DNA of 43,719 nucleotides, taken from NCBI GenBank assembly GCA_002719095.1, contig PBGO01000020.1:31266-74984 (forward strand). The letters run 5' to 3'. The translations under genes were made by a program, and so were the position numbers. The notes beneath the pieces were generated by a model, which made no database searches, was not told where the DNA came from, and worked only from the letters and a program-made list of their open reading frames with translations. Positions within the stretch are counted from its first letter, which is position 1, and each line of letters begins with the position of its first letter. Shown in pieces: positions 1-43,719 of this stretch. Source of the DNA: Fidelibacterota bacterium (GTDB lineage Bacteria > Fidelibacterota > Marinisomatia > SCGC-AAA003-L08 > D37C17).

Positions 1-435
1 GGAGAAGTTAGGTTTAATGCCCCTTTGATTGTAGCTGCTCCAACATATAATATTATTGAAGAGCTCAAAAATGAAGGTGATTGGAACGTTTTACAAAAGT
101 ACTCTGGATTTGAATTTGATGATAATGCGCCTAAGAATATTGCCAGAAAGGTTTACGAAAATATGATGTATTTGGAACGTCCTGGCTGTAATTTATGTAT
201 GGGAAATCAAGAAAAAGCTGCTAAGGGAGATACTGTTATGGCTACGTCTACTCGCCTATTTAAAGGAAGAGTTGTGGCTGACTCCGAAAGAAAAAAAGGG
301 GAATCCCTTTTAGCTTCAACACCCGTAGTTGTTTTATCTGCAGTGCTAGGGAGAACTCCTTCATTTTCAGAATACGAGAAAGCAATAACGGGGATTAATC
401 TTACTAAATTTAGTCCCCCAATTAGTACAAATTAA
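1..435 (+). CDS. acnB: Aconitate hydratase B, C-terminal fragment (5' truncated by window edge)
   Basis: Frame is open from base 1 (GEVRFNAPLIVAAPTYN...). AcnB-like C-terminal motif RPGCNLCMGNQ...TVMATSTRLFKGR. Confidence 0.9.
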   Translation, partial: GEVRFNAPLIVAAPTYNIIEELKNEGDWNVLQKYSGFEFDDNAPKNIARKVYENMMYLERPGCNLCMGNQEKAAKGDTVMATSTRLFKGRVVADSERKKGESLLASTPVVVLSAVLGRTPSFSEYEKAITGINLTKFSPPISTN

Positions 436-539
436 GTCCTAATCTTTAAAATAAAGTAAAACTTTAATATAAATCACTAATATTCATAAAAATATAAAAG
501 TTACGCCAAATTGAAAGCATATTTTTAAACTCAAATTAT

Positions 540-563
540 AAAAAATCTTATTGAGATTATTTT
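540..563 (+). terminator. Weak candidate terminator downstream of acnB
   Basis: AATCT-TATTG-AGATT hairpin (544-558) followed by ATTTT; short AT-rich stem. Confidence 0.25.
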
Positions 564-576
564 CTGGAGCAATTAT

Positions 577-604
577 AAAAAAACCCCACTAGTAAGTGAG
601 GTTT
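577..604 (-). terminator. Rho-independent terminator downstream of tRNA-Asp
   Basis: On the minus strand AACCTCAC-TTACTA-GTGGGGTT (8-bp stem with one G-U) followed by a T run. Confidence 0.75.
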
Positions 605-610
605 AGGGAG

Positions 611-684
611 CGGGATGGACGGGACTCGAACCCGCAACTTCCTGCGTGACAGGCAGGTGCTCTAACCAGTTGAACTACCACCCC
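611..684 (-). tRNA. tRNA-Asp(GTC)
   Basis: Cloverleaf on the minus strand: GGGGTGG acceptor pairs with CCATCCC; anticodon arm CCTGC-CTGTCAC-GCAGG with anticodon GTC; T arm GCGGG-TTCGAGT-CCCGT. CCA is not encoded. Confidence 0.93.
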
Positions 685-886
685 TTTTACTAAAATTTAC
701 CATTATGGATACTGGTATCAAAACACAATATCCTAAAAAAAGAAACAGTGGGGATATTCTTAACGAAACAATACTGTAAGTATCACCAATGATCATTAGT
801 AAGTAACCAGTAAATATAAACAGAATTCCAATAACAAAAATCAAATAGTTGTAAAAAGTAAAAATTGATTGTTTTGATGACTTCAT
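662..886 (-). CDS. Small two-TM membrane protein, DUF3098-like
   Basis: 74 aa with two hydrophobic helices and a DUF3098-like pattern (GYLLMIIGD...[20 protein letters not shown]). Its 3' end overlaps the tRNA-Asp. Confidence 0.6.
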
Positions 887-990
887 AATACTATCATTAC
901 TTTTTTCATGTGGTTAAAAATACATGGACATTGTAAAATATTACAACATAAATATTTAAAAATGAAAATTAAAGTTATAATTTTAATCAA

Positions 991-2019
991 ATGGTTCTAC
1001 TAAAAAAAATTAAAATACTCTCACTTTCCTTGACAATTACTTTTTTTTTAATAACGCCTTTGGCATTCTATTTTTCTAAAGTCTCATTTGAAAAAGGCTC
1101 TGTTTTAGAGATAAAAAAAGGTGATTCACTTGGAAAAGTCATTAATAAGCTCGAGCACGAGCATAATTTCCAATCTAGTTTTAAGTTAAAAATTATGATG
1201 AAAATTCTTTTTTACGAAGATGATATTTATGTAGGAACGCATAAGCTTGAAGATGTGGATAGTATTAAGGATTTAATTTTTAAGCTAAGGTCGTATCCTG
1301 AAAACGAAGTGAAAATTACTATCTTAGAAGGTTGGAATATAGGTCAGATTGGTAAGTATTTAGAAAAAAAACTTGAAGTTTTCAGCTCTGATACGTTTGA
1401 AAAATATTGTACTGATAGAAAATTTATACAGAATGAACTTATAGATAAGCTCAACTTCTTTAACGTGACTTCACTTGAAGGTTACTTATATCCAGATACT
1501 TATTATGTTGATGCTTATCTTCCAGAACAAGAGTTGATTAAAATTTTTATAAAAGAGTTTTTAGAAAAGACATTGAGTTTTCGAAAGAAAATGGATCAAA
1601 CAACCATGATTGTTGCTTCAATAATTGAAGCTGAAACAGATTTAATTGCTGAAATGGATACTATATCCTCTGTATATAATAATAGAATCTCAATAAAAAT
1701 GAGACTAGAGTCTGACCCAACAGTTCTTTATTATATGACGGAAAAAGATCTAAAGAAATTTAAGAATCGAAGAACACCTAGCGAGAGAAAAATTAGCGCA
1801 CAGATTTGGAGGGAATACAAAAGCAAGAAAAATCCATATAACACATATAAATTTTTTCTTCCTCCAGGCCCAATAAATTCTCCTCGTATTGAAGCAATTG
1901 AGGCTGCAATTAATCCAGCTGAAACAAATTATTTATATATGGTAATGAGTTCAAAACACGGAAAACATATTTTTTCCGAAGATTACGAATCTCATAATAT
2001 GAAAATTCGAGGATACTAA
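991..2019 (+). CDS. mltG: Endolytic murein transglycosylase MltG (YceG-like)
   Basis: N-terminal TM segment; MltG motif IVASIIEAETDLIAEMDTISSVYNNRI...MRLESDPTVLYY; C-terminal NPAETNYLYMV. Confidence 0.9.
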   Translation: MVLLKKIKILSLSLTITFFLITPLAFYFSKVSFEKGSVLEIKKGDSLGKVINKLEHEHNFQSSFKLKIMMKILFYEDDIYVGTHKLEDVDSIKDLIFKLRSYPENEVKITILEGWNIGQIGKYLEKKLEVFSSDTFEKYCTDRKFIQNELIDKLNFFNVTSLEGYLYPDTYYVDAYLPEQELIKIFIKEFLEKTLSFRKKMDQTTMIVASIIEAETDLIAEMDTISSVYNNRISIKMRLESDPTVLYYMTEKDLKKFKNRRTPSERKISAQIWREYKSKKNPYNTYKFFLPPGPINSPRIEAIEAAINPAETNYLYMVMSSKHGKHIFSEDYESHNMKIRGY

Positions 2020-4158
2020 ATGATGAAAATGGATAACTTAAATCCTGAACAAATTAAAGCAGTAAAGCATGTTGATAGTCCTGTACTTGTATTTGCTGGA
2101 GCAGGAAGTGGGAAGACTCGTGTATTGACACATAAAATCGCACATTTAATTGAAAATATAGGTCTACCTCCTGAAAATATTTTAGCTGTAACTTTTACTA
2201 ACAAAGCTGCTCATGAAATGACTAGCAGAGTTCATTCAATTGTTAAAGTTGATTCTTCCAAATTAAATATAGGTACCTTTCATTCAATATCTGCTGGAAT
2301 TTTACGTAAGCACATTCATTGTTTAGGCTTTGAAAATAATTTTACAATCTATGATCAGAAAGATGCATTATCTGTAGTAAAAAAAGTTATTAAAAATATG
2401 AATTTAGACATTAAACAAAATGATCCTAAATACTTCTATTACATGATATCCCGAGCAAAGAATCAGCTTATTAGTTATAAAGAGATAGATAAAATTGATT
2501 CAGGCTATGTAGACAAAAATCTAAGTGAAGTTTACAGATTATATCAAGAATCTTTAAAAGATTCCAATAGTTTGGACTTTGATGATTTATTAATATTTCC
2601 TTTAAGAATTTTTAAAGAAAATGATAGCTTGCTAGATTATTATCGAAAAAAATTTAGGTATGTCCTTGTAGATGAGTATCAAGATACAAACAGACCGCAA
2701 TTTGAATTCATATCATTAATTGCTAAAGAACATCAAGATATCTGTGTTGTTGGTGATGATGATCAATCAATTTATGGATGGCGAGGTGCTGATGTTTCAA
2801 ATATACTAGATTTCAATAAAAGCTTTGATAACCCTCTTATTGTCAAGTTAGAGCAAAACTACAGATCAACTAAATCTATTCTTAATGTGGCGAATAGTGT
2901 CATTAAAAACAATATCACAAGAGCTGAAAAAAGTTTATGGACTGATAATGAGCCTGGTAATTGCGTAGTATATCAAAATTTATATAATGAAAAAATTGAA
3001 GCTTCAAAAATTGTGGATATCATTCAGCGAAAATGCAGTGATAGCTTTTCTTTAAATGATGCAGTCATTTTATACAGAACAAATTCTCAATCAAGACAAA
3101 TTGAAGATTTGTTAAGGAGAAGATCTGTGCCGTATAATATTATTGGGGGGGTAAAATTTTATGATAGAAAAGAAATAAAAGATGTTTTGTCGTATCTGAG
3201 ATACATATGTAACTCCAATGATGAGGTATCTTTTTTAAGAATCTTAAATTTTCCCCCTAGGGGATTAGGGAAAACAACTATTAATAAAGTTCTTGATGTC
3301 AAAATTAGTGGAAATCAATCATTATCAGATGTTATAACATCTGAAGATTTGCTTTTAGGACAAAAGCAAAAAGAATCTCTGAAATATTTTAATGAAATGA
3401 TAACAAAATTGAGATTGGCTTCAAAAGAACTTAATGCATACGAATTAATCCTTGAACTCATTAAAACTGTTGACTTTAAGGACTATTACTGTTCAAAAAA
3501 TATTCCAGAGGACATTGATAGGTGGGAAAATGTACAAGAACTAATAAATAGCATTCAAGAATTTTGTGTAAATTCTTCAAGTACTAGTTTGCAGTCATTT
3601 CTTGAGGAAGTATCTTTGTTGACTGATATTGATCGCTGGAACAATAACGATGAATGTCTGACACTTATGACAGTTCACAGCTCAAAGGGTTTGGAATTCC
3701 CATTAGTCTTTATAGCTGGAATGGAAGAGGGTCTATTTCCCCATTCAAATTCAATAAATGACGAGGAAAGTGTTGAAGAAGAAAGACGTCTTTTTTATGT
3801 GGCTGTTACAAGAGCAATGGAAGAGCTATATTTATTTTCAGCAGATTCTAGAATGAAATTTGGCGGTGGTAACTTGCCAAGTTTAAGATCTAGATTTATC
3901 GATGAAATACCAAAAAATTTGATAGATTTTAAAAATAAAAGTAGAGACGATAGTTTTGCTTCAATAAGTAAAAATAGTTATAATAGTAATGCAGAGATTA
4001 TCAAAAAAGGTAATCTAGTCAGACATCAGCTTTATGGAAATGGAAAAGTTATAAATGTAGATGGATTTGGTGAAAACACTAAAGTAACTGTAATCTTTAG
4101 CGGTAATGTTCAAAAAAAATTCATACAAAGGTATGCCAATTTAAAAATTATAAAATAA
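2020..4158 (+). CDS. pcrA: UvrD/PcrA family ATP-dependent DNA helicase
   Basis: Walker A AGAGSGKTRVL, VDEYQDTN, GDDDQSIYGWRGA, LMTVHSSKGLEFPLVF, VAVTRA. Confidence 0.92.
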   Translation: MMKMDNLNPEQIKAVKHVDSPVLVFAGAGSGKTRVLTHKIAHLIENIGLPPENILAVTFTNKAAHEMTSRVHSIVKVDSSKLNIGTFHSISAGILRKHIHCLGFENNFTIYDQKDALSVVKKVIKNMNLDIKQNDPKYFYYMISRAKNQLISYKEIDKIDSGYVDKNLSEVYRLYQESLKDSNSLDFDDLLIFPLRIFKENDSLLDYYRKKFRYVLVDEYQDTNRPQFEFISLIAKEHQDICVVGDDDQSIYGWRGADVSNILDFNKSFDNPLIVKLEQNYRSTKSILNVANSVIKNNITRAEKSLWTDNEPGNCVVYQNLYNEKIEASKIVDIIQRKCSDSFSLNDAVILYRTNSQSRQIEDLLRRRSVPYNIIGGVKFYDRKEIKDVLSYLRYICNSNDEVSFLRILNFPPRGLGKTTINKVLDVKISGNQSLSDVITSEDLLLGQKQKESLKYFNEMITKLRLASKELNAYELILELIKTVDFKDYYCSKNIPEDIDRWENVQELINSIQEFCVNSSSTSLQSFLEEVSLLTDIDRWNNNDECLTLMTVHSSKGLEFPLVFIAGMEEGLFPHSNSINDEESVEEERRLFYVAVTRAMEELYLFSADSRMKFGGGNLPSLRSRFIDEIPKNLIDFKNKSRDDSFASISKNSYNSNAEIIKKGNLVRHQLYGNGKVINVDGFGENTKVTVIFSGNVQKKFIQRYANLKIIK

Positions 4159-4168
4159 GGAAATATTT

Positions 4169-4600
4169 ATGCAGATTCAGCCAAAGATAATTAAAGACTT
4201 TAAGAAAGCTCTCTCATCAGAAGGGCTAAGATTTACAGAACAAAGGCTTCAAGTTCTTGAAGATATCTTAAGTTCAGATTCGCACCGTGATTGTAATGAA
4301 ATTTTTCAATCTATTAAAATTAAAGGACATCAAGTTTCTATTCCAACCATATACAGAACTCTTGATGTTTTAGTTGATTATGGTTTCATTCGAAAACTTG
4401 ATATTGGAGATGGTGCCGTTAAGTACGAAAAAAAACTTGGTCATCCAAGACACGATCATATGATTTGTATTGAGAGTGGAAAAATAATTGAATTTATTGA
4501 TGAAAGAATTGAACAAGTCCAAGATGAAATTGCATCAAATAATGATTATGAAATTGTTGGTAGGGTACATCAATTATTTGTTAAGCCCAAGAAGAAATGA
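4169..4600 (+). CDS. Fur-family transcriptional regulator
   Basis: Winged helix LRFTEQRLQVLEDIL..VSIPTIYRTLDVLVDYGFI and metal-site HPRHDHMICIESGKIIEF. Confidence 0.85.
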   Translation: MQIQPKIIKDFKKALSSEGLRFTEQRLQVLEDILSSDSHRDCNEIFQSIKIKGHQVSIPTIYRTLDVLVDYGFIRKLDIGDGAVKYEKKLGHPRHDHMICIESGKIIEFIDERIEQVQDEIASNNDYEIVGRVHQLFVKPKKK

Positions 4601-5436
4601 GTCCTAACCTTGTAAAAATAAATGAAATAAAAAATCAAAAAATCATTCATGGTATATTTTATTGCAAGTCAAAAGACCTAAAAAAAACAAAGTATGGTGA
4701 TGACTACATAGTTGTAAGTTTAGCTGATAATACAGGAGTTTTAAATTCTAAGTTATGGAAAAATATAGAGTTTTATAAGAACACTTTTTGTGAGGGAGAT
4801 ATTGTTTCTGTAAAAGCTAATCCCAATATTTACAGAGAAAAAATAGAGCTAAGTATTCTCCACATTTCGAAAGCTAAAAATGAAATATACAAAAAATATG
4901 GTTTTTCTCAGGAATCCAATTTACCAAAAGTAATAATTAATGATAGAAAAATTTGGTCAGAGCTAATTGATAAAATTGATAAAACAGGTGAGAAGAGTTT
5001 TCTGATAAAAAAACTTTATTTAGATTACAAAAAAAAAGTTCAAGTTTACCCGATTGAATATGATATCGAAAAACAAGTAGAATCGACATTTTTATTCAAT
5101 ACTTACAAATCAATTAAAATTTTAGAAGTATTAGATTATAAAAAAAATGAGGAGTCTGTTATTAACTACGAACTCGTCTTTTGCTTGATATACCTTTCTA
5201 ATTTTCACTTCATAACTGGATATGAAAAAAATACTTTTTACAAAATGAGCGAAGAAGCGGACAGTCGTGGAATTCATGCTGTTTTTTTTGATATTTTTAA
5301 AAAATATAAAAAATATATTAAGAAAGAACATTTTAATATTCTTGAAAAAATAATTTTCAATCTCGATTCAGAAGTTTATAAAGCCGAAAAAGAACTGTAT
5401 TTGGATATATTTTCTTTGGTCAAAAATGCTGAATAA
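4597..5436 (+). CDS. Divergent YhaM-like OB-fold protein
   Basis: N-terminal OB-fold pattern (KTKYGDDYIVVSLADNTGVLNSKLWKNIE...GDIVSVKANPNIYREKIEL). The C-terminal helical region lacks a recognisable HD motif. Confidence 0.5.
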   Translation: MSPNLVKINEIKNQKIIHGIFYCKSKDLKKTKYGDDYIVVSLADNTGVLNSKLWKNIEFYKNTFCEGDIVSVKANPNIYREKIELSILHISKAKNEIYKKYGFSQESNLPKVIINDRKIWSELIDKIDKTGEKSFLIKKLYLDYKKKVQVYPIEYDIEKQVESTFLFNTYKSIKILEVLDYKKNEESVINYELVFCLIYLSNFHFITGYEKNTFYKMSEEADSRGIHAVFFDIFKKYKKYIKKEHFNILEKIIFNLDSEVYKAEKELYLDIFSLVKNAE

Positions 5437-6991
5437 CATTCTTAAAATATCAATTATCTTTTCAAATTTATATTTTACTCATGAGCCCAGTTCTGTATTT
5501 CTAAGTTTTGATGCCACTAATCAATTTAAGTACACTCTTAATGAGGTGAATCCTTACGTTCAAACAGATTTTAAAATTGGAGTCTTTGAAATTAATGGTT
5601 TAGCAAATTTACCATATAGTAAAATGAATATTGATGCAGAAAGTATTAAAGATCGAGATTCATTTGAGACATTGACACTATTTAATTTTATAAGAGGAGA
5701 TTACTCATTTAGGCAAACTAGTATATTACTAAAAAAGTATTTTGATGCCAAAAAGTCAATTATCTTGAAAGGAATTGGTAAAAAGTTTCCTGGTAGAAAT
5801 AATAATTTTGGTTCCGGTTATGTACTAGATAATTATTTATTAGATTATGTTAATGAAAATGATTTTATTTGCATTAAGTTGTCAAATTATTATCATAAAG
5901 AAGATATTCGATTACCTATCATTAATGATGATAAAACACGCTTTTCTGAAATATTTGGTTTTGCTGTAAACATTGAATCTTTAGAGAGGACGAATCGTTT
6001 TGGAAATAATTATAAGATTTTTGCCAATTATCAAAATTCATTTTTTAACGGTAATGGATATGATTATACACTTGATGAATTTCAGAATGAAAACCCAGTC
6101 TTTGTTAGCTCATTTCTAAACAAAAACTCACTTAATTTTGGATATACTTCACACCCAAATGCAAAATTATCAATTTATGCTGATTTTTTAATCAATAGGA
6201 CTAGTTCAAAGTATTACGAGAATATCTTCAATAATGATTTATATAGCTCAAAACTTAAAATGAGATACTTTATTAATCAATTTTTTAATTTTGACGTAGG
6301 ATTATACAAACACAATTCAGACTTTGGTGACTTTTTAGAAGTATTTTATAAACTTAAAGTTAAATTAGCGAAATCAAGCTTTTTAAAAGAAATTAATTTC
6401 CTCAGAAATTATGATTACGATGATATTAATATTACTAGAAATTTGAATTACAACGTTCATTATGATATGCTGAATTTATTATTTTCAAAGAACAGAATAA
6501 ATCTAAATCTCTCATTATATAAAATAGCATTACGATCAAAGTTTGACGGCGCTTTAGATGAGGATGGGGAATTGATAAATATTTCTATTGGATACGAAAA
6601 TAAATCAAGCTCAATAGAATTTATTATTCATGAATACCTTAACTATGGCCCTATCGACTTTAATTATTCAGTTGTTAGTTCTTACATTTATGGCTTTCCC
6701 AACAAGAAGTACAATTTTTTTAGTAAATTAAGCTATAGTTTTGTTATGCTCAACCCAGAGTATACCTTAATTCAAGAAAACTCAGGTATATGGGGTAAAA
6801 ATAGCTCAAATAAAGTATTATCATATCCATTAAGTAAACTTGAATTTGGTATAGAATTTGAAGATTTTGTTGTTTCCTATAATTTTTTAAATAGATTCGA
6901 TGAAGTAAGTTTTACTGAATATGGTTCAAATTTAGATAATCCTATTTACAGCCTTAATTATTTAAATGTGAAATGGCAATTTTATGATTAG
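5426..6991 (+). CDS. Uncharacterised outer-membrane beta-barrel-like protein
   Basis: 521 aa, hydrophobic N-terminus resembling a signal peptide, many alternating aromatic strand-like segments, aromatic-rich end (NVKWQFYD). Confidence 0.5.
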   Translation: MLNNILKISIIFSNLYFTHEPSSVFLSFDATNQFKYTLNEVNPYVQTDFKIGVFEINGLANLPYSKMNIDAESIKDRDSFETLTLFNFIRGDYSFRQTSILLKKYFDAKKSIILKGIGKKFPGRNNNFGSGYVLDNYLLDYVNENDFICIKLSNYYHKEDIRLPIINDDKTRFSEIFGFAVNIESLERTNRFGNNYKIFANYQNSFFNGNGYDYTLDEFQNENPVFVSSFLNKNSLNFGYTSHPNAKLSIYADFLINRTSSKYYENIFNNDLYSSKLKMRYFINQFFNFDVGLYKHNSDFGDFLEVFYKLKVKLAKSSFLKEINFLRNYDYDDINITRNLNYNVHYDMLNLLFSKNRINLNLSLYKIALRSKFDGALDEDGELINISIGYENKSSSIEFIIHEYLNYGPIDFNYSVVSSYIYGFPNKKYNFFSKLSYSFVMLNPEYTLIQENSGIWGKNSSNKVLSYPLSKLEFGIEFEDFVVSYNFLNRFDEVSFTEYGSNLDNPIYSLNYLNVKWQFYD

Positions 6992-7071
6992 ATAATTTTT
7001 AAATTTTTTAAGAACATTATTGTAAATAAATTATGTAGAAATATTAATCTAATTAAAGGAGTTTTAAAATA

Positions 7072-7401
7072 ATGTCAGAAAATGTTCAAATATTAAACGA
7101 TGAAAATTTTGATGTAGCCGTTGAAGGAGATTTGCCTGTTTTAGTTGATTTTTGGGCAGAGTGGTGTGGTCCTTGCAAAATGCTTACACCTGTAATAAAT
7201 GAGCTTTCAAATGATTTTGCTAAAAAAGCAATTATTGCAAAAGTTAATGTCGATGAGTCCCCTAATGTTGCACAGAAATTTTCTATTAGGAGTATTCCAA
7301 GTTTATTATTTTTTAAAAATGGAGAAGTCAAAGATCAGTTAGTTGGAGTTGCTTCTAAACAAGATATTTCTGATATTATGGAAAAATTAATTAATGATTG
7401 A
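7072..7401 (+). CDS. trxA: Thioredoxin
   Basis: WAEWCGPCKMLTPV active site and SIRSIPSLLFFKNGE; SD AAAGGAG upstream. Confidence 0.97.
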   Translation: MSENVQILNDENFDVAVEGDLPVLVDFWAEWCGPCKMLTPVINELSNDFAKKAIIAKVNVDESPNVAQKFSIRSIPSLLFFKNGEVKDQLVGVASKQDISDIMEKLIND

Positions 7402-8326
7402 AACAAGTAAAGTAATTATTATAGGTTCTGGTCCTGCAGGACTGACAGCTGCAATCTATGCTGGAAGAGCAAATTTAAAACCTCTCGTTTTTGAGGGTGT
7501 TCAACCAGGAGGACAGCTAACTATTACAACTGATGTTGAGAATTATCCAGGGTTTCCTGATGGCGTTATGGGGCCTGATTTGATGGATTCGTTCAGAAAA
7601 CAAGCTCAAAGATTTGGTGCTGATACAAGATTCGAAAATGTTGACAAAGTTGATTTTTCAAGATCACCTTTTAAAGTATTTGTTGGAGATAAAGAATATA
7701 AAGCTTTGAGTATAATAATTTCAACAGGTGCTTCAGCTAAATTGCTTGGTCTGGATTCTGAGACAAGGCTTATGGGTCACGGTGTTTCTGCTTGCGCTAC
7801 ATGTGATGCTTTTTTCTACAAAGGCAAAAAAGTACTCGTTGTTGGAGGTGGAGACTCTGCGATGGAGGAAGCAAGCTATTTAACTAAATTTGCTGAAAAA
7901 GTCACTATTGTTCATCGAAGAGATACTTTTAGAGCATCAAAAATAATGCAAGATAGGGCTCTATCAAATGAAAAAATAGATGTGATGTGGAATTCTTCAA
8001 TAATTGAAATGAATGGGGATCCTTCAAAAAATGGATTAGAATCAGTTACTATCAAAGACACTATTACTGGTGATATTAGAGAACATAAATGCGATGGAGT
8101 TTTTTTAGGAATTGGACATGAACCTAACTCACAATTGTTTTCTGGAATATTAAAGCTCGATTCTTCGGGTTATGTTGTTACTAAATCTGATTCAACGCAA
8201 ACAACAATTGAAGGTGTCTTTGCTGCTGGAGATATTCAAGATCATGTATTTCGACAGGCTGTAACTGCTGCGGGATCTGGATGTATGGCTGCGATTGAAG
8301 TTGAGCGATACTTGGAATCCAAATAA
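7394..8326 (+). CDS. trxB: Thioredoxin-disulfide reductase
   Basis: GSGPAGLTAAIYAGRA, CATCDAFF redox motif, GGGDSAMEEA, AAGDIQDHVFRQAVTAAGSGCMAA. Confidence 0.97.
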   Translation: MIETSKVIIIGSGPAGLTAAIYAGRANLKPLVFEGVQPGGQLTITTDVENYPGFPDGVMGPDLMDSFRKQAQRFGADTRFENVDKVDFSRSPFKVFVGDKEYKALSIIISTGASAKLLGLDSETRLMGHGVSACATCDAFFYKGKKVLVVGGGDSAMEEASYLTKFAEKVTIVHRRDTFRASKIMQDRALSNEKIDVMWNSSIIEMNGDPSKNGLESVTIKDTITGDIREHKCDGVFLGIGHEPNSQLFSGILKLDSSGYVVTKSDSTQTTIEGVFAAGDIQDHVFRQAVTAAGSGCMAAIEVERYLESK

Positions 8327-8362
8327 TCTTTACTTAGCCAATAATAAATCGAAGGAGATTTT

Positions 8363-9064
8363 TTGAGTACTAAAGAGCGCATAGAAATTATTTCTTGTGG
8401 CCCTGGTCTGAGTGAGGTAAATAGCCAATGTGGTCGTTCGTCTGATTGGTTAAGTAATCTTATAAATAACGACTCATTCCCTATAGATAAAATCAATGCC
8501 TATAAATCAGAGATGCCCACTTTATCAGAACAAGTAGTATGGATAATTCTTGGTAGTAAACATTCAGTTTATGATTCGTATAAATGGATTAGTAACTTAA
8601 AATCTAAAATTTTAGATGCTATACAAATCAATATACCAATGTTGGGTATTTGCTTTGGACACCAAATTATTTTGAGTGCTTTAGGAGCAAAAGTTGTAAA
8701 AAATAAGAAAGGTTGGGAAATTGGAAGTTCAAAAATTTCTCTCACAGACAAAGGCGTCGAATCCAGGCTATTCAAGGGAATTGAAAAAAAAATGATTGTT
8801 TACGAATCTCACCAAGATACTGTAACAGAATTACCAAAAAATATTTCAGTTCTAGCAAAGAATAGCTATGGTTTACAATCCTTTTCTTATGGTAAAAATA
8901 CATTTGGCGTCCAATTTCACCCTGAGTTTAATAGCCAAATTATGAATTCGTATATGTCCGCTCGATCAAAAACTATTAAAAATATTAATAATTTTACTGT
9001 CACTGAAGTTAATAGTGGTAGAAAAGTAGTCAGTAATTTCATAGAATTAAATTTTAGGAGATAG
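8363..9064 (+). CDS. Class I glutamine amidotransferase (GMP-synthase-like GATase domain)
   Basis: Nucleophile elbow GICFGHQ and HPE motif GVQFHPEF. TTG start with SD GAAGGAG. Confidence 0.8.
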   Translation: MSTKERIEIISCGPGLSEVNSQCGRSSDWLSNLINNDSFPIDKINAYKSEMPTLSEQVVWIILGSKHSVYDSYKWISNLKSKILDAIQINIPMLGICFGHQIILSALGAKVVKNKKGWEIGSSKISLTDKGVESRLFKGIEKKMIVYESHQDTVTELPKNISVLAKNSYGLQSFSYGKNTFGVQFHPEFNSQIMNSYMSARSKTIKNINNFTVTEVNSGRKVVSNFIELNFRR

Positions 9065-9067
9065 AAG

Positions 9068-9721
9068 ATGAGAAATTCTTTATACAGCATGAAAAAGGTA
9101 ATATTTAAAAATAAAAGTTTTAAACTTAATATTAATAAATTTGATATTCATAGAGGTGCAATATATTTAGTCGGAGGTAAAATATCTTCGGGTAAATCAA
9201 TTTTTTTAAAGCTTTTAAATAATTCAATTAGTTACAGAGGGTTAATAAAATATGAAAATGAAGACTTATCTCAATTGAGCAAAAATATTATTAATAAAGA
9301 TATTTTACATCTTAATTCAGACCTGCCCTTTTCTTTCAAAACCGTAAAAAATTATATTAATCATTTCGCGGATAAATACGATACAATTCAAAAAAATAAA
9401 AAAGATATTAAGAGTTTAGTAAGAAGACTTGGAGCCTCTAAAATCATGAATAAAAGAGTTTTTACGCTCTCTAAAAGCCAAAGAAGAATTGTAAGCTTAA
9501 TTTCTGTAATATCTGCTGATTCAAAAGTTTTAATCATCGATGATTTGGATTTGTACTTAACTACTGATGAACTAAAAATTTTAAAAACTGTATTAATAAA
9601 GAAAGCAAATTATGATGGAGTGACTATTGTAGCTGGTTGCAGATACTATTATAATTTCCCTAAATTTGCTTCTGTAAATATAACTCTCGATTCTGGAAGG
9701 ATAGTAAAAGTAAGATCTTAA
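9068..9721 (+). CDS. Divergent ABC-type ATPase domain protein
   Basis: Walker A GGKISSGKS, signature-like LSKSQRR, Walker B KVLIIDDLDL. The usual Glu and switch His look substituted. Confidence 0.65.
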   Translation: MRNSLYSMKKVIFKNKSFKLNINKFDIHRGAIYLVGGKISSGKSIFLKLLNNSISYRGLIKYENEDLSQLSKNIINKDILHLNSDLPFSFKTVKNYINHFADKYDTIQKNKKDIKSLVRRLGASKIMNKRVFTLSKSQRRIVSLISVISADSKVLIIDDLDLYLTTDELKILKTVLIKKANYDGVTIVAGCRYYYNFPKFASVNITLDSGRIVKVRS

Positions 9722-9762
9722 TTAAATATATATATTTTATTTCAATTTCTAATTTGTTATAT

Positions 9763-9782
9763 TAAACCGACCGGTCGGTTTA
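9763..9782. promoter_or_regulatory. Putative TetR-family operator: perfect 20-bp palindrome
   Basis: TAAACCGACCGGTCGGTTTA equals its own reverse complement and sits 4 bp upstream of the TetR ATG (9787). GC-rich core in AT-rich DNA. Confidence 0.85.
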
Positions 9783-9786
9783 TTAT

Positions 9787-10383
9787 ATGAGTGTAAACAA
9801 ACAAGAAAATACAAAAAAAAAGATTCTAGATTCTGCTTTTGATGTCTTTGTGAAAAATGGTTACAAAGACACTACTATGTCTCATATAGTTAGAGAGTCA
9901 GGACTTAGTAAAGGTGCAATTTATCATTATTACAAAAGTAAGAAAGATTTATTCATTAGTTTAATTGATCATTGGGAGATATTTAGTTTTCCTGACTTTT
10001 ACTCAAAATCGAACAAAGATGAAAGTGCTCAAGAAACTTTAATGAGATTTGCTGATACAGTTTATGAAGTTTTTTGTAAAAGACCTCATGTTTTTCTGGC
10101 AGAGATTGAATTTTGGGCATTAGCTAATAAGGATAAGGAAATTAATGATAGATCAAAAGTTTTATACGATAAAATCCTAAAGCTTTTTGAGCTCGTATTA
10201 AATAAAGGAATTAGAAACAAGGAGTTTAAAAAAATTGATACAAAAACAATTTCTGTAGAACTGTTATCAGTTTTTCAGGGAATAAATTGGTTTTGTTTAT
10301 TTGGAGGCAACAAAAGAGAGGTGGAAAAATATCTCCATCAATCTGTTCACACAATATTAGAAGGAATAAGGAGTAAATCATGA
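9787..10383 (+). CDS. TetR-family transcriptional regulator
   Basis: N-terminal HTH KKKILDSAFDVFVKNGYKDTTMSHIVRESGLSKGAIYHYYKSKKDLF. Confidence 0.92.
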   Translation: MSVNKQENTKKKILDSAFDVFVKNGYKDTTMSHIVRESGLSKGAIYHYYKSKKDLFISLIDHWEIFSFPDFYSKSNKDESAQETLMRFADTVYEVFCKRPHVFLAEIEFWALANKDKEINDRSKVLYDKILKLFELVLNKGIRNKEFKKIDTKTISVELLSVFQGINWFCLFGGNKREVEKYLHQSVHTILEGIRSKS

Positions 10384-12185
10384 CAGAAGATATGTTAGTT
10401 GAGAATGAGATAAATACAAGTTTTGAGATAGATTTTTCAAAGTTGCAAGGTAGGGGCGGAAAGTTTATTATTTCCCCAATTGGCTCTGATAAGGTTTTTT
10501 GTAGAGAAAGTTTTAGTGAAGATCACAGAATGTTCGAGAGTGCTGCGTTAGAATTTGCTCAAAAAACAATCTTTCCAATGAGAGAGAAACTTGAGTCACA
10601 TAACAAAGAGGCTTCGCTTGAAGTTTTTAAGCAAATGGGAGAACTTGGCTTTCTGGGCGTTGATACACCTGAAGAATTTGGGGGGCTAGGATTAGACAAA
10701 ACAACTGCTTGTATAGTATGTGATATTTTATCTTATGGAGGAAGCGTATCGATAATGGTAACACAGGCTGCACACACCGGAATTGCTTCTCTTCCAATAA
10801 TATGGTATGGAACAAAAACACAAAAAGAAAAATATTTACCCAAGCTTGCCTCAGGTGAATGGATGGGTTGCTATGCATTAACTGAACCCGCGGCAGGTTC
10901 TGATGCCTTGTCAGGACAAATGAAAGCTAAATTAAGTGAAGATGGAAAACACTATCTCTTGTCTGGTCAAAAAATATATATTACAAATGGTGGTTGGTCA
11001 GATGTATGCGTAACATTTGCAAATGTTGATGGAAAGTACACTGGATTTATTGTTGATAAGGACTGTCCAGGTTGGGTTGCAGGTGAAGAAGAAAAAAAGA
11101 TGGGTATTAAAGGTTCCTCAACTGTAACTCTCTTCTTTGAAGATTGTAAGGTACCTTTAGAAAATATGATTGGTAATGTTGGGCAAGGTTCTGCAATAGC
11201 TTTTAATGTTCTTTATGCTGGTAGATATAAACTAGGAGTCAGCGCTGCAGCGGGAGCAAAAATTTGTACAAACTTATCTTATGATTTTGCTAACGAAAGA
11301 GAGCAGTTTTCAAGGAAAATAGCTAACTTTTCAATGATGAAGAGAAAAATGTCTGATATGGTCGTCAAGTGTTGGGAAGCAGATTCTTTAAATTATATGA
11401 CTTCAGGTTCTATTGATGAATCAATTAAAGATTTTGATAAAACTAGCCCAGACTATTTTGAGAAAGTACAAAAAGTAATCGAAGATCACGCTATTGAGGC
11501 ATCATTGTGTAAAGTTGTTGGTTCAGAGGCACTGGCATTTTCAGTTGATGAGGGCGTTCAAATTCACGGTGGCGCAGGATACATTGAAGACTATCCTATT
11601 TGCGCTATGTACAGAGATGAGCGCATAAATAGAATTTTCGAAGGTACAAACGAAATTAATAGGCTTTTGATTGCTGGTACAGCTCTTAAAAAAGCTTTGT
11701 TAGAAGATATTCCAATTAGAGATTCAATTCTTAGCAGAGCAACCGAGTGGGTTCCGAACGATTTGTTTGTTGATGAAGATATTTTGACTGAAGCCAAAGT
11801 TGTTGAATTTTGCAGATCATTAAATCTATATGTTTTTAATTTGTTAATTACTAAATACGGACAAGATTTAAAAAACGAACAATGGGTCCTTGAGCCTTAT
11901 GCAGATGTTCTTATCTCATTGTCAATACTTGATACAACTATTAAAAGATATATTCAAGCTAATGACTTAAAGAAAACTGATATGTTGCCTGTTTTAAAAC
12001 TATCAGTTGCTAATCAATATCAAAGTATGATGCTTAATGCTTTTGATATTTTGGCAAGTATCGATGAAAACAGTGATTTTCTGAAAGAACAAGTGACCAG
12101 TCTTAAATATAGTCCTAATAAAATTGGCTTAAAGAAAAATGTTTACAGAGATTTAGATAAATATGGTAAGTATTATTTAGACTAA
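10380..12185 (+). CDS. fadE: Acyl-CoA dehydrogenase with C-terminal extension (FadE-like)
   Basis: YALTEPAAGSDALSGQMKA, GIKGSSTVTLFFEDCKVP, QIHGGAGYIEDYPICAMYRDERINRIFEGTNEINR. Confidence 0.88.
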   Translation: MTEDMLVENEINTSFEIDFSKLQGRGGKFIISPIGSDKVFCRESFSEDHRMFESAALEFAQKTIFPMREKLESHNKEASLEVFKQMGELGFLGVDTPEEFGGLGLDKTTACIVCDILSYGGSVSIMVTQAAHTGIASLPIIWYGTKTQKEKYLPKLASGEWMGCYALTEPAAGSDALSGQMKAKLSEDGKHYLLSGQKIYITNGGWSDVCVTFANVDGKYTGFIVDKDCPGWVAGEEEKKMGIKGSSTVTLFFEDCKVPLENMIGNVGQGSAIAFNVLYAGRYKLGVSAAAGAKICTNLSYDFANEREQFSRKIANFSMMKRKMSDMVVKCWEADSLNYMTSGSIDESIKDFDKTSPDYFEKVQKVIEDHAIEASLCKVVGSEALAFSVDEGVQIHGGAGYIEDYPICAMYRDERINRIFEGTNEINRLLIAGTALKKALLEDIPIRDSILSRATEWVPNDLFVDEDILTEAKVVEFCRSLNLYVFNLLITKYGQDLKNEQWVLEPYADVLISLSILDTTIKRYIQANDLKKTDMLPVLKLSVANQYQSMMLNAFDILASIDENSDFLKEQVTSLKYSPNKIGLKKNVYRDLDKYGKYYLD

Positions 12186-12200
12186 TAAGGAGTTTAGCAT

Positions 12201-13331
12201 ATGAGAAATACAGTTATTTTAGATGCAGTTAGAAGTCCCATAGGACTTAAGAGTGGTAAGCTTGTAGGTATCAGGCCAGATGATTTAACGTCTGAAGTAG
12301 TTAAAGCATTACTTGAAAGAAATCCAGATTTCTCAAAGGAAAATATAGAGGATGTAGTCATTGGCTGTGCTTTTCCCGAAGGTTCTCAAGGTATGCTCAT
12401 TTCTAGAGGTGTATCAATATTATCTGGGATTCCAAAAGAATCAGCCGCAAAAGTTGTAAACAGATTTTGTGGTTCAGCCATGGATGCTGTACATCAAGTT
12501 AGTCAGGCAATCGATGCAGGAGATATAAGCTGTGGTTTAGCTGGTGGGGTTGAAGACATGTTTGGAGTACCTATGGGAGGTTTTAATCCAGATTTCAACC
12601 CTGAGTTGTACGAAAATGAATATTACATTGGTATGGGTGAGACAGCTGAAAATCTAGCTAATGAGCTTCAAATTGCAAGAGAGGAGCAAGAAGAATTTTC
12701 AATAAACTCACATAAAAAAGCTCTCAGAGCTATTAAAAATGGTAATTTTGAAAATGAAATCGTTCCCATTACATTTAACGGAGAAACAATCTCTATTGAC
12801 GAAGGGCCAAGAGAACCTGATCTTGAAAAGATTAAGTCGTTAAGTCCTGCTTTTGACGTTAATGGGTCTATCACTCCAGCTACCTCTAGTCCAATATCAA
12901 TTGGTGCTTCTGCTTTGCTTATGATGGATGAAAAGATGGCGCAAAAGTATGGCTTAAGTTATGAATTTAAAATCATTGGCAGGTCTATAGCGGGTGTCGA
13001 TTGGAGGACTATGGGTGCAGGTCCTTTACCAGCTACTGAAAAAGTATTAAAAAAGACAGGGCTTAATATTAATGATATTGATGCTATCGAACTAAATGAA
13101 GCATTTGCAGCTCAATCTTTATATGTTATTAAAAAAGGAGGATGGGATATTGATAAAATAAATATTAATGGCGGAGCAATTGCCCTAGGTCATCCTTTGG
13201 GTTGTTCAGGAAGTCGCATCATAGGAACCTTAATGAATGTTATGAAGCAAAATGATTTGAAGTATGGCTTGGCTACGATGTGTATTGGCACAGGGCAAGG
13301 TATAGCAACAATAATTGAGAGGATTAAATAA
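12201..13331 (+). CDS. fadA: Acetyl-CoA C-acyltransferase (thiolase)
   Basis: VVNRFCGSAMDAV, IELNEAFAAQ, NINGGAIALGHPLGCSGSRI, CIGTGQGIA. Confidence 0.93.
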   Translation: MRNTVILDAVRSPIGLKSGKLVGIRPDDLTSEVVKALLERNPDFSKENIEDVVIGCAFPEGSQGMLISRGVSILSGIPKESAAKVVNRFCGSAMDAVHQVSQAIDAGDISCGLAGGVEDMFGVPMGGFNPDFNPELYENEYYIGMGETAENLANELQIAREEQEEFSINSHKKALRAIKNGNFENEIVPITFNGETISIDEGPREPDLEKIKSLSPAFDVNGSITPATSSPISIGASALLMMDEKMAQKYGLSYEFKIIGRSIAGVDWRTMGAGPLPATEKVLKKTGLNINDIDAIELNEAFAAQSLYVIKKGGWDIDKININGGAIALGHPLGCSGSRIIGTLMNVMKQNDLKYGLATMCIGTGQGIATIIERIK

Positions 13332-15667
13332 TGAATATCAAAAAAGTAGGAGTTCTTGGTTGTGGTGTAATGGGCGGGCAAATTGCAGCACATTTAAATA
13401 ATGTTGGTTTAGATGTTATTGCTTTTGATCTTGACACTAAAATTGCTCAGAATGGTATTGATGCGACCAAAAAAATGAAGCCAAGTCCTTTTTATAACAT
13501 AAAAACCGCAGAAAGAATCAAAGTTGCATCTTTTGATGATTTGGAATTGGTGAAAGATTGTGATTGGGTCATTGAAGCCATTGCTGAAAAAATTGAATGG
13601 AAAACAGGTTTGTATTCAAAACTTGCTCCCTTCTTATCCAAAGACGCAATATTGACGTCTAACACATCGGGATTATTACTATCCGATTTAACTGAAGCAA
13701 TGAATGATAGCTTAAAAAAGAAATTTTTTATTACTCATTTCTTCAACCCACCTAGATACATGAAGCTTGTTGAGTTTGTAACTTCTAGTGATAACGAAAC
13801 CTCAACAATAGAATATATGAAAAATTTTATGACCAATGTTTTAGGAAAAGGTGTTGTTTTTGCCAAAGATACGCCAAATTTCATAGCAAATAGAATTGGA
13901 ACTTATGGAATGATGGTTTGTTTGCAGCAGGCGCATAAAAATAATTTATCAGTTGAGGATGTTGACTCATGGACAGGAACCCTCGTTGGAAGACCAAAAA
14001 GTGGTACATTCCGTACCGCTGATATAGTTGGCTTAGATACTTTATCTTTTGTTGCTAAAACAGCTTTTGACAAGTGTACTGATGATCCCGAACGTCAGAT
14101 TTTTGAAATTCCTGACTATTTAGAAAGTATGATTAAGCAAGGACGTTTAGGTCAAAAAAGTGGTCAAGGTTTTTACAAAAAAATTGATAAAGGTGTTATT
14201 CATTCCTTGTCTCTCAAAACGCTAGAATATTCACCCATGGAAAAAAAACGTTATGGCTCAATAAGGATAGCAAAAGAAAGTACTGACTTAAAAGAAAGAT
14301 TAAAGTCGCTCGTTAAGGTTGATGATCCTTGTGGAAACTTCATATGGGAATCTCTATCGCATACTTTAACATATGCTGCTTCATTGAATGTAAAAATTTC
14401 TGAGGATATTGTAAGTATTGATAATGCGATGAAATGGGGGTTTGGCTGGGATCTTGGGCCATTTGAAGTTTGGGATGCGTTAGGTTTTGATTATACAATA
14501 AATAGAATGAAAGAGGAAGGAAAGGATGTACCACAATGGGTGCGTTACATGTATAAAAAGAATGACAATTGTTTTTATAGATATACTTCTGGAGTCAAAG
14601 AATACTATGACTTCAAAACATCAACCTACAAGCCAATTGAAATGCCTTCAGATACATTGTCATTTGAAATAGCAAATGAAAACAACAATTTAATTCGTAG
14701 AAATTGGTCAGCATCAGTTTTTGATTTAGGTGATGAAGTTGCTGGTGTTGAGTTTCATTCAGCTCTAAAAAAGGAATTAAATCCAATTGATGGCTCTATT
14801 CTTCAGACCCTTGATTATGCTCTGGATTGGGTTTCTCAACATGATTTTAAAGGTCTTGTTATATCTGGAGATGGTCCAAATTTTTGTGCCGGAGCTAATT
14901 TAAATATGATTTTAGCCATGGCAGAACGAAAAGATTGGGATTCAATCAATCAAGTTACTGAGCTTATGCAAAACATCATGCAGAAGATAAGATTTTCAGA
15001 TTTCCCAGTTATTGCTGCTCCGTACGGATTAGTTCTTGGTGGTGGATTTGAGACTATTGGAGCATGTGATAGAATTGTTGCTGCTGCAGAGTCTTATGTG
15101 GGTTTAGTTGAAGTTGGTGTTGGTTTAATTCCTGGTGCAGGAGGAAATCTACGAATGATTAGTAATTTAAGCAGTAAAATGAATTCCGCGATGCCTGGAG
15201 CTTTTCCTGTAGTCCAAAGAGCATTTGAGACTGTTGGTTTTGCAAAAGTAGGAACATCTGCTCATCACGCTAAATCATATGGTTATCTTACTGAAGAAGA
15301 TATAATAGTACCTAATAGAGATCAAATTTTGAGTAAAAGTAAAAAAGAAATCTTGAAGATGTCACCTGGATACAAATCGCCTGTAGTTCAAAGTTTTAAA
15401 TTACCTGGTGCAAGTGGAAGACTTGTAATTAAGAGTTCTATAAAAAGTTTTGTAAAAGCAGGTAAAATTTCAGAGCATGATGCCTTGATTGCTGAAAAAT
15501 TAGGTTATGTTCTTACTGGTGGTAGCAAAGGTGGTCCTTTGAGCCCAGTTGATGAGCAATACCTTTTAGATATAGAAAGAGAAGTTTTTGTCAGTTTGTG
15601 TGGTGAGCAAAAAACACTTGATAGGATAGGTTTTATGCTTAAAAAGGGTAAGCCATTAAGAAATTAA
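13331..15667 (+). CDS. fadN: 3-hydroxyacyl-CoA dehydrogenase / enoyl-CoA hydratase fusion (FadN-like order)
   Basis: N-terminal VGVLGCGVMGGQIAAHL, ITHFFNPPRYMKLVE; C-terminal ECH region VISGDGPNFCAGANLNM, APYGLVLGGGFE. Confidence 0.88.
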   Translation: MNIKKVGVLGCGVMGGQIAAHLNNVGLDVIAFDLDTKIAQNGIDATKKMKPSPFYNIKTAERIKVASFDDLELVKDCDWVIEAIAEKIEWKTGLYSKLAPFLSKDAILTSNTSGLLLSDLTEAMNDSLKKKFFITHFFNPPRYMKLVEFVTSSDNETSTIEYMKNFMTNVLGKGVVFAKDTPNFIANRIGTYGMMVCLQQAHKNNLSVEDVDSWTGTLVGRPKSGTFRTADIVGLDTLSFVAKTAFDKCTDDPERQIFEIPDYLESMIKQGRLGQKSGQGFYKKIDKGVIHSLSLKTLEYSPMEKKRYGSIRIAKESTDLKERLKSLVKVDDPCGNFIWESLSHTLTYAASLNVKISEDIVSIDNAMKWGFGWDLGPFEVWDALGFDYTINRMKEEGKDVPQWVRYMYKKNDNCFYRYTSGVKEYYDFKTSTYKPIEMPSDTLSFEIANENNNLIRRNWSASVFDLGDEVAGVEFHSALKKELNPIDGSILQTLDYALDWVSQHDFKGLVISGDGPNFCAGANLNMILAMAERKDWDSINQVTELMQNIMQKIRFSDFPVIAAPYGLVLGGGFETIGACDRIVAAAESYVGLVEVGVGLIPGAGGNLRMISNLSSKMNSAMPGAFPVVQRAFETVGFAKVGTSAHHAKSYGYLTEEDIIVPNRDQILSKSKKEILKMSPGYKSPVVQSFKLPGASGRLVIKSSIKSFVKAGKISEHDALIAEKLGYVLTGGSKGGPLSPVDEQYLLDIEREVFVSLCGEQKTLDRIGFMLKKGKPLRN

Positions 15668-15674
15668 TTAATAT

Positions 15675-16574
15675 CTATCTCTTAAATATATTTAATAATA
15701 CGTACTTTGCAATACTTGGATTTTCTTTAATCCTTCTCATAGAATAGTCGTACCAGTCTTCGCCAAATGGAAGATAAAGTCTTGTTTTGAAACTATTTTC
15801 TTGATTTCTTGCAAACCATTTTTGTAGTGGGACTCCGTAAAGAGCTTGGAATTCAAATTCATTACTTTTCATTTTATATTTTTTTATGAGCTCATAACTT
15901 TTTTCTAAAAGATGTTCATCATGGGTTGCTATGCCAATGTATATTTTTCTTGAAAATGCATATTCTAAAATATCAAGAAAGTTTTTATTTATGTCTGATT
16001 TTTTTTCAAAAGCAATTTCGTTTGATTCAGAATAAATACCCTTACAAAGCCTAATGTTTAAATTCTTATTTTTTAGTTTTTTTAAATCGTGTAAGGATTT
16101 TTTTAAATACGATTGTATTACAATTCCAACATTGTTTTGATTCTTGGATAAATTTTTATATGCTTCTATTGATAAATTAGTATATCTGGAATCCTCCATG
16201 TCAATTCTAATGAAATTTGATAGTTTCAAAGCTTGATTGGCAAGTAATGCAAGATTTTTTTTGAATAATGAATCATTGACATCTTGACCAATGTGTGAGG
16301 GCTTAACGGAAATGTTTGCATCAATATTATTATCGTAAATTTTGATGAGTAATTTTTTATACAAATCAGTTATTTTTGACGATTCTTCTTTTGTTGTTGT
16401 ATGCTCGCCTAGGATATCTAGTGTCAACACGAAACCTTTCGCATTAAGTTCTCTGCAAATTGACAAAGTCTCTTCAATTGTGAAACCAGCAATATATCTA
16501 CTTGAAAAAAATTTGATAAAATTTTCAGGAAAAAATTTCAAAATCTCAAAGAAAAAAGCATTTATTAATTTCAT
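15675..16574 (-). CDS. Proline dehydrogenase (monofunctional)
   Basis: YIAGFTIEETL, IRIDMEDSRYT, IRLCKGIYSE, GIATHDE, LPFGEDWYDYSMRRIKENP. Confidence 0.85.
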   Translation of the reverse strand: MKLINAFFFEILKFFPENFIKFFSSRYIAGFTIEETLSICRELNAKGFVLTLDILGEHTTTKEESSKITDLYKKLLIKIYDNNIDANISVKPSHIGQDVNDSLFKKNLALLANQALKLSNFIRIDMEDSRYTNLSIEAYKNLSKNQNNVGIVIQSYLKKSLHDLKKLKNKNLNIRLCKGIYSESNEIAFEKKSDINKNFLDILEYAFSRKIYIGIATHDEHLLEKSYELIKKYKMKSNEFEFQALYGVPLQKWFARNQENSFKTRLYLPFGEDWYDYSMRRIKENPSIAKYVLLNIFKR

Positions 16575-16727
16575 TTTTAGCGTCTTTTAGGTTTTTTTGT
16601 AAAAATTATCTAATTAAATATATAAATGTACAATAAAAGTTTGGCTACAAAACTTAAGTAAGGGTAAATTATATATATTTGTTTAATCAAATTACGACAC
16701 TTTTCATATTACATTTAGGAGATATTT

Positions 16728-17435
16728 ATGTCATATTCGCCAAAAACTTGGATTAAGGGCAATTTTAAGAGCATAGAAAAAATTACAAAGTTGACATGGA
16801 AGTTTGTTATTGAGTTAGAAAATACTTTTAATTATAAAGCAGGTCAGTTTGTTAATATCAAAGTAAATGGGGTAACCAGAAGCTATTCTATTGCTTCTTA
16901 CGATTCTGGTAAGAATACTTTTGAATTATTGATTGTTAAACTCGAAGGAGGAGCTTTGACCACAATGCTTTTTGGCTCAATTAAAGAGGGTGATGAACTT
17001 GAGGCTAAGGGTCCATATGGTCATTTCTTGTTACCTGAAAAGATTGAAAACGACTTATTTTTCATATGTACAGGTACGGGCTTAGCGCCATTTAGAAGCA
17101 TGCTCGATTTAATTATTCAGCAAAATCTATCTCACCAAAAAATATATTTAATTTTTGGTACAAGAACTAAAGACGATCTCTTGTGCTATGATGAGATAAA
17201 CAAAATGAAAAAAAGTGTTGATGGTCTTAATTACGTTCCTGTTCTTTCGAGAGAAGAATGGGATGGTGCCACTGGCTATGTCCATAAGCATTACAAGCAA
17301 ATTATCGAAAGCAATAAGTTAAAAGATCCGATATTTTATTTATGCGGATGGCGAGATATGATTATTGAATCTAGGAACAACTTAAAAGATATGGGTTATG
17401 ATACAAAAAAAATCATTTGTGAGATATATGATTAA
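16728..17435 (+). CDS. Ferredoxin/flavodoxin-NADP+ reductase-like oxidoreductase
   Basis: FAD motif RSYSIAS, GPYGHFLLP, NAD(P) motif FICTGTGLAPFRSML, YLCGWRDMI. Confidence 0.85.
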   Translation: MSYSPKTWIKGNFKSIEKITKLTWKFVIELENTFNYKAGQFVNIKVNGVTRSYSIASYDSGKNTFELLIVKLEGGALTTMLFGSIKEGDELEAKGPYGHFLLPEKIENDLFFICTGTGLAPFRSMLDLIIQQNLSHQKIYLIFGTRTKDDLLCYDEINKMKKSVDGLNYVPVLSREEWDGATGYVHKHYKQIIESNKLKDPIFYLCGWRDMIIESRNNLKDMGYDTKKIICEIYD

Positions 17436-17455
17436 CACCATTAATTTTATATAAT

Positions 17456-17917
17456 ATGAAAAAAGTTTCAGATTCTTCTGTGATTATGCACGAGCTTGTA
17501 TTGCCCAATGACACAAATATTTTAGGTAATGTTTTGGGCGGAAGAGTAATGCATTTGATTGATATATGTGCTGCAATGTCTGCATACAAGCACGCAAGAT
17601 CTCCTGTAGTAACTGCAAGTATTGACCATCTTAATTTTCTATCTCCTGCAAACAAAGGTGATATTCTTATTTTAAAATCATCTGTTAATTATGTATCTAG
17701 TACATCAATGGAAATAGGCGTCAAAGTTGAATCTGAAAATACTTTGACAGGCAATATCAAGCATACTGCTTCAGCTCATCTAACTTTTGTTGCATTAGAC
17801 GATGAAGGAAAGCCTAAAAAAATTAGTAAAATAGAACCTCTTTCAGATATTGAGCATGCTCGGTATAAGTCAGCTATGAAAAGAGTGGAAACTAGAAAAA
17901 AGGAGCTTTCTAAATGA
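17456..17917 (+). CDS. Acyl-CoA thioesterase (hotdog fold, YciA-like)
   Basis: NILGNVLGGRVMHLIDICAAMSAYKHARSPVVTASIDHLNFLSPANKGDIL. Confidence 0.85.
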   Translation: MKKVSDSSVIMHELVLPNDTNILGNVLGGRVMHLIDICAAMSAYKHARSPVVTASIDHLNFLSPANKGDILILKSSVNYVSSTSMEIGVKVESENTLTGNIKHTASAHLTFVALDDEGKPKKISKIEPLSDIEHARYKSAMKRVETRKKELSK

Positions 17918-19248
17918 CGACTTTTAACCTACTCAAAGGACATAATTTAAATTTAAAAGGCAAACCTTCGAAAAAAGTTATCAATATAAATAATCCTAAA
18001 CAATTTGCTGTACATCCCAATCAGTATAAGGGTATGAAGCCTAAAATGTTGGTTAAAAAAGGAGATACAGTGAAGATAGGAACTCCTCTCTTCTACGATA
18101 AATCTAAAGATAATGTAAAAATCATATCACCCGCAAATGCCGTTGTAGAGGATATTATTTTAGGAAAAAGAAGAGTTGTTGAAAAAATTTGTTTGAGAAA
18201 AATAGGACATGAATCAAAGCAGATCAAAATAGAAAATTCAAAGATAGAAAATAATTTTAAAAAATTTTTACTAGATTCGGGAATGTGGTCTCTCATAAGG
18301 CAAAGACCTTTTTCTAAAGTTCCTGATCCTGATATTAGTCCAAGAGCTATTTTTCTCTCTCTTCATCAAACAAGCCCTTTTTCAGTTGATTTAGAATTGA
18401 TTTTGGAAGACTGTAAGCATGAAATTGAGCAGGGTTTAAAACTTTTGACTAGTCTTACAAGTGGTAATGTTTACCTATCACTAAAAAAGGGTTCAAATTT
18501 CATTGAAAACATGGATACATCAAATGTGAAAATAAATTATTTTTCAGGTCCACATCCATCTGGAAATATAGGTGTGCAAATTCATCATATAGAGCCTATA
18601 CTATCTGCAGATGATGTGGTTTACTACCTTTCAATCCAAGACTTATTATCTATTGTAAGGACTTATGAATCAGGTGAGTATGATTTGAAAAAGATAATAT
18701 CATGTGCTGGAGATGGTGTATCCAATCCTTCTTACTACAAAATTGACCGAGGAATATCTATGCAAGAAATTTTAGGCGATATAGATACTGAAAAGTTTCG
18801 CATTATATCTGGCGATGTTTTATCTGGCTCTTTGTCTAAAAACGATGATGCTATGAACTCATTTGATGAAATCATTTCAGTAATACCTGAAATACTTGAA
18901 AGAGAATTTGTTGGTTGGGCATTGCCAGGGGCTTCAAAATACTCTTTATCTAATACTTTTTTATCTTCAGCCTTCGGTTTGGGCGAATCAAATCTTAAAA
19001 CAGGCCTTAATGGAAGTATTAGAGCTATAATTCCATTTGGAAGGTGGGAAAAAGTCTTACCAATGGATATCTACCCAGATTTTCTTGTAAAGAGTATTTT
19101 AGCAAACGATATAGATATGATGGAAAAATTAGGCATCTACGAATGCGACCCTGAAGATTTTGCACTTTGCGCCTTTTCGTGTCAATCTAAGATTGAAGTT
19201 TCAAAAATAATATCAAACGGATTAGAACTAATAGAGAAAGAAGGATGA
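17914..19248 (+). CDS. nqrA: Na+-translocating NADH:quinone reductase subunit A
   Basis: 444 aa; GPHPSGNIGVQIHHIEPI, WALPGASKYSLSNTFLS, C-terminal YECDPEDFALCAFSCQSK; first gene of an nqrABCDEF run. Confidence 0.95.
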   Translation: MTTFNLLKGHNLNLKGKPSKKVININNPKQFAVHPNQYKGMKPKMLVKKGDTVKIGTPLFYDKSKDNVKIISPANAVVEDIILGKRRVVEKICLRKIGHESKQIKIENSKIENNFKKFLLDSGMWSLIRQRPFSKVPDPDISPRAIFLSLHQTSPFSVDLELILEDCKHEIEQGLKLLTSLTSGNVYLSLKKGSNFIENMDTSNVKINYFSGPHPSGNIGVQIHHIEPILSADDVVYYLSIQDLLSIVRTYESGEYDLKKIISCAGDGVSNPSYYKIDRGISMQEILGDIDTEKFRIISGDVLSGSLSKNDDAMNSFDEIISVIPEILEREFVGWALPGASKYSLSNTFLSSAFGLGESNLKTGLNGSIRAIIPFGRWEKVLPMDIYPDFLVKSILANDIDMMEKLGIYECDPEDFALCAFSCQSKIEVSKIISNGLELIEKEG

Positions 19249-20639
19249 AAAATATACTAAATAGATTACAAGTTTTAGCAAAAACTGGACCAACAATGCC
19301 AAAAATGACTTTTCTAAGAAATCAATTAGATAAAGTTGAAAAACATTTTTTAGATGGAGGAAAACTTGAAAAACTTCATCCATTGTATGATGCAATTGAT
19401 ACTTTTTTGTTTGTACCTGGCTACAAAACAGAAAATGGACCTCATGTTAGAGACTCTATAGACTTAAAAAGATCAATGATTTTTGTAGTCATTGCTTTAT
19501 TACCATGTTTATTGTTTGGAATATATAATACAGGCTATCAGTCAAATTTACTTTATGATTCATCCTATAATTCTAATAGCCTTCTGTCAAATATTATTAA
19601 CAACATATGGGTTGGTGCAATTACTGTACTTCCAATATATATAGTGACATATACAGTTGGGGGAATTTGCGAGGCAATATTCTCCGTCGTTAGAAAACAC
19701 GAAATCAATGAGGGATTCTTAGTAACCGGAATGCTTATACCCTTGACTTTACCGCCCGATATTCCTCTTTGGATGGTTGCAGTAGCTACTGCGTTTGGTA
19801 TAGTCATTGGAAAGGAAATATTTGGTGGAACAGGTTTTAATATTTTTAATCCTGCTTTAGTAGCCAGAGCTTTTCTATTCTTTGCTTATCCAGCATACAT
19901 GTCTGGTGACAAGGTGTGGGTTGTTAAACCTTCTTGGTATTATCCTTCTGGAGAAAGTGTAGAGTATATGACAAAAGCAACACCACTGGGAGATTTAGCA
20001 AACGCATCGTATGGTGGAAAAATACCTTATGTTTCTGATGTAGTTGAGTATTCATGGTTTGATATGTTTATAGGATTCGTGCCTGGTTCAATTGGAGAAA
20101 CATCTACTCTTTGTGTATTAATTGGGGCTTTATTTTTAATCATGACAGGCATTGGAAGTTGGAGAACTATGATTGGTTGTGTTTTTGGTATGTTATTTAT
20201 GACAATAATTCTCAATTACATAGTTGGTCCACTTTTTGCAAAAGAAAATGTATTCTTATTTGTTGGACCACAATGGCATCTTGTGATTGGATCTTATGCT
20301 TTTGCAACAGTTTTCATGGCTACTGACCCTGTTTCTAGTGCTCACACTGAGCAAGGAAGATATTATTACGGTTTTCTTATAGGTTTGATGGGTGTATTAA
20401 TTAGAGTGCTGAATCCGGCCTACCCAGAAGGTATGATGCTAGCTGTTTTATTTGCTAATGGCTTTGCTCCTTTAATAGATTATTATGTGGTAAAAGCTAA
20501 TATCGTGAGAAGAGAGAAAAAAAATAAATTTGCCCTAGCTCATCCAAGTAGCTCTAAATTTAAAAAACCTGCGGTAGACACCGCTGCTCCTGAAGTGGGT
20601 ATTTCTTCTGCAAGAATTCAAGGAAAATCTCCAAAATGA
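19245..20639 (+). CDS. nqrB: Na+-NQR subunit B
   Basis: Multi-TM protein; GGTGFNIFNPALVARAFLFFAYP, ATVFMATDPVSSAHTEQGR, FANGFAPLIDYYVV. Confidence 0.95.
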   Translation: MKNILNRLQVLAKTGPTMPKMTFLRNQLDKVEKHFLDGGKLEKLHPLYDAIDTFLFVPGYKTENGPHVRDSIDLKRSMIFVVIALLPCLLFGIYNTGYQSNLLYDSSYNSNSLLSNIINNIWVGAITVLPIYIVTYTVGGICEAIFSVVRKHEINEGFLVTGMLIPLTLPPDIPLWMVAVATAFGIVIGKEIFGGTGFNIFNPALVARAFLFFAYPAYMSGDKVWVVKPSWYYPSGESVEYMTKATPLGDLANASYGGKIPYVSDVVEYSWFDMFIGFVPGSIGETSTLCVLIGALFLIMTGIGSWRTMIGCVFGMLFMTIILNYIVGPLFAKENVFLFVGPQWHLVIGSYAFATVFMATDPVSSAHTEQGRYYYGFLIGLMGVLIRVLNPAYPEGMMLAVLFANGFAPLIDYYVVKANIVRREKKNKFALAHPSSSKFKKPAVDTAAPEVGISSARIQGKSPK

Positions 20640-21442
20640 TCAAATATTTAAAGAACCCATTTATTTTTATTGGTATAGTAGCTTTAACAGCTGCTATGAT
20701 ACTCTCTACGTTTAGTGAGTCAACAAAAAAAATGGTTAAAAACAATAAAGATCTTGATAGAAAAAAAAATGTTCTCCTCGCTAGATATTTAGAAGATTTT
20801 AAAGATTCCAGCCATCCATACATATCTATGCTATCATCGGAAAAAGAATTAAATAAGCTGTATAATAGCGAAATAGAAGAATTGATTTTCAAAACAGATG
20901 GCAGTCAATTTAGTCCTCAAAATAAAAGTCAGTTCAGTGACCTTGTTTGGAAAGAAGATTCTAGTCCAAAGCTTGGGCAAGAAGGACAAATGCTTTATTC
21001 ATTTAAAAATAGTAATGAAAATTTTTTACCACTGTTCATATCTAAGACAACAGGAGGATTTATAATTCCAATTTCAGGCAAAGGTTTGTGGTCGACAATT
21101 AAGGGGTTTATCTATATTATACCCAACAATGAAATGAACGGAGAATTTATTGTCAAAGGTATCTCTTTTTATGAGCATGCAGAAACACCAGGCTTAGGTG
21201 GAGAAATTGATAAGTATGAGGTCAAATCTAGATATTTAAACAAATATATAAGCTTAAATGATAATAAATCACCGGAAATGACCAAATCTATATTAGATTC
21301 GAAATATGAGTTAGAATATATTTCTGGAGCTACAATAACTAGTGATGGACTCGATACCTTTATTGGTTACCATATTCTAGATAGATATAGAAAAATACTA
21401 ATTAATAATAAGACTTTAACTTCTGAGGTATTTTATGAATAA
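20636..21442 (+). CDS. nqrC: Na+-NQR subunit C
   Basis: [11 protein letters not shown] and flavinylation motif [12 protein letters not shown]. Confidence 0.95.
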
Positions 21443-22025
21443 AATTTTTTCAGACCCGATAAGTAATGAAAATCCAATCACTAAACAAGTTTTGGGTGTT
21501 TGTTCGGCTTTAGCTGTTACAGTATTGGTTGATAAGGCAATAATCATGACTTTTGCTATGACATTTGTTCTTACATTTTCTAATGTTACAATTTCACTTC
21601 TAAGGTCTGTAATTCCGCATAGTATTCGAATCATTGTTCAGTTAACAGTCATTGCCACATTAGTAATCCTTGTAGACTTATTTTTAAAAGCATATGCTTT
21701 TGAAATGAGTAAGCAGTTATCCGTATTTGTTGCTTTAATTATTACTAATTGTATTGTCATGGGAAGAGCGGATGCGTTTGCTATGCAAAATAATGTTAAG
21801 GATTCATTTATTGATGGTTTAGCAAATGGTATTGGATATGGCATCATTCTAATACTTGTTGCCTTTTTTCGTGAGCTTCTTGGTAGCGGTACTTTACTTG
21901 GTTATGGCATAATGCCGGAGTCTTATATTGGAAACGGACTGATGCTATTAGCTCCAGGTGCATTTATTATTTTAGGGTTAATAATTTGGGCTCAAAGAAC
22001 AATTACAGGTTACGTAGAGGAATAA
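21435..22025 (+). CDS. nqrD: Na+-NQR subunit D
   Basis: Multi-[12 protein letters not shown] and [14 protein letters not shown] cysteine segments; [14 protein letters not shown]. Confidence 0.95.
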
Positions 22026-22031
22026 ATATTA

Positions 22032-22646
22032 ATGGAATATATAAATTTAGCTATTAAATCAATTTTTGTAGAGAATATGATTTTATCTTTTTTCCTGGGT
22101 ATGTGTTCATATCTTGCTATTTCCAAGAAAATTGAACCATCTATCGGACTTGGGGCAGCGGTAATTTTTGTGTGTGGAATTTGTACTCCAGTAAACTGGT
22201 TTATAAAAAATTATTTGTTGGATGAAGGTGCCTTATATTGGATTTTAGGCGAGAATGCGTTAGACATTGATTTGACTTTTTTGGCCTACATAGCTTACAT
22301 TGCGACAATAGCTGCTATGGTTCAGCTAGTTGAAATGATTATTGAAAGATTTAGTCCCTCCTTATATGCAAGTTTAGGAGTTTTTCTGCCGCTTATAGCA
22401 GTCAACTGTTCAATATTAGGCGCATCATTATTTATGGCAGAAAGAAATTATGAGCTAGGTCAATCAGTTGTATTTGGTTTAAGTTCAGGTTTTGGTTTTG
22501 CCTTGGCTATACTTTCAATGGCTGCAATCAGATTTAAAATTCAATATGCAAATGTTCCAGATGGGCTAAAGGGTCTTGGAATTACCATGATACTTACGGG
22601 GTTAATTTCAATGGCATATTTGTCTTTCTCAGGGATAAAACTTTAA
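22032..22646 (+). CDS. nqrE: Na+-NQR subunit E
   Basis: Multi-[12 protein letters not shown] and [18 protein letters not shown]. Confidence 0.95.
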
Positions 22647-22659
22647 TAGGAATGTTAAT

Positions 22660-23886
22660 ATGGTAATAATTTCAGGTGTAATAGTTTTCTTAATGATTTC
22701 TTACTTTCTTGTTTCGATTTTATATTTTGCAGAGCGAAAGCTTGTATCGCAAGAAGATGTTCAGATTAGCATTAATGACGACGATGGAAAAAGCTTCAAG
22801 ACTAAGCCAGGCAGTACTTTATTGTCTTCCTTATCTAATCAGAATATTTTTATTCCTTCTGCCTGCGGAGGAGGAGGCACATGCGGTGTTTGCAAGTGTC
22901 AGGTAAGTGATGGAGGTGGTGACTTACTTCCAACCGAATCAGGCCATATTTCAAGATCTGAAGCAAAAGAAAATTGGAGATTATCTTGTCAGGTCAAAGT
23001 TAGACAAGACATGAAGATCGAATTACCTCCTGAAGTATTAGATGTGAAGAAATGGGAATGTACGGTTAAATCAAACAGAAGTGTAGCCACATTTATTAAA
23101 GAGTTAGTAGTTGAGCTACCGAAAGGTGAAACAATCGACTTTAAATCTGGCGGTTATATACAAATTGATATACCTAAATACGAATGTTCGTACTCAGAAT
23201 TTGATGTGGAAGATCAATACAGGGGTGATTGGGATAAGTTTAAAATGTGGGATTTGGTTGCGAAAAATCAAGAAGATGGCGTCTTTAGAGCATATTCGAT
23301 GGCCAATCATCCAGCAGAAGGTAATATAATCATGCTGAATGTACGAATTGCTCATCCTCCACCGCAACAATGGGATGCTCCCCCCGGAGTAGCTTCCTCT
23401 TTTATATATAATCTAAAACCAGGAGATAAGGTTAATATCTCCGGTCCATATGGTCATTTTTTTATTAAAGATACAGATCGTGAAATGGTCTATATTGGTG
23501 GAGGAGCTGGTATGGCTCCGATGAGATCTCATATTTTCCATTTGTTCAATACACTTAAAACCGGAAGAAAAGTTTCATACTGGTATGGTGCTAGATCAAA
23601 AAGAGAAATGTTTTATGATAGCCACTTTAAAAAAATTCAAGAAGAATTTCCTAATTTTAGTTACCATGTAGCTTTATCAGACCCTTTACCTGAAGATAAT
23701 TGGAAAGGTTACACAGGTTTCATACATCAAGTAGTTTTAGATAATTATCTAAACGATCATGAAGATCCAACCGAAATTGAGTACTATATGTGCGGTCCGC
23801 CAATGATGAATGCTGCTGTGTTAAATATGCTCGATGACATTGGTGTCGATCCTGATATGATTGATCTTGATGATTTTGGTGGCTAG
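22660..23886 (+). CDS. nqrF: Na+-NQR subunit F
   Basis: N-terminal TM; 2Fe-2S motif [46 protein letters not shown]. Confidence 0.96.
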
Positions 23887-24910
23887 AAATAAAATTTTAA
23901 TAAAGTTTTATTTTTCTCTAATTCTAATTAGTAGCTGTACTGATAATGATTATGTTACATCATATTCTTTCAATGGCTCTACTATGGGAACAACATATAC
24001 TGTAGTAATTAAAAATAACGATAAAAAACCTGTATCAATAAAAAATGACATTGAAACAATTCTTGCTAAAATAAATCAAGAAATGTCTACCTACGATACT
24101 GATTCTTATATTTCAAATTTTAACAAAGATATAAGTATGAAAGAGTTTAAATTACCCAGTTACTTTTCCCAAGTAATCGAAAAAAGTTTTTATTATTATG
24201 ATATATCAAAAGGATTATTTGATATAACAGTTCATCCTCTCTATGAATTATGGGGATTTCAAACTAAAACTATTAATGCTTCTGAACCTTTGCCAAGTCA
24301 AGTTTTAAGTACTTTAAAATCCGTAGGAATGGATAATCTTATATATAATAGTGCTAGGAAGTCGTTGCAAAAAACAAATTTAAAAACATCTATAGATTTA
24401 AGTGCTATTGCTAAAGGTTATGCGGTCGATGTCATATCAAATTATTTGATTAAATCTGGATATAAATCATTTTTAATAGATATTGGCGGGGAGATAAAAG
24501 TGAGTTCTTCAGATGAGTCGTTTTGGGAAATTGGTATACAAAAACCTAGTATTGCAGAAATCGGTTCAGTATCGAACGTTATTAGACTAAGAAACAACGC
24601 AATTGCAACGTCAGGCAGTTACTCAAATTTCATAGATTATATAAATACAAATTCAAGGAGATGCCACATTATAAATCCGAAAGATGGTTACCCAATTATA
24701 ATCGAGGATGGTTTGATAGTTTCGGCTTCTGTAATTGCCAATTCTTGCATAGACGCTGATGCGATTGCTACTATTTTAATGCTTCAAAGCGCAAAAGACG
24801 CTTTGAATTTTGTTAATAGTTTAGAAAATGTTGAGGCGTATTTGATTTATATCGATAATGAAGAATTTAAAGCAGCTCAGAGCGTTGGTTTCGGTGAATT
24901 TATAAACTAA
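23861..24910 (+). CDS. apbE: FAD:protein FMN transferase, lipoprotein
   Basis: Lipobox-like [49 protein letters not shown]. Confidence 0.92.
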
Positions 24911-24919
24911 ATAGCTTAT

Positions 24920-25081
24920 TTATTTCTTGATTGAACAGATTTTTTTTTGCGCCACTCCACAATCACAATTTTGACCTACTCCACCACAGGAACCTTTAAG
25001 CTCTTTATTGAGAAATAAGGAACCTAAGCCCATAATAATTAATATTGAAAACAATAATAAGATTGATAATATAAATACCAT
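24920..25081 (-). CDS. nqrM: NqrM, Na+-NQR maturation factor (small ORF absent from the supplied track)
   Basis: Hand translation: MVFILSILLLFSILIIMGLGSLFLNKELKGSCGGVGQNCDCGVAQKKICSIKK* (53 aa). N-terminal TM plus KGSCGG...CDC cysteine motif as in known NqrM, next to apbE. Confidence 0.88.
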   Translation of the reverse strand: MVFILSILLLFSILIIMGLGSLFLNKELKGSCGGVGQNCDCGVAQKKICSIKK

Positions 25082-25116
25082 AAATATGTTAATAATTTAT
25101 TATAAATTTAAGGTAT

Positions 25117-26526
25117 ATGAAAAACATGTTTTTATTAATTTTGATTTTGTTATCGAATTTATCTGCAGCAGGAGGTGATTATTACTCAGCTCCAGACCTG
25201 AGTTTGGTATATATTATCCCATTTGTCGGTATTCTTCTATCAATAGCTGTTCTTCCTTTGATTGCTCACGGTTTTTGGGAAGAAAATTATGGAAAAATTT
25301 CGTTATTTTGGGCTCTTGCATTCTATGTGCCTTTTTTGTTTACTGGATTTGATTTTGCAGTTCATGAGCTAGTTAAAGTAATTGCAACAGAGTACATTCC
25401 TTTCATAATAATATTGTTTTCACTATATACAATCTCAGGTGGAATCCTTATTAAAGGTGAATTAGTCGGATCTACAAAATTAAATATCATTATATTATTA
25501 GTTGGTACTATTTTATCTTCCTGGATGGGAACAACTGGAAGTGCAATGCTCCTTATTAGACCTCTGTTAAAGGCTAATAAAGAACGTAAATACAAAGTTC
25601 ATACAGTTGTTTTCTTTATTTTCCTTGTAGCCAACATAGGTGGTTCGCTGACCCCTTTGGGAGACCCTCCATTATTCATTGGCTTTTTAAAAGGAGTTGA
25701 CTTTTTTTGGACAACTAAACATATGTTTTTGCCTATGGTCACTATTTCTGCTCTTCTTATTTCAGCTTACTATTTCGTTGACACATACTATTGTAAAAAA
25801 GAAAATTTTAAATCAAGCAAAAATTTTTCTTTAAGAAAAATTCAACTAGAAGGCTCTTTTAATTTCATATTAATTGTTGGTGTTGTATGTTCGGTTCTTT
25901 TAAGTGGTATGAGCAGTTTAAAATATCCAATATTTGAAATATTTCATGTTAAAATATTGGCAGGTAACGTGATCAGAGATTTTATGCTCATTTTTTTAGC
26001 TGTAATGAGTCTAGTTTTTACAAAAAACGAATTTAGAAAAATGAATCGTTTTACTTGGCATCCAATTCAGGAAGTTGCTAAGCTGTTCATAGGCATATTT
26101 ATAACAATAATACCTGCTATTTTAATCCTCAACGAAGGCAAGAATGGAGCTCTTGCTCCAATAATTTCTTTAGTTCAAGATGATGGGCAGAATATTAATT
26201 CTATGTATTTTTGGCTAACTGGAATCTTATCATCATTTCTTGATAATGCACCAACTTATATGGTTTTTTTCAATTTAGCAGGAAGTTCAGTTGATACAAA
26301 TGTGGCAAATTATTTGATGTACGATCAGACCGCAACTCTTTTGGCTATTTCACTCGGTGCAGTTTTTATGGGTGCTATGACTTATATAGGCAATGCACCA
26401 AACTTTATGGTTAAATCAATATCAGAAGAGAACGGTGTCAAAATGCCAAGCTTTTTTGGTTTTATAGGCTGGTCAGTCATTATTCTTGTACCTTGCTTCA
26501 TTATAATTAATTTATTATTTGTTTAA
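25117..26526 (+). CDS. nhaD: Na+/H+ antiporter, NhaD family
   Basis: Polytopic; WMGTTGSAMLLIRPLLKANKERKYKVHTVVFFIFLVANIGGSLTPLGDPPLFIGFLKGVDF; LDNAPTYMVFFNLA; TYIGNAPNFMVK. Confidence 0.92.
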   Translation: MKNMFLLILILLSNLSAAGGDYYSAPDLSLVYIIPFVGILLSIAVLPLIAHGFWEENYGKISLFWALAFYVPFLFTGFDFAVHELVKVIATEYIPFIIILFSLYTISGGILIKGELVGSTKLNIIILLVGTILSSWMGTTGSAMLLIRPLLKANKERKYKVHTVVFFIFLVANIGGSLTPLGDPPLFIGFLKGVDFFWTTKHMFLPMVTISALLISAYYFVDTYYCKKENFKSSKNFSLRKIQLEGSFNFILIVGVVCSVLLSGMSSLKYPIFEIFHVKILAGNVIRDFMLIFLAVMSLVFTKNEFRKMNRFTWHPIQEVAKLFIGIFITIIPAILILNEGKNGALAPIISLVQDDGQNINSMYFWLTGILSSFLDNAPTYMVFFNLAGSSVDTNVANYLMYDQTATLLAISLGAVFMGAMTYIGNAPNFMVKSISEENGVKMPSFFGFIGWSVIILVPCFIIINLLFV

Positions 26527-26629
26527 GGATAACTAATGTTCAGATATATATCGCTAGCGGTTGATTCAAAAATTACTCAACATAATGCTTTTGTTCAGCT
26601 TTTAATTTTACCCATATTCAAAAATCCAA

Positions 26630-27637
26630 ATGCATAAATTATCGACTAGTTTTGATACAGTAAAAAATATTATAGATGATTCTCATAGTATCCTCCTATC
26701 CACTCATGAAAATCCAGACTGCGATGGATTGGGTTCAGAAATAGCTATTTATTATTATTTGAAATCTATTGGAAAAGATTGTAAAGTTATAAACTGTACT
26801 GAAATGTCTTCAAAATATAAGTTTATTGACCCTGAAAATATCATTCAAGTTTATTCACCTGATCATGATGAGTGGCTAGAAAAAATTGATTTAGCAATTA
26901 TTTTTGATATAGGTAATTACACCAGATTGAGACAAATTCATTCATTGATTATTAACTGTAAAAATAAAGTAAGTATTGATCATCATTTATCTTTAAAAAA
27001 TTCTTTTTTTAATCATGAAATTATTGATGTCGATGCCCCGGCTACTGGTTATATAGTATGGGATTTCTTGAATGATTTAAATCCTGAATCTCTCAACAAT
27101 AATTTTGTTGCGAATGCACTATATTCAGCGATAATTACTGATACAGGTTCTTTCAGATATTCTAATACTAACCCTAAAACTCATTTGATTGCAGCATCTC
27201 TTCTTGAAAAAGGTGTTCAGCCAAATGAGGTTTATCAAAACATTTATGAAAATCGAACTAAATCACAAATTCGTTTACTCGCGCGCGTAATTGACAAAAT
27301 TGAATATCACTGCAAAGGGGAGCTTGCGTATGTTATTTTATTTGAATCTGATTTTCAAGCTTGCAATTCCAATTTATCAGAAAATGAGGGTATGGCAGAT
27401 TTCATTCGATCTATTGAGGGTGTTGAAGTTTCTTTCGTAGTTACTCAGATAGGTATAGAAAAATATAAAATCAGCTTTAGATCAAGAAGAAAATACATTA
27501 TTAATGATATTGCTGAACAATTTTCTGGCGGTGGGCATGCTCTTGCCTCTGGAGCAACAGTAAGCACGAGAGACCCTGAGAATTTAGTCAGCCAAATAAT
27601 AAGTTCCTTAAAAGAGAGGATTAAAAATGTCAATTAA
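26630..27637 (+). CDS. DHH/DHHA1 phosphoesterase (NrnA-like oligoribonuclease/pAp phosphatase)
   Basis: [45 protein letters not shown]-terminal [12 protein letters not shown]. Confidence 0.88.
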
Positions 27638-28190
27638 AAGCGATAAATGGATCAAAAATATGTCTTTAAAGCACGAGATGATCAGTCCTTTTGTAGAAGG
27701 ACAAGTTTCAAGTAAGGTTATTTCTTATGGTGCTTCATCTTATGGATATGATTTGAGAGTTTCTGATGAATATAAAATTTTTACAAACATTAACAATAGT
27801 ATTGTTGATCCTAAAAATTTTGATGATAATTCTTTCGTCACATTCAAAGGTGATGTTTGCATTGTTCCTGCAAATAGCTTTGCTTTAGCTCGAAGTGTAG
27901 AGTATTTTAAGATTCCAAGAAATGTTTTGACATTATGTGTTGGAAAATCAACATATGCAAGGTGCGGTATTATTGTTAATGTAACTCCCTTTGAACCAGA
28001 GTGGGAAGGACATGTGACTCTAGAGATATCAAACACTACGCCACTACCTGCAAAAATTTACTCGAATGAGGGTCTATGCCAGGTTTTATTTTTTGAGTCA
28101 GATGAAAACTGTAAAATGAGCTACAGAGATAGGTCAGGAAAATATCAAAAACAAACGGGAATTACTCTTCCATCTGTAAAGAGAAAATAG
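27627..28190 (+). CDS. dcd: dCTP deaminase
   Basis: [72 protein letters not shown]. Confidence 0.93.
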
Positions 28191-28194
28191 AATT

Positions 28195-29037
28195 ATGAAA
28201 ATAACCATTGCAAAAGATGCAGGATACTGTTTTGGAGTCAGAGATGCAGTTAATCTTGCACACAAAACTGCAAATGAACATAAAGAAGTTTATATGCTTG
28301 GAGATATTGTTCATAATGAAAGTGTTGTCAGCGATCTTAATAAAGTCGGTGCAAAAGTTGTTAGTTCAATTGATGACGTTCCAAAAGATAAGAAAATTCT
28401 TTTCAGAGCTCACGGAACTATACCAAAGATTTGGAAAAATGCTGAAGACAAGGGTAAGAACATTATTGATGCAACGTGCCCTTTAGTCCACAAGATACAT
28501 AAGGAGGTTAAAGAGCTTGAGGAAGAAGGTAGAAAAATAGTTGTTATCGGTGATCATGGCCATGATGAGGTTGTTGGTATCGCAGCACAAGTAAAAGATG
28601 CAATTGTAATCTCTAGTAAAGATGAAGCATTAAATATGAAGAAATACAGGAAAATTGGAGTTGTAAGCCAGTCTACTCAGATGATTGAGAATGTTAATGA
28701 AATAATTAATGTTTTTATTTCAAAAATCTACGACATTAGGTTTATCAATACTATCTGTTTTCCTACAAAAAGAAATCACGAGCAAATTAAGGAGCTTGCT
28801 TCAGACTGTGATGTTATAATAATTATTGGTTCGTTTACAAGCGCTAACTCAAAAAGATTAGCAAAAATGTCAAAGACTATAAACGATAGGACGTATCAAG
28901 TAACTTGCTCAAAAGATATTAAAGTAGAATGGTTTATAAATTGCAATTCAGTTGGAATAAGCGCAGGAGCATCAACACCAGACTATCTAATAGAAGATGT
29001 TGCCAAAAGTATAGAGAAAATAGAAACAGACAAATGA
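28195..29037 (+). CDS. ispH: 4-hydroxy-3-methylbut-2-enyl diphosphate reductase
   Basis: AGYCFGVRDAV, LGDIVHNE, FRAHGTIP, DATCPLVHKIHKEV, GASTPDYLIEDV. Confidence 0.94.
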   Translation: MKITIAKDAGYCFGVRDAVNLAHKTANEHKEVYMLGDIVHNESVVSDLNKVGAKVVSSIDDVPKDKKILFRAHGTIPKIWKNAEDKGKNIIDATCPLVHKIHKEVKELEEEGRKIVVIGDHGHDEVVGIAAQVKDAIVISSKDEALNMKKYRKIGVVSQSTQMIENVNEIINVFISKIYDIRFINTICFPTKRNHEQIKELASDCDVIIIIGSFTSANSKRLAKMSKTINDRTYQVTCSKDIKVEWFINCNSVGISAGASTPDYLIEDVAKSIEKIETDK

Positions 29038-29045
29038 GGTAAAAA

Positions 29046-29927
29046 ATGAATGAAAAACAATTTAAGTTAAAAGTAGGTCTTGCAGAAATGCTAAAAGGTG
29101 GTGTCATTATGGATGTTACTAATCCTGAACAAGCCAAAATTGCTGAGGATGCTGGAGCAGTAGCTGTCATGGCATTAGAACGAATTCCTGCAGATATTAG
29201 GAAAGACGGCGGAATTGCCAGAATGTCTAATCCGGAAATGATAATTGGAATACAAAAAGTAGTCTCAATTCCCGTTATGGCTAAATGTCGAATAGGTCAT
29301 TTCGCAGAGGCTCAAATACTGCAACAACTTGAAGTAGACTTTATTGATGAAAGCGAAGTTTTAACTCCTGCTGATAATGCATTGCACGTAGAAAAACATG
29401 GATTTAAGATTCCATTTGTATGTGGAGCGAGAAATCTGGGTGAGGCATTAAGACGAATAAACGAAGGTGCAGCTATGATAAGAACAAAGGGCGAAGCTGG
29501 TTCTGGAAATATTGTAGAAGCTGTGACGCACATGAGATCGATTGTAGACGAAGTAAAACAATTAACCTCAATGTCTAAACCGGAATTAAATGATTTTGCA
29601 ACAAAGTCAAAAGTACCATTAGAACTTGTAATCGAGACAAGAAATTTGTCAAAATTACCTGTTCCAAATTTTAGTGCTGGTGGCATAGCTACACCTGCAG
29701 ATGCCTCTTTAATGATGCAGCTAGGCGCTGAGTCAGTATTTGTAGGTTCAGGAATATTTAAATCAGAAGATCCTGCGAATAGAGCTAAAGCTGTCGTTGA
29801 CGCTACAACAAATTTTGATAATCCAGAGATTGTAATGGAAGCGTCCAAAAAGCTGAAGGAAGCAATGAAAGGACTTGATATTTCTGAAATACCTGCAGAT
29901 CAAATGTTTCAAGAACGTGGATGGTAG
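29046..29927 (+). CDS. pdxS: Pyridoxal 5'-phosphate synthase subunit PdxS
   Basis: [79 protein letters not shown]. Confidence 0.97.
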
Positions 29928-30499
29928 GAATTCTAGCTCTACAGGGAGACTTTTACAAACATCGCTCAATTCTTAATACAATAGGTGTTGAATCTATTTA
30001 TGTCAAAACGAAATCAGATTTAGAAAAAACCAGAGCGTTAATTATTCCTGGTGGAGAATCAACTACTTTATCAAAGCTGATTGAAAGATTTTCTTTGCGC
30101 GAACCTTTAGTAAGATTTTCAGAAAAATATTCAATTATGGGAACTTGTGCTGGAATGATTATGCTCTCCTCATCATATGGTAATTCAGTTCAAAAAGGCG
30201 TTAACTTATTAAATATTATGGATTTTTCTATTGTAAGAAATGCTTGGGGTAGCCAAATTGATTCATTTGAGCAAAAAATAAGTCTTAAAGAATTTGGAAT
30301 AAATGAATTAAACGCTATATTTATCAGGGCGCCAAAGGTTAATGAGATTGGTAAAAAAATTGTGAAAGTTGGCTATTTTGATAAAAATCCTGTAATCGTT
30401 GAGGATAATTTACATTTAGCTATGTCATTTCACCCAGAACTTGATAATGATTCAAGATTATACAAATACTTTCTAAATAAAAATTATTATGAAACATAA
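29921..30499 (+). CDS. pdxT: Pyridoxal 5'-phosphate synthase glutaminase subunit PdxT
   Basis: [41 protein letters not shown]; overlaps the pdxS 3' end. Confidence 0.95.
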
Positions 30500-32342
30500 A
30501 AAAATTCTTGATGTTATAGATTCTCCTGATGATTTAAAGAAAATATCAGAAAATGAACTCTCTGATCTATCAAAAGATGTTTCCTCTTTAATAAAAAGTA
30601 CAGTTGAAAAGAAAGGAGGCCATTATTCATCGCCTCTTGGAGTTGTAGATTTGACTATAGCTTTGCATTATGTTTATAATACACCTCATGATAAAATTAT
30701 TTGGGATGTTGGTCATCAAGCTTACTCGCATAAAATTCTAACCGGCAGAAAAATGAACTTTCATACTATTAGGCAAAGTGGTGGTCTTAGTGGTTTTTTA
30801 AAAAGAACAGAGAGTATTTATGATTGTTACGGAGCTGGTCATTCAAGTACTTCAATTTCTGCAGCACTTGGATTTGCTCATGCTCGAGATTTAAAAGGAG
30901 ATAATAATAAAGTTATAGCAATCATTGGAGATGGTGCAATAACAAATGGTCTTTCATATGAGGCAATAAATAATGTAGGAATCCATAAAACACAATTAAC
31001 AATTATTTTAAATGATAATAGTAAATCTATATCTGATAGTGTTGGAGCTCTTTCAAAGTACCTTGCTCGATTGATTACAAATCCGACTTATAATCAAACT
31101 AGAAAAAAAGTTTGGAAAATTTTAGATAAGATCCCTTTATTGAAAAATTTTGGAAAAAAAATATTAAGAAAGACTGAAGAAAGTTTAAAAACTTTTCTTA
31201 CACCGGGTGGCCTCTTTGAAGAGATGGGTTTAAGATATATAGGTCCAGTTGATGGTCACGATATTAAGGGTATGATTAAGTTATTTAAAAACATTCGTAA
31301 CATAAATACACCAATTCTAGTTCACGTAGTTACCAAAAAAGGTAAAAATAGTGAATCAGCTGAAAACGATTCAATCAAATATTATAGTTTATCTGGTTCT
31401 GAAAATGAGTTAAAAAAAGAAATTATTAGTTATTCTAAAGCTTTTGGTGAAATAGTAACTTCCGCAGCAGAAGAAAATGATAATTTTGCTTGTATTACTG
31501 CCGCAATGGATATTGGAACAGGGTTATCAAGTTTTAAGAAAAAGTTTCCCAAAAGACTTTTTGATGTAGGTATTGCTGAGGGACATGCTGTGACTTTTGC
31601 CTCTGGCTTATCTTGTGAAGGAATTTTACCCGTTATTGCATTGTATTCAACCTTTTCTCAAAGAGCATATGATAATTTTATTCATGATTTATTACTTCAA
31701 GATTTACCATTTATTTTGTGTTTAGATCGTGGCGGGATTGTTGGTGCTGATGGACCAACTCATCATGGAGTACTGGATATATCTATGTTTTTATCAATGC
31801 CAAATATAATTATAGCTGCGCCCAAAGATGGGAATGAATTGAGAGATCTTTTTCATACGGCCCTTATCTCAAAAAAAGGTTTTGTAATTAGATATCCAAA
31901 AGGCGATTGTATTGATTATCAAAGTGACAAATCTCCAAGAATGATTAGTGTCGGCGCTTGGGAGATTTTAAAAAAAGGTAAAAAATGTGCAATTATTGCT
32001 GTTGGTAGTATGGTAGATATGGTTTTAAAAAATTACACAAAAATAAGTAAAGAAATTGGATATAATCCTTGTATTGTAAATGCTAGATTTATCAAGCCGA
32101 TTGATAAAAAAATCATTAGTGAAATATACAGTAATTTTGAACAGATAATCACTATTGAGGAAGGTGCTCAAATAGGTGGTTTTGGCTCATTTATTTTAAA
32201 TGACGCCAATTTAGCTTCATACACGGGAAAAATTAAAGTAATGGCCATTAATGATGATTTCGTAGACCAGGGAAATCGTTCAGATTTATTGAAAATCTGT
32301 GGCTTATCTGTTGAAAAACTAATTAAAGAGATAAAAAAATGA
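30489..32342 (+). CDS. dxs: 1-deoxy-D-xylulose-5-phosphate synthase
   Basis: WDVGHQAYSHKILTGR, GAGHSSTSISAALGFAHARD, IIGDGAITNGLSYEA, FDVGIAEGHAVTFASGL. Confidence 0.95.
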   Translation: MKHKKILDVIDSPDDLKKISENELSDLSKDVSSLIKSTVEKKGGHYSSPLGVVDLTIALHYVYNTPHDKIIWDVGHQAYSHKILTGRKMNFHTIRQSGGLSGFLKRTESIYDCYGAGHSSTSISAALGFAHARDLKGDNNKVIAIIGDGAITNGLSYEAINNVGIHKTQLTIILNDNSKSISDSVGALSKYLARLITNPTYNQTRKKVWKILDKIPLLKNFGKKILRKTEESLKTFLTPGGLFEEMGLRYIGPVDGHDIKGMIKLFKNIRNINTPILVHVVTKKGKNSESAENDSIKYYSLSGSENELKKEIISYSKAFGEIVTSAAEENDNFACITAAMDIGTGLSSFKKKFPKRLFDVGIAEGHAVTFASGLSCEGILPVIALYSTFSQRAYDNFIHDLLLQDLPFILCLDRGGIVGADGPTHHGVLDISMFLSMPNIIIAAPKDGNELRDLFHTALISKKGFVIRYPKGDCIDYQSDKSPRMISVGAWEILKKGKKCAIIAVGSMVDMVLKNYTKISKEIGYNPCIVNARFIKPIDKKIISEIYSNFEQIITIEEGAQIGGFGSFILNDANLASYTGKIKVMAINDDFVDQGNRSDLLKICGLSVEKLIKEIKK

Positions 32343-33988
32343 AAAAAAATATTGATCAAAACATCAAGAAATGGTCAGAAAAGTCCTGCGATATTCCTGA
32401 GCGTGAGTATAGCTTTGATTCAGTTTCAGGAAATAAGGTTGATTTAGCATATTTTCCAGACCATGTTAGCAAAGATTACTTAGATTCAATTGGAATGCCA
32501 GGAGAGTATCCTTACACAAGATCCATTCACTCTAATTTATACAGAGGCAGACTTTGGACAATGAGACAGTTCGCAGGATTTGGATCTCCATCTGAAACAA
32601 ATCAAAGATTTAAATATTTATTATCACAAGGTCAAAATGGTCTCTCTGTAGCTTTTGATATGCCTACTTTGATGGGTTACGATTGCAATCATAATCTTTC
32701 AAAAGGGGAAGTGGGTCATTGTGGTGTTTCAATTTCTACCATTGAAGATATGGAGATATTATTCAAAGATATAGATTTATCGCAAATAAGTGTTTCTATG
32801 ACTATTAATGGTCCAGCGGTAATTCTATTTGCTTTTTATATAGGAGTTGCTCTTAATAATAATATAGATATATCTAATCTTAGAGGCACGCTTCAGAACG
32901 ACATATTAAAGGAATATATAGCTCAAAAAGAATGGATTCATCCACCAAATCCATCTATGAGAATAATCGTCGATTTATTTGAATTTTGTTCCAAAAAAAT
33001 GAAAAAATATAATCCTGTTTCTGTGAGTGGTTATCATATCAGAGAAGCAGGTTCATCAGCCTCTGAAGAATTAGCTTTTACATTGAAAAATGGTTTCACA
33101 TATCTTGAACACTGTATTGAAAGAGGAATGGATGTTGATGTCATCGCCCCTAAAATTTCTTTCTTTTTCAATGCTCATATGGATTTTTTCGAAGAAATAG
33201 CCAAGTATAGAGCTGCACGAAGAATTTGGGCTAAAGAGCTTAAAAATAAATACAAATCTAAAAACGAAAGGTCTATGAAACTAAGATTTCATACACAAAC
33301 TGCTGGTTTTTCTTTAACCGCTCAACAGCCAGAAAATAATATTACCAGAACATCAATACAGGCATTGTCTGCTGTATTGGGTGGAACTCAGTCTCTACAT
33401 ACAAATTCTATGGACGAGACGCTTGCTTTGCCATCCGAAAAAGCTGCTGAAATTGCTTTACGAACTCAACAAATCCTAGCTTTTGAAACTGGAGTTGCAA
33501 ATGTTGTTGACCCTCTGGGCGGTTCTTGGTATATAGAAAAATTAACAAATCAAATTGAATCAGCAGCTTATGAAATTTTTGATGAAATTGACAATCTTGG
33601 AGGAGTTATTGAATGTATTGAATCTGGCTATTTTCAAAATAGAATAGCAAATTCATCAATCGATTATCAAAAAAAAGTTGATTCAAAGCAACGAATAATC
33701 GTTGGTGTTAACGAGTTTAAAAAAGATGATGAGAAAATAGATATTCCTATTCTCAAAATTAGGAAAGAGGTAGAAAAAGAACAAATTAATAGACTTGAGA
33801 GTTTAAAAAATAAAAGAGATGATAAAGTTTTAGAAGAGAAGTTAAACTTAATAACCAATGCCTGTACTACTAAAGAAAATCTAATTCCATTAATTATTGA
33901 TGCCGCAAGGAATTTTGCATCTCTAGGTGAAATAGTGGAAGCTATGAAAAAAGAATTTGGCGAATGGACAGAAAATGTTAATATTTAG
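32339..33988 (+). CDS. Methylmalonyl-CoA mutase-type catalytic subunit without a B12-binding domain
   Basis: LWTMRQFAGFGSPSETNQRF, GQNGLSVAFDMPTLMGYD, GTLQNDILKEYIAQKEWIHPP, SVSGYHIREAGS, GGTQSLHTNSMDETLALP. Ends at about 549 aa. Confidence 0.88.
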   Translation: MKKNIDQNIKKWSEKSCDIPEREYSFDSVSGNKVDLAYFPDHVSKDYLDSIGMPGEYPYTRSIHSNLYRGRLWTMRQFAGFGSPSETNQRFKYLLSQGQNGLSVAFDMPTLMGYDCNHNLSKGEVGHCGVSISTIEDMEILFKDIDLSQISVSMTINGPAVILFAFYIGVALNNNIDISNLRGTLQNDILKEYIAQKEWIHPPNPSMRIIVDLFEFCSKKMKKYNPVSVSGYHIREAGSSASEELAFTLKNGFTYLEHCIERGMDVDVIAPKISFFFNAHMDFFEEIAKYRAARRIWAKELKNKYKSKNERSMKLRFHTQTAGFSLTAQQPENNITRTSIQALSAVLGGTQSLHTNSMDETLALPSEKAAEIALRTQQILAFETGVANVVDPLGGSWYIEKLTNQIESAAYEIFDEIDNLGGVIECIESGYFQNRIANSSIDYQKKVDSKQRIIVGVNEFKKDDEKIDIPILKIRKEVEKEQINRLESLKNKRDDKVLEEKLNLITNACTTKENLIPLIIDAARNFASLGEIVEAMKKEFGEWTENVNI

Positions 33989-33990
33989 TT

Positions 33991-35115
33991 ATGTCACTCA
34001 ATAATTATAAAAAAGTTTATAATCAAAAGCGTGATTATAGTATTGGTGTGGAAGAAGAATATATGATATGTGATCCCAATACTGGTCAACTTGTAAATAA
34101 AGCAGATTTGATAATGAACTCTGTATCTAACGAAGATAGATTTTCTTACGAGTTATTATTATCAGAAATTGAAGCAAATACCCCAATATGCGAAACAGTT
34201 GATGAATCAATCATGTATTTATCAAAACTTAGATCGGAGTTGTTAATCATAGGCAAAGAAAATGATTTTAAAATTGGATTAAGCGGTACTCATCCTACAG
34301 CTAAACCAAGTGACCAGAAATTTGTTGAAAATAAATCATATAATTGGGTATCTGAGCAACTTAAATATTATGCAAAACGCAATATAACTTTTTCCACTCA
34401 TGTTCACATATCAGTTGATGATCCGGAACGAGCTATTCAAATTACTAATGCAACAAGAAGATGGATTCCTGCTTTATTAGCCCTTAGCTCAAATTCTCCT
34501 TTCTTTGATAATTGTAACACTGGATTTAAATCTTCAAGAACAATGCAGTTTGGAGCTTTTCCGAAAACAAATATACCTGTCAAAATCGATTCCTTTGAAA
34601 GTTATGTAAGTCTTGTTGAAAGCTTAATAAAAACAAATTCTATAAACAAGCCAAGACAAATATGGTGGAAAATTAGACCACATCTAGATTATGGTACACT
34701 TGAGTATCGAATCTGCGATGTGCAAAGGTCACTAAAGAATACAAAAATGATTGTTGCTATAACTCAAGCACTTGTTCATTCGTACGATCAAAAAGTAAGG
34801 TTAAACAAAAATATTCAAGATATGAATTATGAAATATTAAATGATGTCTTCTGGAAAGCAACACGATACGGATTTGATTCTTTGGTAACAGACCCATACG
34901 ATGGTCAGCTAATTTCTTTAAAAGATTATATTTTCAAAATGGTTGACAATATTTACCCTTCCTTGGAAGAACTTGGTAATTTAGATGTAATCGATTCAAT
35001 TAATAAAGTTTTAGAAAACGGAACAGAAGCCGATGAACAATTAGTATTTGAAAAAAAATATGGCATGGATAAATTGCTTATGTTTCTAATGGATAAGGTT
35101 GAATATAAAACCTAA
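33991..35115 (+). CDS. GCS2-family carboxylate-amine ligase (glutamate-cysteine ligase type 2, YbdK/EgtA-like)
   Basis: YSIGVEEEYMICDPNTGQLV, SEIEANTPICETVDE, THVHISVDDPERA, RPHLDYGTLEYRICDVQ. Confidence 0.87.
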   Translation: MSLNNYKKVYNQKRDYSIGVEEEYMICDPNTGQLVNKADLIMNSVSNEDRFSYELLLSEIEANTPICETVDESIMYLSKLRSELLIIGKENDFKIGLSGTHPTAKPSDQKFVENKSYNWVSEQLKYYAKRNITFSTHVHISVDDPERAIQITNATRRWIPALLALSSNSPFFDNCNTGFKSSRTMQFGAFPKTNIPVKIDSFESYVSLVESLIKTNSINKPRQIWWKIRPHLDYGTLEYRICDVQRSLKNTKMIVAITQALVHSYDQKVRLNKNIQDMNYEILNDVFWKATRYGFDSLVTDPYDGQLISLKDYIFKMVDNIYPSLEELGNLDVIDSINKVLENGTEADEQLVFEKKYGMDKLLMFLMDKVEYKT

Positions 35116-35141
35116 TTTTTTAACATTTAAAGGGGATACAT

Positions 35142-36212
35142 ATGTCAAGAAAAGTAGTTCACGTAATCGGTACTGGAACAATTGGAGAGCCCTTAATTGG
35201 GCTTTTGTGTGATTTTAAAAAAGACTTAGGAATTGACGAAGTTACATTTCATAAAAATACTCCACTAACAACTGACCGTTCTAAAGTAGTAAGCCTCAAC
35301 AAAAGAGGTGCCAGACTATCAACTCACAAAAGTAAATACAAAGGCTTCATTGATATTGGACTTAAACCTGAGTTCACAACAGAAGAAGCTATTAATAGAG
35401 CTTCAGTAGTAATAGATTGTACCCCTAGTAGTTACGGTTTAGATAATAAAGAAAAATATTATAATAAATTTTTGAATAATACACTTGGATTTATTTCGCA
35501 AGGGAGTGAATTTGGTTTTGGTAAGCCTTACGCTAGAGGTATAAATGACGATTCTTTGATTCGTGGTGAAGATAAATTTATACAAGTTGTATCATGTAAT
35601 ACACATAATTTATCAACAATCGTTCAAACAATTGCTCTTGATAAATCTGATAATAACTTATTAGATGGACGTTTTTTACTCATTAGAAGAGCAAATGATG
35701 TAAGTCAATCTAAGCGATTTGTTCCTGCTCCAGAGGTTGGTATTCATAGAGATCAAAAATATGGAACTCACCATGCTAGAGATGCAGCTCTCTTATTCAA
35801 AACAATGAACAAAGATTTACCACTTTTTTCTTCAGCCATGAAAGTAAATAGCCAGTTAATGCATATTTTGTACTTCACTTTAAAGCTTAAACACAAAACC
35901 TCTATTGATGAAGTAATAGATCGATTGCACTCAAATGATAGGATTTCTTTAACAGATAAAATTAATACAAACGAAGTATTTTCTTTTGGAAGAGATCATG
36001 GTCATTTTGGTAGAATCCTAAATCAAACTGTTGTTTCCATACCAAGCTTGCATATTAACCAACATAAAGATGAAATTTCAGGCTTTTGCTTTACACCGCA
36101 AGATGGCAATTCGCTATTAAGTTCTATTGCCATAACAGAGTGGTTTCTATATCCAAAATCATATGAAGACAAAATCCAATGCTTAAAACCTTTCTTTTTC
36201 AATGAAGTATAA
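35142..36212 (+). CDS. Homologue of archaeal-type (type II) glyceraldehyde-3-phosphate dehydrogenase; phosphorylating-aldehyde-dehydrogenase-like
   Basis: N-terminal nucleotide-binding IGTGTIGEPL; VVIDCTPSSYG; catalytic-Cys segment FIQVVSCNTHNL; RRANDVSQSKRF; THHARD; C-terminal LMHILYFTLKLKHKTSIDEVIDRL. These match the order of type II GAPDH motifs as I recall them. Confidence 0.7.
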   Translation: MSRKVVHVIGTGTIGEPLIGLLCDFKKDLGIDEVTFHKNTPLTTDRSKVVSLNKRGARLSTHKSKYKGFIDIGLKPEFTTEEAINRASVVIDCTPSSYGLDNKEKYYNKFLNNTLGFISQGSEFGFGKPYARGINDDSLIRGEDKFIQVVSCNTHNLSTIVQTIALDKSDNNLLDGRFLLIRRANDVSQSKRFVPAPEVGIHRDQKYGTHHARDAALLFKTMNKDLPLFSSAMKVNSQLMHILYFTLKLKHKTSIDEVIDRLHSNDRISLTDKINTNEVFSFGRDHGHFGRILNQTVVSIPSLHINQHKDEISGFCFTPQDGNSLLSSIAITEWFLYPKSYEDKIQCLKPFFFNEV

Positions 36213-36220
36213 ATTAATCC

Positions 36221-37555
36221 TTGATGATTTATAAATCACTTAAAACACAGATTAGCCAATTATTAAAGGACTCAAATAAAGAGTTTCTTAAAATTCAAAT
36301 TTCTTATTCAGGAGGAATGGATAGCTCCTGCTTGCTTGATATTTTGTACAGAATGAAAAATCAGATAAACATTCAAATTTTTATATCTTACGTGAATTAT
36401 AATACAAGTAGTTATTCAAGTATTGTTCAAAATTATATGCAAAAATCATTTCCTCAAAAAAATACTTTCATAAAATCTGTAAAAAACTGTAAAAATAAAA
36501 ATTTTGAGTCTAATGCAAGAAAAATTAGATATAATTTTCTAGAAAAAATTAGAAAGCAAGAAAATATAGATTATACTTTTACAGCACATCATTTTGATGA
36601 TCAATTTGAAACAATTTTAATGAAGTTCATTGATGGAAGTGATGAAATTACCAAGCAGGGGGTAAGAAAAAAGTATGACAAAATTTACAGGCCATTTCTG
36701 TTTATTAAAAAAACAGAAATTAAAAAATATTGCTCAAAACATAATGTCATATACTTTAAAGATCCAACGAATGAAAATATTAAATTTCGTAGAAATAAAA
36801 TTAGAAAAATTTTAGTTCCACAAATAAAAAATGATACTTTCTTGACAAAAAAAATAAACAGTATTAACCATAGAAGTTTGAAAAATATAAAATATCAAAA
36901 AAAAGAAGTAATAGAATTAATCAACAGGTTAGATGTTGAAAAAAGGTTTGGGCATGTATTATTATATCTAAAAACCGTTGATGTTGAAGACAAACCAACT
37001 GTATTTTTAAAAATTTTATTCAAAGAGATATTAAATAAATTTTATAAAAGTAATAATTTATTTAAGAGTGAATCATTTTGGATTTCATTAATCAAATTTC
37101 TAGAGAGTAGTAAAGTAGGGAGTATTTTTAACTTGAATAATGAAATCAATTTATCTAAGGACAGGACCTGCATCATAATTTATAAAAAAGCGTTTAATTC
37201 AATTAAAATAGAAAATAGAATAAAATTGCAATCTGAGAATATTTTAATAAATGGGAAGCTCACCAGTCAAAAAAAACATTCAAAACAAGCTAAACATAAT
37301 GAATTTATTATTAGTAAAAAAAATTTTGATGAAGGTGTCTACGCGAGAACGTGGAAGAACGGGGATAAAGTGTTTTTATCAAAAGGTTCAAAAAAAGTTA
37401 GTGATTTGTTCACAGATTTTAAACTTCCACGTGTTAAAAAAAAATCGTATCTTATTTTGGAGAACAATTGCGGAGAAATAATTTGGATTCCTGGAATTTA
37501 TAAAAGAATTTATCCAGAATCAATCGACAACTATAAAATTGTTTATAAAGAATAG
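36221..37555 (+). CDS. tilS: tRNA(Ile)-lysidine synthetase
   Basis: P-loop QISYSGGMDSSCLLDIL; ARKIRYNFLEKI; TAHHFDDQFETILMKFIDGS. Confidence 0.9.
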   Translation: MMIYKSLKTQISQLLKDSNKEFLKIQISYSGGMDSSCLLDILYRMKNQINIQIFISYVNYNTSSYSSIVQNYMQKSFPQKNTFIKSVKNCKNKNFESNARKIRYNFLEKIRKQENIDYTFTAHHFDDQFETILMKFIDGSDEITKQGVRKKYDKIYRPFLFIKKTEIKKYCSKHNVIYFKDPTNENIKFRRNKIRKILVPQIKNDTFLTKKINSINHRSLKNIKYQKKEVIELINRLDVEKRFGHVLLYLKTVDVEDKPTVFLKILFKEILNKFYKSNNLFKSESFWISLIKFLESSKVGSIFNLNNEINLSKDRTCIIIYKKAFNSIKIENRIKLQSENILINGKLTSQKKHSKQAKHNEFIISKKNFDEGVYARTWKNGDKVFLSKGSKKVSDLFTDFKLPRVKKKSYLILENNCGEIIWIPGIYKRIYPESIDNYKIVYKE

Positions 37556-37605
37556 AATAAAAAACGTGCAATACGTGTAAATAATCACTAAATTAAATAT
37601 ATAAT

Positions 37606-38130
37606 ATGATTACAAAACTTATAGACAGCAATTTAATACAAAAAAAGATTCTAGAATTATCAACTATTTTAAACAATAATTTCAAGGAGAAATTAGTAAT
37701 CTTAGGAGTCATGAATGGTTCTTACTATTTCATGAAAGACCTAATTGGCAAATTGGATGTTGACTACCGTTATGATTTTGTTTTCTGTAGTTCATACTAT
37801 GGCACGACGCAATCCTCAGGTAGTGTAGATTTTCTTTACCCAAGAAAAGAAGATATTAAAGGCAAGAACGTTGTTGTTCTAGAAGATATTGTAGATTCTG
37901 GTGAAACTCTTCTTTCTCTCAAGGATAATCTCTCAGTTTATAAACCTCTGTCATTATCTTTTTGCTCTATGATTGTGAGAGAATCATGCATTCTTAATGA
38001 AAGTTTATTTTGGACAGGATTCAAAATAAAAAATGAATTTGTTGTTGGTTATGGTTTAGATTATGATGGTGACTACAGAAATCTAGTCGATATTTACGAA
38101 CTTAAAAATCAAAGAGAAAATGAAAAATAA
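37606..38130 (+). CDS. hpt: Hypoxanthine phosphoribosyltransferase
   Basis: VILGVMNGSYYFMKDLI, PRPP motif VVVLEDIVDSGETL, VVGYGLDYDGDYRNL. Confidence 0.92.
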   Translation: MITKLIDSNLIQKKILELSTILNNNFKEKLVILGVMNGSYYFMKDLIGKLDVDYRYDFVFCSSYYGTTQSSGSVDFLYPRKEDIKGKNVVVLEDIVDSGETLLSLKDNLSVYKPLSLSFCSMIVRESCILNESLFWTGFKIKNEFVVGYGLDYDGDYRNLVDIYELKNQRENEK

Positions 38131-40015
38131 TAATAATACTTTTAACAATAAAAATAATATGCTTTTGTGGTTTCTTCTCGTTATAGTTGGAATTGCAGGC
38201 TTGAGAATGCTTGTTGAGCAATCCTCTTCACAACATTATGTTTATAATGAATTTACCAAAAATGTTCTTCAAAGACAGCAGGTTCGCGATTTAAAGTGTT
38301 TGGGGGATAAGGGAAGCTTTTTAGATTGCACCGGAATTACTACAGATGGTAGATTCTTTACGACAACATTACCTAAAGAGCTTGACTCTAACCAAGAAAG
38401 ACTAATTAAGGGCAAACTTGAGTACGATTATCCTGGTGTGAGTTTTTTAGGAGTTGTGCTGCAGTTTGCACCTTGGTTGTTAATAATTGGCTTTTGGATA
38501 TTCCTTATGAAAAGAATGCAAGGTGGAGCAGGAGGTCAGAGTGGTATATTCAATTTTGCTAAAAGTAAAGCTAGAATTATTTCATCAGAAAATCCCCTCA
38601 CGACCTTCAAAAGTGTCGCTGGCTGCGATGAAGCAAAGCTAGAGCTTCAAGAAATTGTTGGTTTTCTGAAAAATCCTAAAAAGTATCATACTATTGGAGC
38701 AAAAATACCAAAAGGGGCTTTATTGTTAGGATCTCCTGGTACAGGCAAAACACTTCTTGCTAAGGCTGTATCAGGCGAAGCAGGAGTGCCTTTCTTCTCT
38801 ATTAGTGGTGCTGAATTTGTTGAAATGTTTGTTGGTATTGGTGCTAGCAGAGTAAGAGATTTGTTCAATCAAGCTAAGAAAAGCTCTCCAAGTATTATTT
38901 TTATTGATGAAATAGATGCCGTCGGTAGACATCGTGGTGCTGGTTTAGGTGGTGGTCACGACGAACGAGAGCAAACATTGAATCAAATTCTTGTTGAAAT
39001 GGATGGATTTGGAACCGATGATAATGTTATCTTAATAGCTGCTACAAACCGACCTGACGTACTTGATAAGGCACTCTTAAGACCGGGAAGATTTGATAGG
39101 CAAATTATGGTTGATGTTCCAGATTGTAAAGGTAGAGAAGCAATCCTTAAAATTCATAGTTCTAAAATTCCTTTAGACAAATCAGTAAACTTAAATATCT
39201 TAGCTAAATCTTCTCCTGGTTTAGTGGGAGCAGACTTAGAAAATCTTGTAAACGAAGCAGCTCTCCATGCAGCAAGAAAAAATAAGAAGAAAGTTTCGAT
39301 GTCCGACTTTGAGGAAGCTAAAGATAAAATAATGATGGGTGTTGAGCGAAAAAGCATGATTATGCCTGAAAAAGAAAGAGAAATAACTGCTTATCATGAA
39401 GCAGGACATGCTTTGGTTGCGTATTTTACTCCTGGTGCAGATCCTGTTCATAAAGTTACAATAATTCCTAGAGGAAGAGCGCTTGGCCTAACGGCACAAA
39501 TTCCTTCTGAAGACAAACATAATTATTCAAAAAACTATCTATTGGGTAGGTTGGATATTTTAATGGGAGGTAGATGTGCTGAAAAATTGATATTCAACGA
39601 TACTACTACTGGTGCCGGCAATGATATTTCAGTTGCAACAGATATCGCTAAAAACATGGTTACACAATGGGGAATGAGTGATAAAATTGGTCCATTACAT
39701 TTTAAAACTGGCTCTGATGAAGTATTTCTCGGCCGTGAAATATCTAATGGTCGGGACTTCAGTGATAAGTTATCAGCATCAATTGACAAAGAAGTTTCTG
39801 ACATTGTTAAGACAGCAGAAAATAATGCCGATAATATCCTAGCAAACAATATCAAATCTCTCCACGATGTCGCAAAGTCTCTTCTTGATCGAGAAACCAT
39901 AACTGGTGAAGAGATGTTAGAAATTATAACAAATGGCTCAGTTGAAGAGAAAAATTATTCTAAACCGAAAACTAAAGCCCCAAGAAGGTCGTCAGAAACA
40001 AAAGATAAAAAATAG
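38120..40015 (+). CDS. ftsH: ATP-dependent zinc metalloprotease FtsH
   Basis: Two N-terminal TMs; [61 protein letters not shown] protease motif. Confidence 0.97.
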
Positions 40016-40020
40016 TACTT

Positions 40021-40818
40021 ATGGTCAATAAAAAGATTATGGGTATATTGAATCTTACTCCAGATTCTTTCTATGATGGTTTTCGCGATGAAACAATTAC
40101 TTCTTCTATTTTGAAGAAGAAGTTATGCAGTTTATCTTCTTGTGATATTATTGATGTTGGATGCGAATCTTCCCGACCAGGATCCGTCCCAGTTAGTTTA
40201 AAAGTTGAGAAGTCAAGATTATCTAAAATTATTCCAATGATAAAAAAAAATGATAAAATCACATTTTCTATTGATACATATAAGTACAAAATAGCAGATT
40301 ATGCTCTTAAAAATGGATTTAAAATTATAAATGATATTTATGCCGGACGTTTTGATAATAACAAAATGTTTGATGTTGCAGCCGATCATAGCTGTCCAAT
40401 CGTTTTAATGCACATGGTAGGAAATCCAAAAGATATGCAAAAGAAAATAGCCTATAAATCATTAATTGATGAAATAATGTTCTTTTTTGAAGAAAGAATT
40501 TTGACTGCAAAAAAACATGGAATTAGTGATGATAAAATCATTCTAGATCCAGGAATCGGCTTTGGAAAAAAAATCGAAGACAATTTTAAAATTTTATCTA
40601 ATATCGGAAAAATTAAATCGCTCGGTTATAAAGTTCTGATTGGCTTATCAAGAAAAAAATTTCTATCGTATGAAAATGATAGTCCTAAACAAAGATTATC
40701 CTCAACAATTAGTATGAATCAAATTGCTCTTCAGAATGGTGCAGATATCATTAGAGTTCACGACCCCCTGGACAATTTAAAAATGATAAATGTTTTAAAA
40801 CAGTATAGTAATTGTTAA
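40021..40818 (+). CDS. folP: Dihydropteroate synthase
   Basis: MGILNLTPDSFYDG, IIDVGCESSRPGS, IVLMHMVGNPKDMQ, ILDPGIGFGKKIEDN. Confidence 0.93.
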   Translation: MVNKKIMGILNLTPDSFYDGFRDETITSSILKKKLCSLSSCDIIDVGCESSRPGSVPVSLKVEKSRLSKIIPMIKKNDKITFSIDTYKYKIADYALKNGFKIINDIYAGRFDNNKMFDVAADHSCPIVLMHMVGNPKDMQKKIAYKSLIDEIMFFFEERILTAKKHGISDDKIILDPGIGFGKKIEDNFKILSNIGKIKSLGYKVLIGLSRKKFLSYENDSPKQRLSSTISMNQIALQNGADIIRVHDPLDNLKMINVLKQYSNC

Positions 40819-40843
40819 ACTTTCCTTTTATAAATTACGCCAA

Positions 40844-41938
40844 ATGGATATAAACGAATTCAAAGACAAGTCTAATAACGTAATTAATAGGTATCTTGAA
40901 TTAAAAAAATACGTAGCTTTAGATGGATTGAAATCTGATATTTCGAAATTAGAAAAAGATAGTCTTTCGGAAAAATTCTGGAATAATCCACAAATTGCTA
41001 AAAAAACTTTAAGAAATATTAGTTTATTAAAAAATAAAGTTGATTTAATTACAAAAATAAATTCGAAATATGAAGATTTACTCATATGTGTTGAAATTAT
41101 TACCTCAGAAGAAATTGAAAATGATTACATTGATATATTGACTACGTTTATATCAATGGTTGATGATTTTGAAATAAAAAATACATTAAATAGTAAAGAT
41201 GATTCAAAAGATGCTATAATTACTATTCATCCTGGAGCTGGAGGGACAGAATCACAAGATTGGGCAGAAATGTTATATAGAATGTATCAAAGATGGATTG
41301 ATCGAAAACATTTTAAGTCCCAAGTAATTGACTATCAACCTGGCGAAGAAGCTGGTATCAAAGATGTTAGTATTGAAGTTAGAGGAGAATTTGCCTATGG
41401 ATATTTAAAAGCTGAACATGGAGTCCATAGATTAGTTCGTATTTCTCCCTTTGATAGTAATGGTAAACGCCATACGTCATTTGCATCAATTTTTGTTTGT
41501 CCAATTATAGAAGAAGATGTAGAAGTAAATCTTAACGAAAAAGATATTAGAATTGATACTTATCGTGCTAGTGGTGCTGGAGGACAGCATGTTAACAAAA
41601 CAGATTCTGCCGTAAGGATTACACACATTCCTACAAACATAACTGTACAGTGTCAAAATCAACGTAGTCAGTTAAAAAATAAGAATACAGCTCTAAAAGT
41701 ATTAAAGTCGAAAATTTATAAGAAAACTCTTGATGAAAAGAACGAAGATTTAAAATCTTTAACAGAGACAAAAAAAGATATTTCTTGGGGAAGTCAAATT
41801 AGATCTTATGTATTTCACCCTTATAATTTAATAAAAGATCATAGAACCGAAATTCAGACATCTAATATTAATTCAGTTTTAGATGGCAATATTGATTTTT
41901 TTATTAGAAAATACTTGATAAAAAAAATGGAGAACTAA
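40844..41938 (+). CDS. prfB: Peptide chain release factor 2 (no programmed frameshift needed)
   Basis: SGAGGQHVNKTDSAVRITHIPT (GGQ motif); FWNNPQIAKK N-terminal segment; HPYNLIKDHRT. A single uninterrupted ORF. Confidence 0.94.
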   Translation: MDINEFKDKSNNVINRYLELKKYVALDGLKSDISKLEKDSLSEKFWNNPQIAKKTLRNISLLKNKVDLITKINSKYEDLLICVEIITSEEIENDYIDILTTFISMVDDFEIKNTLNSKDDSKDAIITIHPGAGGTESQDWAEMLYRMYQRWIDRKHFKSQVIDYQPGEEAGIKDVSIEVRGEFAYGYLKAEHGVHRLVRISPFDSNGKRHTSFASIFVCPIIEEDVEVNLNEKDIRIDTYRASGAGGQHVNKTDSAVRITHIPTNITVQCQNQRSQLKNKNTALKVLKSKIYKKTLDEKNEDLKSLTETKKDISWGSQIRSYVFHPYNLIKDHRTEIQTSNINSVLDGNIDFFIRKYLIKKMEN

Positions 41939-43441
41939 ATGAAAGATAATAGAAGTTTATCAGAAATTATTAAACATAGACTCGAAAAATTAGAAAAAAT
42001 AAATTCTTCTTCAATTAAATCCTTTAAATATAGTTTTAAAAATACAACAAATTCAGCTCAAATATTTAATAATAAGGATTCTTTTTCTAATGTAAATCTT
42101 TCAATATCTGGTAGGATTGTATCGCTCAGAAAAATGGGAAAAGCCTGTTTTGCTCATGTCCAAGATAATTCTGCAAAAATACAGGTATATATTAAGACTG
42201 ACCATTTACCTGAAAACGTTTATGATCACATAGTTAGGAACCTTGACATTGGAGATATTGTAGGCGTAGAAGGAAGAATATTCTACACAAAAACAAATGA
42301 ACTGACAATCGATGCTTGCGATCTAGACTTACTCGCTAAGAATATCAGACCACTTCCTAACATAAAGGAAAAAGATGGACAAACTTATTTTGCCTTTCAA
42401 AATAAAGAGTTACGTTATAGAAACAGACATTTAGATTTGATTACTAATCCAAGTGTAAAAAATATTTTTTTACAGAGAGCTAAAATTATTAAAAATGTAA
42501 GAAACTTTCTTGATGATTTAAATTATATAGAAGTAGAGACACCAGCTCTTCAACCAATTTATGGAGGTGCAAATGCTAAGCCTTTTACAACTTTTCATAA
42601 TACATTAAGCCAAAAACTTTATCTAAGAATTGCCAGTGAATTGTATCTCAAGAGACTTATTGTAGGCGGAATGAATAAAGTTTATGAAATTAGTAAAAAC
42701 TTCAGAAATGAAGGAATGGATAAAAGCCATAATCCTGAATTTACAATGCTTGAATTTTATGAATCTTACAGTGATGTAAATGATATGATGAAAATAACTG
42801 AACAACTCTTTAATGTTATTAAATCTAGTATGAAAAAAAATATCTTTAAATTCAATAATCATGAAATAGATTTCTCAAAAGCGTTTAAAGTAAGTTCAAT
42901 GAAAGACTTATTTATTGATAAAATAGGAGAAAATATTATTGAAGTTTCTGATGATCGTCTGGATCAAATTTCTAGTAGATTTGATATTGATATTAGTAAT
43001 TATAAAAATAGAGGCAAGATAATAGAAAAAATATTTTCTCAACTAATTGAACCTCATCTAATTCAACCAACTTTTGTAATTGATTATCCAATTGAAATAT
43101 CTCCACTAGCTAGAAAAAATAGAAAATATAATAACGGTAAATATGTTGAACGATTCGAGTTATTTATTGGAGGAATAGAGATTGCTAATGCATTTTCTGA
43201 GTTAAATGATCCATTTGAGCAAAGAAAGCGTTTATCAGAACAGCAAAATTTGGTAAAAAAAGGAGATGACGAAGCTCAGGTTATGGATGAAGATTTTATA
43301 AAAGTCCTAGAAACTGGCATGCCTCCAACAGGGGGTGTTGGTATTGGTGTTGATAGACTGGTAATGATTTTTACTGAGCAAGACTCTATAAAGGATGTAA
43401 TACTGTTTCCTTCAATGAGGCCAGAGCAAGATATTGATTAA
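41939..43441 (+). CDS. lysS: Class II lysyl-tRNA synthetase
   Basis: RYRNRHLDLI, FLDDLNYIEVETPALQPIYGGANAKPF, RIASELYLKRLIVGG, FRNEGMDKSHNPEFTMLE, MPPTGGVGIGVDRLVM. Confidence 0.96.
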   Translation: MKDNRSLSEIIKHRLEKLEKINSSSIKSFKYSFKNTTNSAQIFNNKDSFSNVNLSISGRIVSLRKMGKACFAHVQDNSAKIQVYIKTDHLPENVYDHIVRNLDIGDIVGVEGRIFYTKTNELTIDACDLDLLAKNIRPLPNIKEKDGQTYFAFQNKELRYRNRHLDLITNPSVKNIFLQRAKIIKNVRNFLDDLNYIEVETPALQPIYGGANAKPFTTFHNTLSQKLYLRIASELYLKRLIVGGMNKVYEISKNFRNEGMDKSHNPEFTMLEFYESYSDVNDMMKITEQLFNVIKSSMKKNIFKFNNHEIDFSKAFKVSSMKDLFIDKIGENIIEVSDDRLDQISSRFDIDISNYKNRGKIIEKIFSQLIEPHLIQPTFVIDYPIEISPLARKNRKYNNGKYVERFELFIGGIEIANAFSELNDPFEQRKRLSEQQNLVKKGDDEAQVMDEDFIKVLETGMPPTGGVGIGVDRLVMIFTEQDSIKDVILFPSMRPEQDID

Positions 43442-43719
43442 ATTATTAGCAAAGCTTGCTTTTAGATTTATTTTTCATAAACACGAAGGCTTACTAAAGT
43501 TTGTATCAACATCTTTTAAATTATCAATTGTAATCTTAAGCTTAAGTATATTTTCGATTATAGTACTTAATTCCTTCTACTTAGGATACAAGTCTGAAGT
43601 TAAGTTGAAGTTGAAAAAATATCATTCAGATTTAGAAATTAAAACAATGAGCAAATCTACATTTGAAAAAATAATTAATCATGTAGAGACAAATTATTCA
43701 GAAAATTTTCAATTTGCGG
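43434..43719 (+). CDS. LolC/LolE-like ABC transporter permease, N-terminal fragment (truncated by window edge)
   Basis: Open frame from TTG (43434) overlapping the lysS end: IKLLAKLAFRFIFHKHEGLLKFVSTSFKLSIVILSLSIFSIIVLNSFYLGYKSEVKLKLKKYHSDLEI. One TM followed by a periplasmic segment. Confidence 0.55.
   Translation, partial: MIKLLAKLAFRFIFHKHEGLLKFVSTSFKLSIVILSLSIFSIIVLNSFYLGYKSEVKLKLKKYHSDLEIKTMSKSTFEKIINHVETNYSENFQFA

Follow-up and report, generated by a model that had tools for sequence, protein, structure and literature searches.

The window analysed here, a stretch of 43,719 nucleotides from a Fidelibacterota genome, encodes a divergent protein of 356 residues that is probably a phosphorylating GAPDH representing a third and deeply separate lineage with the type II fold, replacing class I GAPDH in its host and acting mainly in the direction of sugar synthesis. 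GAPDH is regarded as near-universal and well catalogued, and bacterial type II GAPDHs are already known; the present lineage is unnamed in the curated libraries searched, and a literature search that included GAPDH in SAR406 retrieved no paper describing it. The likely substrate is glyceraldehyde-3-phosphate rather than another aldehyde, and the enzyme is predicted to be NADPH-dependent and probably glucose-making.

The reading frame, preceded by AAAGGGG about 10 bases 5' of its ATG, contains in the order of the archaeal GAPDH motifs every motif from which the initial annotation had recognised a bacterial type II GAPDH homologue. Several lines of evidence bear this recognition out. First, the protein matches the NCBIfam type II GAPDH model (E = 1e-28), albeit under the equivalog thresholds of NF003251 (100.1 bits, cut-off 185) and TIGR01546 (68.4 bits, cut-off 232.9), and in Pfam it matches the GAPDH C-terminal domain alone, slightly below the cut-off for that domain. 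Second, its sequence relatives in the PDB are archaeal GAPDHs only, with E = 4e-11 for the single sequence and 3e-21 for the family profile, and profile-profile comparison of the family with known bacterial type II GAPDHs gave E = 1e-18. Third, an AlphaFold model (pLDDT 91.7, pTM 0.91) has the predicted archaeal (type II) GAPDH fold: in the structure search that the initial annotation had suggested, Foldseek ranked the four GAPDH structures from archaea first among its PDB matches (TM 0.76-0.84, E about 1e-20) and class I GAPDHs (TM about 0.6) next. On the basis of the NCBIfam, PDB and profile-profile E values and the shared fold, homology to type II GAPDH is beyond chance. The class I model TIGR01534 did not match the protein and matched 1/39 family members (E = 7e-4). 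None of the ALDH models matched it either and, as its fold is that of GAPDH, it does not have the ALDH fold of a GAPN.

Table 1. Position of the type II GAPDH-like gene, its neighbours and its conserved sites in the window.
Feature	Coordinates	Strand	Remark
pdxS, PLP synthase lyase subunit	29046..29927	+	Upstream of the GAPDH-like gene; consumes glyceraldehyde-3-phosphate
pdxT, PLP synthase glutaminase subunit	29921..30499	+	
dxs, DXP synthase	30489..32342	+	Upstream; consumes glyceraldehyde-3-phosphate and pyruvate
YbdK-family carboxylate-amine ligase	33991..35115	+	Directly 5' of the GAPDH-like gene; not conserved with it beyond the host's group
Type II GAPDH-like protein, divergent, 356 aa (P0001)	35142..36212	+	ATG at 35142, stop codon ends at 36212; proposed NADP(H)-dependent phosphorylating GAPDH
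GTGTIG, dinucleotide-binding glycine motif	35169..35186	+	Residues 10-15, invariant
Lys38	35253..35255	+	End of second beta strand (FHKN); invariant, 83/83 sequences; its archaeal counterpart by alignment is the Lys in the cofactor loop V-T-K-T-K
SCNTH	35592..35606	+	Catalytic Cys152 (Cys140 of Methanothermus fervidus) and family-specific His155 replacing Thr143
Arg182-Arg183	35685..35690	+	Arg167-168 of M. fervidus GAPDH, invariant
THHARD	35766..35783	+	Conserved His210-His211 pair; H211 83/83, H210 82/83 with an unread letter in the remaining sequence
His241	35862..35864	+	Catalytic His219 of M. fervidus GAPDH, invariant
tilS	36221..37555	+	Directly 3' of the GAPDH-like gene; housekeeping; found at 46 examined loci, window included

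Residue conservation was counted over 83 family sequences, the M. fervidus numbering being taken from the PDB alignment. Cys152, His241 and Arg182 align with Cys140, His219 and Arg167 of the M. fervidus enzyme, of which Cys140 and His219 are, as we take it from the class II literature, the catalytic residues, and all three are invariant in 83/83 sequences. With the conserved HH pair, the candidate catalytic Cys and HH that had been picked out in the single sequence thus survive throughout the family. The altered active-site neighbourhood that had been proposed alongside them holds in one of its two parts: the SCNTT motif of type II enzymes is absent and SCNTH is found in 83/83 family members, making it a fixed family signature rather than a local oddity, whereas HHARDA is not unusual, given HHAKDV in Sulfolobus GAPDH (1b7g). 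A family-specific insert precedes the HH pair, and a C-terminal motif, FTPQDGNSLLSS, is unique to the family; like His155, this motif is without counterpart in characterised enzymes. The position of Lys38 is occupied by Lys in archaeal enzymes and by Asp in those bacterial type II enzymes known from plasmids, and the class I GAPDH copies of relatives have an NAD-type Asp (AINDL) at this site. Since Lys38 is invariant in the family, use of NADP(H) is predicted, and the site would be of the NADP type. In the proposed reaction, Cys152 would form the thioacyl intermediate and His241 would serve as base, while Arg182/183 and His210/211 may hold the substrate phosphate and Lys38 with neighbouring residues would bind NADP(H). 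Activity, NADP preference, direction and these exact residue roles are inferred.

The gene is present in 57/59 related Marinimicrobia/Fidelibacterota genomes, including 32/32 near-complete ones. Relatives with names, 52-77% identical, belong to Fidelibacterota, Acidobacteriota (Geothrix), Planctomycetota, Entotheonella, Krumholzibacteriota, Gemmatimonadota and a handful of further groups, our taxonomic statements being based on named records, most of them metagenome assemblies; when the Acidobacteriota group was sampled evenly, 23/89 genomes carried the gene. Two copies from records titled Flavobacteriaceae and Thaumarchaeota (L039, L064) are of the Fidelibacterota type, with that phylum's clade and gene order, and probably stem from misbinned or misnamed assemblies. 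Selenocysteine or another recoding was considered for a copy that has three TGA codons in frame (G042, L289 3961-5022) and rejected, as the alignment shows local frame slips that likely reflect assembly error or decay. Viral origin or carriage was likewise rejected: no viral structure matched at E <= 0.001, and one unannotated 4-kb 'Bacteriophage sp.' record, at 27%, does not rise above plasmid type II genes.

All 39 aligned family members match type II models, the scores seen lying far under the NF003251 and TIGR01546 cut-offs (83-100 bits with NF003251). A plasmid search yielded about 20 bacterial type II GAPDHs, so named by NCBI, of which five were aligned; these score about 440-454 bits with NF003251. 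Because the family is 24-26% identical to archaeal GAPDHs and likewise to the plasmid-borne enzymes, whereas the latter two are ~40% identical to each other, we regard it as a separate deep lineage within the type II GAPDH fold, with no age claimed and long-branch effects possible. The phylogeny that the initial annotation had called for places the family on its own long, fully supported branch, apart from the archaeal and plasmid enzymes (midpoint root, with a warning of long-branch artefact). We put forward as a tentative further possibility that this is a third phosphorylating GAPDH class, which either predates the archaeal one or runs parallel to it, with its own active site (a His three residues after the catalytic Cys), and that this class is ancestral in an abundant marine phylum and the sole GAPDH in its streamlined lineages and in some small Acidobacteriota and Entotheonella genomes.

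A search for class I GAPDH in the host genome with PF00044, PF02800, TIGR01534 and blastp over essentially all sequence (assembly 90% complete, 7.2 kb masked) found none, while PGK and TIM genes lie side by side. Among the 32 near-complete relatives, PGK and the type II-like gene are both present in 32/32 and class I GAPDH in 24/32; TIM is kept in the class I-less genomes tested. The pattern holds in family f6, in which 5/5 genomes (0.8-1.0 Mb, 93-98% complete; 5 kb masked in one of them, G045) lack class I GAPDH and have PGK and TIM, an absence for which incompleteness alone has a chance of the order of 1e-8, if independent. It recurs in two chromosome-level Entotheonella assemblies (G061, G062), which keep PGK and TIM, and in three small Acidobacteriota genomes (G076, G077, G084). 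PGK of the two Entotheonella assemblies is divergent, at about 235 bits versus 400-520 in every other genome whose match was full-length.

The sole GAPDH-fold protein found in the class I-less genomes is the member of the present family. PGK requires a phosphorylating GAPDH partner, and because PGK (and TIM where tested) is kept, these genomes need a glyceraldehyde-3-phosphate dehydrogenase. On the basis that the host and 8/32 relatives lack class I GAPDH yet keep PGK, glyceraldehyde-3-phosphate is the likely substrate, contrary to the initial suggestion of a different one, and the protein likely substitutes for class I GAPDH in marine bacteria with streamlined genomes; in the host, the type II-like enzyme would occupy its place. 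Complementation of this kind is clear only in certain lineages. Many carrier genomes hold both genes, and in the wider Acidobacteriota sample 22/23 carriers keep class I GAPDH, in three cases as a lower-scoring copy only, and 1/23 is entirely without it, so the protein is an additional enzyme there.

The class I genes of Fidelibacterota themselves form a tandem pair, the second copy of which lacks the catalytic Cys (SCTTN to SSTT/SSTI) in 7/7 pairs examined (L104, L107, L108, L109, L114, L117, L118), which suggests a conserved pseudoenzyme; in Krumholzibacteriota and Geothrix the second copy retains the Cys. In the Acidobacteriota sample (G072-G171), a tandem class I pair occurs in 13/23 carriers of the type II-like gene versus 2/56 non-carriers (Fisher p = 3e-7, uncorrected for relatedness).

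In the proposed direction, the main flow would run from 1,3-bisphosphoglycerate and NADPH to glyceraldehyde-3-phosphate, which would supply aldolase, TIM, DXP synthase and PdxS. The host has a class I fructose-bisphosphate aldolase gene that directly adjoins that of a PPi-dependent PFK (G000 contig C2, L241 16770-18967), enolase and ATP-PEPCK (both by motif) and pyruvate kinase. With PPi-PFK and pyruvate kinase, glycolysis is possible, so that the protein might instead be an NAD-dependent glyceraldehyde-3-phosphate dehydrogenase engaged mainly in sugar degradation. We consider this unlikely, though it merits the most serious hearing of the alternatives, since Lys38 takes the place of an NAD-type Asp and since aldolase, enolase and PEPCK are present in G045 of family f6 (the latter two by Pfam), whereas crude motif scans of this genome gave neither pyruvate kinase nor PFK. 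An 'archaeal module' with archaeal FBP aldolase/phosphatase was sought by rough motif searches and blast with an approximate query sequence, which gave none, class I aldolase being found instead. Class II aldolase is absent in 17/18 genomes, host included, which in the two genomes examined is accounted for by a class I aldolase.

In Fidelibacterota, the gene follows one for a methylmalonyl-CoA mutase subunit and is followed, directly or almost so, by tilS, hpt, ftsH and folP; among the 46 loci with tilS, dxs lies upstream in 22/46 and pdxS/pdxT in 18/46. The upstream dxs and pdxS suit a role in supplying glyceraldehyde-3-phosphate, short of proof. Neighbourhoods outside the host phylum showed no conserved partner gene, the neighbours being housekeeping genes that differ by phylum. 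This bears on whether the protein could apply the same phosphorylating dehydrogenase chemistry to a different aldehyde, phosphorylated or small, as the invariant replacement of Thr by His next to the catalytic Cys, the insert before the HH pair, the C-terminal motif and the class I GAPDH of many carriers might suggest. No conserved adjoining partner from any other aldehyde pathway was found, however, and PGK-bearing genomes without class I GAPDH could then neither make nor use 1,3-BPG, which makes such a substrate doubtful.

It is improbable that the protein is a regulatory or moonlighting GAPDH-like protein devoid of this catalysis, with class I-less genomes relying on GAPN or another bypass. 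Although the phylum does harbour inactive GAPDH paralogues, namely the tandem second class I copies without catalytic Cys, the catalytic residues of the present family are all invariant over 83 sequences, GAPN would bypass the oxidative step only and leave PGK partnerless, and none of the ALDHs examined attains the archaeal GAPN cut-off. The GAPDH superfamily is known to include erythrose-4-phosphate dehydrogenase as an alternative activity and dxs lies nearby, but an Epd-like enzyme for the DXP-dependent vitamin B6 route is very hard to credit, given that known Epd is class I rather than type II and that PdxS and PdxT, of the DXP-independent route, are encoded in the same gene string and render Epd unneeded.

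A phosphorylating GAPDH working in sugar synthesis, the reading that we favour, would be a new data point on the origin of the two known GAPDH classes and would bear on NADPH-linked sugar synthesis in streamlined ocean bacteria. Metabolic reconstructions of the genomes in which it replaces class I GAPDH would show glycolysis/gluconeogenesis broken at the GAPDH step. With archaeal phosphorylating GAPDH (TIGR01546; 1cf2, 1b7g, 2yyy, 2czc) the family shares the fold, the catalytic Cys/His/Arg, the HH pair and the cofactor-loop Lys; it differs in being only about 25% identical, in having His155 for Thr143, in the extra insert before the HH pair and in its C-terminal part with FTPQDGNSLLSS. The plasmid-borne bacterial type II GAPDHs (NF003251; Sulfitobacter, Meiothermus, Pontibacter, Rhodococcus and others) belong to the same superfamily, are bacterial and have the catalytic Cys/His, but combine an NAD-type Asp with SCNTT where the present family has Lys38 and SCNTH, and most of those viewed lie within glgP/pgm/AarF gene islands. 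At 4/5 of the plasmid loci (L137-L141, from Sulfitobacter, Meiothermus, Indioceanicola, Pontibacter and Rhodococcus), glgP, pgm, pfkA or AarF/UbiB-type genes lie alongside, so that these loci look like a mobile sugar-metabolism or stress island. A canonical bacterial type II GAPDH, that of Pseudoclostridium, gave no activity when assayed in cell extract (PMC6543838), which counts against the activity proposed here. Class I GAPDH (GapA/GapB; TIGR01534) shares the proposed reaction and the overall superfamily (TM about 0.6), but its signature is missing above cut-off in our protein, and in the larger relatives of the host it usually occurs as a tandem pair. Finally, carriers of both genes would fit a division of labour as in haloarchaea, in which gapI (class I) is glycolytic and gapII (type II) gluconeogenic within one cell (PMC10817205), the very split proposed here, except that the haloarchaeal type II enzyme is a native archaeal one, whereas the type II-like enzyme of the window belongs to a separate bacterial lineage.
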